This document shows, piece after piece, positions 1-64,000 of a stretch of 64,000 nt of DNA. The notes under the pieces are model-generated. The model made no database searches, had not been told where the DNA came from, and saw only the letters and a program-made list of their open reading frames with translations. Source of the stretch: an uncultured Nitrospira sp. Its GTDB lineage: Bacteria > Nitrospirota > Nitrospiria > Nitrospirales > Nitrospiraceae. Made by a program: the position numbers and the translations under genes. Position 1 is the first letter of the stretch, and each line of letters begins with the position of its first letter. The stretch is from contig CABVRX010000007.1 of NCBI GenBank assembly GCA_902500825.1, positions 62,001 through 126,000 of the forward strand, read 5' to 3'.

Positions 1-921
1 GGTGTCTCGCCCCCAATCCGTAAACCATGGATACCCCGCGATCATCGTGTGGTAAGTGCCTCGCTGGATCAAGAATGAATCCGCCGCCTGCCGTAATGCG
101 TTGGACAATCGATCGGCATCCGGTACGGCCTTTTGCACCCGCATACGCCGGGCACGTTCCTTGTGGGCGAGATCCGCGCTATCAAGCCTGTTAACCGTTT
201 CACTGGTGAATGTCAACGTTTGTTCTTCGCCCGGCTTCAACGTGAGTAAAAAATATCCAGGTGACCACCAGTCTTCTCCAAAATCGAGTCCTCGTTCCTG
301 TTCCAGAGGAAACCGCACCTGCCGATACCAGTCGGGGGCATGTCGATAGGTTCCGGAGTGAAAGGCGCGCACGACCGGCAAACCTTGATATGGCTGCCAG
401 GTCACCAACCCTTTATTGATCGTGGCTTGCGCGGAAAGCTGTTCGTTCTCGTGGTGCAGGGCATGGTAGTCGCGGCCTGTCAGCATCGGCCGCACCGTGA
501 GAACTACATCGTCGCCCATTGGATCGGTTAACTTCCATCGGACAAGAGCGGCATCACGCCCCCAGATGCATAAGATTTCACGCTGAATTGTTTTGCGTTT
601 GTACGTATAAATCCACGTTGGCCAGGGGATTGATACGAACGACGTGCAATGGAGATATCCCTGAGGATGGACTGTGTCCGGATAGAGGTTCGTTGAGAGT
701 AAAATTTGCTCGCCGTCGACAGAGAGCCATTCTTCAATATGATTGACCAGCACGTAACGATCGGTTCCCGGCTGTTGCACGGTCAACAACAATGCCTGGT
801 ACCGGCGCGTATTGGCACCAGACACCGTTCCCGATGCAAACCCTCCGCGACCGTTCGTCTCCAGCCATTCGAGGCTCAGAGCACGATTTAGATTTTGACA
901 ATCTGCTTTCTTAACTTTCAT
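1..921 (-). CDS. Glycogen debranching enzyme, bacterial/archaeal type (partial, C-terminus outside window)
   Basis: The open frame runs from an ATG at 921 down to base 1 without a stop, giving 307 codons of a longer protein. The N-terminus carries EWLETNGRGGFASGTVSG followed by NTRRYQALL, the signature of the bacterial GDE N-terminal domain. The last residues, AGYPWFTDWGRDT, match the start of the catalytic amylo-alpha-1,6-glucosidase (alpha/alpha barrel) domain. The family removes alpha-1,6 branches from glycogen or maltodextrin in the cytoplasm. It lies 193 bases downstream of a GH63-type glucosidase on the same strand, which suggests a storage-carbohydrate unit. A purine-rich GGAAAGGG sits immediately before the ATG. 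Confidence 0.85.
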   Translation of the reverse strand, partial: MKVKKADCQNLNRALSLEWLETNGRGGFASGTVSGANTRRYQALLLTVQQPGTDRYVLVNHIEEWLSVDGEQILLSTNLYPDTVHPQGYLHCTSFVSIPWPTWIYTYKRKTIQREILCIWGRDAALVRWKLTDPMGDDVVLTVRPMLTGRDYHALHHENEQLSAQATINKGLVTWQPYQGLPVVRAFHSGTYRHAPDWYRQVRFPLEQERGLDFGEDWWSPGYFLLTLKPGEEQTLTFTSETVNRLDSADLAHKERARRMRVQKAVPDADRLSNALRQAADSFLIQRGTYHTMIAGYPWFTDWGRDT

Positions 922-1114
922 CCCTTTCCACCACTCAGACGACGTGGATTGCGTGGTTTCCTACTGCGCGCGATGTTTTTACCCAGCCAATCCCGGACGC
1001 GCCGAGACGCGCCCCTTCCCACGGAAGCACAGCCCGTTATTTTGACTCTCTATGGAGCTTGTATGTGCGTTGCGCGAACAAAGACACTGCTCAGTCCGTG
1101 CCGCCATCATGCCC

Positions 1115-3796
1115 CTACTCCCCGGACTGCTGAATCAACTTGGCGACGAGTCCTGTCCACCCTGTCTGATGACTGGCTCCAATACCGGCACCGTTATCAC
1201 CATGAAAATACTCGTAGAAAGGAATAGCGTCCCGCCAGAAAGGATCCTCTTGGAATTTGTGCGTCCCCCCGTAGACAGGACGCCGGCCGGTTTTATCGCG
1301 AAGGAAAATATGAGTCAGCCGGCGCGACAGTTCAGAAGCCACCTCATGCAAGGAAGCGAATTGGCCGGAACGTACCGGATACTCGACCTTGTACTCATTA
1401 CCAAGAAAGTAATGAAACTTCTGGAGCGACTCGATCAGGAGATAGTTGACTGGAAACCAGATGGGGCCTCGCCAATTCGAATTCCCTCCGAACAGCCCCG
1501 TGCTTGATTCGGCAGGTTCATAATCGACACGATAGTCTCTGCCCATGATGGAAAGCACATAGGGACGGTCCTTGTGGTAACGTGAGAGCGCGCGAATGCC
1601 GTAGGGGGAGAGAAATTCTTCTTCGTCAAGCATGTACCGCAACACCGACTTGAGTCGCGTCGGATTGACCAGGGACAGAAACCTCCGCACTCCTCCATCT
1701 TGTGAATGAGTCTCCACATGGGCGCTGAAATCCGGCCTGTTCTCAATGAACCACTGCATGCGGTGCTTAAACCGGGGAAGGCTATCGACCAACTCGGAGT
1801 CCAACGTTTCAACGGCGAAAAGCGGGATCAGTCCGACGAGGGATCGAACCTTGAGCGGCAAGGTTCGTCCATCAGGAAGATGCAATACATCATAGAAAAA
1901 TCCGTCTTCTCGGTTCCAGAGTTCGATGTTTTCTCCGCCGATGTTATTCATGGCTCGGCAGATGTAGACGAAATGCTCAAAAAACTTGCTCGCCACATCC
2001 TCGTACGCTCGATTATCACGCGCCAACTCGAGTGCGATCGAGAGCATATTGAGGCAATACATCCCCATCCAGCTTGTCGCGTCCGACTGTTCGATATGAC
2101 CACCGGTCGGCAGCGGGGCGCTCCGATCAAAAACGCCGATGTTGTCGAGCCCTAAAAAACCACCTTGAAAGATGTTCTTCCCATCAGCATCTTTTCGATT
2201 GACCCACCAGGTAAAATTCAATAACAGCTTATGGAACACTCGTTCGAGGAACACTTGATCACCGGCTCCTTTTCGTTTTTTCTCGATCTTATAGACCCGC
2301 CAGGCTGCCCAGGCATGAACCGGCGGGTTGACGTCGCCAAACGCCCACTCATATGCCGGAATCTGACCGTTCGGATGCATGTACCATTCTCTCAGCATCA
2401 GAATGAGCTGTTCTTTGGCGAAGGTTGAATCAACAAGCGCGAGCGGAATGCAATGGAATGCCAAGTCCCAAGCCGCATACCAGGGATACTCCCATTTGTC
2501 CGGCATCGAGATCACGTCGGCATTGTAAAGATGAGTCCAGTCGGAGTTCCGTCCATGGAGACGCTCATGGGGAGGATCCGGCATCCCCGGATCACCGACA
2601 AGCCAGCGTTTCAAATCATAATGGTAAAACTGTTTGCTCCACAGTAAACCAGCGAACGCCTGCCGTTGCACCAGCCTTGCATCTTCGGAGAGATCAGACG
2701 GAGCCAGTTCGTCATAAAATCCATCAGCTTCTTGAATGCGTTGCGCGAAGAGTTCATTGAACGCTTGAACTTCAAATCCAGCAGGCTCTGTTGTATTGGT
2801 CAGACGCAGGCGGATGGTCTCCGATGCTCCAGGAAGCAAAGACAGCTGATACTGGGCGGCAGCTTTTGAGCCGACCTTCTCAGGATTGATGGCATCTGTT
2901 CGACCGTGGATGATGTAGTCATGAAAACTATCTTTCACGTATTTGGCGCCATCTTGGTCACCGTAGAGTCGGCGCGTATTCGTCTCATTTTCAGTAAAGA
3001 GCAGCGGCGGCTTCCCTTCACACCATAGGCGACGTTCACCATAATACTCGTGATCCAATTCAATCACGCTCATCGCATCGGCAGCTTTCCCTTCGCGCAT
3101 CCTTGGCCGACGGGCATCGATTCCCCACGACCACGTATTCCGAAACCAGAGAGTGGGTAACAGCGTCAATTCCGCGCGATCCGGCCCTCGGTTCGTCACT
3201 TGAATCCGGATGAGCAGCTCCTCAGGCGTCGCCTTCGCATATTCGACCACGACATCGAAGTAGCGATTCTCATGAAAAACTCCGGTGTCGATCAACTCGT
3301 ATTCCGACTTTCGACGTCCGCGACGCCGGTTTTCCTCTATAAGCTTGGCATACGGAAACTCAGCTTGTGGATACTTATAGAGATACTTCATGTATGAATG
3401 AGTCGGTGTTGAATCTAAATAAAAATAATAGTCTTTTACATCTTCTGCATGGTTCCCTTCATTTCCGGTCAAACCGAATAGGCGCTCCTTCAGAATGGGA
3501 TCGCGTCCATTCCAAAGAGCGACGGCAAAACAGATGTATTGGTGCCGATCTGAAATCCCCGCAAGCCCGTCTTCGTTCCACCGGTAGGCTTGCGAGCGGG
3601 CATGATCATGAGGAAAGGCTTCCCAAGCCGTGCCGTGAGGGCTATAATCCTCACGCACCGTTCCCCAGGCGCGTTCGCTTAAGTAAGGTCCCCACCGCTT
3701 CCAGTGTTGCTTACGAGCCGCATCTTCGACAAGCCGTTGCCGCTCAGCGTCTCGGGGAGTTTGAGAGCGAGAAGATGTCCGAACTATTTTCTCCAC
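1115..3796 (-). CDS. GH63/MGH1-type glycoside hydrolase (glucosidase), 893 aa
   Basis: A long single-domain-looking protein. The N-terminus ([20 protein letters not shown]) and the late [18 protein letters not shown] segment are typical of the ~890-residue GH63-like glucosidases related to mannosylglycerate hydrolase. An (alpha/alpha)6 catalytic domain in the C-terminal half is expected from the family. No signal peptide is visible, so it is probably cytoplasmic. Start is GTG at 3796 with GAGG a few bases upstream. The debranching enzyme follows on the same strand, so a role in breaking down glycogen- or trehalose-type glucans is likely. The exact substrate cannot be read from sequence. Confidence 0.8.
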
Positions 3797-4062
3797 TAGA
3801 CCTCTTACCCTGCACGCGAGTGAAAAACGGACTGGGAGTTACGATGCACCCAAATGAGGGCCAGAAGCAAGCCGGTGTTCGCTTGACGCAGCACTTGGAC
3901 TCATTCCCCTTGCCTCTTGTCGGTCTCTCGTATGTTTACCTGAAGAGCGTATTGATCGTAGTGGAGAAGAAAGCGGGAGCCCTATACTATCATTGATGGA
4001 GGAGAGAGGAGACGCTGAATATTATGGGGGGGATTGCACTGAAAAAAACCGGTGTCGAATAC

Positions 4063-4248
4063 TTAGCTCCAGATCACTCGTTCCTGATTCAACAGATACT
4101 CAATGACCTCGATGCTGTTCCGCATCTGGATCTGAGCCTGCTCAGACATAGGCAGCACAGCTCCGACCAACTTGCCGGACTCCATGTCCATAAGCGAGGG
4201 AATGCCTTCACCCGATAGTTTTTCTAGGTCACTGCGAAAGCTAGCCAA
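4063..4248 (-). CDS. Small hypothetical protein, 61 aa, TTG start
   Basis: The frame starts with TTG at 4248, preceded by a perfect AGGAGG six bases upstream. This is a much stronger ribosome-binding site than most genes here have, and it is the main reason to accept the ORF. The product is soluble-looking, with a helical N-terminus (SFRSDLEKL) and a C-terminal segment around IEVIEYLLNQERVIWS. I recognise no family. It stands alone between the GH63 gene and the beta-helix gene on the same strand. Confidence 0.5.
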   Translation of the reverse strand: MASFRSDLEKLSGEGIPSLMDMESGKLVGAVLPMSEQAQIQMRNSIEVIEYLLNQERVIWS

Positions 4249-4398
4249 GGAAGACCTCCTGGTTGATTCCTTCTCGGTGCGCGTGTGAGATTACTTTAAT
4301 TGAGGAATTGACCGGAAGGAAACGCACTATAGAGAGAGCATACCATACGCATTACCCAGGAGATGGGCATCCTCTATCTCATTGTTTCAGCTGTACTA

Positions 4399-5439
4399 TT
4401 ATGGATTTCGTGCGGGTGCGAAAGACGGAGGGAGCGCTCCAAGGTAACGAAACGTTCCGCGATTGAGCAAAGTCGTGTCGGGTTTCAGTCGGAAATCGTC
4501 ATGCTCCGCATCCACAAAGCGTGGATCGGCGATCATATCGGACTCATCCTGGAGTTCCGGCGCATGAATGTTCGGAGAACCAGCTTTCATATAGTTTATT
4601 CCATTACTGAATAATGCGTTGTATGAAGTCTTAGTCTGACTTGAAGCTGCGATGAGAAAGCCGACCTTATTGAGACTCAGAATATTTCCCGACGCCTCAA
4701 TCGTCGACAAGCCCAAGAATGCCGCACCGCCTCCATTCTTGACCAGGGTATTATTGATCAAGACCCCTTTTGCCTGATCACTGATCACGGCGGCCTCGAA
4801 CAAATTTCCGGTGATGATATTGCGTTCAAGCCGAACCGAAGACTTACCGGTCACATTCACACCGTGATCATTATCATGGATTAAATTTCCGATCAGAAGG
4901 ACCTGAGAATCCGAAAAGTGTACACCCGTCGTCTCACTCCCTCCGATCACACAATCTTCGATACGGACATCCTGCACTTGTTGACCGAACACCATTCCCT
5001 TCACATGAACCTGGCGCAGCGTGATGCGGTTTCCGTTGAAAATACCGAGGGCATGCCCCCCATGCTCCTTGATCGTGAGGCCGCTGATCTCAATGTCCGT
5101 CGCCCCATACGGCCATTTGCCCACATGCAGCACGCCGACCAGCTCACCTTGTCCAAGCAAGACGACTTTGTCGACTCCCGCGCCGACAATCTTGATCTTC
5201 TCTTTGCTGTGGATGGTCAAATCTTGAGCATAGGCCCCGGCCTTGATCAACACCGTGTCACCCTTCTCGGCACTATCGACCGCCTCTTGAATCGAAGAGA
5301 AATTCCCCGAACCGTCGAGCGCAACCGTGATTGTCCGCGGGCTAGGCACCAGGGTTTTGGTCTCGGCAATAGCAGGCCCAGCACCGATAAAGCAACAAAC
5401 GACCAAAATGTATAGGACTCGTCGCATACTAAAATTCAT
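4399..5439 (-). CDS. Secreted right-handed parallel beta-helix protein (NosD/pectate-lyase-like), 346 aa
   Basis: A signal peptide (Met-Arg-Arg, then a hydrophobic stretch ending ...GPAIA) is followed by ITVALDGSGNFSSIQEAVDSA, the pectinesterase-like entry into a beta-helix. Short repeated coils follow, each with inward V/I and N/G turns (for example NRITLRQVHVKG, VRIEDCVIGG, LIGNLIHDNDHGVNV). This is the PbH1/NosD architecture. Expected location is periplasm or cell surface. Polysaccharide binding or lyase activity is possible, but I see no catalytic residues I can assign. No obvious operon partner; coaE begins about 70 bases away on the other strand. Confidence 0.75.
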   Translation of the reverse strand: MNFSMRRVLYILVVCCFIGAGPAIAETKTLVPSPRTITVALDGSGNFSSIQEAVDSAEKGDTVLIKAGAYAQDLTIHSKEKIKIVGAGVDKVVLLGQGELVGVLHVGKWPYGATDIEISGLTIKEHGGHALGIFNGNRITLRQVHVKGMVFGQQVQDVRIEDCVIGGSETTGVHFSDSQVLLIGNLIHDNDHGVNVTGKSSVRLERNIITGNLFEAAVISDQAKGVLINNTLVKNGGGAAFLGLSTIEASGNILSLNKVGFLIAASSQTKTSYNALFSNGINYMKAGSPNIHAPELQDESDMIADPRFVDAEHDDFRLKPDTTLLNRGTFRYLGALPPSFAPARNP

Positions 5440-5508
5440 ACAAGCGGGGAACCAAGGTTGTCAATTGCGGTTCCTTGCAGGCCGCTGCACATGATAAGCT
5501 CCGTCGCC

Positions 5509-6111
5509 ATGATCCTGGTTGGACTTACAGGCGGCGTCGCCACTGGGAAAAGCACCGTGGCGAACATGTTCAAGAAATGCGGCGGCGTCGTGGTTGATGC
5601 CGATGAATTGGCTCGTGAAGTTGTCCAGCCAGGCAAACCAGCGTGGCGAGAAATTGTCAGGACATTCGGCCGGCGCATTCTGAAACTCGATCGCACTATC
5701 GATCGTCATGCTCTGGGTGCGATCGTCTTTCACGACAAAAAGAACCTCCGCCGCCTCGAACGGATCATCCACCCCCGCGTTGCGCGAGAACAAATCAGAC
5801 TCACGAAACAAGCCGTAAAGAACGACCCCAAGGCGGTTGTGATCTACGACGTTCCCTTACTCTTCGAAGCTGGCATCGAGAAGCGGGTGGACAAGACTGT
5901 CGTCGTGACGTCTGATCGCGAAACCCAGATCAGGCGGCTGAAAAAGCGGAACGGTTTCACCCGAGCCGAGGCTCTCCGACGAATTCGCAGTCAAATGCCA
6001 CTGGCGATGAAACGACTTCGTGCAGACTATGTACTTGATGGAACTAAAAACCGAGAAAGTCTTTCGAGAGATGTCCGCCGACTTTTTGAAGGCTTGCGCT
6101 CTCCTCTGTGA
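5509..6111 (+). CDS. coaE: Dephospho-CoA kinase
   Basis: Catalyses the last step of CoA synthesis, ATP-dependent phosphorylation of dephospho-CoA. The N-terminus has the P-loop GGVATGKST, followed by DADELAREVV and, later, YDVPLLFEAG, all family hallmarks; length of about 200 aa is normal. The frame is open upstream to a TTG at 5458, with further ATGs at 5491 and 5509. I choose 5509 because homologues begin directly with M-x-VGLTGG. No good Shine-Dalgarno is seen. A type III pantothenate kinase gene (coaX) lies elsewhere in this window. Confidence 0.93.
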   Translation: MILVGLTGGVATGKSTVANMFKKCGGVVVDADELAREVVQPGKPAWREIVRTFGRRILKLDRTIDRHALGAIVFHDKKNLRRLERIIHPRVAREQIRLTKQAVKNDPKAVVIYDVPLLFEAGIEKRVDKTVVVTSDRETQIRRLKKRNGFTRAEALRRIRSQMPLAMKRLRADYVLDGTKNRESLSRDVRRLFEGLRSPL

Positions 6112-6214
6112 CAATCTGTATCCTTTCCGGCAAATTGCTTCTATCTGCAGCTTGGCATGAAAGCACAACAGCGTTCTACCTTCTGCTTCCTTCGCTGTGA
6201 TACATTCAATGACC

Positions 6215-7135
6215 ATGCATAACGTGGTTATCATTGGCTCCGGCCCTGCCGGGCTCACCGCAGCCATCTATGCTGCCCGCGCGAATCTCGCTCCGCTGCT
6301 CGTCGAAGGCTGGCAAGCAGGCGGACAGCTCACAACGACTACGGAAGTCGAAAACTACCCTGGTTTCACAAAAGGCATCATGGGACCTGAGCTCATGAAA
6401 GAGATGCGGGCTCAAGCAGAGCGGTTCGGAACGGTCTTCAAAACCGGAGACGTCACCGCAGTGGAACTCCAATCACGACCGTTTACTGTGATTGTGGATG
6501 GTGAAGAAACCTTGGAGACGAAGGCGCTGATCATTGCTACCGGAGCCTCACCGATCACACTCGGTCTCTCAAATGAAAAGCGGTTGTGGGGGCATGGCGT
6601 GTCGAGCTGTGCGACCTGTGACGGGTTTTTCTTTAAAGGCAAGGAACTCGTGGTCGTAGGCGGCGGAGACAGTGCGATGGAAGAAGCGACTTTTCTCACC
6701 AAGTTTGCCACCAAGGTATCGGTTATTCACCGTCGTGATAAACTTCGCGCTTCCAAAATCATGCAAGACCGGGCCATGAAAAATGAAAAAATCGCCTTTG
6801 TCTGGAACAGCGTCGTTGAAGATGTCCTTGGACAGGAGGTCGTGACCGGTACCCGCATCAGAAATGTCGTCACCGGAAAAGTCTGGGATTTGCCCTGTGC
6901 CGGGTTCTTTCTGGCGATCGGCCACCGCCCGAACACCGCGCTCTTCGCCGGCCAGCTGAACATGAACGACGCCGGCTATATCCTGACGAATCACGGAACG
7001 ACCACCAATGTCCCAGGTGTGTTTGCGGCCGGGGATGCGCAAGACTCCCACTATCGCCAAGCTATTACCGCAGCCGGTACCGGCTGCATGGCTGCGATCG
7101 ACGCTGAGCGATTTCTTGAATCGCTCAACGGGTGA
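6215..7135 (+). CDS. trxB: Thioredoxin reductase (FAD/NADPH)
   Basis: Reduces thioredoxin with NADPH. The FAD-binding GSGPAG is at about residues 8-13, the redox-active CATC at 132-135, the NADPH-binding GGGDSAMEEA follows, and the C-terminal FAD motif is GVFAAGDAQD. Length of 306 aa is typical of the low-molecular-weight bacterial type. The frame is open to a GTG at 6197. I favour ATG 6215 because homologues begin M-x-NVVIIGSG and because a TACATT box (6201-6206) ends eight bases before it, compatible with a leaderless message. Confidence 0.93.
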   Translation: MHNVVIIGSGPAGLTAAIYAARANLAPLLVEGWQAGGQLTTTTEVENYPGFTKGIMGPELMKEMRAQAERFGTVFKTGDVTAVELQSRPFTVIVDGEETLETKALIIATGASPITLGLSNEKRLWGHGVSSCATCDGFFFKGKELVVVGGGDSAMEEATFLTKFATKVSVIHRRDKLRASKIMQDRAMKNEKIAFVWNSVVEDVLGQEVVTGTRIRNVVTGKVWDLPCAGFFLAIGHRPNTALFAGQLNMNDAGYILTNHGTTTNVPGVFAAGDAQDSHYRQAITAAGTGCMAAIDAERFLESLNG

Positions 7136-7230
7136 CGTGTCGCTCGTGAATCATCATTCGCAGCCAACATGAATCAGTAAACATTTCTTTCAGGCGCTTC
7201 ACATTTCACGAACAACGAGCGACGAACGAT

Positions 7231-8418
7231 ATGAGATGCGTCATCGCCCACTACCACGAGCTCGCTCTTAAGGGCAACAACCGAGACTACTTCGAGCAAT
7301 GCCTCATTACGAACATTCGGACCGCTCTCAAGGATGTCGGAATTCGGCAAGTCGAGAACCTTCACAGTCGAATCCGCATCCGGCTTTCGCCAGAAGCTCC
7401 TGCCGAGATGGTTCAAAATCGGCTCATGCGTATATGCGGGATCGCCAACTTTTTACCGGGCCGCGTGGTTCCGCTTCAATTGGCTGATCCAAACCTGGAT
7501 GCGCTCGCCACGGCCGTCCTCGAGGAAATTGAATCGCATTCCTTCACCACGTTCAGAGTCACAGCCAGGCGGGCCGACAAGCGCCTGACGTTGACTTCGA
7601 TGGACGTAGAAAAAGCGCTCGGCGCGGCAGTCTGTGCTAGAACCAGGAAGAAAGTCAGTTTGAAGAATCCCGATTTGACCATATATATTGAACTCCTGTC
7701 GAAGGAAGCATTTTGCTCGGCGAAAAAGATCGAAGGTCCCGGCGGCATGCCGGTCGGTGTAAGCGGAAAGGTCGCCTGTCTGATTTCGGGGGGGATCGAC
7801 TCACCTGTGGCCGCCTATCGCATGGTAAAACGCGGCTGCCTTGCTTCTTTCATTCACTTTTCGGGGCGGCCGTTGGTCAGCCGGGCCTCGGAAGAAAAAG
7901 TTCACGAACTTGTACGGCACCTCACCGCCTTTCAATACAATTCACGCCTCTATGTGATTCCTTTCGGGGAAATCCAGCGGGAGATCGTCCTCAGCGCACC
8001 TGCTCCATTCCGCATCGTCCTGTACAGACGAATGATGATTCGCATCGCCCAGGAGTTGGCGAGAAAAGAGCAGTGTTGGGCATTAGTGACGGGGGACAGC
8101 TTGGGTCAAGTGGCCTCCCAAACACCTCAGAATTTGTGTACGATTGAAGAAGCAGCGGAACTGCCGATCCTCCGGCCGTTGATCGGCATGGACAAACGAG
8201 AGATCATCGATGAAGCCAGACGTCTCGGCACCTACGAGACGTCGATAGAGCCCGACCAGGATTGTTGCACACTCTTTGTGCCTCCCCATCCGAGCACAAA
8301 AACTCGCCTAGAGGACGTCCACAAAGTCGAACGCCTGATCGATGTCTCCACCTTGGTCAAACGAGGGATGGAGAAGGCGGAGTTGACCGAGTTGTCGTTC
8401 CCTCCTCCAGCTGCGTAA
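7231..8418 (+). CDS. thiI: tRNA 4-thiouridine sulfurtransferase ThiI
   Basis: Uses a PP-loop ATP pyrophosphatase to activate U8 of tRNA for thiolation, and can feed thiamine thiazole synthesis. An N-terminal ferredoxin-like/THUMP region (residues about 1-165) is followed by the PP-loop SGGIDSPVAAYRMVKRG at about 185-201 and the late DQDCCTLFVPPHP motif. There is no C-terminal rhodanese domain (395 aa), so sulfur must come from a separate carrier, as in many non-enterobacterial ThiI proteins. Confidence 0.92.
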   Translation: MRCVIAHYHELALKGNNRDYFEQCLITNIRTALKDVGIRQVENLHSRIRIRLSPEAPAEMVQNRLMRICGIANFLPGRVVPLQLADPNLDALATAVLEEIESHSFTTFRVTARRADKRLTLTSMDVEKALGAAVCARTRKKVSLKNPDLTIYIELLSKEAFCSAKKIEGPGGMPVGVSGKVACLISGGIDSPVAAYRMVKRGCLASFIHFSGRPLVSRASEEKVHELVRHLTAFQYNSRLYVIPFGEIQREIVLSAPAPFRIVLYRRMMIRIAQELARKEQCWALVTGDSLGQVASQTPQNLCTIEEAAELPILRPLIGMDKREIIDEARRLGTYETSIEPDQDCCTLFVPPHPSTKTRLEDVHKVERLIDVSTLVKRGMEKAELTELSFPPPAA

Positions 8419-8566
8419 CTCAACAATTTTTCTATTTGAAGCCAAGTCTCGCAAAGTCACATGAGGCCATTGCAAAACTGCATCGACCACGGTAAGCTCG
8501 GCACACCCATCGAGCATGTTTTCCTCACCTGCTCGATAACCAAACCAGCCGACGATCTGCTATAAC

Positions 8567-8656
<90 letters not shown>

Positions 8657-8972
8657 TACCAACAGCCGTGTCTGCGCAATTTAGCAAACCGATTCAAAAC
8701 CCATCGCACTAAGAACACCCACGAGAGGGTGGGATTCGAACAAGAGGGTCCGCTGGGGAAGAGTTCCTCCGCGTGGGGAGCATACGAGGGGGCTGGCCCC
8801 CTCAGTAGGAGCGTGAGCAACCTCTGCGAGCGCGACTTCGAATTCCTACCCTCTTCACAAAAATTAGGATTGGCATCTGAAGCTGAAATGGAGTCGCCGC
8901 GAAGCGCATCATGCGGACGACCAATGTGGGGTGGTCGTGAACGGCAAGCAAATTCCGTATAATTTAGATGTT
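8657..8972. other. Gene-free stretch after tRNA-Ser with tRNA-derived repeats
   Basis: No convincing gene. It contains an exact inverted copy of the tRNA-Ser 3' part (8723-8741) and a degraded direct copy (about 8837-8854), plus a GC-rich hairpin-like GGGGGCTGGCCCCC near 8790. It looks like debris of recombination at the tRNA 3' end. Confidence 0.6.
8723..8741 (-). repeat. Inverted 19-bp copy of the tRNA-Ser T-arm/acceptor
   Basis: GAGAGGGTGGGATTCGAAC here is the exact reverse complement of 8633-8651 inside the tRNA-Ser gene. A direct but imperfect copy (TTCGAATTCCTACCCTCT) follows at about 8837-8854. Exact matches of this length so close by are not expected by chance. Confidence 0.8.
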
Positions 8973-9251
8973 ATGCCTACTCAAGTAATCAGCACCAGCT
9001 TCTTTCACAAAGTACCAAAAGATCTGCAAGAAGTACTAAAATCCAATCACGATGTATTCCAACTATGGAACAGGCTTACACCTCTAGCTCGCAATGAGTG
9101 GGTTTGTTGGGTGACTATAGTGAAGAAAGATGAAACACGACAAGAACACTTGAAACGGTTGTGTGAAGACCTGCGTAAAGGAAAGCGTCGGCCGTGTTGT
9201 TGGCCAGGTTGCCCTCATCGTAGGCCAAGTGCAAAAAAGTGGTTCAAATAA
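8973..9251 (+). CDS. YdeI/OmpD-associated (OmdA) family protein, ~92 aa
   Basis: The segment LWNRLTPLARNEWVCWVTIVKKDETRQEHLKRLCEDL, ending in KGKRRPCCWPGCPHR, matches the short stand-alone OmdA/YdeI-type proteins seen in many bacteria; their function is not settled. The frame is open to a GTG at 8931. I choose ATG 8973, since a TATAAT box at 8958-8963 ends nine bases before it and no Shine-Dalgarno is visible. The gene looks more AT-rich than its neighbours and sits directly after the tRNA repeat zone, so it may have arrived by transfer. Confidence 0.7.
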   Translation: MPTQVISTSFFHKVPKDLQEVLKSNHDVFQLWNRLTPLARNEWVCWVTIVKKDETRQEHLKRLCEDLRKGKRRPCCWPGCPHRRPSAKKWFK

Positions 9252-9328
9252 AGTATCGCAATTATCACGAGCGAATAAACCCCTCCAGTGCTTTTTGCCA
9301 ACTTGACCCAGCACTCATCCCCTTGTGT

Positions 9329-10864
9329 TCAGACATGCCGCTCAGCCTTCTCTCTCAGCACTCTCCGTAATTCCACCATCGCCAATGTGTCTCTCTCGCA
9401 ATACCGTAACAGCGCCTCCCGTATGGAATCCCGTTCTACCCAATCGCTTTCGAGAAAGACCATCCGATAGTATTCAGCTGCTGCCTGCCCTCCCTCTTGA
9501 ATCATGAGGTCGCCATATCCAAGCGACGGCACCACTGCCGGCAACACAGACTTAATCGAATATGATCCATTAAAATTAGGATGATAATAGTGACTCTTAA
9601 TAACAGGGAGCAGGTCCCATAGCCGCTTCACAATCGCTTTGAACGCCGATTTAAACTCGGGAAAGGTCTCCGCAAGTTGACGTAACAGGGCTTCCTCATA
9701 GGCTGAATAGACGACGATGCTTCCTTTCTCGCCAAGCGACTCGATCAAGGCCTCAGCCCACTGCCTGCGCGGCTCAGATGCCTCATTGTGAAGAAACTCC
9801 TGGTGCATCACGTCACCGGATTCGAGTTCAATGTGATTGGACCATTGAACCGGAAGAGACTGATAAGGCCTGGTAGAGGGAAACCTCGGCAGTGCCAACA
9901 TGACGGTCTCGGCATCGAGATGGTGGATGGGATAACTGACGGAATGAAGGATCCGACCTAATTCCGGTGACGTCCACTCGACGTTGTTTTTGACCTTCCT
10001 TTGTACATCCGACAGCCTTGTTTCATTCGGAATTTCGTCGATCGTCATGATGCCTTGCCGGACAAGCTGACCGACAATCTCTTTCTTGCCCGGCAGATGA
10101 TAGATCCAACGCGTCGGTTTTTCCTTCGTACAGTGAGTCCAGAAAGGACATTCATAGGGCGTGTGACAATGCTGATCGGGTTCGATCATCGGAGCCCGCG
10201 ACTCCAACAAAAGGGCTTTCATGGCGGCCAATCGTGCCGGCACCAGCCCTCGACGATCGGTCACAGCTTCCGATACGTCTTCAATCGAGAAGAGTGCCTT
10301 CAGATCAACCTCCCCGCCTTGATAGAAGTATCCCGTATCGATATGCATCAAACAGGTCGCATCAAGCCTCACGCCGGCCCCTTGGACGACGTGGCGTTGG
10401 ATAGCGAGGTCATCAAGGTGAACATCTTTCACTCTGGTCGATGACTTCACCTCGATCAAACGCCAGGACGACGATCCTTTCTCACCGTTTTGCACACGTT
10501 CTAAAATATCCACGCGCACGAGCACCCCATCATATTCGAAGGCCCCTTCGAAGATGGCGGGGATCATAGGATCTTGAAGCAAGGTTGCGGTCTCTGCGAT
10601 CGCCGCTTCTCGCTGACGGAATCCCGATTTGACCAACACACCGCCCTGAAAACGCTGCTGCGCGAGAACTCCGATCTCGGTTCCCATGTCTAAGATCGCC
10701 TGCGTCGACGCATCTGGCGGCGTTGCCAGTGCAGGCTGATGAATCTCCAGATAGAGCCGCTTGTGACATTGCAAGCCCGAGAGGTATTTCGATTTTGATA
10801 AGCGAGGTGGTGCGAATGTCGTGGAGGATCTGTTGTGAGCGTCAGCCATCGTCATGCTGTTCAC
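9329..10864 (-). CDS. DUF2779 protein: Cas4/RecB-like nuclease fused to a DnaQ-like exonuclease domain, 511 aa
   Basis: The N-terminal half has PD-(D/E)XK features: D119 in LVRVDIL, and E138-V-K140 in LIEVKSST. Cys33 (GLQCHKRLYL) together with a CHTPYECPFWTHC cluster near residue 240 gives the four-cysteine pattern expected for an iron-sulfur cluster as in Cas4/AddB-type nucleases. The C-terminal half contains HLDAET, a YSAYEEALL helix and LRYCERDTLAMVEL, consistent with a DEDD-type 3'-5' exonuclease fold. No CRISPR array or cas gene is nearby. A DNA-processing or defence role is inferred from domains only. Confidence 0.75.
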   Translation of the reverse strand: MNSMTMADAHNRSSTTFAPPRLSKSKYLSGLQCHKRLYLEIHQPALATPPDASTQAILDMGTEIGVLAQQRFQGGVLVKSGFRQREAAIAETATLLQDPMIPAIFEGAFEYDGVLVRVDILERVQNGEKGSSSWRLIEVKSSTRVKDVHLDDLAIQRHVVQGAGVRLDATCLMHIDTGYFYQGGEVDLKALFSIEDVSEAVTDRRGLVPARLAAMKALLLESRAPMIEPDQHCHTPYECPFWTHCTKEKPTRWIYHLPGKKEIVGQLVRQGIMTIDEIPNETRLSDVQRKVKNNVEWTSPELGRILHSVSYPIHHLDAETVMLALPRFPSTRPYQSLPVQWSNHIELESGDVMHQEFLHNEASEPRRQWAEALIESLGEKGSIVVYSAYEEALLRQLAETFPEFKSAFKAIVKRLWDLLPVIKSHYYHPNFNGSYSIKSVLPAVVPSLGYGDLMIQEGGQAAAEYYRMVFLESDWVERDSIREALLRYCERDTLAMVELRRVLREKAERHV

Positions 10865-10922
10865 AAAACAATCGACAATTTCTCACAAGGGGCGGTACGG
10901 AACTCTGTTAGGATAGCGCCCC

Positions 10923-12248
10923 ATGGGCAACGCTGTCACCCAGATCAGACGGTCCGTGATGATCTTGGCACTCCCCGTCACACTCACCACGTTTCTTCAA
11001 CGAGCTGAAGGCATTGTCGCCGTCCTCTTGGTCGGCGGGCTAGGAGCCACTTCTATCGCAGCGGTCGGCCTAGGGCAACTGTTGGCTTTCGTGGCCACGA
11101 CCCTGGTCTCCGGAATTTCGGTTGGGACGAATGTGATTGTCGCCCAATTGTGGGGAGCGCGGCGCCGACAAGACGCGGGGGAAGCAGCCCGTCACTTTTT
11201 ATGGCTTTCGATCGGCGTCTCTCTCCTGTTGGCCGGACTTGGGATAGCCGGCAATCAGTTCGTCATGCAGCAACTCGGCGCAGAATCCGCTGTCATTGAG
11301 ATCGCCCTCCCCTATTCGACCATCATCTTTCTTGTGATTCCCTGTACCGTACTGATTCAAGTCTTGTCGTCCATCCTCCAGGGTACAGGCGACACGAAGA
11401 CTCCCATGTATGGTTTAATCGGCGTCAACCTCCTCCATGTATGTCTTGCCTACCCCCTCATCTACGGTCGATGGGGAATTCCCGCATTAGGGCTCAAAGG
11501 CGCGGCCATCGCCGTCGGCCTGGCTGAGACGACAGGGATGCTCTATCTCTTGCTGCGTTGTCGCCCCATCTTGAAAGAGTCATCCACATTGCGTATGGAC
11601 CTGATTCGATCGATCTGGGAAGTCGGAGCATCCGTGTCCGGCGAACGGATCGTCCAACAGGCCGGCATCTTCATCTATACCAAACTCGTCCTCCTCTATG
11701 GCACAGTGGCCTATGCCGCGCATCAAGTTGGATTGTCGATTGAATCCTTTTCCTTCCTACCCGGCTACGGACTTGCCATTGCTGCCGCCACCATGGTGGG
11801 GCAAAGCATCGGAGCGGGCAAGTATACCAGAGCGAAACTGGAAAACTGGGAAGCCAACCGGCTGGCCATTGTGATCATGGCTGGGATGGGGTTCCTCTTT
11901 TTCTTCTTCCCCGACACGTTGCTTCGTGCGTTCACCACCGATGATGCGGTGATCGAGCTGGGAACAATGTTTTTACAAATCGTCGCCGTATTGCAAATCC
12001 CGCTGGCGCTCACCATGGTCCTGGCTGGATCGCTGCGTGGCGCCGGCGACACACGCTTCATTATGGGCGCGACGATGGTCGGCATGTGGGGCGTCCGCGT
12101 ACCGTTGGCACTCATCGCCGCCCTCTGGATGCGTCAATCCGTCTTTTATATTTGGACAGCGATGGTCGCTGACTGGACCGTGCGGATGGGGTTATTACTC
12201 TGGCGATATCAATCGGAACGGTGGCGGCAGATTCAAGTGATTCGCTAA
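10923..12248 (+). CDS. MATE family multidrug/cation antiporter, 441 aa
   Basis: About twelve hydrophobic segments in two related halves, with MATE-like signatures LSSILQGTGDTKTPMYGLIGVN and, in the second half, LAGSLRGAGDTRFIMGA. The family exports drugs or metabolites using H+ or Na+ gradients across the inner membrane. A TAGGAT eight bases before the ATG could serve as a -10 box or as a weak Shine-Dalgarno. The final codons, encoding QIQVIR, lie within a direct repeat that recurs at 18752-18785. Confidence 0.9.
   Translation: MGNAVTQIRRSVMILALPVTLTTFLQRAEGIVAVLLVGGLGATSIAAVGLGQLLAFVATTLVSGISVGTNVIVAQLWGARRRQDAGEAARHFLWLSIGVSLLLAGLGIAGNQFVMQQLGAESAVIEIALPYSTIIFLVIPCTVLIQVLSSILQGTGDTKTPMYGLIGVNLLHVCLAYPLIYGRWGIPALGLKGAAIAVGLAETTGMLYLLLRCRPILKESSTLRMDLIRSIWEVGASVSGERIVQQAGIFIYTKLVLLYGTVAYAAHQVGLSIESFSFLPGYGLAIAAATMVGQSIGAGKYTRAKLENWEANRLAIVIMAGMGFLFFFFPDTLLRAFTTDDAVIELGTMFLQIVAVLQIPLALTMVLAGSLRGAGDTRFIMGATMVGMWGVRVPLALIAALWMRQSVFYIWTAMVADWTVRMGLLLWRYQSERWRQIQVIR
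12214..12246. repeat. Left direct repeat (33 bp) bounding the 12.2-18.8 kb insert
   Basis: This is the 3' end of the MATE gene. It matches 18752-18785 with one indel and two mismatches; the last 18 bases, AGATTCAAGTGATTCGCT, are identical (12229-12246 and 18768-18785). Confidence 0.8.
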
Positions 12249-12254
12249 ACGATA

Positions 12255-12297
12255 GATCAGTCAATGTGAGAGGTTGAACTCACTGAGGAGACTGATC
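12255..12297. repeat. Nested inverted repeat / hairpin after the MATE gene
   Basis: GATCAGTC (12255-12262) pairs with GACTGATC (12290-12297), and inside it GTGAG (12266-12270) pairs with CTCAC (12279-12283). No T-tract follows, so it is a weak terminator candidate. It lies nine bases inside the left boundary of the insert and could be part of a recombination site. Confidence 0.45.
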
Positions 12298-12741
12298 AGT
12301 CAGATCTGGAACACAGTGCCAGCCGACACTCCTACATCATCGATGGAATGGCCACGAGTTCGGCGATGGCATTCGGATGATCGTGAGCGTAGAATCAAAG
12401 ATATGGAACAGATCTCATGCCGATATGACTATTCATCACCGTCACCTGAAACCTATTCACCTTCGCTCAATCATTCCGATCTGGCAACCTGAATGTCTTT
12501 CAATCCGTGATGATCGTTCAGACCAGTCATAGAGCAAGAATCCGCGTGGAGGAGAGCACCGAGGCCAAATCGGATAATCCACTGTACGCCAGCCTTCAGT
12601 GCTCTGAACGCTGATTGATCGAGTCTTGCTCAGCTTCATGAGGAAAAACTCCGCAGTAAGCCTTTGCTGCAATTTGGAACCTGCTTAATACTCCTTCACT
12701 TTCTTTGTCTTTACTTTCGCTCTTTCTTTCGCCACATCAAT

Positions 12742-12898
12742 ACTAGAACCTATCTCAACATCGATTGTTCAAAAGTCAGGCTCTTCCGACGGAGCGATAA
12801 GGTGATAGAAATCTCGCGCCAATTTCCGGCGCGCTCGATCTCTCTGAAGCCCGCATTTTGATTCTGAGATAGGCTCTAGTTTCGATCTCAGCATCGAT
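12742..12898. mobile_element. Small inverted-repeat element (MITE-like or IS remnant)
   Basis: ACTAGAACCTATCTCAACA (12742-12760) is an imperfect inverted copy of TTCTGAGATAGGCTCTAGT (12862-12880). A 14-base direct repeat ATCTCARCATCGAT occurs at 12752-12765 and 12885-12898. The ~120 bp body encodes nothing recognisable. If the termini are GAACC.../...GGCTC, a CTA duplication would flank it. No transposase is present in the window. Confidence 0.4.
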
Positions 12899-13280
12899 GT
12901 GGATTTTCATACTTGTTCTCCAGCGTGGCACCCTCGACTTCGCAGACTAGCCGTCATGCCGCTGCGTCAACTCGGCTTCGGTGACCGTATCCGAGAACGT
13001 TTTCGTGACAGTCTTGCCTCCTCATCGAGTGATACTTGATATCGGCGTCCATCTCAACCTTGTTTGGTTCACTATTAGGCTGAGCTGATCGCGATCATAG
13101 TTTCTGATACAGCAGAATACGCAGAGTCAATATTCTGGAAACTTCTTGAGACACGCCCTTCTCCCTTCCGTTGCAATGAAATTCTGGTTCAAGCTTGCCT
13201 GACCATTTAAGAAAAACGGGACGTTCATACGTGATCGACCAGAACATTCTGGCTTTGGCGGCTTGCCTTTGGAAGACCCG

Positions 13281-13475
13281 TTATACTTCCTCTCCAAAAT
13301 CGAGAAATTCGTCGTAACAGCGACGGTGCCATATCCGGCAGACAGTATCCTGAGACCAACTTGTGTTGAACTCCACAACGACATGATCAGACCTAGGGTT
13401 CGCAGGAAGTCCGCAAGACGCGCAGGAAGCATCAGGAAGACTCTGTGATGGCTCCTCATGACCGTTGATATTCAT
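13281..13475 (-). CDS. Small zinc-finger-like protein, 64 aa
   Basis: Start is chosen at ATG 13475 because GAGGAGG sits five bases upstream; the frame is open further but without such a site. The product has C18-x2-C21 (SCASCGLP) and C46-x3-H50-x2-C53 (VCRIWHRRC), a plausible four- or five-ligand zinc site like a small treble-clef or LIM-like finger. Length and family are not recognised. It lies alone in the insert between the gene-poor left end and a membrane-anchored protein, all on the minus strand. Confidence 0.6.
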   Translation of the reverse strand: MNINGHEEPSQSLPDASCASCGLPANPRSDHVVVEFNTSWSQDTVCRIWHRRCYDEFLDFGEEV

Positions 13476-13609
13476 ACTTTCCTCCTCATTGACTGAATAC
13501 GGACCCCATAAGCTCAAACCGATGGGCCTTATGGCTACGGCTTATTCACCCGTATGACGGAACTTATCTTTCATTCTATCGTTCAGCCGGGACACTCTTG
13601 ATGGATTGG

Positions 13610-14077
13610 CTATTCGTTAATCGGACTTATCGGCTCCTCCTCATCCATTCCTGGCTCAACCAGGTATGAGAGCGAACGGATTGGGGCCAAAGCTGAATTT
13701 GAGTCAAGCAGTGATGGGACCACCTGATGCTTCAGGATGGAGATCACTTGACGGATGAGTTGCACAGCCAAGACTTGATTCGTTTCGAGGGCATCTGCTG
13801 CTTTGCGCAGCAATATTGATGCGTGCTTGAGAGATTGGCTCGGCGTTTTCAACGACTCCGAACGGTTTTCTTTGATAATGTTGACAGGAACAGCTTGAGC
13901 TTGCCTCTGCCGAACAGAGTTATCCTGCAAGGTCAAAACGGCCACAGACATCGCGGATCCTGGACTGGCTTCACGCTCCGGCGCACATCCTTTTTGAGCA
14001 AAGAACCACGTAATTGTGACCAACAGAGCAACTATCAGCAGGCGGTTGTTTCTAGACCAGTGCACAAGAGAGGTCAT
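13610..14077 (-). CDS. Hypothetical membrane-anchored protein, 155 aa
   Basis: ATG 14077 is preceded by AAAGGA at a proper distance, so I prefer it to upstream frame starts. The N-terminus has a positively charged start and one hydrophobic helix (LLIVALLVTITWFF), then a long hydrophilic region with a likely helical segment around residues 75-115 (HASILLRKAADALETNQ, VLAVQLIRQVISILKHQ). It would face the periplasm if the anchor is N-in. No family recognised. It is one of several small exported or anchored proteins in the insert. Confidence 0.5.
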   Translation of the reverse strand: MTSLVHWSRNNRLLIVALLVTITWFFAQKGCAPEREASPGSAMSVAVLTLQDNSVRQRQAQAVPVNIIKENRSESLKTPSQSLKHASILLRKAADALETNQVLAVQLIRQVISILKHQVVPSLLDSNSALAPIRSLSYLVEPGMDEEEPISPINE

Positions 14078-14504
14078 TGGAGCGTTCCTTTCGATTAGGA
14101 CATCATGCCACCGAGACATCGGTTGACCACTGCGGCATGGTGATGAATCAAGACGTCGGTCTCTCGCGCGTTGCCCACGTAGGCTTTCGGCAAGATGAAT
14201 TCGCCCTTTGTGCATGCGCTTTGATTTATAAGAATGAAATTATTCTCCTGTCGGATGTCGACAGCTATGGCTAACCTTTTTAGTCACTTTCGAACTTCGG
14301 TCTACAGCACAATTCGATGGTGAGTAATGCGTCCTCTGGTGATATCTTTTGATATCGGTACAATTTCTTCCTCTCGAACGAGATCGTACAGCTCTTCACG
14401 CCACGCACACCACGCGGCGCACGGCAATGGTGATCGAAGCATGAACGGCTCAGAGAAACACGCGCACCAAATCAACACGTAATCAAGATGTATAAGAACG
14501 GAGT
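14078..14504. other. 427 bases without a recognised gene
   Basis: I see no ORF with a good start on either strand. The last ~10 bases resemble the 3' flank of the paralogue at 18323. Confidence 0.5.
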
Positions 14505-14798
14505 CTATGCTTGGGGAGGATGAAAAACCGAGGTCACAAAGATAGGAAGATATGGCGACGATTGCCTCTCAGTGTAGGAACTCCATACGTATGACGCTTT
14601 TGGTTTCGTCACCGTTGCAGGGAAAGAAAAGTCTTCAGAAACAGATTCCGTGAATACATCGGACCATGCGACTAAACTGAACAAAGTGATCGGCATGCCG
14701 AGCATCTGCACCAGAACACAGAGGCAGAGAAAAAGAACCAGGCAGGTCGATCCCCTCATTCGAGGCACAACCTTCATTGTCTGACTGCCTGTCAACAT
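14505..14798 (-). CDS. Small exported protein, paralogue 1 of a three-copy family (~97 aa)
   Basis: A hydrophobic N-terminal segment (TCLVLFLCLCVLVQMLGMP) is followed by a conserved FTESVSEDFSFP block and a C-terminus ending FVTSVFHPPQA. The copy at 18323-18616 is nearly identical at both DNA and protein level, and a diverged copy lies at 17403-17702. Only this reading frame is conserved among all three, which argues that it is coding. The start is uncertain: upstream frame to GTG 14828, ATG 14798, or ATG 14777. A TATATT box lies nine bases before 14798. Function unknown; probably exported. Confidence 0.55.
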   Translation of the reverse strand: MLTGSQTMKVVPRMRGSTCLVLFLCLCVLVQMLGMPITLFSLVAWSDVFTESVSEDFSFPATVTKPKASYVWSSYTERQSSPYLPIFVTSVFHPPQA

Positions 14799-14967
14799 CG
14801 TACATGCAATATACCGTGGCTTCGTCACGCAGACAAGAGCCTACCACGACCTCCTAATCCTCACATACGAACGCGCCACGCATATCATTTGCTCCTGACA
14901 AAGCAGATTCAGATAATTCGATGGACGGAAAGAAACGATTCCGAGGTTTTCGGCAATGACGCCGCTT

Positions 14968-17223
14968 TTATCCATCCTCTATCAGAAACTCAATGCCTCC
15001 GGTGGTTACATCGTACATCGCCCCGACAATGGCGATGCGCCGTTCTTGAACCAGCTTGTCGAGCGTCCGACTTTGTTTGCGCATCTCCTTGACGACACGG
15101 AAGACATTCTCTCTGGCCACAGAATCCACGATCGCCACTGTGTCAGGCGCGGACGGCTCAGCAGTCATCTGCATCGAGACACTCTCTGCCGGACACCGGA
15201 TCTCATTGATAATGGAGTCGAAATGCTGACACCCTGTCGTTTCAGCCACAGTTTGAGGCAACTTCAAGAGTTTGACGGCAGCGGATACGGCCCCACATCT
15301 CGTGTGTCCTATCACGACGATGAGTTTTGCCCCTGCCACAGCGCAGCCGAATTCAGCGCTGGCGAGTACCTGTCCACTCGTGACGTTTCCCGCGATCCGA
15401 ATGCTAAAGATATCTCCCATCCCGAGGTCGAAAATTAACTCAACCGGTGTGCGGGAATCGATGCAGCTCAGTGCTACGGCTAAAGGATGCTGCGCCTCGG
15501 CCGTGGCCCTCACCTGGCGACTAAAATCTCTGGTAAGTCGCCGTCCGGCGCGCACCCTTTTATGCCCCTCCTTTAGAAGATTGAGGACCTGTTGCGGAGT
15601 GATGGTGTCTTGGATCTCGCGGGTCGAATAATCGACATATTGGATCTCATCCTCAAAGTTATGTTCACCTTGAAAGCCGACAAGGCTCACCTCCACGCCA
15701 TGGGCTGGTCCGGTTTGTTCCTTGAAGTCTCGAATCAAGCCCAGCACATCCGGATCGATGTAGTCCGTGTTCCGCGCATCTAGGAGGACGTGGCCATTGC
15801 GCGGCACTTCCTTCAGTACTTTGGAGAGGGCGGCGCGATTTAAAAAGCTCACCTGATTCGCCAATTCGACATGCACCACATCACCGCCCAAGTACTTTTC
15901 CACAAAGCGGTGTACTGGCCGACGCATGTTGCTGTTCAGGATGAAACCGATGGCCACGACGAGGCCAAGCACGATACCAATCAAGAGATCGGTGAATACA
16001 ATCGCCGTCACGGTCGCCGCAAACGGGATGAACTGATAGCGGCCCTGATTCCACATTTGTTTGACGAGAGCCGGACTGGCCAGTTTAACGCCGGTCACTA
16101 TCAAAATTGCCGCCAGACAGGATAACGGAATCATGTTCAGCCAGGTCGGTATGAGCGGAATACTGACCAACAGCAATGTGCCATGAATGATCGTAGCCAG
16201 TTTTGTTTTGGCACCTGCGTTGACGTTCACAGAACCACGGATGATGACTGAAGTGACCGGAATTCCGCCGACCAATCCACACACCATGTTTCCAATACCT
16301 TGGGCCAATAACTCTTGGCTCGGCGGTGAAGTCCGTTGCTGTAAATCAAGCCGGTCGACCGCCTTTAAATTGAGCAAGGTTTCGAGAGATGCCACGATGG
16401 CGAGGGTCATCGCAGCTGTATAGAGGGTCGGATTCGTCCACTGCGAGAAGTCCGGTCGTGGAAGGAGCCCGAAGAGCTCTCCCACACTACTCGTCACGGG
16501 CACCTGAACCAAATGGGTCGGCTCAATGACCCATGGCTCGCCAAGTTGCTCGAACCATAAGCCCGCTCCGATGCCGAACAATACTACTGCGACAGGAGCG
16601 GGAAAGAGAGACGTTTTCAGCGACTTCCAGTTGTCCCAGAGCACGAGTAGAGCAATAGAGATCAGACCGACTATTGCCGCCCCCAGTTGAATGTCTCCAA
16701 ACATACGAATGAGTTCGGAGAATGTCGTCTCCAAGTCCGGTTGGATGAAGGACATTTCACCTTCCGGGTCAGGATCGTGTCCCATAAGATGGGGAATTTG
16801 TTTCAAGATGATAATGACCCCGATGGCTGCCAACAGACCCTTGATCACACTGGTTGGAAAGAATTCGGATATGAACCCTCGTTTAGCGACACCGAGGCCG
16901 ATTTGGATCATCCCGGCAAGAATCAAGGCCATCAGAAACGCTGAAAATGATTCAAGCGAGAGGATTTGAGCGGCCACGACTGCCGATAACCCAGCGGCGG
17001 GACCGCTGACGCTGGTGTGCGACCCACTGAACAGTCCTACCAAGATGCCGCCGATAATGCCGGCCAACAACCCAGACAGCAATGGAGCACCGGAAGCGAG
17101 CGCAATCCCCAGGCACAAAGGGAGAGCGACGAAGAATACAACGAGGCCAGCCTTGATATCGGTTAGAACGGTGGCCGAGGAGACACCAGTCGTTGAAGAC
17201 ATGATAGCTTCTGATTCTTTCAT
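14968..17223 (-). CDS. SulP anion/bicarbonate transporter fused to STAS and beta-carbonic anhydrase, ~751 aa
   Basis: The N-terminal ~430 residues are a SulP transporter (LTDIKAGLVVFFVALPLCLGIA; many hydrophobic helices; GSHTSVSGPAAGLSAVV). A STAS-like domain follows (RAALSKVLKEVPRNGHVLLDARNTDYIDPDVLGL). The last ~180 residues are a beta-carbonic anhydrase with zinc ligands in SCIDSRTP (Cys and Asp of the CxDxR motif) and GHTRCGA (HxxC). Such fusions are known; the likely job is coupling HCO3- (or sulfate) movement to CO2/HCO3- interconversion. The frame is open to GTG 17244; ATGs are at 17223 and 17202, and none has a clear Shine-Dalgarno. It is the only large gene of the inserted segment. 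Confidence 0.85.
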   Translation of the reverse strand: MKESEAIMSSTTGVSSATVLTDIKAGLVVFFVALPLCLGIALASGAPLLSGLLAGIIGGILVGLFSGSHTSVSGPAAGLSAVVAAQILSLESFSAFLMALILAGMIQIGLGVAKRGFISEFFPTSVIKGLLAAIGVIIILKQIPHLMGHDPDPEGEMSFIQPDLETTFSELIRMFGDIQLGAAIVGLISIALLVLWDNWKSLKTSLFPAPVAVVLFGIGAGLWFEQLGEPWVIEPTHLVQVPVTSSVGELFGLLPRPDFSQWTNPTLYTAAMTLAIVASLETLLNLKAVDRLDLQQRTSPPSQELLAQGIGNMVCGLVGGIPVTSVIIRGSVNVNAGAKTKLATIIHGTLLLVSIPLIPTWLNMIPLSCLAAILIVTGVKLASPALVKQMWNQGRYQFIPFAATVTAIVFTDLLIGIVLGLVVAIGFILNSNMRRPVHRFVEKYLGGDVVHVELANQVSFLNRAALSKVLKEVPRNGHVLLDARNTDYIDPDVLGLIRDFKEQTGPAHGVEVSLVGFQGEHNFEDEIQYVDYSTREIQDTITPQQVLNLLKEGHKRVRAGRRLTRDFSRQVRATAEAQHPLAVALSCIDSRTPVELIFDLGMGDIFSIRIAGNVTSGQVLASAEFGCAVAGAKLIVVIGHTRCGAVSAAVKLLKLPQTVAETTGCQHFDSIINEIRCPAESVSMQMTAEPSAPDTVAIVDSVARENVFRVVKEMRKQSRTLDKLVQERRIAIVGAMYDVTTGGIEFLIEDG

Positions 17224-17402
17224 AAACAGGCCATTAGCGAACACACCTCTGGAATCGAGTTCGAATCTTTATTTTCAAACATGTTGGAGCACCATGAGCC
17301 TACCTCCATAGGCTGAAGCTGATCACCTATGCGGAAAACCACGTCCGTCAAATCCTCGCAACTAGTCACTACCATAGCGAAGCTCTACAGCCGGAGTTGG
17401 CT

Positions 17403-17702
17403 TCAAGCGGCATGTGCATCAAACCTATGATGCCGAGAAGATGAGGTAGGGGGTGGACGGAACACAGACGTGAGCAATAACGGCAGCTGAAGCACAGAGC
17501 GAAACTTGCTGAACAAGCGAAAGAAACGAGGTCTCTCGGACTCAAGCGACGGCGAGAGCGCAGAGAAGTCTTCGGAAATAGATTCCAATCCCGTGAACAG
17601 ATCCGAGTGCAACAAACCAAGGAGAGTGAACGGTGCCCCGAGCATCTGCGTCACCACACACAACGGAGCAACCTCACACATGCTACGCCTATTGCACGGC
17701 AT
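17403..17702 (-). CDS. Small exported protein, diverged paralogue 3 of the family (~99 aa)
   Basis: It shares the family blocks: VTQMLGAPFTLLGLLHSDLF against VQMLGMPITLFSL, then ESISEDFSALSP against ESVSEDFSFP, and LLLTSVFRPPPTSS against IFVTSVFHPPQA. The C-terminus is about ten residues longer. The N-terminal hydrophobic segment is shorter than in the other copies, so the start (ATG 17702 or 17681) is uncertain. It lies just upstream, in transcription direction, of the SulP-carbonic anhydrase gene. Confidence 0.5.
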   Translation of the reverse strand: MPCNRRSMCEVAPLCVVTQMLGAPFTLLGLLHSDLFTGLESISEDFSALSPSLESERPRFFRLFSKFRSVLQLPLLLTSVFRPPPTSSSRHHRFDAHAA

Positions 17703-18085
17703 GAGAAGCAGGTGATCTTTAAGCTGCTCTCATTACATGCAAACGCTATGCTGCCACACCCTCCACTCTCCTTCTTTATCGTATCGTCCAATTACCAAAA
17801 CGGACTCCATATGGTAACAAGCTCGTATGACGTTAGGAACCATTGTCTGAACAAAATTCAAGAACTGGCGGTGCAGATGAATCAATCGGCACACCACATC
17901 GAAGCCAGGATGCACTAAGTACGGAACTACACCTGAGATACAATCAACAATGGTTCCCGACGCCATACTCTGTGCAAGGAAGAGCACCGCGTCGTTTTCA
18001 GGCTATCCTGGACCTCTGGACGCTTTCAACGTCCTTGGAGTCATCGCACCTCTGAAATCACATTCACAGAGGTGTCTCAGTGCAG
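17703..18085. other. 383 bases without a recognised gene
   Basis: A minus-strand 84-codon frame (17733-17987) is present but has no ribosome-binding site or family features. I do not call it. Confidence 0.5.
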
Positions 18086-18175
18086 TTAACCCGCACTGAA
18101 AAGCGCGAACACAATGATCGCGAGCACAAAAACACCCAAAAAGATATAGGAGAGGGCATCGTTCATACCAGGCAT
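18086..18175 (-). CDS. 29-residue single-helix membrane microprotein
   Basis: ATG at 18175, stop TAA at 18088-18086. AGGAGG lies nine bases upstream of the ATG, an excellent ribosome-binding site. The product has a short polar N-terminus (MPGMNDALS) followed by one uninterrupted hydrophobic helix (YIFLGVFVLAIIVFALF) and a three-residue tail. Size and layout resemble small subunits of respiratory or transport complexes (CydX/CcoQ-like in style only), but no homology is claimed. It could assist the SulP transporter in the same insert; that is speculation. Confidence 0.6.
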   Translation of the reverse strand: MPGMNDALSYIFLGVFVLAIIVFALFSAG

Positions 18176-18322
18176 TGTGAGTCACCTCCTCGGCCGAGTC
18201 GGTTTATCCGGCATGTTGAAAATTCATCGAAAAATCTCAGCACCACGCCGGAGATTCTTCCGAACCTGCAACAAAAAAGCCCGATCACTGCACAGATCAG
18301 TGAATTGAAGGCAAAACGGATG

Positions 18323-18616
18323 CTACGCTTGAGGAGGATGAAAAACCGAGGTCACAAAGACAGGAAGATATGGCGACGATTGCGTCTCAGTATAGAAACT
18401 CCACACGCTTGATGTTCTAGGTTTCGGCTCTGTAGCAGGAAAAGAAAAGTCTTCAGAAACAGATTCCGTGAATACGGTGGACGACTCGATCAGGCTGAAC
18501 AAAGTGATCGGCATACCGAGCATCTGCGCCAACACACAGATGCAGAGAAAAAGGACCACACACGTGGAAGTCATCATTCGATGCGCAACCTTCATCGTCT
18601 GACTGCTTTTCAACAT
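18323..18616 (-). CDS. Small exported protein, paralogue 2 of the family (~97 aa)
   Basis: Same length as the 14505-14798 copy when started at the shared ATG. It shows the same hydrophobic segment (CVVLFLCICVLAQMLGMP), FTESVSEDFSFP block and VFVTSVFHPPQA end. In this copy the frame also reaches a GTG preceded by AGGAGG at a good distance (about 18661), so a longer N-terminus of ~15 residues is possible. The copy includes 3' flanking bases, so whole units have been duplicated. Confidence 0.55.
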   Translation of the reverse strand: MLKSSQTMKVAHRMMTSTCVVLFLCICVLAQMLGMPITLFSLIESSTVFTESVSEDFSFPATEPKPRTSSVWSFYTETQSSPYLPVFVTSVFHPPQA

Positions 18617-18751
18617 CGTATATGCAATATACCGCAGCTTTTCCGTGCGACACAAGAGCCTCACACCACCTCCTATACCCACATGTGGCCGCGCCTACTA
18701 CTTTCTCCGGCTCCTTTGTTCCATCGACTCACCGACCTAAGCAAGTGTCCA

Positions 18752-18785
18752 CGGAACGGGTAGCGGTAGATTCAAGTGATTCGCT
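18752..18785. repeat. Right direct repeat (34 bp) bounding the insert
   Basis: Near-copy of 12214-12246. Here ATT CAA GTG ATT CGC is followed by TGA, so it still encodes the IQVIR-stop ending of the MATE protein. On the other strand the same bases encode the RIT-stop ending of the 119-residue membrane protein. Confidence 0.8.
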
Positions 18786-19131
18786 GATCCGACCACGCAT
18801 AGGCGGCGCCGAAACAGAGCCCGGCCACCACCGCCTGGATGAACGCGTTATCCGAATGAACGGCTATCGCCCACCACACGACAGCCGCCAGGAGACCTGA
18901 GACTGCACCAAGGAGAATCTTGCCTCCTGCAAGTTTGAGCCAGTCCGTTAAGAACACCCATGTGGTCATATAGGTCACCCCGCCGGCAATTGCTGCCCAG
19001 AGATGCATGAGATCGCGATTGAAGAACCAGACTTGAATCGCGCCCGCAATCGCGCCAAGAATGAGGCCGGTGATTACGCGGCGAAATAATACAGGGTATG
19101 GGCTCTGCACACTTGCCACTTCATTCTCCAT
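18772..19131 (-). CDS. Hypothetical integral membrane protein, 119 aa
   Basis: Four hydrophobic segments with small residues (VITGLILGAIAGAIQVWFF; LWAAIAGGVTYMTTWVFL; ILLGAVSGLLAAVVWWAI; FIQAVVAGLCFGAAYAW) fill nearly the whole protein. No family is recognised. Its last codons overlap the right direct repeat. Before the insertion it probably ended convergently against the MATE gene, overlapping its 3' end. Confidence 0.7.
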   Translation of the reverse strand: MENEVASVQSPYPVLFRRVITGLILGAIAGAIQVWFFNRDLMHLWAAIAGGVTYMTTWVFLTDWLKLAGGKILLGAVSGLLAAVVWWAIAVHSDNAFIQAVVAGLCFGAAYAWSDQRIT

Positions 19132-19226
19132 AACTGTTCATGATCTTGGTGTATCAAATCTTCCCGATAAAGAGCGCACGGTGCCTTCGCCAATGATCAC
19201 ATTGACATAACACATAACCGAGTCAT

Positions 19227-20573
19227 CTATGAACCCGGAGGACAAATCGTCTGTCTTGTATCCCGTCCCGACCCTTTGGTGATTTCAATTCGTGCGACAC
19301 CCTTCACATTGGCACAAAGATCGCCAAGTCCTGGTGTCACCAATCGAAATGGGCCACCTTTCGTGTCAGGCAGTGGGGCTCCATCAAGCTCGTAGACAAG
19401 GACTCCGTGTTCTCTGGCTTGCTCAAGCGTGAGGCAGGCGGAATATTTTCCGTCCGAAGCGTGAAAGGCCACGTGATCCGCCTCAATGGCCAATGCTGGA
19501 ATATCGAGCAGCCCCTTCAACCGAATTCCCCATCCCTTCATGCCTGGCATGACCGTCGAGACATCCACATGATGCTCAGCCGGCAATGACGCGATCGCCG
19601 CACGATCGAAGGACACCGGCTGAACCACAGCGCCCTCTATTCGAACGCGCCCCTGACCGGTCTGCTCCTTGACCGTGATGGCTTTGATCATGGCCGTGAA
19701 AGCCTCATTCACCGGAGTCGGAATCCCCAGCTTACGCCCCTGTTCCACGATATACCCGTTCAGGTAATCGATTTCCGTCGGACGCCCCGCCTTCCAATCG
19801 TCATACATGGAGGTATGGATGTCGCGAATTTCCTGTGAGGCCTTCACCACTCGTTCCGCCATGTCCGGAGGCAAGGGTACCTTAAGCGTCGCCGCAATGG
19901 CCGCGACTTCTCCGACAATCTGCCGGATGACACCCATCATCTCAGAATGATCAAGTGCCTTCGCCACGCGGTCATCGATCAGCACCGTAATCGGGTTGAA
20001 GACACAGTTCCAACACATCTTTTCCCACTTCGTGCGGCGAATGTCCTTTGACAAATGACAAGGAATGCCAGCCGAGGTGAATAGGTCACGGATACCGAGA
20101 AGGCGCTCGCTTTCATACCCCATCAGTTCGCCGATCGACACAGTCCCTTTTTTATAATGGTCGATCACGCCGGGCTCAACGATCTTGGAATAGATATAGG
20201 CGACGCCGCCGACCACACAATCCCGTTGGATTTTTGCGAGAAGACGGTCTTCGGTATCGATTCCATTCTGCAAGGTGAGGATCACGGTCTTTTCGGTCAG
20301 CACCGGTTCGATCTGGTTCAGGACTTCGTCAAGATCATACGCTTTCACGCCGAGCACAATAAGATCCGGTCGAGGAAGCTGGCGCGCATCCGAGGCTGCT
20401 TGCGGCCTGACTGTAAACGTCCCGTCCACGCTGCGGATCGTCAATCCCTTTTGCTTCACCGCCGCCAGCGTGTTCGGCCGCAGCAAGAACGACACGTCGG
20501 GATTGCTCTTGGCCAATCGCGCTCCGAAAAACCCGCCGACTGAGCCGGCACCGACCATCAAGATCTGTTTCAT
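19227..20573 (-). CDS. Ketopantoate reductase-like (PanE/ApbA) domain fused to a molybdopterin-oxidoreductase-like domain, 448 aa
   Basis: Residues about 1-310 are a 2-dehydropantoate 2-reductase: NAD(P)-binding GAGSVGGFFG near the N-terminus, a KAYDLDEVL motif, and KWEKMCWNCVFNPITVL. Residues about 320-440 resemble the sulfite-oxidase-type molybdopterin domain (VAFHASDGKYSACLTLEQA, VLVYELDGAPLPDTKGGPFRLVTPG). Where such enzymes have a Moco-binding Cys (CVTGW-like), this protein reads DVSTVMPGMKGWG without Cys, so the second domain may bind a ligand rather than catalyse. The N-terminal part may make pantoate or act on another 2-oxo acid. Confidence 0.75.
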   Translation of the reverse strand: MKQILMVGAGSVGGFFGARLAKSNPDVSFLLRPNTLAAVKQKGLTIRSVDGTFTVRPQAASDARQLPRPDLIVLGVKAYDLDEVLNQIEPVLTEKTVILTLQNGIDTEDRLLAKIQRDCVVGGVAYIYSKIVEPGVIDHYKKGTVSIGELMGYESERLLGIRDLFTSAGIPCHLSKDIRRTKWEKMCWNCVFNPITVLIDDRVAKALDHSEMMGVIRQIVGEVAAIAATLKVPLPPDMAERVVKASQEIRDIHTSMYDDWKAGRPTEIDYLNGYIVEQGRKLGIPTPVNEAFTAMIKAITVKEQTGQGRVRIEGAVVQPVSFDRAAIASLPAEHHVDVSTVMPGMKGWGIRLKGLLDIPALAIEADHVAFHASDGKYSACLTLEQAREHGVLVYELDGAPLPDTKGGPFRLVTPGLGDLCANVKGVARIEITKGSGRDTRQTICPPGS

Positions 20574-20664
20574 GCACTCATCCTCATGGTTGCCTGTGAA
20601 ACGAGCGTACTATAGCATGCGGGTGCGAGGCGACGCAGCCGCACTTTAGGAGACCGGTAATATC

Positions 20665-21399
20665 ATGGCGCCGGGATCTGATCTTGGGATTGTGAGACAA
20701 CAACTCTCTGCTGCGCAAAGCATAACCGCGCTTACCGGCGCCGGAATCTCGGCTGACAGCGGTGTGCCGACGTTTCGTGGAACGGACGGCTTGTGGCGCA
20801 ATTACCGAGCAGAAGATCTCGCCACACCCCAAGCATTTGAGCGAGACCCTCGCCTCGTGTGGGAGTGGTACAACTGGCGGCGCGAGCTGATCGCAAAAAA
20901 ACAGCCGAACGACGCTCACAAAGCCCTCGTCGAACTCGAGCGCCGCTCTTCGGACTTTTGGCTGATTACGCAAAATGTGGATGGGCTGCATCGAGACGCC
21001 GGCTCACAGAAACTCTCCGAGATTCACGGCAACATCTGGAACGCTCGCTGCACCGGCTGTGGCGTAGTGGAACACAATCACGATGTGCCGATTTCTATCC
21101 TCCCGTCCTGTCTCCGTTGCGGGTCGTTGCTCAGACCTCATATCGTCTGGTTCGGAGAATCCTTGTCTACTGATGATCTCGACGACTGCTCCAGGGCGCT
21201 CAAACATTGCGACGTCTTGCTCGTCATCGGCACATCGGGCGTCGTCTACCCGGCCGCAGGGTTTGCAACCCTCGCCAAAGAGGCCGGGGCATTCGTCGCC
21301 GAAATCAACCTTGATCCCACTCCGCAATCGGCGGTGGTCGACATCGCACTGCACGGCCGTGCGAAAGATCTCGTGCCGTTACTTCTCCAATCGATCTAG
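20665..21399 (+). CDS. cobB: NAD-dependent protein deacylase, sirtuin class III (CobB)
   Basis: Removes acyl groups from lysine using NAD+. GAGISADSGVPTFRG (from residue 25), TQNVDGLH (102-109) and catalytic His121 are present. A zinc site is formed by C129/C132 and C149/C152. Tyr69 and Arg72 (YNWR) match the Tyr-xx-Arg pair that gives SIRT5/CobB enzymes affinity for succinyl- and malonyl-lysine. AGGAG lies about twelve bases upstream of the ATG. The 3' end overlaps the convergent HAD gene by 21 bases. Confidence 0.93.
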   Translation: MAPGSDLGIVRQQLSAAQSITALTGAGISADSGVPTFRGTDGLWRNYRAEDLATPQAFERDPRLVWEWYNWRRELIAKKQPNDAHKALVELERRSSDFWLITQNVDGLHRDAGSQKLSEIHGNIWNARCTGCGVVEHNHDVPISILPSCLRCGSLLRPHIVWFGESLSTDDLDDCSRALKHCDVLLVIGTSGVVYPAAGFATLAKEAGAFVAEINLDPTPQSAVVDIALHGRAKDLVPLLLQSI

Positions 21400-22104
21400 A
21401 AGCGGGAACAACTCCTCCAAGCTCTTGATGGCCAGAACCCCCGCTCCGTGGTGTTTTCCATCACGGTCCAACAGAACGGCGTGAAGCCCGGCTTTCGTCG
21501 CCCCTTCCATGTCGTCTCGCAGACTATCGCCGATATGCAAAGCTTCATCCGGATCAACGGCATGCTTTTCCAAGGCGATTTGAAAGATTTGAGGAGCAGG
21601 CTTCGCGGCTTGGGCCAAACTCGAGATGGTCACGGTGTCGAATGCATCATCAATCCCAAGTCCACGCATCACGGGAAAGAGACGGGAATCAAAATTCGAG
21701 ATGATCCCGAGCTCCAGATCCAATGCTTTGAGTCGAGTCAAGGTAGAAGCGGTTTCAGGAAACAAACGCCATGATCGATGGTCCTCAAACACACGGAACA
21801 CTTGATCGAAGAACTCGTCAAATCGCTCGAACATACCGACACGATAAAAGACATGATGAACGATGTCGAACCACCACAGACGTTCATTCTGCTTGATTCG
21901 TGCCGGGTCAGCCACGGCGAAGACCGGCGGTGGGGCTTCGCAGAACGCTCGACTGAACGCTTGCTTGATTGCCACCAACGAGTCCGGTTTCTGTGGAAAG
22001 CCGAATTCAACCGCATGTCGAAGATAAATCTCAGCGACCGACCCCTGCACGTGAAAGAGAGTATCGGCTGCATCGAAAAATACCACTCGTAACGACGAAC
22101 TCAT
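21379..22104 (-). CDS. HAD-superfamily (subclass IA) hydrolase, 241 aa
   Basis: Motif I FFDAADTLF near the N-terminus, motif II SNFDSRL, motif III around KPAPQIF and motif IV HIGDSLRDDMEGATKAG, with a helical cap between I and II. This is a cytosolic phosphatase-like enzyme. In motif I the second Asp is in DAADT, as expected for a phosphatase. Substrate unknown. The gene ends inside the 3' end of cobB. Confidence 0.85.
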   Translation of the reverse strand: MSSSLRVVFFDAADTLFHVQGSVAEIYLRHAVEFGFPQKPDSLVAIKQAFSRAFCEAPPPVFAVADPARIKQNERLWWFDIVHHVFYRVGMFERFDEFFDQVFRVFEDHRSWRLFPETASTLTRLKALDLELGIISNFDSRLFPVMRGLGIDDAFDTVTISSLAQAAKPAPQIFQIALEKHAVDPDEALHIGDSLRDDMEGATKAGLHAVLLDRDGKHHGAGVLAIKSLEELFPLLDRLEK

Positions 22105-22186
22105 GACGGGTCTACCCTGATCTCAGTTCGGCAACAGTACGCGTGCCGAAATACATTGTGAATCCAATCACCTATCGATGGTTTTC

Positions 22187-22215
22187 TTGACAAAGCATAC
22201 CCCCCTTGCTAGCTT
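22187..22215 (+). promoter_or_regulatory. Sigma70-type promoter for the response-regulator gene
   Basis: TTGACA (22187-22192), 17-base spacer, TAGCTT (22210-22215); GGAG follows at about 22235 and the ATG at 22245. Confidence 0.6.
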
Positions 22216-22244
22216 CGAAGAAACTAAAAACTACGGAGTTTGTT

Positions 22245-23393
22245 ATGCCTTCTCCGATCTTCGTTGTCGACAGCAGCCCCGCAGTGAGACGGCTGGTGGA
22301 ACAGATCTCAACACCGGAAGGGTTTGAGGTCGTCGGGTTTCAAGACGGACCAGCCGCCCTTGAGGCCGCTCGACGAAACTCCCCGTCGCTGATCATCGCG
22401 GATTATCATCTCGATAACATGACTTTCTCCGGATTTTGCAAGGAGATCAACAAGCTGGACAATCTGACAGAAACCTACCTCATTTCGCTGGTGAATCCGG
22501 CTGATCGCCCGGACGAAAATCACCTCCGCACGTTGGGTGTCAAAGCATTCCTAAAGAAACCATTTCAATCTGAGGATTTACTCGACGTTCTTAAATCGGT
22601 TCAAGAGAAACAGGCGGCTGCCTCGAACGGCAAGGGCCTGAAACGGCGCGTGTGGCCGCCGACTTCGACTTCAACCGACTTCGATGATGATGAGGCGATC
22701 GACCACCTGGCAAGTGGCGACGGCCAGGAGGAAGTTATGGATCAGGTTGGCATCTCACCGAGTGCACTACCGGCATCCCCAATCACGCCTGCGGGCCCCG
22801 AAGATGCCATGAAAGGCCTCTTCGACCAACTCTTGCAATCAATGACCACACGAAGCCAGCAAAGCCTTACCGAGCTGCTCCCCCGTGTGATCGATGAGAA
22901 GCTGGCGACCCACGCTCGACCGATCGTTCAGAAGGAGTTGCAAGTACAGCTAGGAAATATCCTCTCACAAGAGTATCTCACAACGATCATTCAGCCCCTG
23001 GTCTCTCAGGCATTGCCCGCTCTCATCAGAAAAGAACTCGAGAGCAGCGAACCCGTCATCCGGCAAACCGTGTCCGAAGTGGCCAAGACTTCCATCGGAG
23101 AGAGCGCCGATCGACTGGTCAAGGATCAGATCGAATCCGGGATCCGTCAACACTTGCCCGCGATCGTTCAGGAACACGTGGAGACGATCGATCAATTGGT
23201 CAAGGATGAGCTCAAATGTGAGGTGCTGAGGCAGGCCCCGCTACTGGCAGACGACTTGGTGAGAGCCACCGTCGGACAAACCATCGAACAGGCTGTTCAG
23301 CGAATCGTGCCTGATGTCGCCGAGCAGTACATCAAGGCCGAACTCAGACGTCTGATCGAGACTGAAGAAGCGTCACACTCCTCTACGAGCTAA
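22245..23393 (+). CDS. Response-regulator receiver domain with a long helical C-terminal tail, 382 aa
   Basis: Residues about 1-120 are a CheY-like receiver: FVVDSSPAVRRL, phosphoacceptor Asp in LIIADYHLDN, and the conserved Lys in AFLKKPF. A linker rich in D, P and S follows. The remaining ~190 residues hold repeated amphipathic helices, each about 18-25 residues long and often starting L/V-P or I-V with E/Q/R faces (LLPRVIDEKL, ALPALIRKEL, HLPAIVQEHVE, APLLADDLVR, IVPDVAEQYI). No DNA-binding domain is seen, so it may act by protein interaction. ATG 22245 is chosen for its GGAG site; the frame is open to 22206. Confidence 0.75.
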   Translation: MPSPIFVVDSSPAVRRLVEQISTPEGFEVVGFQDGPAALEAARRNSPSLIIADYHLDNMTFSGFCKEINKLDNLTETYLISLVNPADRPDENHLRTLGVKAFLKKPFQSEDLLDVLKSVQEKQAAASNGKGLKRRVWPPTSTSTDFDDDEAIDHLASGDGQEEVMDQVGISPSALPASPITPAGPEDAMKGLFDQLLQSMTTRSQQSLTELLPRVIDEKLATHARPIVQKELQVQLGNILSQEYLTTIIQPLVSQALPALIRKELESSEPVIRQTVSEVAKTSIGESADRLVKDQIESGIRQHLPAIVQEHVETIDQLVKDELKCEVLRQAPLLADDLVRATVGQTIEQAVQRIVPDVAEQYIKAELRRLIETEEASHSSTS

Positions 23394-23503
23394 CTTTTCT
23401 TGCCCCGTTTCCCTCGCCGAGCCTTGGCCAGGGCCTTCACCCGCTTGACATTCTTCCGATGTTTCTTTCGTGTCTTTCGATCCTTCTCACGACCTCGTGC
23501 CAT
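23390..23503 (-). CDS. Highly basic 37-residue protein
   Basis: ATG at 23503 preceded by AGGAGG (spacing only three bases), stop TAG at 23392-23390 overlapping the stop of the convergent response-regulator gene. About half of the residues are Lys or Arg (MARGREKDRKTRKKHRKN at the N-terminus, RRGKRGKKS at the C-terminus). It resembles small ribosome- or nucleic-acid-associated basic proteins in composition, but I recognise no family. Confidence 0.55.
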   Translation of the reverse strand: MARGREKDRKTRKKHRKNVKRVKALAKARRGKRGKKS

Positions 23504-23653
23504 GATCCTCCTGCTGGAATGTGTGTGATGCGCTCTTTATGGGCGATTGTATAGCATATGCCTCGCAAGGTCACAAGCTGAGACCACTTCCATTTTCCCG
23601 CATAACACAGACATGCTAAGATGCGCACCCTGTTGTTAAAGGACCTTGCATCA

Positions 23654-26413
23654 ATGACCATACGTCAACTCGATAAAACCTACGACCCCAAAGCCGTTGA
23701 AGACCGCTGGTCCCGTGAGTGGATTGCCAGAGGGTATTTCCGTGCCGACGCAAAGAACCACGCCAGCCAACCTTACTGCATCGTCATTCCTCCTCCGAAT
23801 GTGACAGGCTCGCTCCATGTTGGACATGCGCTCAATCATTCGCTCCAAGACATTCTGATCCGGTGGCGGCGCATGCAGGGGCGTAATACCATCTGGTTGC
23901 CCGGAACCGATCACGCTGGTATCGCCACACAGAACGTGGTGGAAAAGCAACTGATGGCCGAAGGCCTGTCGCGTGAGTCGCTGGGACGGGAGCGATTCGT
24001 CGAACGAGTCTGGCAATGGAAAGCGACGTCGGGTAATACGATCGTCAATCAACAAAAGCAGCTGGGAGAATCCTGTGACTGGGACCGTTTACGATTTACA
24101 ATGGACGACGGTTTGTCCAAGGCCGTCATCGAGGTCTTCGTACGGCTGTATGAGGACGGATTGATCTATCGTGGCGAACGCCTCATCAATTGGTGTCCAC
24201 GCTGTCTGACGGCCCTCTCGGACATTGAAGTGGAACATGAAGAGGTCAATGGCAAGCTCTATACTATTCGATATCCACTTGACGAGGACCCATCTCAACA
24301 CCTTGTGGTCGCCACTACGAGACCCGAAACAATGTTGGGCGATACAGCTGTCGCCGTTCATCCCGAAGATCCTCGATATAACAATCTCATCGGCAAACGT
24401 GTACGTCTCCCCTTGACTAATCGCACCATTCCGATCGTTGGTGATGCAATCCTCGTCGACCGCACATTCGGGACCGGCGCGGTGAAGATTACTCCCGCAC
24501 ATGACTTCAACGATTTCGAGGCTGGAGAGCGGCACTCCCCCCCCCTTGATCGAATACGTATTCTTAACATACACGCAAACCTACTCAACGAATCCGAACT
24601 GAAGCTAGCTACAAAGGCGATGCCCGAAACCGTAGCCGCATTAGCGGGTCTCTCTACGCAGAAAGCTCGTCTAAAAATAGAGCAACTGCTTGCGGATCAT
24701 GGAGCTCTCGCGAAGGTCGAATCCCACAAGATGTCGATAGGGAAGTGCTATCGCTGCAAAACGGTTGTTGAACCTTATTTGTCTATACAATGGTTTGTAA
24801 GAATTCAGCCGCTTGCTGAACCTGCAATCAAAGCAGTAGAGGATCGACGCATTCGAATCGTTCCCGAAGGCTGGGTCAATAACTATCTCGGCTGGATGCG
24901 GGACATTAAAGACTGGTGCATCTCCCGCCAGATCTGGTGGGGGCACCAAATCCCAGCATGGTATTGCGAGCAATGCAACGGAGGGTTTCTCAGAAGTACG
25001 CACGATAATAGGCCGCTTATCGATCTCGACGTGAGACCTATCGTTGCAAAGTCAAAACCGGAGAAATGCTCTCACTGTGGGAATACCAATCTGGTTCAAG
25101 ACCCTGACGTGCTCGATACCTGGTTCTCCTCTGCCCTCTGGCCGTTCACGACACTGGGCTGGCCAGAGCAGACACCAGAACTCAAGACCTACTATCCGAC
25201 TTCCGCGTTGGTCACTGGCCTCGATATTCTATTCTTCTGGGTGGCCCGCATGATCATGATGGGGCTCAAGTTCATGGGAGACGTACCCTTCAAGGACGTC
25301 TATATCCATGCCTTGGTCCGCGACGCAGAAGGCCAGAAGATGAGCAAATCCAAGGGCAACGTGATCGACCCGCTGCATGTCATGGATCAATTCGGCACCG
25401 ATGCCCTCCGGTTCACCCTTGCTTCAATGGCCTCACCGGGACGCGATATCAAGCTGGCCGAAGAACGGATCGAAGGCTACCGCAATTTCGCCAATAAGAT
25501 TTGGAATGCCGCGCGATTCGCCTTGATGTATCTTGACGGACCACGCACCGCCCTCCCGCCAGCGCAACGGACATTCCCCGACCGGTGGATCTTGAGTCGC
25601 CTCAACCAGACAATCCACGCCGTCACGACAGAGTTGGAATCATACCGATTCGATCGTGCGGCGACAGTCCTCTATCAATTCATCTGGCATGAGTACTGTG
25701 ACTGGTATTTGGAATTGATCAAACCGGTTCTGCAAACGCCGGCACATCCTGATGGAGCAAGCATCAGGCACACTCTGGTGGAAACGCTGGAAACGACCAT
25801 GCGACTGTTGCATCCCTTCATGCCGTTCATCACGGAAGAAATTTGGCAGACGATCCCCCATCAAGGAGCCAGCATCGTCGTGCAGAACTATCCGGTCTTG
25901 AACGAGACATGGGCCGCGCCTGATGCAGCACAGCACTTTGCGTTGCTGGAACAGACAGTGGGGCTCGTCCGAACCGGCCGAGTCCTCCTGAATTATCCGC
26001 CGGGACAGCAGATTCCGTTTCACGTCGGGCACGACGACTCGGACAGACAGAACCAGCTCCACCAGTTACAACGACACCTGACCCACCTCAGCCGCGGCAC
26101 CGTCGAAGTAAGCCCGTCGCGCGATTGGCCGGCGGCAAGATTACTGAGACTCGTCACGGGAGGTCTCTCGGTTGGCATCGTAGTCGCCGAGGACGTCGAC
26201 CTCAAAAAAGCTCTCGATCGTCTGACAAAACAAATCACGGAGACCGACAAGGAATTGCAACGGGTCGATGGGAAACTGAAGAACGTCGAGTTCGTGTCCA
26301 AAGCTCCGCCGGAAGTGATTTCCGAGCATCAAGAAAGAGTGCAGACCCTATCCCGCGATCGTACATTGCTGGCCGACAGCGAGCGGCAGCTTCGTGCCAT
26401 GCTCGCAACCTGA
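23654..26413 (+). CDS. valS: Valyl-tRNA synthetase
   Basis: Class I enzyme charging tRNA-Val. The HIGH-type motif is HVGH at 55-58 (in PPNVTGSLHVGHALNH) and KMSKS at about 561-565 (GQKMSKSKGNVIDP). An editing (CP1) domain lies between, an anticodon-binding domain follows, and the C-terminus is a coiled coil from about residue 850 (KALDRLTKQITETDKELQRV). Length of 919 aa is normal. The frame is open to 23621; ATG 23654 fits homologues and has AAAGGA about ten bases upstream. Bases about 24530-25100 look more AT-rich and use rarer codons than the rest. Confidence 0.95.
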   Translation: MTIRQLDKTYDPKAVEDRWSREWIARGYFRADAKNHASQPYCIVIPPPNVTGSLHVGHALNHSLQDILIRWRRMQGRNTIWLPGTDHAGIATQNVVEKQLMAEGLSRESLGRERFVERVWQWKATSGNTIVNQQKQLGESCDWDRLRFTMDDGLSKAVIEVFVRLYEDGLIYRGERLINWCPRCLTALSDIEVEHEEVNGKLYTIRYPLDEDPSQHLVVATTRPETMLGDTAVAVHPEDPRYNNLIGKRVRLPLTNRTIPIVGDAILVDRTFGTGAVKITPAHDFNDFEAGERHSPPLDRIRILNIHANLLNESELKLATKAMPETVAALAGLSTQKARLKIEQLLADHGALAKVESHKMSIGKCYRCKTVVEPYLSIQWFVRIQPLAEPAIKAVEDRRIRIVPEGWVNNYLGWMRDIKDWCISRQIWWGHQIPAWYCEQCNGGFLRSTHDNRPLIDLDVRPIVAKSKPEKCSHCGNTNLVQDPDVLDTWFSSALWPFTTLGWPEQTPELKTYYPTSALVTGLDILFFWVARMIMMGLKFMGDVPFKDVYIHALVRDAEGQKMSKSKGNVIDPLHVMDQFGTDALRFTLASMASPGRDIKLAEERIEGYRNFANKIWNAARFALMYLDGPRTALPPAQRTFPDRWILSRLNQTIHAVTTELESYRFDRAATVLYQFIWHEYCDWYLELIKPVLQTPAHPDGASIRHTLVETLETTMRLLHPFMPFITEEIWQTIPHQGASIVVQNYPVLNETWAAPDAAQHFALLEQTVGLVRTGRVLLNYPPGQQIPFHVGHDDSDRQNQLHQLQRHLTHLSRGTVEVSPSRDWPAARLLRLVTGGLSVGIVVAEDVDLKKALDRLTKQITETDKELQRVDGKLKNVEFVSKAPPEVISEHQERVQTLSRDRTLLADSERQLRAMLAT

Positions 26414-26416
26414 CCG

Positions 26417-27298
26417 ATGGCCACACTCCCTGCTGCAGAGATCCGTCGCGCCGTGCGCCAAGGCCTTGAAGAAGATCTCATTCTAGGTGATGCCACGACG
26501 ACATCGATCTTTTCATCTCCGGTCAAGGCTCACGCCAAGATCATCGCGCAACAACCCTTGGTCGTAGCCGGCATGGCCGCAGCGGTTCAGACCTTTCTCA
26601 TGATCGATCCTTCCCTACGGTTGTCAGTCTTCAAGCGCGACGGCGACCGAGCTATGAATGGGGAGCCGCTCCTTCATATCGAAGGCGACGGGCGGTCCAT
26701 CCTGCAAGCCGAGCGGGTCGCCTTGAACTTTCTTCAACATCTGTCCGGAATCGCCACCTTGACGCAACGATTCTGCCGGGCCGTGCGCGGTTACCCTGCC
26801 AGTATCATGGACACGAGAAAAACTCTTCCCGGCTGGCGCGCGCTCCAGAAATGGGCCGTTTCGCTGGGCGGAGGGATCAACCACCGACAATCATTGGGAG
26901 ACGGCATCTTGATCAAAGATAACCATCTGGCTCTCCTTCGACGTCATCGACGACCGGTTAAACAAGCCTGTCAATTGGCACATGCCCATCGGTCAAACGA
27001 GCTTCCCGTTATCGTTGAGGTGGAGTCTCTCTCTGAGGTTCGGCAGGCCCTTGCAGGAAAACCCGATGTTATTCTGCTCGACAACATGCCTCCGGACCTG
27101 GTCCGACGTGCGGTGACACTGATCAAGAAACAGTCCCTGGTGGAAGTGTCCGGCGGCATCACGCTAAAGAACGTCCGAGCCATGGCAGCAGCCGGCGCCG
27201 ATCGCATTTCCATCGGAGCCCTCACCCATTCCGCACCAGCGGCAACGATCAGCCTTGTCATGACGGTAGCTCGACCTTCACGACGCCAGCGTGCGTAA
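26417..27298 (+). CDS. nadC: Nicotinate-nucleotide pyrophosphorylase (quinolinate phosphoribosyltransferase)
   Basis: Converts quinolinate and PRPP to nicotinate mononucleotide in NAD synthesis. Family motifs present: LEEDLILGDATTTSIF at the N-terminus, QAERVALNFLQHLSGIAT, MDTRKTLPGWR, LIKDNHL, IVEVES, ILLDNM and EVSGGI. It begins three bases after valS ends and is followed directly by birA, so the three are likely cotranscribed. Confidence 0.95.
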   Translation: MATLPAAEIRRAVRQGLEEDLILGDATTTSIFSSPVKAHAKIIAQQPLVVAGMAAAVQTFLMIDPSLRLSVFKRDGDRAMNGEPLLHIEGDGRSILQAERVALNFLQHLSGIATLTQRFCRAVRGYPASIMDTRKTLPGWRALQKWAVSLGGGINHRQSLGDGILIKDNHLALLRRHRRPVKQACQLAHAHRSNELPVIVEVESLSEVRQALAGKPDVILLDNMPPDLVRRAVTLIKKQSLVEVSGGITLKNVRAMAAAGADRISIGALTHSAPAATISLVMTVARPSRRQRA

Positions 27299-27301
27299 TT
27301 G

Positions 27302-28141
27302 ATGGTGTCTTCCACCCCTCTCAATCTCGATAGTATTCGCAGCACCCTTGCGACCACGTCGCTTGGTCAAGCCTTGTATCTCCACCAAGATCTTCCCTCG
27401 ACCAATAGGGAAGCATTATCGCTTGCTCAGAACGGCGCACGAGACGGCACCGTCGTCATTGCGGAAAGCCAGTCAGGTGGCTACGGCCGACATGGGCGCG
27501 CCTGGTTCTCTCCGCCTGGGCTGAATATCTATTGCTCCGTCATTGTACGTGGGACGGGGGAACACCTTTCCCTCTCGCAATGGCTATCTTGGGTGCCGCT
27601 TGTCAGCGCCTTGGCCGTGACCGAGGCCGTTCAACAGACGGCGGCCGTATCTCTTTCACTGAAGTGGCCGAACGACCTGCTTCTCCATGAACGCAAGGTC
27701 GGCGGGATTCTCTGTGAGAGCAGCTTTGCCACAACCAACGATCCGGTCGTGGTCATTGGAATCGGGCTCAACGTGAATGTCCTGCCGGAGTATTTTCCGG
27801 AAGAATTGCGGCCGATTGCGGCCTCATTGATGGAAATCTCACGACGATCGATCGACCGAAATCGACTCATGGCTCAACTGCTTCTTGACCTTGAACAGTG
27901 TCTTAGCGAGCTTCGGACTCATGGACCGATCCGGCTGCGACAGGCCTATACGGCTCGCTGTGCCACGCTGGGGCGCCAAGTTCGCGTCCTGTTCACGAAT
28001 GAGCAACCGATCGTCGGCATCGTAGAGGCTCTCTCGGCCGACGGCGCGTTGCAAGTGAGAATCTTGGCACCTTCCCCTCGCTCACACGCGATGCCCCTCA
28101 TCGAGGTCCGTGCCGCCGATGTCATTCACCTGAGAGAGTAG
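27302..28141 (+). CDS. birA: Biotin-[acetyl-CoA carboxylase] ligase without HTH domain
   Basis: Activates biotin with ATP and transfers it to carrier proteins. STNREAL, ESQSGGYGRHGRAWFSPPG (the GRGRxGR-type biotin/ATP loop), LKWPNDLLL and KVGGILCE are present, with a C-terminal SH3-like domain. There is no N-terminal winged helix, so it is a ligase only and not a repressor. The ATG at 27302 lies three bases after the nadC stop; a TTG at 27299 is the alternative. Confidence 0.93.
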   Translation: MVSSTPLNLDSIRSTLATTSLGQALYLHQDLPSTNREALSLAQNGARDGTVVIAESQSGGYGRHGRAWFSPPGLNIYCSVIVRGTGEHLSLSQWLSWVPLVSALAVTEAVQQTAAVSLSLKWPNDLLLHERKVGGILCESSFATTNDPVVVIGIGLNVNVLPEYFPEELRPIAASLMEISRRSIDRNRLMAQLLLDLEQCLSELRTHGPIRLRQAYTARCATLGRQVRVLFTNEQPIVGIVEALSADGALQVRILAPSPRSHAMPLIEVRAADVIHLRE

Positions 28142-28161
28142 CGAAAGAGGACCAGGCCGGG

Positions 28162-28167
28162 TAGAAT
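28162..28167 (+). promoter_or_regulatory. -10 box TAGAAT placed for a leaderless coaX message
   Basis: TAGAAT ends seven bases before ATG 28175, and no Shine-Dalgarno precedes that ATG. The -35 region is weak. Confidence 0.4.
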
Positions 28168-28174
28168 GAGTCCG

Positions 28175-28963
28175 ATGCTCTTAGCGATCGACATCGGAAA
28201 TACCAACGTTGTCGCAGGAATCTTTGACGGATCGACTCTGTTGACACATTGGCGGTTGGCGACCGATCCCAAGACTACCGCTGATGAGTACGGCGTCCTC
28301 TGTCTCAGCCTCATGACCCGAGACGGGCGCGTCCCTCAGCAAATCACCGGTGCGATCGTGTCCAGTGTCGTTCCCGCCCTCACGGACACGTTTGAATCGA
28401 TGATTGAAACGTCTTTCGGCTGCATCCCCATCACCGTCTCTTCCGATATGGACACAGGCCTCATACTGAAATACTCGAACCCAAAAGAGATCGGAAGCGA
28501 TCGTATCGTGAATGCGGCAGCGGCCTATGAAAAGTTTCATCGCGATCTTATCATCGTCGATTTCGGCACGGCGACGACGTTTTGCGCGGTCAACCGAGAT
28601 GGAGAATATCTTGGAGGCGTGATCGCACCCGGTCTGACTATTTCGGCGGACGCCCTGTTTACACGGGCCGCAAAGTTGAGCAAAGTCGAGCTCGCCCGGC
28701 CTAAGACGGTCATAGGAACCGATACCGCCGGCAGTATTCAGTCGGGGCTCATCTTTGGCTATGCCGGTCTCGTGGACACCCTGGTTCAGCGGATGGAAAC
28801 GGAAATGGGGCGCACGTCATATGTAGTCGCCACGGGTGGCTTGGCCATGGTCATCGCGCCGGAGGCGCGATCGATTCAACATATCGAACCGTTTTTGACT
28901 CTGTATGGGCTTGAACTCCTCTATCGTCGTGCCCAGGGCACGAGCCTGACGCACTGGGTCTAG
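28175..28963 (+). CDS. coaX: Type III pantothenate kinase
   Basis: First step of CoA synthesis, phosphorylating pantothenate. The N-terminal phosphate motif DIGNTNVVAG, IVDFGTATTFCAVN in the middle, and APGLTISADALF with a late ATGGLA are typical of CoaX (ASKHA fold). An ATG at 28166 is also in frame, but homologues begin M-L-L-AIDIGNTN, matching 28175. With coaE this covers both ends of the CoA pathway. Confidence 0.95.
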   Translation: MLLAIDIGNTNVVAGIFDGSTLLTHWRLATDPKTTADEYGVLCLSLMTRDGRVPQQITGAIVSSVVPALTDTFESMIETSFGCIPITVSSDMDTGLILKYSNPKEIGSDRIVNAAAAYEKFHRDLIIVDFGTATTFCAVNRDGEYLGGVIAPGLTISADALFTRAAKLSKVELARPKTVIGTDTAGSIQSGLIFGYAGLVDTLVQRMETEMGRTSYVVATGGLAMVIAPEARSIQHIEPFLTLYGLELLYRRAQGTSLTHWV

Positions 28964-29051
28964 TTCTCTTCCTCCCCGCATCATTTTATTTTCCCTTACC
29001 CGTTGACTTCCTTCCTTCTATGGATATCTCTCCGCTTGTATAGGTATCAGG

Positions 29052-29636
29052 ATGAGTGACGATCAAGAACAAGAAAAAACAAACGCCAATACAATCGAGC
29101 GCTTAGAGGAAGATTCTCCGGTCACGGACGCGGGTGCCTCCATTCAGGAGGAACTGGCCGGCAAGACTGAAGAATGTAACGCGCTCAATAACAAGTATCT
29201 CCGGCTGGCCGCAGAATTTGAAAACTACAAACGACTGACTCAACGCGACCAGCGTGAGCAGATTCGATTCGGGAACGAACAGCTTCTCAAAGAGCTGCTG
29301 CCGGTTGTCGATAACATGGAGCGGGCAATCAAAGCGGCGCGGACGAATGGAGGCGGCGATTCGGCGCTCATCCAGGGTGTGGAACTGACGCTCAAGCAAC
29401 TATCCGGCATCCTTGCCAAATTCGGTGTGCAGGCGATTGAAACGGCCGGTCAAGAGTTCGATCCAAGCGCCCATCAAGCCGTCTCATACGGGCCATCGAA
29501 CGATGTGCCGGCCAATAACGTATTGGATGAGTTTCAAAAGGGGTATCGGCTGCACGATAGGATTCTGCGGGCGGCAATGGTCAGTGTGTCGTCAGGTCCA
29601 GCCAATCCAAGCGAATATGATTCAACGACGCATTGA
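29052..29636 (+). CDS. grpE: Nucleotide exchange factor GrpE
   Basis: Releases ADP from DnaK. An acidic, disordered N-terminus is followed by a long coiled coil (KYLRLAAEFENYKRLTQRDQ), then the small beta domain with VLDEFQKGYRLHDRILRAAMV. 194 aa is normal. A TATAGG box ends seven bases before the ATG. It starts a grpE-dnaK-dnaJ cluster; no hrcA and no CIRCE operator are seen upstream. Confidence 0.95.
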   Translation: MSDDQEQEKTNANTIERLEEDSPVTDAGASIQEELAGKTEECNALNNKYLRLAAEFENYKRLTQRDQREQIRFGNEQLLKELLPVVDNMERAIKAARTNGGGDSALIQGVELTLKQLSGILAKFGVQAIETAGQEFDPSAHQAVSYGPSNDVPANNVLDEFQKGYRLHDRILRAAMVSVSSGPANPSEYDSTTH

Positions 29637-29677
29637 CCTGATTCAGTCGTCGTTGTCGAGAAGGAAGGAGTCCACCA

Positions 29678-31597
29678 ATGGGTAAAGTCATCGGTATCGA
29701 TCTCGGGACCACCAACTCTTGTGTGGCGATTATGAGCGGCGGAGACCCCGTTGTGATCGCCAACGCCGAAGGGAGCCGGACCACGCCTTCCGTCGTCGCC
29801 ATCACCGATAAGACCGAACGGTTGGTCGGACAAATTGCGAAACGGCAAGCGATCACCAACCCCGAGAACACCATTTTCTCCGTGAAGCGCTTGATGGGGC
29901 GCAAGTTCAAGAGCCGCGAGGTTCAAGAAGCCATGAAGCGGCTTCCGTACAAAGTGGTTGAGGCCGATAACGGTGATGCGCACGTGGAATTGCGCGGTAA
30001 GCGCTATAGCCCGCCGGAAGTCTCCGCCATGATTCTGCAGAAAATGCGGCAGACTGCTGAAGACTATCTCGGTGAAAAAGTCACCGAGGCCGTTGTGACC
30101 GTTCCTGCGTATTTTGACGACAGCCAACGTCAGGCGACCAAAGATGCCGGCCAGATTGCCGGATTGAACGTCCTGCGCATCATCAATGAACCGACAGCTG
30201 CCTCCCTCGCCTACGGGTTGGACAAGAAGAAGGACGAACGGATCGCCGTGTACGATTTGGGCGGCGGCACCTTCGACATCTCCGTGCTGGAAATCGGCGA
30301 AGGCGTCTTTGAGGTAAAATCCACCAATGGCGATACCTACCTCGGCGGAGACGACTTCGATCTACGCGTGATGGATTGGCTGGTCGACGAGTTTAGGAAG
30401 GATCAGGGCATCGATTTGCGGAAAGATCGGATGGCGCTGCAACGCCTGAAGGAATCGGCGGAACGGGCCAAAATCGAGCTGTCGTCGTCTCAAGAAACAG
30501 AGATCAATCTGCCGTTCATCACCGCCGATGCCAGCGGCCCCAAACATATGGTCACGAAGCTGACGCGAGCCAAACTCGAACAGCTGGTGGACGACTTGAT
30601 TCAGCGCACGATCGAGCCCTGTCGAAAAGCCTTGTCCGACGCGGGCGTCACCGCCAAGGATATCCAAGAAATCGTGCTGGTCGGCGGCATGACCCGTATG
30701 CCAAAAGTGATTCAGGTCGTGAAGGACTTCTTTGGAAGAGAACCGCACCGTGGGGTGAATCCCGACGAAGTCGTCGCCATCGGAGCCGGCATCCAAGGCG
30801 GAGTCCTCAAAGGAGAGGTCAAGGACGTCCTGCTTCTCGATGTGACTCCCTTGTCGTTAGGCATTGAGACACTGGGCGGTGTATTCACCAAGCTGATCGA
30901 ACGCAACACGACCGTTCCGACCAAGAAGAGCCAAGTGTTCTCGACGGCCGCCGATAACCAAACGGCCGTCACCATCCGCGTCTTCCAGGGCGAGCGGGAG
31001 ATGGCCAATGACAACAAACTGCTTGGGCAGTTCGACTTGGTCGGCATTCCACCGGCGCCTCGCGGCATGCCGCAGATCGAAGTAACCTTCGATATCGATG
31101 CCAACGGCATCGTGCACGTGTCGGCCAAGGATCTGGCTACACAGAAAGAACAATCCATCAAGATCACGGCCTCCAGCGGTCTGAGCAAGGACGAAGTCGA
31201 GAATCTCGTTCGAGACGCGCAGTCGCACACCGAAGATGATAAGAAACGCCGAAAATTGGCGGAAGCCAAGAACCAGGCGGATAATCTGGTCTATCAAACC
31301 GAGAAAAACATCACGGAATACGGCGACAAAGTCTCTGCAGAGGAAAAGACGAATATCCAGGATGCCGTCGCAGCCGTCAAGAAGGCGCTTGAGGGCACCG
31401 ATGCCGAGGCCATCGAATCGGCGACACAGTCACTCATGACGGCGTCGCACAAGTTGGCCGAAGCGATGTACAAGAAAGCCGCCGCATCTCCTGGCCCGCA
31501 ACCGGACGCTTCCGCAACCAGCAGCACCGGCGAGACGAAGACCGATGAGAAAGTCGTGGACGCAGAATTTGAAGAAGTAGACAAGGACAAGAAATAG
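29678..31597 (+). CDS. dnaK: Chaperone DnaK (Hsp70)
   Basis: ATPase chaperone. [13 protein letters not shown] at the N-terminus, [25 protein letters not shown] in the nucleotide-binding domain, and a substrate-binding domain beginning near [17 protein letters not shown]. The C-terminus ends [12 protein letters not shown]. 639 aa is standard. AAGGAG lies eight bases before the ATG. About 40 bases separate it from grpE. Confidence 0.97.
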
Positions 31598-31672
31598 CAT
31601 AGAATAATGCTTCAGGGCGCCTGAGTTCTCGACGCAATCGAGCATTCGGGTGATTTCCTACTCGCATACGCA

Positions 31673-32806
31673 ATGGCAGCCGTGTCCAAACGCGATTACT
31701 ACAATATTCTCGGCGTTGATCGGAATGTGTCCGACGACGATCTGAAAAAAGCCTACCGGAAACTGGCCCGCCAGCACCACCCGGACCTCCACATCGGAGA
31801 CCAGCAGAAGAAATCCGCCGAAGAGAAGTTTAAAGAAATCAACGAAGCCTATGAAACGCTGAGCGATCAGGAAAGGCGGAAACGCTACGACATGTTCGGT
31901 CATGCCGGGGCACAACAGGGTGGGCCAGGCTTTGACGGGTTCGATTTCAACCGTGGCGGATTCGGGGACGTATTTAACGACATCTTCGAAGATTTTTTCG
32001 GTCAAGCGCGAGGCGGCGGGGCAACTCGGGCCGAACGTGGCAATGATCTCCAATACAACCTGGAAATCACGTTTGAAGAAGCCGTTTACGGAAAAGAGGC
32101 GACGCTCAAGATCCCGCGCTGGGAGATCTGCATCGACTGTAAAGGGACCGGGGCAAAGTCAGCGGCAGCCATCAAGCCGTGCGGCAGCTGCAAAGGTGCA
32201 GGGCAATTACGTTTTCAGCAGGGGTTCTTCAGCGTCAGCCGGCCCTGCGGTCAATGTGAAGGCACCGGTCATTTCGTCACGGATCCCTGCCCGGCCTGCC
32301 AGGGGCGTCAACGGGTTTACAAAGAGCGCACCATCGCCGTGCACATTCCTGCTGGTATTGAGACCGGTATGCGACTTCGTCTCTCCAATGAAGGAGAGCA
32401 TGGTCCCAATGGCGGCCCTCCCGGCGACCTCTATGTAGCCGTGACCGTCAGACCCCATCAAGTCTTTCATCGCAAAGGCCTCGATATCGCCTGTGATGTG
32501 CCGGTCAACCTCGTCACGGCCACACTCGGTGGAAAAGTGGAAGTCCCGACCCTCACAGGGGCAACCGTCATTAAAGTGCCACCCGGCACACAACATGACA
32601 AGGTCCTCCGGATTAAAGGGTTAGGGATTCCCAGCCTGAAAGGCAGCTCGACCGGCGATCAGGTCTATACGATCAAGGTCCAAATCCCCACCAAATTGAC
32701 GGCTAGACAAAAAGAACTGCTGATGGAGTATGCAAAAGAGAGCGGCATGTCCATGGAAGCCAACGGCGACGGCTTCTTCGATAAGATGAAGACCTTCTTC
32801 GAGTAA
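31673..32806 (+). CDS. dnaJ: Chaperone DnaJ (Hsp40, type I)
   Basis: DnaK co-chaperone. J domain with HPD (HHPDLH), G/F-rich linker (HAGAQQGGPGFDGFDF), four zinc repeats (CIDCKGTG, CGSCKGAG, CGQCEGTG, CPACQGRQ) and a C-terminal substrate-binding region with VPPGTQHDKVLRIKGLG. 377 aa is typical. Third gene of the grpE-dnaK-dnaJ cluster; rsmE follows closely, a common arrangement. Confidence 0.96.
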   Translation: MAAVSKRDYYNILGVDRNVSDDDLKKAYRKLARQHHPDLHIGDQQKKSAEEKFKEINEAYETLSDQERRKRYDMFGHAGAQQGGPGFDGFDFNRGGFGDVFNDIFEDFFGQARGGGATRAERGNDLQYNLEITFEEAVYGKEATLKIPRWEICIDCKGTGAKSAAAIKPCGSCKGAGQLRFQQGFFSVSRPCGQCEGTGHFVTDPCPACQGRQRVYKERTIAVHIPAGIETGMRLRLSNEGEHGPNGGPPGDLYVAVTVRPHQVFHRKGLDIACDVPVNLVTATLGGKVEVPTLTGATVIKVPPGTQHDKVLRIKGLGIPSLKGSSTGDQVYTIKVQIPTKLTARQKELLMEYAKESGMSMEANGDGFFDKMKTFFE

Positions 32807-32847
32807 TCTGTCCTCCTCATTCCGGGTTGTGCCCTGTAGAGTCACGC

Positions 32848-33588
32848 ATGCCCGTGTTTTTCGTTTCCCCTCAGTGCATCACACCGCCGACCATTTCCAT
32901 CACTGACAATCTGCTGACTCACCTTCGAGACAGTTTGCGCGTGAACATCGGCGAGACTCTGTGGTTCAGCAACGGACAAGGCACTAGGTACCACGCCGAA
33001 ATCACTGACGTCTCCAAACAAGCCGTCATTGGGTGCATTCTCCAAATCGTCCAAGAGCCGCTTCGCCACACGTCTCGACTGATTCTCGGCCAATCCTTAC
33101 TTAAGGGTGAAAAAATGGATTGGGTCCTTCAAAAAGCAACAGAGCTCGGTGTGAGCGAAATCGTGCCGATTGAAAGCCGGCATAGTGTGGTGCATCTCAA
33201 GGCCGACCGTATGGACCACCAATTTGCCCGTTGGCAGCGCATCGCCTTAGAAGCAGCCCAGCAGTCCGAACAGTGGCGCGTGCCGACGATCGCCCCACCA
33301 CAATCCCTCACAGCGCTTTTGACCATCCATGCGACCGGCACGATCACCCTCATGCTTGCCGAGCGGCGCGACGGGAAGAGTTTGCAAACGGTCGAACTAC
33401 CGCAAGATGTGGCTAGCTCCGTGCTGGTCCTGATCGGACCAGAGGGAGGCTGGAGCAAAGAAGAAATGGGAATCGCCGAGCAGGCTAACGTGATACCCAT
33501 TACCCTCGGTCAGAAAATCTTGAGAGCTGAAACAGCCGCCATCGCCACCATCAGCATTCTCCAATCGCGCCTCGGCTGGCTGGGATGA
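32848..33588 (+). CDS. rsmE: 16S rRNA m3U1498 methyltransferase RsmE
   Basis: SPOUT-fold methyltransferase. An N-terminal PUA-like part (SLRVNIGETLWFSNGQGTRY) precedes LLKGEKMDWVLQKATELGVSEIVP and the SAM-binding knot IGPEGGWSKEEMGIAEQ and LGQKILRAETAAIATISIL. ATG 32848 is chosen over GTG 32827 because homologues begin M-P-x-FFV and because TAGAGT ends five bases before it. Position after dnaJ is common in bacteria. Confidence 0.93.
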   Translation: MPVFFVSPQCITPPTISITDNLLTHLRDSLRVNIGETLWFSNGQGTRYHAEITDVSKQAVIGCILQIVQEPLRHTSRLILGQSLLKGEKMDWVLQKATELGVSEIVPIESRHSVVHLKADRMDHQFARWQRIALEAAQQSEQWRVPTIAPPQSLTALLTIHATGTITLMLAERRDGKSLQTVELPQDVASSVLVLIGPEGGWSKEEMGIAEQANVIPITLGQKILRAETAAIATISILQSRLGWLG

Positions 33589-33719
33589 CCGCGCATCCCC
33601 TCTGGTCTCCAGATTCTATCTCATGCTTTCTCACACATCTCATTCCGATGAATGTGTGCTTGACAGAAACAAATACAATCCTCACTCTTAGCGGTCTAAA
33701 CACTACCGGGGGCCTCACG

Positions 33720-34673
33720 ATGAGAGCATCAGCTTCAACAACCTTATCAATTCTGGTTGGATCTCTGTTAGGCTTAAGCAGCATACCCGTCCAAGCCGCC
33801 GAATCTTGCCCTATGCCGATGTTCCAAAATCCTTTAAAGGACATCGAAACGGTTAGCGTAGAACAACTGAAGCATGAAGAGCAGGCAATGAAACACCATT
33901 ACTTCGAAGTGCTCCCCGATCAAACTGCAAAATATGATTTCAGAACTGAAATTGAACAAACAACGACGGATAAAAGTTCTCCCGCCTTTGCTCTATATGC
34001 AAATGGAATGATCTACAATGAAAACATAAAGAAATATGTGGGCAGTGGGATCATGATATCTCCTTGCCATATGTTAACTGCAAACCATGTAGCTGGTTTA
34101 CAAAAACGTGACGAAGAGGCTCTGACTGGGAAAGTCGTACAATTTGAATTTTCCAAAGACCCCAATAGTCATAATTTCAGAAACAGAATCAAGGGAACTG
34201 TCGTTGCATCAAGCAATCACGACAAACTAGATTATGCCGTTGTCGAATTCAACCGACAGGATGATAGCGTGGTCTATGTTCCTCAGTGCTCAGTTGCGAT
34301 CCTGAAGAAAATAAATCAATACCCTTCAGTAAGTGTTGGTTACCCGCTCATGCGCGAAGATCTCTCCAAGCCCGCGGCACTTTATGGAATGAGAGTGCGT
34401 GTTCATGATTTTGGAGATAACCTAAAGGCCTATGTTAATAGCTCTCATCGAGACTCTGGGGGACCGATTCTGACATATACAAAGAACGGCTTTTGCGTGA
34501 GTGGAATGAAAGTCCGCGCCTCTAATATCCTAACTGCAGGTGGGAGAAAGCCCACGCTTAATCACGGCAATCGAATTGTGCCACTTGCTAACATATTTGG
34601 TGATCTCGCACGGCGAAATCATAATTTGAGAAATAGAATTATTTCAGCGCAAGAGTCCGGCCAGTGTAATTGA
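33720..34673 (+). CDS. Secreted trypsin-like serine protease, 317 aa
   Basis: A signal peptide (MRASASTTLSILVGSLLGLS, cleavage after VQA) precedes a chymotrypsin-fold domain. The apparent triad is His123 (MLTANHV), Asp171 (KLDYAVVEF) and Ser246 (HRDSGGP). Paired cysteines suggest a periplasmic or extracellular location. The gene is clearly more AT-rich than rsmE before it, with AAA/ATA/TTA codons frequent, suggesting transfer. The frame is open to 33585; ATG 33720 gives the signal peptide. Substrate unknown. Confidence 0.75.
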   Translation: MRASASTTLSILVGSLLGLSSIPVQAAESCPMPMFQNPLKDIETVSVEQLKHEEQAMKHHYFEVLPDQTAKYDFRTEIEQTTTDKSSPAFALYANGMIYNENIKKYVGSGIMISPCHMLTANHVAGLQKRDEEALTGKVVQFEFSKDPNSHNFRNRIKGTVVASSNHDKLDYAVVEFNRQDDSVVYVPQCSVAILKKINQYPSVSVGYPLMREDLSKPAALYGMRVRVHDFGDNLKAYVNSSHRDSGGPILTYTKNGFCVSGMKVRASNILTAGGRKPTLNHGNRIVPLANIFGDLARRNHNLRNRIISAQESGQCN

Positions 34674-34965
34674 ACGGACTCGATGTGAGACCTTCTCAGA
34701 AACTAGCGAGACAGAATAAGATATCGGGAGTCTTTTGTTGACAGCCTCTCCGCCATCGCTCGATAGCCTCTGCACCAGATCTAGACAGCGCCTTGTCATG
34801 GCTCACGATGCAACGCCTCGGCTACGACGCATGGGTTACGTACTGCAACACGCAAGAGGGCTAAAGCCCGTCCCACAGGGCGTTCGCCGGTCGGTTCCCA
34901 ATCGTAGATCAAGCGGGCACGCCGTCGTCCCCTGCAATGGGGAACATCCTCACCACGAAATGAGA

Positions 34966-35964
34966 CTAGCGGCCAAGATCCAGATGAATGATAGACCCAT
35001 TTTCGCCGCTGGCCCAGCCATGGGCAATATCAGGGAAACTGAGACCAAATAATGAGGAAGAGGCGATCGATTTTCCCTCGCTCCAAGTGAGACCTCCGTC
35101 GGTCGTCCGATACAACATCCCGCGCTCGCCGACAATCCAGCCTTCTTGCTGACTTGTGAACCGAACCTTCAAAAGATCAATGACTTTTCTACAGGTCTTT
35201 CCGCACGGTAGTGTCTGGTCAACCCACTTGGCTCCGCCATCCGTCGTCTGAAACAAGGCCCCCGCATTGCCGACCGCCCAGCCTGTCGTCGCATCGGTAA
35301 AAAAGACATCGAACAAGGTCACCGCGTTCTGCGTTTCTTGCGGCCTCCAGGTCGCGCCCCCATCATCGGTCGAAAGGACGGTGCCCAACGCGCCGACGAT
35401 CGCGCCCTGTTGATCATTGAGAAAATGTGCGGCATAGAGCGAGGCGGTCGTGCCGCTGGCCTGCTCTACCCATTGCTCGCCGCCATCCTTGGTATGCAAG
35501 ATCGTACCGCCGCCGCCGACGACCCATCCAACCATCGGCGAGGCGAAGTACATTCCATACAGCGATTGCTGAGTATCCAGTGCTTGTGGAAACCAGGACT
35601 TTCCCCCATTCGTCGTGTGACTCAAAAATCCTCCGGCCCCCGTCACCCATCCCTTGGACGGATCAGCAAAGAACACGGATGTCAATAGGGCTGCGGTTCC
35701 GCTCGTCACCCGCTTCCATTTCTTTCCACCATCGATGGTCTTGAGTATCGTTCCTCCGGTTCCGACCGCCCATCCGTGCCGAGACGTACGAAACTGAATA
35801 CTCATCAAGGTTGATTTCGTGCTACTCACTTGGGTCGTGATGGAAAGGTCGGAGTCTGCGCTCCCAACCGATTGCGGACCCCATAGCGTGAAACAGAGGA
35901 GAACGAGGAGTGACGCAAAAACGTTCCGTCGGTGGACACGACCGGGATGGAGCCACACCCGCAT
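34966..35964 (-). CDS. Exported Ycf48/BNR-repeat beta-propeller protein, 332 aa
   Basis: A signal-like N-terminus is followed by about six repeats with the pattern GWAVGxxGTILKTxDGGxxW (GWVTGAGGFLSHTTNGGKSW, GWVVGGGGTILHTKDGGEQW, GWAVGNAGALFQTTDGGAKW, GWIVGERGMLYRTTDGGLTW). This is the Ycf48/photosystem II stability-factor-like propeller, found also in many non-photosynthetic bacteria as exported assembly or surface proteins. Its ATG shares one base with the stop of the upstream TIG-repeat gene (TAATG), so the two are translationally coupled. Confidence 0.85.
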   Translation of the reverse strand: MRVWLHPGRVHRRNVFASLLVLLCFTLWGPQSVGSADSDLSITTQVSSTKSTLMSIQFRTSRHGWAVGTGGTILKTIDGGKKWKRVTSGTAALLTSVFFADPSKGWVTGAGGFLSHTTNGGKSWFPQALDTQQSLYGMYFASPMVGWVVGGGGTILHTKDGGEQWVEQASGTTASLYAAHFLNDQQGAIVGALGTVLSTDDGGATWRPQETQNAVTLFDVFFTDATTGWAVGNAGALFQTTDGGAKWVDQTLPCGKTCRKVIDLLKVRFTSQQEGWIVGERGMLYRTTDGGLTWSEGKSIASSSLFGLSFPDIAHGWASGENGSIIHLDLGR

Positions 35965-37688
35965 TATTGATTGGTACTCGCATCAGGTCTGTTGTTATCC
36001 CAGTAGCCTGAGTCGGGAAGCCCTTTCGCTTCGATGGTGAACAGTCCGGCTTCAAGCGTGACCCATTTCTTGGGCGAACAACACGTTCCATCGGGAAGCA
36101 GGTCCCACGACCCTCGGCGAACAACCAACGGCCCGGTCGCCAGGTTATCGAAAAACTGCCCCTTCTTTCCGATCCCGTAGAGGTTGCGGTGCGGCACAGT
36201 GACGACAATTTCGTCATCGGCCCATGACTGAACCAGTGCGGCTGTGCCGTTGAAGAGGACTTCGGTTCGTGACACGTTCGAAACAACGGTTGTATTGTCC
36301 TCTGGTTCGTTGATTTCGAGGTCAGTTCGCCGCTTGTAGGACTTCTGGTTCAGCCCAAGATCGGCATGTTCAGCGGTCTTGAGAAATGTTCCGAAGCCTC
36401 GGCCCTTGATGGTGACCGTAGCATCCAATCCCGCAGCCCGAGGCTCATACGACTCGATGACCGGCGTGATGAGCGTGAAATCCCCCGCCTCGATGGTTTG
36501 GGCCCCTCGCTCTGCACAACAGAGTCCTCCTATGTTCGGCCGGTTGGCGCTCCGGTAAATAACGACCTTGCCGGTTTTTGCGCTGAACGGCACCCAGACA
36601 TCGATTCGGTCGTCGTTCCAACGATAGATCACCGCCGGCACTCCGCCGATCTCGACGCGATTCTCACCGGCATTGAAATCCAGGAAGTTGTAGGGAGTTG
36701 CCCCGCTCTCCGAGTAAAACCCAAAGTGCTCGCCGCTGATACGCAGCAACGTTCCGATGGGCGCGCCGGCGGGACTCACGGAGGCGACCCGTGGAACATG
36801 GACCGTAAACTGTGCAAGCACCCGTTCGCGCCCTTGACGTTTCAACACGAGCGGACCCGACACCGCATCGAGCGGGACATGGAAGACGATGACGTCGTCT
36901 TTCCATTGAGCAATGGTCACCGGCCGCCCACCGATCAATACGGCATCATCCATCAGTTCTTTGGCATTGCCAAACCCCTGACCGAATAAGACGACTTTCG
37001 TACCGACGGGCCCGCTGATCGGATCCACTCGCACGGTCGGAATCAGTTTCAACGGAACAGGGTTGCTTGCGACATACTCGACCGGAGCACAGCATGATCC
37101 ATCGGGTAGCGGGTCTGAGGACGCGAGTCGAACGACGACATCTCCACTCACCGCGTTCGGCGGAATTTCAAGCTCGATCTTGTCGTCTTTCCATCGTTTG
37201 GGGCGTACCACGGCCCCGCCGACCACCACGTCATTGACACCGAACATCGTGTTCGGATCGCGCGAACCAGCCGAGAGGCCGAAATGTTGACCGGTGATCT
37301 GAAGAGTGGTTCCCCGTTCGCCTTCCGTCGGCGTGATGGCTTCGATCCTCGGATTAACGATCGTCAAAAATCCGGCGAACCGCTTTTTCTTTCCGATCAA
37401 CACCTCGACAAAGCCGTTCGTCGCCTTGAAGGGTACCTTAACCTCGATCACGCCCGCTTCCCATCGCTGCACCAAGGCTGATACTCCGTTGACAGACACC
37501 TTATTGAACTGGGCGGATTTAAAAGGTCCAAATCCTTTCCCGTTCAGGACCAACGTCGCGCCAGGAGTAGAATGCCGAGAAGACAATTCAATGGTGCCCT
37601 GGCCGGCCTGCGCGATAACGATGTTCGCCCCACCCGCACAACACACCATCCAAAGAAGGAATGTGACCAAGATAGCAATTTGTTTCAT
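35964..37688 (-). CDS. Exported protein with five IPT/TIG domains and Cys-Cys motifs, 574 aa
   Basis: A signal peptide is followed by about five Ig-like TIG domains, each starting with a phrase such as ISGPVGTKVVLFGQGFG, PTEGERGTTLQITGQHFG or SPAGAPIGTLLRISGEHFG and ending with a W-x-D-D/E-x-I-x-V-x-V-P segment (WKDDVIVFHVP, WNDDRIDVWVP, WADDEIVVTVP). Three domains carry a vicinal Cys pair in LPDGSCCAP, IGGLCCAE and LPDGTCCSP. Location is likely periplasmic or surface. It is coupled to the Ycf48-type gene downstream, suggesting one complex. Confidence 0.8.
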   Translation of the reverse strand: MKQIAILVTFLLWMVCCAGGANIVIAQAGQGTIELSSRHSTPGATLVLNGKGFGPFKSAQFNKVSVNGVSALVQRWEAGVIEVKVPFKATNGFVEVLIGKKKRFAGFLTIVNPRIEAITPTEGERGTTLQITGQHFGLSAGSRDPNTMFGVNDVVVGGAVVRPKRWKDDKIELEIPPNAVSGDVVVRLASSDPLPDGSCCAPVEYVASNPVPLKLIPTVRVDPISGPVGTKVVLFGQGFGNAKELMDDAVLIGGRPVTIAQWKDDVIVFHVPLDAVSGPLVLKRQGRERVLAQFTVHVPRVASVSPAGAPIGTLLRISGEHFGFYSESGATPYNFLDFNAGENRVEIGGVPAVIYRWNDDRIDVWVPFSAKTGKVVIYRSANRPNIGGLCCAERGAQTIEAGDFTLITPVIESYEPRAAGLDATVTIKGRGFGTFLKTAEHADLGLNQKSYKRRTDLEINEPEDNTTVVSNVSRTEVLFNGTAALVQSWADDEIVVTVPHRNLYGIGKKGQFFDNLATGPLVVRRGSWDLLPDGTCCSPKKWVTLEAGLFTIEAKGLPDSGYWDNNRPDASTNQ

Positions 37689-37879
37689 GGACAGCCTATC
37701 GGAGAAGAAAAGGATATACCGGAGATTCGAAATACGCCATGTCCGACTTTAACAAGCCATTTTTTCGGGAGTCAAGGAGGCAACGGACAATCGGATCGCA
37801 CGCTGCGGGATGTTCGTTCAATCGAGGCTCTGGGTGAAGCGGAACTTCAAGATGCCACGTTCAAAAAAATGGATGAAAT

Positions 37880-40720
37880 CTATCGCCGAATCACCGAACC
37901 TTCTTGCGTGTCCGGCAAAGCGACCGCCTCGACAATCGTATCGTGGAGTTGCTCCACCGCTGCCTCCTTGGTAAGCAGGGTGGTCGCTCCGGCTCGCTGC
38001 ATCGCCTCGCTATTGTTGTCCCCGATGTTCACGGAGATGCCGATGACGGCAATCTCCGGCCATTTGACTTTGATCTTCCTCGTGGCCTCAACCCCATTCA
38101 TCTTCGGCATGTTGACGTCTATCACCACCACACGAGGCTGAAGCTTCTCAACCAATTTCACCGCCTCGGCCCCATCCCGGGCCTCCCCGATCACCTGAAT
38201 ATCCGTATACGCATCCAGCACCGATCGCAGACCTTGTCGTACCATCGCATGATCGTCCACCAGCAAAACACGAATGGCTCCGGTGATGAGCGGCGAGTGC
38301 GCAACGGGCAGCAACGATGCGCTGTGTTCACCCCTGCCCCCCTGGTCACCATTTGCCTCTATCCATTCCTCATTTCTCGTGAAGGGCACAATCAGCGTCG
38401 CAATCGTCCCATGGCCCGGCGCAGAGTCAATGGTGAACGAGCCGCCCAATGCCCGCATCCGTTCCTGGATGCTGTATAACCCAAACTTGGACGAAATCTC
38501 GCTGCTCGGCACCCCCATCGCTGCCGTGACAATAGCGAGGTCGAACCCCGTCCCCTCATCCTTCACGGTGATGCAGAGATGGTCTGCTCGCGTTTCCATC
38601 GTGAGGGCGGCCAGTCCTGTTCCGGCATGTTTGGCCGAATTGATCAGAAGTTCCCGCACCGATTGAAAGAGCAACACACGTTGATTCTCCGACAGATTGA
38701 GGCTTTGGTCGTCGGGTACAACGGCAGTCACGGTTTGCTCATGCTTTTTCTTCATGTACTCGGCGAGCCATTTGAGACTGGCGGCCAAGCCATGATCACG
38801 CAGGACCGGCGGGCTGAGTTCCGCCACCAACGTCCGGCTATAGGTCAACGCATCGGACAAGATATCATCGATCTTCTTCAGGACGGCTTCACAAGCCGGC
38901 ACGCCGCTTGCGCTCCGCTTGCCCTGCCCGATCATCAACTTGCCGACGACCAACATCTGCTGCAGATGGTCGTGCAGCTCGGTAGCCAAGCGTTTTCGTT
39001 CGCGCTGTTCCGCCAGATTCAACTCGCTCGTCAGCGCTCGCAGACGGTCCTGTGACTGCCGCAATTCCACCGTTTTTATGTTCACTGCCTGTTCGAGCTC
39101 CACGTTCCAGCGTTGCAGGCGCACTTGCGCCTCGCGCAGCGCTTTCTCTGCCTGCTTCCGATCATCAATATCTTCAATGATGGAAATGAAATGAAGCGGC
39201 CTATGCTGCGCATCTCGGAGGAGCGATACCGTCTTATGAACCCAGATGAGTGAGCCATCCTTTCGCACATAGCGCTTTTCCAGTGAGTAGGTTTCAATCT
39301 CACTCGCCAGCGCGCGACGTGCGAGCGTCAACTCTGCCTGTAGATCGCGTGGATAGGTGATATCCGCGAAGGTCATGGTGAGCAATTCCTCGCGGAAATA
39401 GCCGGTGATCATGCATAAGGAATCATTGAACCGTAACCATCGACCGTCCAGTCCGATGTGGGAGATCCCGACAGGCACATTGGCAAAGGTTGCGCGATAC
39501 CGCTCTTCGCTCTCGCGGAGGGCTAGCTCTGCTTCCTTGCGGTCATGGATATCCGTGCAGGTCACCACCCATGACTGAATGCGACCACCGGCATCCCGCA
39601 CCGGCGCCCCCCTCACACGAAACCATCGATGGGTTCCGTCGACAGCTCGGCGAAGCCTTGTTTCGGTATCGTACTCGCCGCCTGTCTGGAGAGCGTTCTT
39701 CTGCGCTTCAGCCAGTCTTGGAGCATCGCCCGGGTGTTGGACCGTCAGCCAGCCGCCGTGTCTCGTCGTCTCATGCGTCAGTCCCGTATAGTCGTACCAC
39801 CGCTGATTTTCGAACTCCATCTCGCCTTGCCCGTCGGTCTGCCACACAAAATGCGGCATCGCTTCGGCCAGCATGCGGGATTTTTCTTCACTCTCGCGCA
39901 GCTTTTTTTCCGCATGCTTTCGCTCGGTCACGTCCTGAACAACGGCGATGTGATGGGAGAGCTCCTCTCCAGGCTTCCGGAGCGGAGCCACGTTGAGCAG
40001 AACCCAGACAATAGCCCCATCCTTCCGCACGTAGCGCTTTTCCATGGCAAAAGAATCCACCAGCCCGCGGCGAAGACGCTCCAGGCCGACAAGGTTCTCC
40101 GCAAGATCATCAGAATGGGTAATGCTCATAAAAGTGGTGGCCAGCATCTCGGCTTCTGTCAGACCGACAATCTCGCAATATTTCCGATTGACCCGCTCGA
40201 ATCGCCCTGTGCGCGAATCGATTTGTGCCGCTCCCACGCCGGCCTGTTCAAAAATGGCGCGATATCGTCGCTCGGCATCGCGCAGCGCATCTTCGGTCAG
40301 CCTCTGAGTGTCCCGCTCACGCTGGCCCAGCGTGAGCAGTGCCCGTACAGTGCTGATCAACTCCTCGTCTTCCGCCGGTTCGACTAGAAAGGCATCCGCG
40401 CCTACTTCCAGGCTTCTCACTCGATCCGGTGCGCCGGTGCAGGCGGCGGAGGTCTGCAATATTTTGATGAACTGCTTCTCAGGCCGGGTCTTGAGCTGTC
40501 GGCAGACATCGAAGCCGTTCATGTGCGGGAGATCGATGTCGAGGAGGACCAGATCCGGACGTTCGGCCGAGGCCATGGTGAGGGCGTCCGCGCCGTTGTC
40601 CGCTTCAAGGACTCGGTAGCCTTGTCGACTGAGTAGACGACTCTTCATGTGCAAAGCTGTTGGATTATGGTCGACGATGAGAATAGTCTGGTGATGGGAT
40701 TGGACGGTGGGCTGAATCAT
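37880..40720 (-). CDS. Hybrid sensor histidine kinase REC-PAS-PAS-PAS-HisKA_3-HATPase-REC, 946 aa
   Basis: Order of domains: receiver (about 12-130, LVLLDIDLPHMNGF), three PAS/PAC modules (about 145-270, 285-400, 405-530, each ending VQDVTERK, CTDIHDRK or IEDIDDRK), a NarL-class dimerisation domain with the phospho-His in RERKRLATELHDHLQQML, an HATPase domain (RELLINSAKHAG, DEGTGFDL), and a second receiver (VVVIDVNMPKMNG). The terminal receiver is of the NarL/FixJ kind but lacks an HTH domain, so output must pass to another protein. No transmembrane segment; a cytosolic sensor. Confidence 0.9.
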   Translation of the reverse strand: MIQPTVQSHHQTILIVDHNPTALHMKSRLLSRQGYRVLEADNGADALTMASAERPDLVLLDIDLPHMNGFDVCRQLKTRPEKQFIKILQTSAACTGAPDRVRSLEVGADAFLVEPAEDEELISTVRALLTLGQRERDTQRLTEDALRDAERRYRAIFEQAGVGAAQIDSRTGRFERVNRKYCEIVGLTEAEMLATTFMSITHSDDLAENLVGLERLRRGLVDSFAMEKRYVRKDGAIVWVLLNVAPLRKPGEELSHHIAVVQDVTERKHAEKKLRESEEKSRMLAEAMPHFVWQTDGQGEMEFENQRWYDYTGLTHETTRHGGWLTVQHPGDAPRLAEAQKNALQTGGEYDTETRLRRAVDGTHRWFRVRGAPVRDAGGRIQSWVVTCTDIHDRKEAELALRESEERYRATFANVPVGISHIGLDGRWLRFNDSLCMITGYFREELLTMTFADITYPRDLQAELTLARRALASEIETYSLEKRYVRKDGSLIWVHKTVSLLRDAQHRPLHFISIIEDIDDRKQAEKALREAQVRLQRWNVELEQAVNIKTVELRQSQDRLRALTSELNLAEQRERKRLATELHDHLQQMLVVGKLMIGQGKRSASGVPACEAVLKKIDDILSDALTYSRTLVAELSPPVLRDHGLAASLKWLAEYMKKKHEQTVTAVVPDDQSLNLSENQRVLLFQSVRELLINSAKHAGTGLAALTMETRADHLCITVKDEGTGFDLAIVTAAMGVPSSEISSKFGLYSIQERMRALGGSFTIDSAPGHGTIATLIVPFTRNEEWIEANGDQGGRGEHSASLLPVAHSPLITGAIRVLLVDDHAMVRQGLRSVLDAYTDIQVIGEARDGAEAVKLVEKLQPRVVVIDVNMPKMNGVEATRKIKVKWPEIAVIGISVNIGDNNSEAMQRAGATTLLTKEAAVEQLHDTIVEAVALPDTQEGSVIRR

Positions 40721-40916
40721 CTCAACCTACGAGCCGGCTTCGGCGTTTCTCGCTCCTTTATTGATATCGTCTCGACACAACCCCACGGCTCGGAAACACG
40801 AACAACAGTTGTGATGGGAAGCATAGCGCTGTTGAACTCAGGCATGAACGATGCCCCTTTGATCCGGAAGGAGGCAGTGACGAGAAAGATAGCTTACCGC
40901 ATACCACAGCCTCGGT

Positions 40917-40945
40917 AAACCCCTAGAGATGAGAACCAGGGGTTT
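40917..40945. terminator. Hairpin after ridA (weak, no T-tract)
   Basis: AAACCCCT (40917-40924) pairs with AGGGGTTT (40938-40945) around a 13-base loop, starting just after the ridA stop codon. No T-run follows on either strand. Confidence 0.4.
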
Positions 40946-40947
40946 CC

Positions 40948-41427
40948 CTAGGGCTGTAGTGACGACGACGAATGCAGCTCGACGATCAGTTCTATTTCGA
41001 CGGGTGACAGGCGAGGCAACTCTGCGGCACCGACGGCGACTCGTGCGTGGCGGCCTGCTTCTCCAAACACGGCGACGAGCAGATCAGATGCACCATTGAG
41101 AACCGGAGGTTGATCAGTAAATCCAGGAGCCGAGGCGATATAGCCGACCATCTTGACGATCTGTTTGACCCGATCGAGTGATCCGGCCACACTCCGAATA
41201 ATGCTGAGTCCGTTCAACAGGGCTGTCTTCGAAGCCTCCTTCCCCTGTTCGACTGTCAACTCCTGCCCGAGTTTCCCCGTCGCAATGAGTTGACCGTCTC
41301 GTGTGGGCAATACACCGGACAGAAACAAGAGGTTTCCAACCCTGACGGCCGGCACATAGTTGGCCACCGGCTTCGGCGGAGCCGGCAATTCAAGGCCTAA
41401 TTGTCTTACTCGCTGTTCGTACGACAT
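40948..41427 (-). CDS. ridA: RidA/YjgF family protein, 159 aa
   Basis: Related to enamine/imine deaminases that clear reactive 2-aminoacrylate. NYVPAVRVGNLLFLSGVLPTRDG and HARVAVGAAELPRLSPVEIELIVE are family features, including the Arg in the HARVAVG region. It is on the longer side (159 aa), like the atu1953-type RidA branch. It follows deoB by 13 bases on the same strand, so cotranscription is likely. Confidence 0.85.
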   Translation of the reverse strand: MSYEQRVRQLGLELPAPPKPVANYVPAVRVGNLLFLSGVLPTRDGQLIATGKLGQELTVEQGKEASKTALLNGLSIIRSVAGSLDRVKQIVKMVGYIASAPGFTDQPPVLNGASDLLVAVFGEAGRHARVAVGAAELPRLSPVEIELIVELHSSSSLQP

Positions 41428-41440
41428 CTCTTAGCCAGTC

Positions 41441-42598
41441 CTATCCCGGCCTCAGCGCATCCAAGAAACTTTCTCCGACCGGCAACCGCTCGGCTCGAAG
41501 TGCCTCCACAATCGTCTGCCCCACATCCGCCGCAGTCAGCCTCGTCCCCAAATCTACGCCTTGGGCCAGTTTGGGGCCGGTCACGAAGACCGGAACATAC
41601 TCTCGCGTGGACGCCTTTCCAGGCAGTGAGAAATCTCTCCCATGATCACCTGTCACAAGTACCATATCGCCGAGCCGTAGCCTCTCGAACAAATCCGGCA
41701 GACGGCGATCAAATTCCTGGACGGCCGTCGCCGACCGTCCAGCATCATCGGACAGCAGATCCAGGCTGGCACAGATGAGGCCGCGAGGCACCTTATTCAA
41801 CATCCCGATCACTTCATCAAACGCCGCCATGCCTGACGGAACCGGAAAGGATTTCGTCAAGCCTCGTCCACTAAAGAGGTCATAGGCTTTTCCGACCCCC
41901 ATTGCGATCTGGCCGGATCGACTTAAGACATCCATCATCGTCACACCCGGAGGCTCAATCACAAAGTCTCTTCGTCCGATCTGCAGCCGAAGCAAGTCAT
42001 GCCCGCCGGCGACCGGCTGTCCGACGACTCGAATGAGAGTCCCAGCATCTTTCACGGCTTTCCGGATCTCGCGACATCGTTGTTGGAATTCCACAGGGGC
42101 CATGATCGATTCATGCATGGCCAAAACGCACGTATTGCCTCCGTCGGCCCACAGAATCGGCGCGCCGGTGGCCATATGCTCCATACTATGGCGGCGGAGC
42201 ATCGCTTCCATGGACGAGATGCCTCGACCGATCGACTTTCGACCTAAGGACTGTTCAACGATATCGACGATCTTGGTAGGAACACCGGCCTGGCAAACCG
42301 TGGACGCTTCTTTCTGGATGACTCCGCCGATTTCCCAGTATCCGACGACGGAATCTTTACCCGGCGATAAGAATCCCAGACGGCCAAAACAACCGTTCGG
42401 CTGGACCGTGGTCCGTACGCCTTTGATCGGGACGATATGCCCCAAACCCAGCATCTCGAAATTGGGCAAACTCAGTCCATCGACTGTCTCGGCCAGATGC
42501 ATGAGGGTGTTCGCCTCGGCATCGCCATAATCGATGCCGTCCGGCAACGCACCTACCCCAAACCCATCGACAACCAACAAAATGACTCGATTGATCAT
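41441..42598 (-). CDS. deoB: Phosphopentomutase
   Basis: Interconverts (deoxy)ribose 1- and 5-phosphates. DGFGVGALPDG, AEANTLMHLAE, KDSVVGYWE (nucleophile region) and the metal site TGDHGRD are present. 385 aa is normal. ATG 42598 (M-I-N-RV) fits homologues; a second ATG lies two codons upstream. TATAGT (42610-42605) ends six bases before 42598, which fits a leaderless start. Works with DeoC, encoded just upstream. Confidence 0.93.
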   Translation of the reverse strand: MINRVILLVVDGFGVGALPDGIDYGDAEANTLMHLAETVDGLSLPNFEMLGLGHIVPIKGVRTTVQPNGCFGRLGFLSPGKDSVVGYWEIGGVIQKEASTVCQAGVPTKIVDIVEQSLGRKSIGRGISSMEAMLRRHSMEHMATGAPILWADGGNTCVLAMHESIMAPVEFQQRCREIRKAVKDAGTLIRVVGQPVAGGHDLLRLQIGRRDFVIEPPGVTMMDVLSRSGQIAMGVGKAYDLFSGRGLTKSFPVPSGMAAFDEVIGMLNKVPRGLICASLDLLSDDAGRSATAVQEFDRRLPDLFERLRLGDMVLVTGDHGRDFSLPGKASTREYVPVFVTGPKLAQGVDLGTRLTAADVGQTIVEALRAERLPVGESFLDALRPG

Positions 42599-42604
42599 CA
42601 GCAT

Positions 42605-42610
42605 ACTATA
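42605..42610 (-). promoter_or_regulatory. -10 box TATAGT for deoB (leaderless candidate)
   Basis: TATAGT on the minus strand ends directly before ATGCTG, and the likely start codon follows six bases downstream. No Shine-Dalgarno is present. Confidence 0.45.
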
Positions 42611-42669
42611 CCAAGCCGCCGTAGTCCGACATAGATGCGTATGGGGCCACCATGTGAACCTAAGAGGAC

Positions 42670-43344
42670 CTAGGTGCGCGAACTGCGGCTATTCCATTCG
42701 TCGATGATCTTGAGGCTGGCGCTGGTCCCGATCCTATCGGCTCCAGCTTCCAGCATCGCCAGCGTCGTCTTCCAATTGCGGATGCCACCCGAAGCCTTCA
42801 CCTTTACCCGCCCCGCGACGACTTCCTTTAACAACCGCACATCTTCCTCTGTCGCCCCAGCAGTTCCGAAGCCCGTTGACGTCTTCACATAATCGGCTCC
42901 GGCTTCCACGACCAACTGGCATGCCGTTCGTTTCTCCTGATGCGTGAGATAACAGGTTTCTAGGATCACTTTATGTTCGATACCAACGGTAGACTTCACG
43001 ACTTCAGCAATATCCGTCCGCACATAGTCATGATCGGCCGACTTCAGTCTGCTGATATTCAACACCATGTCCAACACCATTGCACCCCGCCGTACGGCCT
43101 CGATGGCTTCGGCCACCTTCGTCTGTGTGCTGTGCCCTCCTAACGGAAACCCGATCGGAATGCCGACGCGAATGCCGGTGCCGGCCACCGCCGCCACGGC
43201 CTCATCGACGTAGCCTGGCGGAACAAAAATCACGGTAAACCCGTGGGCTTTGGCTTCTTCACACAACCGAAGCACATCGTGCTTCGTCGCATCCGGCTTC
43301 AATACCGTATGGTCGATTAGAGCAGGGAGATTCCATCCTGACAT
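42670..43344 (-). CDS. deoC: Deoxyribose-phosphate aldolase
   Basis: Cleaves 2-deoxyribose 5-phosphate to glyceraldehyde 3-phosphate and acetaldehyde. LIDHTVLKPDAT at the N-terminus, the Schiff-base Lys in DYVKTSTGFGTAGAT and the second Lys in KVKASGGIRNW are present. ATG 43344 (M-S-G-W) is chosen; a GGAG lies about twelve bases upstream and the mltG stop is four bases away, so it is part of the recA-to-deoC run. Confidence 0.93.
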   Translation of the reverse strand: MSGWNLPALIDHTVLKPDATKHDVLRLCEEAKAHGFTVIFVPPGYVDEAVAAVAGTGIRVGIPIGFPLGGHSTQTKVAEAIEAVRRGAMVLDMVLNISRLKSADHDYVRTDIAEVVKSTVGIEHKVILETCYLTHQEKRTACQLVVEAGADYVKTSTGFGTAGATEEDVRLLKEVVAGRVKVKASGGIRNWKTTLAMLEAGADRIGTSASLKIIDEWNSRSSRT

Positions 43345-43348
43345 GCGT

Positions 43349-44431
43349 TTACGACACTCCTTCCTTGTTGTGTATCTGGCTGCCATCGGGAGTCATCAAG
43401 GTCTGCGAGTGACTTCCTCGCCGGAAGGGACGCTTCTGGTACTTTTCCACCGCCTTGTTATGTTCGATGAGCGTCGCAGAGAATTGATGGGTTCCGTCGT
43501 TCTTCGAGACAAAGTAGAGATTTGCAGAAGGTACGGGATACAAGGCGGCACGGATCGACTGTGCCCCGGGGTTGGCGATCGGCCCAGGCGGTAGACCGGC
43601 CCACCGGTAGGTATTGTAGGGACTGGGATGGGTGAGATCCTTTTTGTGAAGGTTTCCATCAAAATTCGGCAGACCGTAGATCACCGTCGGGTCGCTCTGC
43701 AGGGGAATATGTTTCTTCAGCCGATTATGGAATACGGACGAGATGTGGGGGCGTTCATCTCCGGCACCGGTTTCTTTTTCAATCACTGAAGCCAAGGTCA
43801 ACACCTCATGGATCGTCAAGCGAATGTCTTTGGCCCGGGCCTGCCATTCCGGAGTCATCACGTGCCCGAGTTGCTCCACCATGGTCTTGATGACGTCTTT
43901 GGCAGTCGTCGGCCTGGCAAACCGGTAGGTGTCAGGGTACAGATATCCTTCCGCCGTGTCCGCGGAAATTCCCAACGTCCTGATAAAGGACTTGTCCGAG
44001 ACCAATCGAACAAATTCCGCGCGATTCGTGATGCGATGTTCATCCAGCACATCGGCGATCTGAATGATCGTATGTCCTTCAGGAATCGTGATCGAATGAA
44101 GCACCACGCGTCCGGCAAGCAACTTGGCGAGAATCTCCGCCGGAGCCATGGCGGCATTGAGATCATATTCTCCGGGATGAATCTTGCGGTCAGCCTCTTG
44201 GGCTTTCCCCAGAACCAGAAACGCCGAACGACTCCTGATCAGCTGCTCCCGTTCAAGCAAGGTCGCAGCTTGTTGAAACGTCGCGCCTTCCGGAATCACG
44301 ACGATTTTCTGCGGGGGGTGATCGGACTCGGAAAGGACGGGCGATTCAGCCCACCGAATCATCTGATATCCGGCCACGCCGGCGAGCGCGACGATGGCGA
44401 TCAAGACGATGAGGATCAGACGTAGCGTCAT
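43349..44431 (-). CDS. mltG: Endolytic murein transglycosylase MltG
   Basis: Terminates nascent peptidoglycan strands at the inner membrane. One N-terminal transmembrane helix (LRLILIVLIAIVALAGVAGY), a LysM-like small domain with PEGATFQQAATLLEREQLI, and the YceG catalytic region with LASVIEKETG (catalytic Glu) and LQSDPTVIYGL. 360 aa is typical. Its first 86 bases overlap the 3' end of ruvX in another frame. Confidence 0.92.
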   Translation of the reverse strand: MTLRLILIVLIAIVALAGVAGYQMIRWAESPVLSESDHPPQKIVVIPEGATFQQAATLLEREQLIRSRSAFLVLGKAQEADRKIHPGEYDLNAAMAPAEILAKLLAGRVVLHSITIPEGHTIIQIADVLDEHRITNRAEFVRLVSDKSFIRTLGISADTAEGYLYPDTYRFARPTTAKDVIKTMVEQLGHVMTPEWQARAKDIRLTIHEVLTLASVIEKETGAGDERPHISSVFHNRLKKHIPLQSDPTVIYGLPNFDGNLHKKDLTHPSPYNTYRWAGLPPGPIANPGAQSIRAALYPVPSANLYFVSKNDGTHQFSATLIEHNKAVEKYQKRPFRRGSHSQTLMTPDGSQIHNKEGVS

Positions 44432-44930
44432 AGGAGTGATCGTCAGGAGGCGATTCTACCCACTCTTCCGGCATCTCTTCGGCAACCCGGCTTCCGGCGG
44501 ATTGAACGGAAACCTGGTCCTGCGCTTCAAGGTAACTTCGCAAGAGAATCGCGGCGGCAATACGATCCACGATTCCTTTGCGTTTCTTCCGGCTGACATC
44601 AGCGGCAATCAACAACTCTTCCGCCGCCTTTGTCGTCATCCGTTCATCCCATTGGACGATCGGCACGGACAAACCCGCTTCCAGTTTCACGGCAAACTCG
44701 CGCATCGCCCGAACGGCCGGCCCTTCCCGTCCATCCAGCTGAAGCGGCAACCCCAGCACCACCCGCTCCACATCGTGTGATCCGACCAGCGCGGCGATAT
44801 GGGCGATATCCCGGTCCAGCGTCTTCCGTTCAAAGGTTTCCAGCGGCTGCGCCGTCCAGCCCAATTCGTCGCTGAGCGCGACGCCGATCCGCTTAGTGCC
44901 GTAATCGAGCGCGAGAATGCGGCCAGGCAT
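44346..44930 (-). CDS. ruvX: Putative Holliday junction resolvase / pre-16S rRNA nuclease (YqgF)
   Basis: RNase H-like fold. LALDYGTKRIGVALSD (first Asp), VLGLPLQLDGREG, QWDERMTTKAAEE and IVDRIAAAILLRSYL (last Asp) are the four family motifs, within about 140 residues. ATG 44930 is four bases after the alaS stop. The frame continues for ~50 residues past the usual end, rich in acidic then basic residues, and this extension overlaps the mltG start by 86 bases. The extension may be non-functional read-on. Confidence 0.9.
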   Translation of the reverse strand: MPGRILALDYGTKRIGVALSDELGWTAQPLETFERKTLDRDIAHIAALVGSHDVERVVLGLPLQLDGREGPAVRAMREFAVKLEAGLSVPIVQWDERMTTKAAEELLIAADVSRKKRKGIVDRIAAAILLRSYLEAQDQVSVQSAGSRVAEEMPEEWVESPPDDHSYDATSDPHRLDRHRRARRRGRISDDSVG

Positions 44931-44934
44931 GATT

Positions 44935-47568
44935 CTACCGTCTGAGAGTGGTTTCAACCAGGCCAAAAACCTTTTCCAACGCAGCGTCGAGCTTGGCCGG
45001 ATCCTTCCCACCGGCCTGGGCCATTTCCGGCCGGCCACCTCCGGTTCCACCCACCTCAGCCGCCATGACTTTAATAAGCTCGCCGGCTTTGAGCATGCCG
45101 ATCAAGTCTTTCGTCACCACGACCAACAGTGAAACTTTACCGTCGTCGGTCGCCGCCCCCAGCGCGATGACGCCGCTCTTCAGCTTATCCCGAAGCTGAT
45201 CTGCCAACGCTCGCATACCGTTTACATCCAAACCATCCGTCCGCTGCGCGTGCACCGCCACCCCGGCGACTGTCCTGGCTGTCGAGGCGACCGAGGCGCC
45301 GCCGGCCATTTTTAATTTCAACTCTTCCAGCTCCCGCTCCTTGTCTTTGAGCTGCGTCATCAGTTTGCGGGTCTTGACCACCAGCTCGGACTGTCCCGCC
45401 TTCAACAGATCCGACAGCTCACGGACATCGGCTTCAAGCTGTTTCAAGAGTCCGTACGCGCCGCTGCCGGTCTGAGCTTCGATCCGGCGCACACCGGCCG
45501 CCACGCCCCCTTCCGACACAATGCGGAAGAGCCCGATCTCACCAGTCTGCCGGCAATGAGTCCCGCCGCACAGCTCTTTGCTGAACGCTTCGACGCTCAC
45601 GACACGCACCTGTTCGCCGTACTTGTCGCCGAAGAACGCCAGAGCGCCGTTCGCCACGGCGTCTTGAATACTCATCACGTCAGTGCGCACGGCTTCGTTC
45701 TTGCGGATTTCTTCATTCACCGTTGATTCGATATCGTCGATGTCGCGGGACGCGAGCGGTCGAAAATGGGCAAAGTCAAACCGAAGGCGATTGGGTCCGA
45801 CCAGCGATCCGTACTGCTTCACATGCGGTCCGAGTAAATCACGCAGGGCGGCATGGACGAGATGCGTCGCCGTATGATTGCGCGCGGCGTCCCTACGCAG
45901 AGAAGCATTCACCGTCATATGCAGGTGTTCGCCTTCTCGGATGCGTCCCTTTCGGACAGTTCCCTTGTGCAAAATGACCGTCGGCGCCGGCCTCGTCGTC
46001 TCCTTGATATCGACCACCCCTTCAGGACCCGTTAATGTTCCCTGATCTCCGACCTGACCGCCACCTTCCGCATAGAAGGGCGTGACATCCATCGCCAGCT
46101 CGACCGTCTCACCCTCTCCCGCTTCCTTGACGAGTTGTTCGCTTTTCAGAATAGCCTGCAAGACGCCGTCGCTTTCCAGATGTTCATACCCGACGAACGT
46201 CGAAGCCCCGACCCACTTGGCCAATTCCGCGACGGCCGGTCTGGCCGTTTCCTGTTCGAATCCGCCGGTCTTGCGAGCACGAGTCCGCTGCTCTTCGATC
46301 GCTGCATTGAAACCAAGTTCGTCGACAGTCATGTCCTGTTCTCGGCAGGCCTCGGTGATCAAGTCCATGGGGAAACCGTACGTATCATAGAGTTTAAAGA
46401 CGTCCGCCCCTCCCAGGACCGCTCGTTTCGCCGCCTTCACTCGCTCGATCATCTCGTTCAAAATCGGTAGGCCCTGGTCAAGCGTCGCAATGAACCGCTC
46501 CTCCTCGCCCTTCGTTGCTTCGGCGATCGTACCGGATGCCATGCGCACTTCCGGATAGGCAACGGCCATCTGCTCCACAACCGTTGCGCTGAGTTCGTGC
46601 AGAAAAGGCTCGACAATGCCGAGCAGCCGGCCATGCCGGGCCGCGCGGCGCAGAATCCGCCTCAACACATACCCCCGTCCTTCGTTCGACGGCAACACGC
46701 CGTCGGCCATAAGGAAGGTGATCGCTCGCAGATGGTCTGCAATCACACGTATTGAACGGTCCGAGGATTCCTTCTTGCCGTAGTCGACGTGGGCCCGTCC
46801 GGCAATAGCGACAAGCAGCGGCGTGAAGAGATCGCTGTCGTAATTGCTGTAGACCCCCTGGGCCACGGCGGCCAGCCGCTCGAGCCCCATCCCGGTGTCG
46901 ATACTCGGTCTCGGCAACGGATGGAGCGTTCCGGAGGCGTCGCGGTTGTACTGCATGAAGACGAGATTCCAGATCTCGATCACCCGATCGCCCTCGCTGT
47001 TCGGCCGGTCGTCGCCTGGTACGGATGGGCCCTGATCGAAGTGAATTTCCGAACAGGGTCCGCAGGGTCCGGTATCCGCCATCTGCCAGAAGTTGTCTTT
47101 TTCGTCGCATCGAACGATGCGCGACGGCAAGACACCGATCTTCTTCCACAACTTCTCAGCCTCGTCGTCCTCGCGGAAGATTGTCACCCACATCCGGTCT
47201 TTCTGGAGTCCGACGGTCTGCGTCAGAAATTCCCATCCGAATCTGATGGCATCGTCCTTAAAATAATCGCCGAATGAGAAGTTGCCGAGCATCTCGAAGA
47301 ACGTGTGATGTCGCCTGGTGTAGCCGACGTTTTCAAGATCGTTATGTTTTCCGCCGGCGCGAAGGCACTTTTGCACCGACACGGCTCGCTGATAGTGGCG
47401 ACGTTCTTCTCCGAGAAAGACCCGCTTGAATTGATTCATACCAGCGTTGGTGAAGAGCAGGGTCGGGTCTGCCTGTGGAATCAAGGCCGAGCTGGGCACC
47501 GCCTGATGGCCGTGTTCCTCGAAATAACGGATAAAGGCCCGTCGCAGATCAGTCACACTATTCTTCAT
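44935..47568 (-). CDS. alaS: Alanyl-tRNA synthetase
   Basis: Class II synthetase charging tRNA-Ala. N-terminal catalytic core (FLRY-type FIRYFEEHGH, TNAGMNQFKRVFLG, RRHHTFFEMLGNFSFGDYF), an editing domain with HTATHLVHAAL and CGGTHCRQTGEIG (the zinc ligands), and a C-terminal coiled coil and DHH-like region ending GGGRPEMAQAGG. 877 aa is standard. It overlaps the recX end by 11 bases. Confidence 0.96.
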   Translation of the reverse strand: MKNSVTDLRRAFIRYFEEHGHQAVPSSALIPQADPTLLFTNAGMNQFKRVFLGEERRHYQRAVSVQKCLRAGGKHNDLENVGYTRRHHTFFEMLGNFSFGDYFKDDAIRFGWEFLTQTVGLQKDRMWVTIFREDDEAEKLWKKIGVLPSRIVRCDEKDNFWQMADTGPCGPCSEIHFDQGPSVPGDDRPNSEGDRVIEIWNLVFMQYNRDASGTLHPLPRPSIDTGMGLERLAAVAQGVYSNYDSDLFTPLLVAIAGRAHVDYGKKESSDRSIRVIADHLRAITFLMADGVLPSNEGRGYVLRRILRRAARHGRLLGIVEPFLHELSATVVEQMAVAYPEVRMASGTIAEATKGEEERFIATLDQGLPILNEMIERVKAAKRAVLGGADVFKLYDTYGFPMDLITEACREQDMTVDELGFNAAIEEQRTRARKTGGFEQETARPAVAELAKWVGASTFVGYEHLESDGVLQAILKSEQLVKEAGEGETVELAMDVTPFYAEGGGQVGDQGTLTGPEGVVDIKETTRPAPTVILHKGTVRKGRIREGEHLHMTVNASLRRDAARNHTATHLVHAALRDLLGPHVKQYGSLVGPNRLRFDFAHFRPLASRDIDDIESTVNEEIRKNEAVRTDVMSIQDAVANGALAFFGDKYGEQVRVVSVEAFSKELCGGTHCRQTGEIGLFRIVSEGGVAAGVRRIEAQTGSGAYGLLKQLEADVRELSDLLKAGQSELVVKTRKLMTQLKDKERELEELKLKMAGGASVASTARTVAGVAVHAQRTDGLDVNGMRALADQLRDKLKSGVIALGAATDDGKVSLLVVVTKDLIGMLKAGELIKVMAAEVGGTGGGRPEMAQAGGKDPAKLDAALEKVFGLVETTLRR

Positions 47569-48055
47569 AAACAGCTTCCTCGTTGATCTTGGACTCCTCT
47601 ATCATACGATTGATGGTCTCCCCACTGAAACCCCTCTGACGGAGAAGACGCCCTAGCTGGGACAAGGTCAACCGACGGCCATGACGTTGCGCGGCCTGCA
47701 GGACTCGATGGGCCACAACCTCTTCGCTTGCAGCACCAAACGCATCGGCGATCACCCGATTCGCCAGAATCTCCGCTATCCCCTTGGCCTGCAATTCCGC
47801 CTTCAGCCGTTCTTGCCCCATCGGCCGGGAGGCTAGCCGGTTGTCGACCCATCGCCGCGCGTAGTCATCGTCGTTGAGATAGCTGAGGTCGGTCAAACGG
47901 CGAACGATTTGCCGTACCTGAATGGGCGAGGCTCCTTTGGATGCGAGATACTGCTCGACTTGAGCGACGGTCCGATCTCGACTTGCGAGAAACCGTATCC
48001 CGAGCTGCATCCAATCTCCGAGGGACGATCGGCTCCTTCGCTTCGGCGATTTCAC
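47558..48055 (-). CDS. recX: Regulatory protein RecX
   Basis: Binds and inhibits RecA filaments. Three-helix RecX repeats are visible: RFLASRDRTVAQVEQYLASKG, LSYLNDDDYARRWVDNRLASRPMGQERLKAELQAKGI and the C-terminal RRLTLSQLGRLLRQRGFSGETI. 165 aa is normal. It starts nine bases after recA ends, the classic recA-recX order. Confidence 0.92.
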   Translation of the reverse strand: MKSPKRRSRSSLGDWMQLGIRFLASRDRTVAQVEQYLASKGASPIQVRQIVRRLTDLSYLNDDDYARRWVDNRLASRPMGQERLKAELQAKGIAEILANRVIADAFGAASEEVVAHRVLQAAQRHGRRLTLSQLGRLLRQRGFSGETINRMIEESKINEEAVYEE

Positions 48056-48064
48056 CGCGTGCCG

Positions 48065-49135
48065 CTATCGATGCGCCCGTTTTTCTTCACTTCGCGAAAC
48101 AGGTTTTTCTTCTTTGTTCTCAGCCTTTTTCTCACCCCGCGCCGGAACACCTGCCGCTTCGCGAAGTTTCATTTCGATCTCGCGGGCTGCGGATACATTA
48201 TTCTTGAGAAAATCTCGAGCAGCATCCCGCCCCTGGCCGATCCGTTCACTCTTGTAGGAATACCAGGCACCGGATTTTTCGATAATTTTCTTGTCAACGC
48301 CCATATCCACGAGTTCGCCGGTCTTGGAAATACCCTCGGCGAACATGATGTCGAACTCCGCCTGACGGAACGGCGGCGCCATCTTGTTCTTCACGACCTT
48401 CACGCGGACTCGGCTGCCCATCACATCCTGACCTTCTTTGATCGATTCGATGCGACGGATGTCCAACCGGACGGACGAATAGAATTTGAGCGCATTCCCT
48501 CCCGTGGTGGTCTCTGGATTCCCGAACATCACACCGAGCTTCATCCGAATCTGATTGATGAAGATCACCGTAGTCAGTGACTTCGCGATTGCAGCCGTGA
48601 GCTTTCTGAGCGCTTGTGACATCAACCGCGCCTGAAGGCCCATATGGGCATCGCCCATTTCACCTTCGATCTCCGCACGAGGGGTCAAGGCCGCCACCGA
48701 ATCGACGACGATCAAATCAATCGCTCCGCTACGGACTAACGTTTCAGCGATCTCCAATGCCTGTTCACCCGTATCCGGCTGCGAAACGAGGAGATCATCT
48801 GCCTGCACACCCAGCTTCTTGGCATAGGTCAAATCGAGCGCATGCTCGGCGTCGATGAACGCGGCTACTCCGCCCGCCTTCTGTACCTCGGCAATACAGT
48901 GCAGCGTCATGGTCGTCTTCCCGGAGGCCTCCGGCCCAAAGATCTCGATCACTCGTCCGCGAGGAAGTCCACCGACTCCCAGGGCGATATCGAGGGTCAA
49001 CGATCCCGTAGAAATCGCCGGCACATTGACCTTCTCCTCAGCTCCCAGCTTCATGATCGCGCCCTTCCCATATTGTTTCTCGATCTGGGACAGGGCTAGG
49101 TCAAGCGCGCGCTTCTTATCGTCTTTTTCGGACAT
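48065..49135 (-). CDS. recA: Recombinase RecA
   Basis: ATP-dependent strand exchange and LexA co-protease. [13 protein letters not shown], Walker [10 protein letters not shown] (about 66-74), [39 protein letters not shown] and a charged C-terminal tail rich in E, K and R. 356 aa. AGAGGAG lies seven bases before the ATG. First gene of the recA-recX-alaS-ruvX-mltG-deoC run. Confidence 0.97.
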
Positions 49136-49179
49136 ACAGATCTCCTCTAGGATGACAGGGCTAAATCCGGTGGATTATA

Positions 49180-49215
49180 CCCAAGCGACAGAGGGAAACC
49201 TAGTCTGAATCTAAG
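49180..49215. repeat. Direct repeat copy 1 (36 bp), upstream of recA
   Basis: Matches 50455-50490 at 33 of 36 positions (begins CCCAAGCGACAGAGGGAAAC). The two copies flank the DUF697 gene. Confidence 0.75.
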
Positions 49216-49221
49216 GCAAGC

Positions 49222-49236
49222 GAACACTCACCGTTC
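49222..49236. promoter_or_regulatory. Possible SOS-type operator (GAAC-N7-GTTC) upstream of recA
   Basis: An inverted GAAC/GTTC pair spaced by seven bases lies about 90 bases upstream of the recA start. Spacing differs from the canonical GAAC-N4-GTTC box, so this is tentative. Confidence 0.25.
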
Positions 49237-49428
49237 TGAAACCATATATCGTTCAAATTCGCATCAAAAAAGCAGCTTGGCCTTATTATATCCCGTTACT
49301 TCAACTGCCGGCCTTGAATGGAATACCCGCATTCGTTAGGATGACACAGACAACAGAGCATGCGATCTCGGCGCGATCTCGCGTCGGCCAGTCAAATCGC
49401 GTGAGGCAGACCGAGAGAGCCGCCGCAC

Positions 49429-50406
49429 ATGCCCGATCCAGTTGACCAGGCCATCCCCGCCAATCCTCGATGGAAACCGCCATTCTGGGCATTAATCGGA
49501 TGCGGCGTCCTTCTCTTTTTAAGCCTCATCGCCCTTGCCAACGTGCTGGATATCGGTGAGCGCCTCAGCCGCCTCCATCCCGCGCTGGAATTCTCGTTCT
49601 ACGCACTGGTCCTCTGCGCCATCTATGGCTTGCTCATCAGGCCGGTGCTCTCCGTCATCAGCATGACCACACACCCGCTTCAGCGCGTACTCGTCTCTGA
49701 CAGCAGCGTGACCCAGAAGGAATACAAGGCCGTGGCCAGGCGCTTTCTCCGGAGCGGCGATCTGTCGGCGGAGGTCGCGAAGAGATTGGAGAAGTCGGTG
49801 TGGTCTGGTGTGGGGTTGGAGCAGGAGGTCAAAGCCGCGCTTACAGAGAAACGCATGCGCTCAAGCCAGATTGTGAAAGACCATGCACGGCTGGCGTTTC
49901 TCAGCACGGCCGTCATTCAAAACGGCAGCCTCGATGCGCTGATGCTGGCTTATGCCAACCTCAAACTCGTGCGCGCCCTCGTCACTCACTTCGGCTTTCG
50001 GCCGTCGTATCCCGCGCTGTTGACGATGTATGGACAAATCCTCGCCGCGGCGTTGATCGCCGAGCGAGTTGAGGACATGCAATTGGAGGATGTATTTCCG
50101 CCCTTGAGCGCGTCGGTCGGCGGCGGCGTCATGTCCGTCATCCCCGGCATGCATCTGATCATTCACGCGCTGTTGCAAGGGATGGGGAGCGCGTTCCTCA
50201 CGTTACGGACCGGTTACCTCACTGAAGAATATATTCTCCGCGGGGCACAGGCCTTTGATCGCCGACGGGAACGTCAATCGGCCAATCGACGCGCGGCGAA
50301 AGAATTACTCGGCGTCGTCCTGACCACTGCGGCCCAACTCCCCGCCTCCATGCGCACGCTCCTGAAAGCCGTCAACCTCTTCCGCGAACCGATTCATCAG
50401 GCATAA
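49429..50406 (+). CDS. DUF697/YcjF-like membrane protein, 325 aa
   Basis: Two N-terminal transmembrane helices (FWALIGCGVLLFLSLIALAN and FSFYALVLCAIYGLLIRPVL) precede a soluble helical part and a C-terminal DUF697-like region with hydrophobic stretches (LLTMYGQILAAALIAERVED, VGGGVMSVIPGMHLIIHALLQGMG). DUF697 proteins are often tied to GTPases and stress, but no GTPase gene is adjacent. The gene and its flanks lie between two 36-bp direct repeats. Confidence 0.7.
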   Translation: MPDPVDQAIPANPRWKPPFWALIGCGVLLFLSLIALANVLDIGERLSRLHPALEFSFYALVLCAIYGLLIRPVLSVISMTTHPLQRVLVSDSSVTQKEYKAVARRFLRSGDLSAEVAKRLEKSVWSGVGLEQEVKAALTEKRMRSSQIVKDHARLAFLSTAVIQNGSLDALMLAYANLKLVRALVTHFGFRPSYPALLTMYGQILAAALIAERVEDMQLEDVFPPLSASVGGGVMSVIPGMHLIIHALLQGMGSAFLTLRTGYLTEEYILRGAQAFDRRRERQSANRRAAKELLGVVLTTAAQLPASMRTLLKAVNLFREPIHQA

Positions 50407-50755
50407 CGCCAAAAGGCTCATGTCAAGAGACGACTCCCGACCCTTTTGCCGTCTCCCAAGCGACAGAGGGAAACTTAGTCTAAATCTGAGAGCCAGGAAG
50501 CTCTCGCACTAATTGGACTCGGTCTGTAGTGCCGAACGTTAAATGTGACTTCTACAGAGCGCGCTTGCCTCTGTTACGTTCTTGCAACTGCAGAAACGCG
50601 CTGCTGGAGCGGAATGCCAGCGAACCCCAAAGCCCATCATATGAGAGTGGCTACACGCCGCGCTTGTGAGGTAGACTTGCTATTCATAACTGAGACTGCC
50701 GTGTCATGTTTTCGCGGTAGACTTCGACAACCCCAACTGTTAGCTACTCAATCTC
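50407..50755. other. 349 bases without a gene
   Basis: Holds direct repeat copy 2 at its left; otherwise nothing recognised. Confidence 0.5.
50455..50490. repeat. Direct repeat copy 2 (36 bp)
   Basis: Near-copy of 49180-49215, 1.27 kb away in the same orientation, with three base differences. Confidence 0.75.
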
Positions 50756-51425
50756 GTGGAAGCCTGGCAAACCGTTCTTCTAGCCATTGGTGGGAACACT
50801 GCGCTACTTGCCGCTCTCGGCTTATTAAGCAAGTCACTTCTAGAGAAGATCTTGGCCTGAGACTCTGCGCGATTTGAGTCGGAACTTAGAGCTAAAGCCG
50901 AAGCTGCGATTGAGCATCTACGGTCAGAACTTCAACTCAAAACAATCGAGCATCAAGTGCGTTTTTCCAAACTCCACGAACGCCGTGCAACCGTCATTGC
51001 CGAGCTAAACGCTCACTTGGCGGAAGCCTTGCGGGAAGCAGAAAGTTTCTTGTCGCCAATGGAGTTTGTAGGAGAACCTAACTAAGGAGCAGAGGCGCTG
51101 CACTGCGATGAACAAGCTCTCGGAACTATACCGTTATTTTGACAAACATCGTATTTATCTGCCAAATGAACTGTGTAAGTCGTTGGAGCAGCTTATCCGA
51201 GAAGTCCAACGGCTCGTCATAGAATTTGGTGTCTACACTAAATATCACGATGGTTCGCTAAACCTCGCTGCTCACCAGGCGAAGGAAAACGCATGGATCG
51301 GTGGCTGGGAAGCAATTAAGAATCAAGTGCCTCCCGCTCGAAAGCAACTTGAAAATGAGTTTCGCAAACTACTGGGCGCAGCCAGTTCTCCCATTAAGCA
51401 GATGCCAGTGGCAAACAGATACTGA
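50756..51425 (+). pseudogene. Broken hypothetical membrane/coiled-coil gene (nonsense + frameshift)
   Basis: From GTG 50756 the frame encodes AWQTVLLAIGGNTALLAALG, then hits TGA at 50858-50860. It continues in the same frame with FESELRAKAEAAIEHLRSEL and HQVRFSKLHERRATVIAEL to SFLSPMEFVGEPN and a TAA near 51083. The rest is in another frame (SELYRYFDKHRIYLPNELCK ... ARKQLENEFRKLLGA), ending at 51425. Together they make one familiar hypothetical protein, a helix followed by a coiled coil with an RFSKLHERRA motif. It is inactivated by one stop and one frameshift around 51083. Confidence 0.75.
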
Positions 51426-51504
51426 CCGAGCGGCTTCCGCCGAAAAGCCCAAGAATAGCCATTCATCAGTTGACTCTTTTACCTTCACCGTTCACTCCTT
51501 ACGC

Positions 51505-51625
51505 ATGATGCTCGTCCCTGACGCGAGTCCATTGATTACGCTGGCTCGGATCGGCTCGCTCGGCTTGTTTGCGTCAGCTGGCTTATCAGATCATCATTCC
51601 AGATGCGGCCATTTGGAAAGCATGA
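51505..51625 (+). pseudogene. Remnant of a PIN-domain (DUF3368/VapC-like) toxin gene
   Basis: ATG 51505 (or 51508) encodes MLVPDASPLITLARIGSLGL, the N-terminus of DUF3368 PIN proteins with the first catalytic Asp. After a frameshift near 51575 the reading continues as LAYQIIIPDAAIWKA and stops at 51625. The remaining two thirds of the gene and any antitoxin partner are missing. Confidence 0.6.
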
Positions 51626-51639
51626 GCCTCCCCTGACAG

Positions 51640-51683
51640 TTAGGTATTGACCTAAACGACTACATGGGCATATAGTTAGGCCT
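51640..51683 (+). promoter_or_regulatory. Promoter and ArsR-type operator of the arsR-AHSA1 operon
   Basis: TTGACC (51647-51652) and TATAGT (51671-51676) are separated by 18 bases. The perfect palindrome TTAGGTATTGACCTAA (51640-51655) covers the -35 box, and a second palindrome TAGGCCTA (51677-51684) spans the expected start of transcription. The start codon follows the -10 box by seven bases, with no Shine-Dalgarno. This suggests an autoregulated, leaderless message. Confidence 0.65.
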
Positions 51684-52022
51684 ATGACTAACCAACCCAT
51701 ACAGCTCGATGACGTCTTTCACGCTTTGGGAGACCCAACCAGGCGAGCCGTGCTCGAACGACTGAGCAAGAAGCCTGCTCCTGTCAGCGAATTGGCAGCA
51801 CTCTTTGATATGGCACTACCGTCGTTTATGCAGCACCTGAATGTGTTGGAAGAGTGTGGTTTGGCGCGCTCCTCCAAGGCCGGCCGTGTACGAACCTATC
51901 AGCTCGAACCGAAAGCGCTAAGAGCAGCCGAACAGTGGATGGCAAAACACCGGGCGATCTGGGAAGTCCGTCTCAATCAGCTCGACGACTATCTTAATAA
52001 AATGAAGGAGACCGACCGATGA
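51684..52022 (+). CDS. ArsR-family winged-helix transcriptional repressor, 112 aa
   Basis: Helix-turn-helix core: [63 protein letters not shown] in total. No CxC metal site is seen, so it is not a classical metal sensor; it belongs to the ArsR branch paired with AHSA1/SRPBCC proteins. Its stop overlaps the start of the next gene (ATGA), and two palindromes lie in its promoter. Confidence 0.9.
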
Positions 52023-52528
52023 CGATTTTGCAATATCAGCCCGATCCTCGACTTGACCTAGTCCTTGAACGCATCGTCGATGTACCCACAGAACTGATCT
52101 GGAAGGCATGGACCTCGCCGGAACACCTCAAACCCTGGTTCACTCCGGAGCCATGGAAAACAATCGATTGCGAAATCGATTTGCGGCCGGGCGGGAAGTT
52201 CCGGACGGTCATGCGTTCACCGGAAGGTCAGGAGTTTCCGCACATTGGCTGTTATCTTGAGATCGTCACGAACGAGAAACTAGTCTGGACGAACGCCTTG
52301 CTGCCCGGCTATCGACCGGCACCTCTGCCCGCTGAGACTGAGGCCACCTGCGACTCGTTCTTCTTTACAGCCATTCTGCTCCTTCAACGGCATCAGAAGG
52401 GAACCAAGTACACGGCGCTGGCGATCCACAGAGACGAAGCGGGTCAGACGCAGCATGAGAAAATGGGATTCCGTGAAGGCTGGGGCAAGGTACTCGATCA
52501 GCTGGTGGCTTATGTGAAAACACTCTAG
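52019..52528 (+). CDS. SRPBCC/AHSA1-domain protein, 169 aa
   Basis: [26 protein letters not shown] at the N-terminus, [17 protein letters not shown] and the terminal [20 protein letters not shown] are typical of AHSA1-like SRPBCC proteins, a hydrophobic-ligand cavity fold. Overlap of four bases with the arsR-type gene indicates one operon; the pair is common and its ligand is usually unknown. Confidence 0.9.
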
Positions 52529-52751
52529 CTTGAAACTCCGCACGGGGCGGTGAGCGCCTCAAATGAAACGCTATAGAGGATCGTAACGGAGTAGTAATCT
52601 CTTTTCGGTAGAGACACTGCTTGGGTCATGGATCGGCTTGCATGCAGCACCGAACGGCTTCGACCAAAAACCCGAGAATGGCCTTTCCCTGTTGACTCTC
52701 TCACCATCTCACTTATAAGTTCTCGCTCGCGATTCACTTGTGACGCGGGAG

Positions 52752-53297
52752 ATGAAGTCGGTCATGTTATTGCGGGGCCCAGTCTTCTGTACGCTTGCGC
52801 TTATTCTCTTGAGCGGCTGTGTCACGCCGCCCGAGGAGAAGCTACGACTGGCCGCCGCTGAGGGAAATCTTCTCCGAGTGGAGACATTCCTTGGACAGGG
52901 AGTCAGTGCCCAAGCAGTCGATGAGCGTGGCGCGACTCCCCTCTACCTGGCGGCAAAGAATGGGCATCGGGATATCGCGGCACTCCTGCTGGAACAAGGA
53001 GCAGTCATAAACTCTGCGAAACAGGACGGCGTCACACCGCTCTTCATCGCAGTGCAAACAGGACAGCGGGATGTGGTCGCTCTGCTTCTTGAAAAAGGAG
53101 CGGATGTGAACACACAGGCTCAGATAGGGGGAGTGACACTGTTGCATGTCGGGGCGTATCGCGGCGACGAGAAGATCGTCACCTTCCTTCTTCAGCATGG
53201 AGCGGATAAGAATGCCAGAATGTCGTCCGGAGAACGCCCTGTGGACCTGGCTCGTCAGCAGGGCCATACGGCTCTGATTTCGCTCCTCGATCCATAA
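52752..53297 (+). CDS. Ankyrin-repeat lipoprotein, ~181 aa
   Basis: A lipoprotein signal (hydrophobic stretch ending LILLSGC, Cys as lipid site) precedes about four ankyrin repeats (GATPLYLAAKNGHRDIAALLLEQGA; GVTPLFIAVQTGQRDVVALLLEKGA; GVTLLHVGAYRGDEKIVTFLLQHGA; ERPVDLARQQGHTALISLL). Periplasmic protein-protein binding is likely. The start is uncertain (GTG 52740, ATG 52752 or ATG 52764); 52764 would leave GGGAG twelve bases upstream. Confidence 0.8.
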   Translation: MKSVMLLRGPVFCTLALILLSGCVTPPEEKLRLAAAEGNLLRVETFLGQGVSAQAVDERGATPLYLAAKNGHRDIAALLLEQGAVINSAKQDGVTPLFIAVQTGQRDVVALLLEKGADVNTQAQIGGVTLLHVGAYRGDEKIVTFLLQHGADKNARMSSGERPVDLARQQGHTALISLLDP

Positions 53298-53339
53298 CGG
53301 CGATGCGCAGAGGAAGAGGAATTGAGATCTGGGCTGCTG

Positions 53340-53954
53340 CTAATCGCAGGAACCCTCTTCCACCTCCCATAGCTTCGTATAGAGCGGTCCGGTCGGACGT
53401 AGTTTGCTTTTCATCAACACAAGCGCCCCAACGGTGATGGCACCTACGGAGAGTGGGCGATCACAAACGCCGCTCTGAGACAGTCGCTGCCCCACTTGTC
53501 GATCGCCGGCCTTGATCCGTGCCAGCGTCAGGTGCGGCGTAAAGGGTTTATCATCCGTCAAAAAACCGAGTGAACGGCAACAGGTTTCTATCTCCCGATG
53601 CAACGCAGCCAATCGGTTGGCTGCGTCACTGTTGAACCACTGTTCAGATGGGCCGACCCACAGCACGCGCGGTTGCCGAAGATTTGGGAACGCCTGGAGC
53701 CGATCGATGGGAATCTGAATGGGGGGATGGGATCGCCTGACGGTTGCCATGGCTTCGCGCAGCCGAGCAACGAGTTGTTCGTCAGTGTCGCCGAGAAACC
53801 TGATGGTGAGATGAATGGACGACGGCTGCACCCAGGTGATCCGGATATCTTTTGAAGACTCACGGTCGAGCCGTTGTCGCAAATCTTGTTGAGCCAGCGA
53901 GATCTGGTTACGGAGATCGCCTCCCAGTTCCACGGCAAGAAACGTTCGGATCAT
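53340..53954 (-). CDS. thpR: RNA 2',3'-cyclic phosphodiesterase (ThpR/LigT)
   Basis: Two HxT motifs, HLTIRF and HLTLAR, form the active site of the 2H phosphoesterase fold, with RTFLAVEL at the N-terminus and TLWVGP-type LWVGPSE in the middle. ATG 53954 overlaps the cinA stop (ATGA), which fixes the start and shows coupling. cinA-thpR is a common pair. Confidence 0.9.
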   Translation of the reverse strand: MIRTFLAVELGGDLRNQISLAQQDLRQRLDRESSKDIRITWVQPSSIHLTIRFLGDTDEQLVARLREAMATVRRSHPPIQIPIDRLQAFPNLRQPRVLWVGPSEQWFNSDAANRLAALHREIETCCRSLGFLTDDKPFTPHLTLARIKAGDRQVGQRLSQSGVCDRPLSVGAITVGALVLMKSKLRPTGPLYTKLWEVEEGSCD

Positions 53955-55219
53955 GCCTCCCCTCGGGCGATGAGCCATCGGCGAAGCAGATCCAGAGCCG
54001 CCTGCGCAGCACGCTGTCGAATCACGGACCGATCGCCGTGGAAGCGAAACTCCTTTGCCGTGACATCGTCATTGCCGCCATCAAGCCCGATAAAGACCAA
54101 CCCGACAGGTTTGGTCTCCGTCGCGCCGCCAGGCCCGGCGATGCCCGTTACGCTCAATGCCACAGACACACCCGCGCGTGCTCGCATCCCTGTGGCCATC
54201 GCTGCGGCCACTTCTCGACTGACTGCTCCATATTGCTCGATAAGGCGTGCCGGTACCGCAAGCATGTCCGTCTTGGCTTGGTTGCTGTAGCAGAGCGCCC
54301 CGCGATCGACATAGGCTGAAGATCCCGGTACTTGTGTGAGCCGGTAACCAATGAGACCTCCCGTGCACGATTCAGCTACCGCGATGGTGAGTTTCTGTCG
54401 TTGGAGCAATCGACCGACCACTTCTTCCAACGTGTCCTGCCCCTCGGCATAGATCCATTCGCGCAATCTCGTGCGAACCCCTTCCTCTAATGACCGAAGA
54501 ACGGCTCCTTTGATCGATCGATGAGCCCTGGTCGTCAGCGACACCAGCACTTCTGTCGGCGAGGCCAGAAGCCCCAACGCAATCGGCGTCCGTTTCTGTA
54601 TGAGTCCCTGCAGCTTACTATCCACATCGGACTCCGGTAATCCCCAGGTATGAAAGGTCACTCGTGTGATGGGATGGGAACATGCCTGTTTCGATCGGTT
54701 GAGTCGATCCGCCAGGTACGGAATCACCGATTGCTGCATCATGGCCTGCATCTCACTTGGGACACCCGGCAGGGATATCATCCTCGCGTTCCGCCATGTC
54801 AACATAAAGCCAGGCGCAGACCCGACGGGGTTGGGCACCACCACAGCATGTGATGGAATCAAGGCTTGCCGCAATTGCCCGCGATTCGGTGTTCGCCCCC
54901 ATTGAGCCAACCTGGCCCTCATGCTTTCGAACGCTTCCTTGCGGCGAGCCAGGCGGAAGCCGGTTACCGACGCGACGGCTTCCCTGGTGCAATCGTCCAC
55001 CGTAGGACCTAAGCCCCCGGTCATGATCACAATCTTGGCCCGACGGCAGGCGGTCGTCAGGACTCCTGCGATATCCGACTGATCGTCTCCCACGATGGTC
55101 TTAAACCTGACTTCGATGCCGATCGCAGCCAAGGCATCGGCGACAAACAGTGAATTGCTGTCGGACCGACCTCCCACGAGCAGCTCGGAGCCAATCGCAA
55201 TGGTTTCAGCAATAGACAT
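53951..55219 (-). CDS. cinA: CinA: competence/damage-inducible protein with NMN amidase domain
   Basis: N-terminal MoaB/MogA-like domain (AIGSELLVGGRSDSNSLFVA, MTGGLGPTVDDCTREAVAS, LPGVPSEMQAMM) and C-terminal amidase domain (AVAESCTGGLIGYRLT, YSNQAKTDMLAVP, SVTGIAGPGGATETKPVGLV). It recycles pyridine nucleotides by deamidating nicotinamide mononucleotide. ATG 55219 (M-S-I-AETIAIG) fits homologues; the frame is open to 55243. Confidence 0.93.
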   Translation of the reverse strand: MSIAETIAIGSELLVGGRSDSNSLFVADALAAIGIEVRFKTIVGDDQSDIAGVLTTACRRAKIVIMTGGLGPTVDDCTREAVASVTGFRLARRKEAFESMRARLAQWGRTPNRGQLRQALIPSHAVVVPNPVGSAPGFMLTWRNARMISLPGVPSEMQAMMQQSVIPYLADRLNRSKQACSHPITRVTFHTWGLPESDVDSKLQGLIQKRTPIALGLLASPTEVLVSLTTRAHRSIKGAVLRSLEEGVRTRLREWIYAEGQDTLEEVVGRLLQRQKLTIAVAESCTGGLIGYRLTQVPGSSAYVDRGALCYSNQAKTDMLAVPARLIEQYGAVSREVAAAMATGMRARAGVSVALSVTGIAGPGGATETKPVGLVFIGLDGGNDDVTAKEFRFHGDRSVIRQRAAQAALDLLRRWLIARGEA

Positions 55220-55246
55220 ACGTGCCGGTGACGTCATTGGCATGCG

Positions 55247-55843
55247 CTAATCAATTTCGGCAAAGTTAACCGCAAAGCTGACCTCTCCGCCGCTCGCGGG
55301 AAATACTATGATGGTCGTCTGCGCGTTCGGATCGAAATCGGCATACCTAAAGGTGGCGATGACTTTCGCCCAAAACTTTGGTGACTTCGGCCATACCGAA
55401 CTTCGACCGGCTTGGCCATCGACCCGCACCGTGGTAGGCTTGACTATCCTTCCACCTTGCTCAAACACCATATAGCTATTGACCGCAAATGACGGACTGT
55501 CTCCAAGGATCACGGTTCTCACAAGCATCGTCGGAGCCTCAGTCACTTGTACAATATCAGCTGCGCTCGGTTCGAGCCCTCGTAAGGCCATGTGCGTTGC
55601 CAAGACCGACAATGCCCCGAGTTTCGTGACCAGAAATCCACCAGAGTGCAGATCATCGCCACTTCCAAATCGAGCATACAGCGTTTCGGGAGTTTGACGG
55701 TGCGCCGCCGCCTCTTTCCCTCGATCGAGTGACCGCTGGACTTGTGTCTGTGTTGGCTGCACCTCAATCGCTTGCGATGGACACACGAAGCCACAGGTCC
55801 AGATCACCGCTATCCACACGGACACGTATGCAGGGAACTTCAT
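55247..55843 (-). CDS. Hypothetical secreted protein, 198 aa
   Basis: A signal peptide from ATG 55843 (MKFPAYVSVWIAVIWTCG... cut near PSQA). The mature part contains YARFGSGDDLHSGGFLVTKLGALSVLATHMALRG and a C-terminal beta-rich segment (TTIIVFPASGGEVSFAVNFAEID). No family recognised; periplasmic or surface location likely. The frame is open to 55921, but the upstream part lacks sense as a leader. It ends close to the cinA start on the same strand and could be cotranscribed with it. Confidence 0.6.
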   Translation of the reverse strand: MKFPAYVSVWIAVIWTCGFVCPSQAIEVQPTQTQVQRSLDRGKEAAAHRQTPETLYARFGSGDDLHSGGFLVTKLGALSVLATHMALRGLEPSAADIVQVTEAPTMLVRTVILGDSPSFAVNSYMVFEQGGRIVKPTTVRVDGQAGRSSVWPKSPKFWAKVIATFRYADFDPNAQTTIIVFPASGGEVSFAVNFAEID

Positions 55844-55907
55844 AGGACTGCGACTAGCAGAACCTTTGTGGCCTGTCAATGAATACGGTTCCTGCCTGGC
55901 CCTCCCG

Positions 55908-55936
55908 TTGACAAGACTCAAGGGGAAATGCTAAAC
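55908..55936 (+). promoter_or_regulatory. Promoter candidate for hemQ
   Basis: TTGACA (55908-55913), 17 bases, then CTAAAC (55931-55936, weak -10). AAGGAG follows about six bases before the hemQ ATG at 55987. Confidence 0.45.
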
Positions 55937-55986
55937 GAAGAAAAACTACGGGCGTGTTTCATTTTAATCAAGTAAAGGAGCTTTGA

Positions 55987-56709
55987 ATGTCGACCCCGGA
56001 TACTCCTGCTGCCACCCCGACGCCTCGGCGCCAGTATGTGAACTTTATTTTTTATAAAGTGGACCCGGCCTGGCGGCGCCTACCGGAGGATGTGCGCACA
56101 CAGGGCAAACAAGAGTTTCTCCGGGCCGTGGAGGACTTCAACGGACAAGTGTTGGTGGTCCCTTATTCCACCGTCGGTATTCGTGGGGACTGCGACTTCA
56201 TGTTGTGGCGTATCAGCTACGACCTCGACCTGTTCCAGGATATGGGCACCAAGATCCTCGCCTCCGGCCTCGGACAGTACCTCTCCACCCCATATTCTTA
56301 CTTGGCGTTGACCAAACGGTCCGTCTACGTCGACCACCACACACACGCGGGACAGGAAGGGAAACGGCTCACGGTGGTTCCGGGAAAGAGCAAATACATC
56401 TTTGTGTACCCCTTCCTCAAGACACGGGAGTGGTTTCTGCTGACGAAGGCGGCGCGCCAGGGCATGATGGACGAGCACATTGAAGTCGGCCATCGGTTTC
56501 CGTCCGTGAAGCTGAATACGACCTATTCGTTCGGCTTGGACGATCAGGAATGGGTCGTGGCATTTGAAAGCGACAAGCCGGAGGATTTTCTCGACTTGGT
56601 GATGGCGCTGCGGGAGACGGAAGGATCGCGGTATACCCTGCGGGACACTCCGATTTTTACCTGCATCCGCAAGAGCCTCAAAGAAACTCTCGACACCCTC
56701 GGCGGCTAG
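55987..56709 (+). CDS. hemQ: Chlorite dismutase-family protein, probably coproheme decarboxylase HemQ, 240 aa
   Basis: FVYPFLKTREWF (Tyr141 in the YP motif), MMDEHIEVGHRFPSVK with the likely proximal His164, and YSFGLDDQEWVVAFES match the Cld/HemQ family. At the position of the chlorite dismutase distal Arg (VKRKLY in true chlorite dismutases) this protein has Leu176, so it is not expected to dismutate chlorite. Tyr141 is the residue that drives coproheme decarboxylation in HemQ. No signal peptide. Clear Shine-Dalgarno AAGGAG and a strong terminator downstream: a monocistronic unit. Confidence 0.8.
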   Translation: MSTPDTPAATPTPRRQYVNFIFYKVDPAWRRLPEDVRTQGKQEFLRAVEDFNGQVLVVPYSTVGIRGDCDFMLWRISYDLDLFQDMGTKILASGLGQYLSTPYSYLALTKRSVYVDHHTHAGQEGKRLTVVPGKSKYIFVYPFLKTREWFLLTKAARQGMMDEHIEVGHRFPSVKLNTTYSFGLDDQEWVVAFESDKPEDFLDLVMALRETEGSRYTLRDTPIFTCIRKSLKETLDTLGG

Positions 56710-56733
56710 ATATCCGAATCAGAATAGTATGAG

Positions 56734-56775
56734 GGGGGTCTTCGGTTGTAACGACCGAAGACCCCCTTTGTTTTT
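56734..56775 (+). terminator. Rho-independent terminator of hemQ
   Basis: Perfect 13-bp stem GGGGGTCTTCGGT (56734-56746) / ACCGAAGACCCCC (56754-56766), seven-base loop, then TTTGTTTTT. Confidence 0.92.
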
Positions 56776-56880
56776 ATCGGCATTGCACTCATCGGATCAT
56801 ACCCGTGCGCACGTCTCTGCAGCCTTTGACAGTCTGACGAGGCCTATGTTACCTCTACAATGTCATTCGCTGAGGTACCA

Positions 56881-57099
56881 ATGGCTGATACCACCGCTCT
56901 CTATGCCCTGCGTTTTCCTGACGGCTCGGTGAGCCTCTATATCGATGAGCTCTATGCCAAGGATAGAGGCATTGATCCTTCCCGACTTGTGCGGGTAGAA
57001 ATCCCACGAGAATTGTTCGTCAGCGGCACCGTGCAGGACATCCGTGAATATGTGGCGCTTCAACTCGAACAACATCAACAACATGCCGGTAACGCGTAA
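56881..57099 (+). CDS. Small hypothetical protein, 72 aa
   Basis: ATG 56881 has GAGG five bases upstream; the frame is open to 56860. Soluble, with YALRFPDGSVSLYIDELYAKD and RLVRVEIPRELFVSGT suggesting a small beta-rich fold and a terminal helix (DIREYVALQLEQHQQHAG). No family recognised. It may be cotranscribed with the 393-residue gene 88 bases downstream. Confidence 0.6.
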   Translation: MADTTALYALRFPDGSVSLYIDELYAKDRGIDPSRLVRVEIPRELFVSGTVQDIREYVALQLEQHQQHAGNA

Positions 57100-57187
57100 A
57101 GACCACCGGTAAAGACAGAGCACGGATGCGTACCGATCAGTCCACGCTCCGTGGAAACCTCGATCTTCAATATCTGACCAACGCTCC

Positions 57188-58369
57188 ATGGTACAAGCAC
57201 CGGCAACATCACCCCTGACAGCCGAGATGATCGAAGAAGTGATCGCCGGTCTACCGATCCAAGGCCGCATCATCCTACGACTCCTGCTGATTCAGCACCT
57301 GGATGTCACTCACGAGGAAATCCTCTATATGGTGTCGGACAGACCGGACCCTCGTTGTGTATCCGGCAAGAAACCTGTCACGACGATGACACAAGAATCG
57401 ATCACCGCGATGATCGAGCGCCGGAACGAATACCGGCGGCGCGCACGACTTCGCCGAGAACGAACCTGGCTTCAGTGTATCGCATTGACCAATCAGGCTC
57501 ACATGGCGAGCGCGCTAGCCACCCGGGCTGCCGCACTGTTGACTGCGCGTGGAGTGTCCTCAGAAACCATCGAGCGACTCACAGCACACGCTCGTTCCGC
57601 CGTTCCATCGACGACGTTACGGCTCTTGGAGGAAAGTTGGGACAAAAACGAGATCTCTGCGGAAGACTATCAGAAGCATCGGTTAGTCGTTGAGATGCAG
57701 ACGCAACTTCGCTTTGCCGAGCGATTCAAGAAACGCCTGGACCTGGCACAGCGTGAGCAACACATGTCGGATCGCACGACCTTGGCCGATCACGAGATCG
57801 GCCATATCTGGGGAATCCCGGCCGGAACCTTGGCGGCCCGCAAAGTGAAGTTCTTGGCACAGTATCTCACCGTCATCCAAACCAAATGCTCCGACGTTCC
57901 GACGGGACCGGGCAACAGACTCTCCCTTGACCTCTGGAATGAAACCCTGCAGGTTCTCTCGCGTACTTCCATCGAACGATCAATCGCCACCTACGATGGT
58001 CTCGAACGGACTGAGTCGGCTTTGCTCGAAAAACTGGCGGCCTATGCCCTGATTCGAATTCCGGAGGCCTCGGAAACGAAATTCTGGAATTCGCTCGTGT
58101 TTGGAGCCAGTTCCAACGCCATGCATAGTGAAATCACTCGAACATTGTTTGGCCTCCAGCGGCTGGTCTCCATTCAGAAGGATACTGAGGCCGGCGACGA
58201 GGCGCTGGATGAAGAGCTCCTCAAACGCACAACGCCGATTTCGAAAGAATCGGAGTCAGTCTCAGGTCAACATGAGGCCGGTCGCCCCGAACTGACGGAG
58301 CTGCAACAACACATTCTGCGTAGTTTCACGGGAGAAGACAGCAGCGGAAGAGCTTCCGACAAATGGTAA
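57188..58369 (+). CDS. Hypothetical helical protein, 393 aa
   Basis: A long, almost entirely helical protein, rich in charged residues (RRNEYRRRARLRRERTW, QTQLRFAERFKKRLDLAQRE), with no signal peptide, membrane helix or known motif that I can place. A central DHEIGHIWGIPAGTLAARKVKFL segment contains an HExxH-like order but not the metalloprotease motif itself. Codon use is like its neighbours, so it is a resident gene. Cytosolic; function unknown. Confidence 0.65.
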   Translation: MVQAPATSPLTAEMIEEVIAGLPIQGRIILRLLLIQHLDVTHEEILYMVSDRPDPRCVSGKKPVTTMTQESITAMIERRNEYRRRARLRRERTWLQCIALTNQAHMASALATRAAALLTARGVSSETIERLTAHARSAVPSTTLRLLEESWDKNEISAEDYQKHRLVVEMQTQLRFAERFKKRLDLAQREQHMSDRTTLADHEIGHIWGIPAGTLAARKVKFLAQYLTVIQTKCSDVPTGPGNRLSLDLWNETLQVLSRTSIERSIATYDGLERTESALLEKLAAYALIRIPEASETKFWNSLVFGASSNAMHSEITRTLFGLQRLVSIQKDTEAGDEALDEELLKRTTPISKESESVSGQHEAGRPELTELQQHILRSFTGEDSSGRASDKW

Positions 58370-58378
58370 CGTTCATGG

Positions 58379-58406
58379 TTGCCAACCGCCGGCAATTCGG
58401 TATAAT
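58379..58406 (+). promoter_or_regulatory. Promoter for the OB-fold gene, close to its start
   Basis: TTGCCA (58379-58384), 16 bases, TATAAT (58401-58406); the first ATG is at 58415, eight bases later, so the message may be leaderless. Confidence 0.5.
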
Positions 58407-58414
58407 GACTCCCA

Positions 58415-58861
58415 ATGATGACGAGACAACCGTGTATCTCACCGATATTCGTCTTCTTGCTGGTTGTCTTTCTACTCCTCATGTCCGCCAATCCATTTCC
58501 GACTGGATCAATCAGCACGACTACTCCGGCTGCTGCTGCCGGCATCATTGAAATCGCAGAGCTCTTGGCGCACCCGGAGCAATACGATCATCAAGATGTC
58601 ATGGTCACCGGAAAGGTCATGAACGTCCAGCTGGCGACCAATCGCCAGGGACAACCTGCCTATGGGTTCTTACTCCAGGACCAGGCCGGCACCCTCAAAG
58701 TTGTGAGCCTTGGGCAGCTGGAAGTCCGCGAAGGTGATCAAGTGATTGTCGAGGGTGTCTTCAGTCGCCTCAGACAAGTCGGCCGCACCATTGTTTACAA
58801 CGAGATTAAGGCCCTCTCCGTAAAGCCTTTGACTCGCCTCAACCCGGATTTCGTCGGCTGA
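58415..58861 (+). CDS. Exported OB-fold protein, 148 aa
   Basis: A signal peptide (IFVFLLVVFLLLMSANPF) is followed by IIEIAELLAHPEQYDHQDVMVTGKV, GQPAYGFLLQDQAGTLKVVSL and REGDQVIVEGVFSRLRQVGRT, the pattern of periplasmic OB-fold (BOF/CcmE-like) domains. Probably a periplasmic ligand-binding protein. A second ATG lies at 58418. No partner gene is obvious; another exported protein follows. Confidence 0.7.
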   Translation: MMTRQPCISPIFVFLLVVFLLLMSANPFPTGSISTTTPAAAAGIIEIAELLAHPEQYDHQDVMVTGKVMNVQLATNRQGQPAYGFLLQDQAGTLKVVSLGQLEVREGDQVIVEGVFSRLRQVGRTIVYNEIKALSVKPLTRLNPDFVG

Positions 58862-58936
58862 TCTCTTCCGTCCTCTCTACTCCGAATATATCCCGAGCTG
58901 GTTGCTTTTCACTTCGCGACAGAGAACAATGCCTCT

Positions 58937-59326
58937 ATGTTTGGAAAGAAATTTGCCTCCGTCTGGTTGGGAATCCTTGGTCTCGTATGGCTGACCAATT
59001 GCGCCGTGCAGGCTCGCGTTGGCGAATACCCAAATCAAAAAGCGATGACGGGTAAATCCAGGTCGGAGATCCTCGCGTGTGCGGGGTTGCCCACAAAGGA
59101 GAGAAAAGAAGGCGACTTTACTCTTCTTCAATACTACCGTGAAGCGCCGATCCTCGAAGAATCTCAACCCATCGGCAAGGGCAGTGTATCGACCATTCGT
59201 CACGGGTGCTGGACCACCGTCGTACTGGAGGAGGATAGAGTTGTTGATATCCGATATCGATTTGTCCCCCCGTCTTTCGATGCGTCCAACGATTGCGAGG
59301 AGATCTTCGCCTCTTGCCTACAGTAA
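58937..59326 (+). CDS. Putative lipoprotein, 129 aa
   Basis: Hydrophobic N-terminus ending LVWLTNC gives a lipobox-like Cys at about residue 22. The mature part has MTGKSRSEILACAGLPTKERKEGDFTLLQYY, similar in style to SmpA/OmlA-type small lipoproteins (a G-x-P turn after a helix). Outer-membrane or periplasmic location inferred. Three further cysteines could pair. Function not assigned. Confidence 0.6.
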   Translation: MFGKKFASVWLGILGLVWLTNCAVQARVGEYPNQKAMTGKSRSEILACAGLPTKERKEGDFTLLQYYREAPILEESQPIGKGSVSTIRHGCWTTVVLEEDRVVDIRYRFVPPSFDASNDCEEIFASCLQ

Positions 59327-59389
59327 GGCGTCCTCCAACTTCCATCTCTCTCCAGGCCTACCATCGGTCGCCTTGATACGTATAATCCG

Positions 59390-60307
59390 ATGAAACCGAT
59401 GCTACCCCGCTCAACCGCTCTTGCAGGTATCATCTGCGGTCTTTTCTTGACCTGGTTCAGCCCTGCGCTGGCACTGGAGAAATACGGCCGCCCTCTCCCC
59501 CAGCTAAAGGCAGATGAAAGCGAACGGGGGGCAGAGGAAAGTCTCTTCGCCGGTTATCTCCTCACCGGCATCTTTGCCTCCAATCCGACGTTCGCGGCCA
59601 GGCCGGATAATTCAGGTCTCGTCGGCTTGCGTCACATGCTCCATCTGGAAACCGACCTCTACAGACAGTACCTCACGTTCTACACGGATCAGAATTTTTT
59701 CTCCGACCGCACCAACGGATGGATTGAGTTGAGCGAATGGGACGGCACCTATGCTTTCACTGGTGCGTTCGGCCATTTCAATTGGCGTCTGCAGTATGAA
59801 CGCGACGCACCGCTCGACCGCAGAGGCATTAAGCAGGAGTACGCGGACATACTGGGGACGGCAAAATTCCAGGCAGTGCAGGACATCCCAGGCTGGGGAC
59901 GCTTATTTCCGAATCAGAACTTGACGATCTATGCTGGGGCTGGTTGGCTCTTTCACAACAGCAATTACTTCGCGAGACCGGACAACACCGGCCGGGCACT
60001 CATCCGGTACGTCGCGCATGCCGACCTCGATCTGTACAAGAACAAGGTCGTGATGTACGGCGATATCAATATGTTTACGGATCGCGATGTCGGCAACCCA
60101 GTCGCTCCGACAGAATTGGATTGGATCGTAGGGCTTGCCGCACGATGGCGGAACACGGAATTCGCCGTCTATTACGAGCAGGATCAGCCCTTGGATCGAC
60201 CGGGACTGATCCAGAAATACGTCGCGGTCCAGCTTCGCTTCTCGTTTGACATTTCGAAACAGGATCTCGGCATCGGAGTGGCCAAATCGGCCGCAACCGG
60301 TCAATGA
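59390..60307 (+). CDS. Exported outer-membrane-like protein with an internal duplication, 305 aa
   Basis: A signal peptide (LAGIICGLFLTWFSPALA) precedes two homologous modules of ~110 residues. Each contains (N/S)xxFARPDN(S/T)G, LxxxLDLY, a TDQNFFSDR or GDINMFTDR segment, and (R/Y)YE(R/Q)D(A/Q)PLDR. Alternating beta strands suggest a porin-like or beta-sandwich fold. TATAAT at 59381-59386 almost touches the first ATG (59390); ATG 59399 is the alternative start. The stop overlaps the convergent SDR gene by seven bases. Confidence 0.65.
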   Translation: MKPMLPRSTALAGIICGLFLTWFSPALALEKYGRPLPQLKADESERGAEESLFAGYLLTGIFASNPTFAARPDNSGLVGLRHMLHLETDLYRQYLTFYTDQNFFSDRTNGWIELSEWDGTYAFTGAFGHFNWRLQYERDAPLDRRGIKQEYADILGTAKFQAVQDIPGWGRLFPNQNLTIYAGAGWLFHNSNYFARPDNTGRALIRYVAHADLDLYKNKVVMYGDINMFTDRDVGNPVAPTELDWIVGLAARWRNTEFAVYYEQDQPLDRPGLIQKYVAVQLRFSFDISKQDLGIGVAKSAATGQ

Positions 60308-61173
60308 GGTAGTTTGAGGATCGAGGTCAACAGCTTGTCCGATATCCGATCGGGAAGAAGCCGCACCATGAGCGCGCGAAGCTTGGCATCGGTTCCAACG
60401 AGATATCGCGTTTGGGGAGTCGGCGCGATCAACGCATCCTCAACCGCTTTTGCTACCGCATCAGGCGAGATCGCCCGCTTCGACGCTTCTCCAACCACCT
60501 TCCGCACGGCGGCCACAACAGGCTTATAGAGCGTTCGAAGTTCCGTCTCGATGGCCGCCTCTCTCTCAGCAGCTTCAATAGTCGATTTGTTCCAGATGGG
60601 CGTCGCAATCGCACCCGGCTCAACTATCGAGACATGGATCCCCCATTGCTGGACTTCCAAACGTAGCGCATCGGTAATCGCTTCGAGCGCGAACTTCGAT
60701 GCCGAATAGGGACCCATAAGGGGCATCGTTGAGAGTCCTGCGATGGAACCCATGTTGACGATCCGCCCCCGTGCCTGCCGGACTAATGGGAGAAACGCCT
60801 GCGTGACTGCCACCTGCCCGATGACATTGACTTCAAGCTGCTGGCGAAGATCGGAAATCGGTATAGCTTCAAGTGGCCCCACCACGGCAATTCCTGCATT
60901 GTTGATGAGTCCGAATAGTCCACGATCTTTCGTCGTCTCCAACACTTCAGCATGAGATTTCTGAATGGTTGCAAGATCCGTCACATCGAGTTCCAACGGT
61001 ACCAGTCGATTGGAACCAGCCTTTTGAAGGGCCACGCCGTCTTCCGATTTCCGCACCCCTGCAAACACCGCGAACCCTAGTCGATCAAGATGCAGCGCAC
61101 AGGCCGCTCCAATTCCGGTGGAAGCTCCCGTGATGACCACTGCTCGATTGTCTCCGATCGACATCTCACTCAT
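60301..61173 (-). CDS. Short-chain dehydrogenase/reductase, 290 aa
   Basis: NAD(P)-binding TGASTGIGAA, NNAG motif, catalytic Ser in GSIAG and YSASK (Tyr and Lys). It has an extended C-terminus with a variable substrate loop (PGAIATPIWNKSTIEAAERE), as in retinol-dehydrogenase-like SDRs. Substrate unknown. Starts at 61173 or 61164 are both plausible; the frame is open to 61197. Confidence 0.88.
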   Translation of the reverse strand: MSEMSIGDNRAVVITGASTGIGAACALHLDRLGFAVFAGVRKSEDGVALQKAGSNRLVPLELDVTDLATIQKSHAEVLETTKDRGLFGLINNAGIAVVGPLEAIPISDLRQQLEVNVIGQVAVTQAFLPLVRQARGRIVNMGSIAGLSTMPLMGPYSASKFALEAITDALRLEVQQWGIHVSIVEPGAIATPIWNKSTIEAAEREAAIETELRTLYKPVVAAVRKVVGEASKRAISPDAVAKAVEDALIAPTPQTRYLVGTDAKLRALMVRLLPDRISDKLLTSILKLPH

Positions 61174-61300
61174 TTTCAATCTCAGCCGGAGGACCATAAC
61201 AGGTTTCGAACAATTTCATCCAGACATGGCATAGCTATTCCACATCCACTCGGTGGACACCAGCCTCGGTCTTCAGCTATCATTCGATTTCTTTTTGAGT

Positions 61301-61376
61301 GGCGGTGTAGCTCAGTTGGCAGAGCAGCGGACTCATAAGCCGCGGGTCACCCGTTCGATCCGGGTCACCGCCACCA
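61301..61376 (+). tRNA. tRNA-Met (anticodon CAT)
   Basis: Acceptor GGCGGTG (61301-61307) pairs with CACCGCC; discriminator A, and CCA is encoded (61374-61376). The anticodon loop CTCATAA carries CAT at 61334-61336. The elongator tRNA-Met pattern fits best; a tRNA-Ile2 read by lysidine cannot be fully excluded. The pair next to the anticodon loop is A-G rather than A-U. Confidence 0.9.
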
Positions 61377-61525
61377 ATAAATCCCGCAACTTATCACGCG
61401 GCTGCTCCGCCCAACTCCTTAGCTGTCACGGTCCCAGTCACGGTTGGATTGAAGGTCACCACGCCGGTTTCGAGAATAGCGTCGGGCAACGACAAAGAAG
61501 CGGCCCGCTTATGCAGTGAGGAGCG

Positions 61526-61936
61526 ATGATCTCTCCGTTGAAGGTCTGTCTCAGAACACTCTCTGCTCTGCTTCTGCTCCTCACTCTCGGTTGCGTCACA
61601 TCCCCCATACCCGTCACCCCTGAACAGATCGCGAGTGCTGACTATGGGACAGTGCCGGTGCCACCAACCTATCAGCATGCCATTAAAGACTACATGCAAG
61701 GGGTTCTGTTTGATCCGTACACCGCGCACTATCGATTCGTTGGAGAGCCACAGAGAGGCTACGCGTATCTTTCAGGTACGAGGAAGCCCCCAGTGTTTGG
61801 CTACCTCGTACAGGTGGAGATCGATGCGAAGAATCTGAAGGGCCGCTATGTGGGCGAGCAACCGTATCGGTTCTTTATCAAGAACGAAACGCTGTATATG
61901 TTGGATACGTCCACCAAAGCCGAAGTGGTGCAGTAG
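61526..61936 (+). CDS. Putative lipoprotein, 136 aa
   Basis: Signal peptide with lipobox LLTLGC (Cys at about 23), then a beta-rich mature part (YMQGVLFDPYTAHYRFVGEPQRGYAY; VQVEIDAKNLKGRYVGEQPYRFFI). AGGAG lies only two bases before the ATG. Family not recognised. It sits 150 bases after tRNA-Met. Confidence 0.65.
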   Translation: MISPLKVCLRTLSALLLLLTLGCVTSPIPVTPEQIASADYGTVPVPPTYQHAIKDYMQGVLFDPYTAHYRFVGEPQRGYAYLSGTRKPPVFGYLVQVEIDAKNLKGRYVGEQPYRFFIKNETLYMLDTSTKAEVVQ

Positions 61937-62215
61937 CTACTATTGTCAGAGTCTATCAACCTTTCAGACCTCTGGTCAGATCGATCGAACAGAAAATTGT
62001 TTACCAGACTGCTTTTCAACTCCCTTACTTGCTCCTACCGGGGACTTATCGGGCGAAGCCTCTCCTTCCTATCGCCACTGGATAAGTTCGTTCAGTAGCG
62101 TCTTGTCTAATAGTTTGCGCCCATCCCCGTCTCGCCGTCACTCCGTTGCTCTCCTGGTTTCTCGTTCATTCCTCAAGTACACTGCCGGAAGTTACACCTG
62201 CTCAGGAAGAACGAT
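61937..62215. other. 279 bases, no gene seen
   Basis: No ORF, tRNA or clear promoter recognised; the Shine-Dalgarno AGGAAG of the next gene lies at its right end. Confidence 0.4.
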
Positions 62216-62578
62216 ATGCACCCCGAGCTTCGACGAGCGTATGATGTAGAGATGACGGCGGCAATGAATCTCTACGATGTCGGCAACTTTCAACCCGCAT
62301 TTTCTCATCTTGCGCGAGCACACATCTTGGGGCAATCGTTTCCGATTGCACATGCGAGAACCCACTGGTGGATGCTGAAAGTCGGTTGGCAGCGTCGAGA
62401 TTTGGTAGAAATTGTCGGTCAACTGCCACGGATCTTGGGAGCGCTACTCTTCTCGCGAGTCTGGGTTCCGAAAGGCAACACTGGCGGTGCACGAGTGCCG
62501 CCGTTCAAGTCCATGCCGATTCCCGAAGATCTTCAGATGTTACTGGATAAACACGGGCGCGATGTCAAAACCGTATAA
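62216..62578 (+). CDS. DUF3703 family protein, 120 aa
   Basis: ATDVEM-like start (RRAYDVEMTAAMNLYDVGNF), AFSHLARAHILGQSFPIAHARTHWWMLKVGWQRRD and WVPKGNTGGARVPPFKSMPIPEDL match DUF3703, a small helical protein often found beside heavy-metal efflux genes. AGGAAG is six bases upstream. No metal genes are left nearby, but a decayed membrane-protein end lies just downstream. Confidence 0.8.
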   Translation: MHPELRRAYDVEMTAAMNLYDVGNFQPAFSHLARAHILGQSFPIAHARTHWWMLKVGWQRRDLVEIVGQLPRILGALLFSRVWVPKGNTGGARVPPFKSMPIPEDLQMLLDKHGRDVKTV

Positions 62579-62621
62579 CGAATGGAGATGGATCTTAGCC
62601 GCTATTCTTCTCGCAACCCGT

Positions 62622-62735
62622 CTATGACTGGTTGCCGTGCCACCCACCGGGCAGGGAAATAGCCACCACTAGGGTTGCAATGCCGGCGAGCACCACGGCC
62701 TGATTAAGCGCACCGACCGATTGCTCGGTGATGAC
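62622..62735 (-). pseudogene. Remnant C-terminus of a membrane protein
   Basis: The minus-strand frame encodes ITEQSVGALNQAVVLAGIA and LVVAISLPGGWHG, ending at TAG 62624-62622; an in-frame TAG lies just upstream of the first codon. The hydrophobic helix and natural ending suggest the tail of a lost transporter gene. The rest of the 62579-62883 gap holds nothing recognisable. Confidence 0.35.
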
Positions 62736-62883
62736 CTAGAGGGAAAACGAGTGCTCACCAGCACCAACAATGTGTCTGTGACCCGATCGAATATTTACAG
62801 AAGAGGGCGAGTTGAAACGGAAGGAGCCTGGGCGGTACCTGAACAGGTATACGTAGAAGTCGATCTTGGAAGAGAAGGGAGAG

Positions 62884-64000
62884 CTAGGATCTCAATTCAA
62901 CCACGGCAAACTTTCGTCGGCCGATCTTGACCCGATACTGCCTACCCACAGTCACCATGAGTACTGCGTTGGCGTCACTCTGTTTCTGTCCGTCGATCTC
63001 AACCCCACCTTGAATGATGAGTCGTCGTGCTTCACTCTTACTGGGAACCAGCCCTGTTTTTGCCACAAGATCGACCAGTCCTATAGTCTCCCCTTGGCGC
63101 AAGTCTTGGGCAGTCAGTTGCAATCGGACATCCGGATTATCAGGAAATTCTCGTTCCTGGAATTTCTGTTGGAATTCATTTTTTGCCTGCCGCCCGGCGT
63201 CAGTTCCGTGATAACGCGCCACGATCAATTCCGCGAGCGCCTGTTTGGCCTCCATTGGGTGGAGCGCTTTGGCGCGACCGAGATCTTCCGTTGTGAGTAA
63301 TTCATAATACCGATACATCAGTGTATCGCTGATCGACATGACTTTCCCAAACATCTCTCCAGGCTTGTCTTCCAGGGCAATGTAATTGCCGACGCTCTTG
63401 CTCATCTTTTTGACGCCGTCCGTACCTTCGAGCAACGGCATTGTGATGACGACCTGCGATTCCTGGCCATAGTCCCGTTGCAACTCCCGTCCCACCAAAA
63501 GATTAAATTTTTGATCCGTCCCTCCCAATTCCACGTCAGCTTTTAATGCGACCGAATCATAGCCCTGGACGAGCGGATAGAGAAATTCGTGGACGCTGAT
63601 GGGTTTTTGCTCGTGGTACCGTTTGTGGAAATCATCCCGCTCCATCATACGAGCGACTCGATAGTGGGCCGCCAGTTGAATGAGCCCGTCGGCCGTCATC
63701 GATCCCATCCATCGGCTATTGAATTCAATTGTCGTCTTATTGGGGTCGAGAATCTTGAAGATCTGCCTCTGGTACGTTTTGGCATTTTCCAGCACCTGTT
63801 CTTTGGTCAACGCTTTCCGTGTCTCGGATACCCCGGTGGGATCGCCGATCATCCCGGTGAAATCGCCGATGAGGAAGATGACTTGATGACCGAGATCTTG
63901 GAAGTGCTTCAATTTATGGATCAGCACAGTATGTCCGAGATGAAGATCCGGCGCGGTTGGATCGAAACCCGCTTTGACGCGCAAGGGTCGATTCTCGGCA
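62884..64000 (-). CDS. tyrS: Tyrosyl-tRNA synthetase (partial, N-terminus outside window)
   Basis: Class I synthetase for tyrosine. [19 protein letters not shown] carries the HIGH-type [26 protein letters not shown] and [13 protein letters not shown] are present, with a C-terminal S4-like RNA-binding domain ([22 protein letters not shown]). The frame continues through [10 protein letters not shown] to the window edge, so the true start lies beyond 64000. It is the TyrZ-like subgroup by motif style. Confidence 0.93.

Follow-up and report, generated by a model that had tools for sequence, protein, structure and literature searches.

PruR is a Cys-less protein of the sulfite oxidase (SUOX) fold that binds reduced pterins and signals to a regulatory partner (PMC13259868). 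As represented by the A. tumefaciens PruR-DcpA pathway and the structures 7KOS, 7KOU, 7KOM, 7KP2 and 7RKB, it is a small single domain that resides in the periplasm, is paired with DcpA or DTB regulators and is not fused to any enzyme. Sulfite oxidase-family Moco enzymes (SoxC, 2XTS; SorA, 2BLF; the T. thermophilus protein, 6Y0K; MsrP, 1XDQ) share this fold, but possess both the Mo-ligating cysteine and a dimerisation domain. Ketopantoate reductases (KPR) of the PanE/ApbA family (TIGR00745; 3HWR, 3HN2, 5AYV, 1KS9) form a third point of reference, and those solved members that matched the protein described here end at about 290–335 residues.

We have analyzed a 64,000-nucleotide stretch of DNA, referred to below as the window, whose nearest relatives, at most 92% identical in the protein under study, identify the source genome as a Nitrospira species. 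The original prediction had noted a PanE/ApbA reductase that continues into a SUOX-like domain, and the two are indeed encoded in one frame of 448 residues.

Results

Architecture of the fused gene and its neighbourhood

The features of the gene are as follows:
19227 to 20573, minus strand: fused gene, 448 residues, ketopantoate reductase and SUOX/PruR-like domain in a single open frame
19674 to 20573, minus strand: N-terminal ketopantoate reductase, residues 1–300 (Pfam, TIGR00745, invariant residues)
19254 to 19661, minus strand: C-terminal SUOX-fold domain without the Mo-ligating Cys, residues ~305–440 (Pfam, alignments, predicted model)
19530 to 19562, minus strand: residues 338–348 (VSTVMPGMKGW), where Moco paralogues have the loop with the Mo-ligating Cys
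19344 to 19346, minus strand: Arg410 of the GGPxRL motif, found in Moco paralogues too
19302 to 19316, minus strand: family motif C420-A-N-V-K424, whose Cys and Lys never vary among fused or stand-alone members

Pfam assigns ApbA to residues 4–150 (7e-38), ApbA_C to residues 177–299 (8e-36) and Oxidored_molyb (PF00174, the Pfam domain that sulfite oxidase-type Moco enzymes also have) to residues 349–433 (5e-14; profile positions 73–162 of 169). Only the second half of the PF00174 domain is covered, owing to a shortening of the loop in which the paralogues carry the Mo-ligating cysteine; two stand-alone relatives of the C-terminal domain match the profile almost in full.

Three further genes provide the context:
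20665 to 21399, plus strand: Sir2-family gene, conserved neighbour
21379 to 22104, minus strand: HAD-family hydrolase, conserved neighbour
28166 to 28963, plus strand: type III pantothenate kinase (CoaX), a later step of the same pathway

PADLOC gave no defence-system match for either the fusion or the Sir2 neighbour. The window also contains, at 14971–17244 on the minus strand, a permease of the SulP family that continues into a carbonic anhydrase domain (Sulfate_transp 28–410, Pro_CA 589–750).

The reductase half

The N-terminal part matches TIGR00745 over its full length, scoring 271.6 bits where the cut-off is 141, and matches the fold of solved KPRs at an E value of 6e-30, with the CoA-bound 5ayv among the top matches. 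N103, K185, N189, N193, S255 and E267 are invariant in 32 fused sequences, and K185 and E267, mapped by motif, are the residues that we take to be the catalytic pair equivalent to Lys176 and Glu256 of E. coli. With the expected catalytic residues kept, residues 1–300 constitute by sequence a complete ketopantoate reductase, for which NADPH-dependent reduction of ketopantoate is predicted, and what sets the protein apart from PanE/ApbA is the additional C-terminal domain. It is the sole ApbA_C protein in its genome, where PanB, PanC and CoaX are all encoded as well. Note that part of family f2 carries an insert of some 40–50 residues near residue 150 of the reductase (L035 904–2352, L036 1501–2949, L037 1501–2946).

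The C-terminal domain: fold and pocket

That the C-terminal part would fold like SUOX was borne out by structure prediction. Modelled by itself with AlphaFold, the domain reached a mean pLDDT of 87 and a pTM of 0.82, and its best structural neighbour is SoxC (2xts), with a Z score of 17.5 over 139 residues. The PruR proteins 7kos, 7kou, 7rkb, 7kom and 7kp2 follow at Z 13.0–14.7 over 118–121 residues, corresponding to most of the PruR length, and the first unrelated folds appear at Z 6.2. As judged from this model the domain has the SUOX fold. With respect to the arrangement of the two domains the pTM was 0.69. The sequence profile gave 8e-13 for 6y0k versus 1.7e-9 for 7kom, the PruR of V. vulnificus.

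The missing molybdopterin-binding cysteine of the original prediction was confirmed throughout, as alignments show the Mo-ligating residue to be absent from the window protein and from every family sequence. At its position the Moco paralogues of the same genome read VSTLMC, DFHCV and RHDCV, whereas the window protein reads VSTVMPGMKG. The domain is not free of cysteine, however: Cys420 lies in a different loop, one residue longer than in the Moco paralogues and preceding the VK motif, and is invariant in 17 of 17 diverse family members. The same 17 sequences also retain A379, Tyr394, G398, P400, the GGP triplet 406–408, Arg410, Leu411, P414, Lys424 and Ile429, and within the Nitrospirales D337, D366, H367, D374 and Arg440 are additionally invariant. 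Arg410 of the GxPxR motif and Lys424 of the VK motif are common to the domain and the Moco paralogues; in Moco enzymes of the sulfite oxidase family these two motifs presumably contact molybdopterin. With the Mo ligand lost, the domain has most likely moved past Moco catalysis. A dimerisation domain such as those enzymes possess is absent as well.

The fused domain resembles PruR in size and topology, and residue 378, Tyr or Phe in nearly all family members, falls on Tyr104 of the PruR NDY motif. The Trp that PruR has at the cysteine position is replaced by T, V or M, however, and in an alignment made by eye PruR Trp160 coincides with Lys424, so that neither Trp is found in the window domain. 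PruR in turn lacks Arg410, Lys424 and the C-[AS]-N-[VI]-K features of the window family. The fused protein has no secretion signal, its N-terminus being the Rossmann start, and no DcpA or DTB gene lies beside the fusion, where the neighbours are the Sir2 and HAD genes. By its defining residues the domain is not a PruR, and it would work like one at most in outline; judged from these positions, its pocket falls between those of the Moco enzymes and PruR.

Distribution of the fusion

A search for other proteins with both domains retrieved 109 loci with the fusion in one frame, among which are those from two complete chromosomes, N. moscoviensis (L083) and N. defluvii (L107), although some genomes entered this count twice via two collections. 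A sequencing or assembly artefact, split in relatives, had been considered as a source of the fusion from the outset and is ruled out by these loci. The fusion is thus real and conserved; the domain does occur as a separate gene, but in the sister orders. In a phylum sample of 395 genomes we found the domain in 121 Nitrospirales genomes and PanE in 118, and 117 of the latter (counted across two tables) also have the domain. It was not found in the other classes sampled, and in the sister-order and other-class genomes that were read, PanE is unfused and mostly 312–356 residues long, with one frame of 400. The matches listed from one scan of a general genome collection all came from Nitrospira and near kin. 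Viral carriers of the fusion were searched for and none were found, while plasmid searches gave weak matches only, all below 60% identity and mostly at 29–35%; the two that were inspected, from a haloarchaeon and from Ensifer, both retain the Mo cysteine. Text searches of the literature, with most subscription papers outside their coverage, returned no description of this architecture.

Both halves evolve under purifying selection, with a median dN/dS of 0.08 for the reductase and 0.11 for the domain, which rules out that the domain is a decaying appendage. The single PanE-bearing exception, the draft genome G028, encodes a PanE of 319 residues (L122 4150–5109) whose final residues correspond to the last few of the fused domain, as though the rest had been excised in frame, and this could be an assembly error. 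The frame breaks or stops seen in a few MAG copies (L046, L078, L033, G292) were taken as draft errors or lesions of single genomes. Apparent cases of a domain without PanE in G056 and G349, and of a split in G322, lie at contig ends and were excluded from the loss count. The domain does stand as a complete separate gene in G030 and G036, neither of which has PanE, and G185, also without PanE, encodes a His-tailed relative.

Evolutionary history

Among sister orders within the class (families f7, f8 and f10) the separate gene encodes 172–199 residues, and all seven aligned stand-alone homologues from these orders carry a His-rich C-terminal tail resembling HGHSHDHDH. Such tails (HGHSHDHDHDH), as in metal-binding proteins, were observed at L161 230–808, L162 5117–5701, L163 4907–5440, L165 4720–5286, L166 4706–5263, L167 4606–5202 and L168 4597–5112. 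At L161 and L166 the domain gene lies 2.1–2.3 kb from PanE, and there the unfused PanE adjoins the same HAD gene that is seen near the Nitrospira fusion.

In a tree of the reductase half all fused sequences and the PanE of G028 group together across one branch (97% SH-aLRT), with the unfused PanE of the sister orders as neighbours. The domain tree separates fused from His-tailed forms (99/100) and places G036 within its fused congeners (98/92) and G030, with weak support, near another fused group (82/75). A single fusion at the base of the Nitrospirales fits both trees, and from the placement of G036 and G030 PanE was lost from the fusion at least once, probably twice, with the domain retained. 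As it persists without PanE, the domain must have a role of its own, be it activity or binding.

A haloarchaeal stand-alone relative has both the Mo cysteine and a cysteine in the loop of the Cys420 type. This one sequence suggests that the Nitrospirota family may descend from small stand-alone Moco proteins and subsequently lost the Mo ligand. The haloarchaeal gene, encoding a small SUOX-like protein, is plasmid-borne (L190 1450–1953) and is followed by a DUF2249 gene.

Discussion

The original prediction had offered two roles for the second domain, substrate or cofactor sensing or else a new redox coupling. The latter, if it is to run through a Mo centre, is unsupported now that the Mo ligand is gone. 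Sensing is the better half of that guess, because the closest solved small Cys-less proteins of the fold, the PruR proteins, are pterin sensors (PMC13259868).

The best explanation that we can offer, and we do so tentatively, is that a PruR-like pterin-binding domain tunes the ketopantoate reductase. On this view a cytoplasmic KPR gained a C-terminal ligand-binding domain by a single fusion in the Nitrospirales ancestor, with a small stand-alone SUOX-fold protein as the source. What was once the molybdopterin pocket would most likely accommodate a pterin, either folate-type or a tetrahydropterin, as in PruR, and the reductase would respond to the ligand state of the domain. The fold match to PruR, the Tyr or Phe at residue 378, Arg410 and Lys424, the completeness of the reductase half and the purifying selection on both halves count in favour of this proposal. 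The KPR substrate is the product of PanB, an enzyme that uses 5,10-methylene-tetrahydrofolate, so that a pterin would be a natural upstream signal, and among ligands it seems to fit best with both the fold and the fused enzyme. Pantoate and CoA synthesis would thereby be tied to the pterin/folate pool on which PanB draws. The specific form of this proposal, a KPR gated by reduced pterin or folate such that production of CoA precursors tracks the one-carbon donor of the preceding step, is more doubtful. Regulation of KPR as the sole function is contradicted by the three genomes that keep the domain or its relative without PanE. Counting against a PruR-like reading are Arg410, Lys424 and the sequence scores, all of which place the domain nearer to the Moco enzymes, and also the two absent Trp residues and the missing secretion signal.

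Arg410 and Lys424 are also an argument for the main alternative, in which the domain holds molybdopterin or Moco with no thiolate from the protein and carries, stores or senses Moco, KPR being joined to it for control or simply for co-expression. The Mo cysteine still present in the haloarchaeal relative points in this direction, but no member of the family has the ligand. MoaE was present in 26 of 26 genomes tested; it is also found in genomes without the domain, however, so that the co-occurrence does not discriminate. A MoaD-MoaE fusion gene (ThiS and MoaE, 226 residues; L168 5825–6502, minus strand) lies two genes from the His-tailed domain of G185, although in this one genome only. We consider this alternative unlikely, if the most serious of the rivals.

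Still less probably, the domain serves a structural purpose or oligomerisation, or is a small protein in its own right for which the link to KPR is no more than history. The domain stands alone in the sister orders, has outlived PanE within the Nitrospirales and is dispensed with by the PanE of G028, as would be expected in this case. On the other hand, its loss from PanE is seen in that one draft genome only, and purifying selection, together with charged and Cys residues that never vary in the loops once used for the cofactor, points to a ligand or active site.

The domain might finally provide feedback by sensing CoA or another thiol, as a redox switch that acts through the invariant Cys420 and supplies a control that type III pantothenate kinase lacks. 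CoaX, present in 16 of 16 genomes tested, is generally insensitive to CoA, which counts in favour of such a role. For feedback on KPR itself there is a precedent in the archaeal enzyme of T. kodakarensis, which is inhibited by CoA (PMC6650551) and whose CoA-bound structure is the 5ayv found among the fold matches. This is nevertheless the least probable reading, as genomes lacking the domain or lacking PanE have CoaX just the same and the domain survives the loss of PanE; moreover, CoA binding is not known to us for any SUOX-fold protein.

Returning to the pterin-binding domain that we tentatively favour, a pterin-gated KPR would, if true, be to our knowledge the first cytoplasmic, enzyme-linked pterin sensor of the SUOX/PruR fold. 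Binding of a pterin would take sensing of the PruR kind out of the periplasm and into primary metabolism, in a phylum for which our searches found no description of it. In nitrite oxidisers it would further couple folate directly to CoA synthesis. As domain and enzyme are encoded by two genes in the sister orders, about 2 kb apart in two genomes, the fusion may also hint at the function of the His-tailed family.
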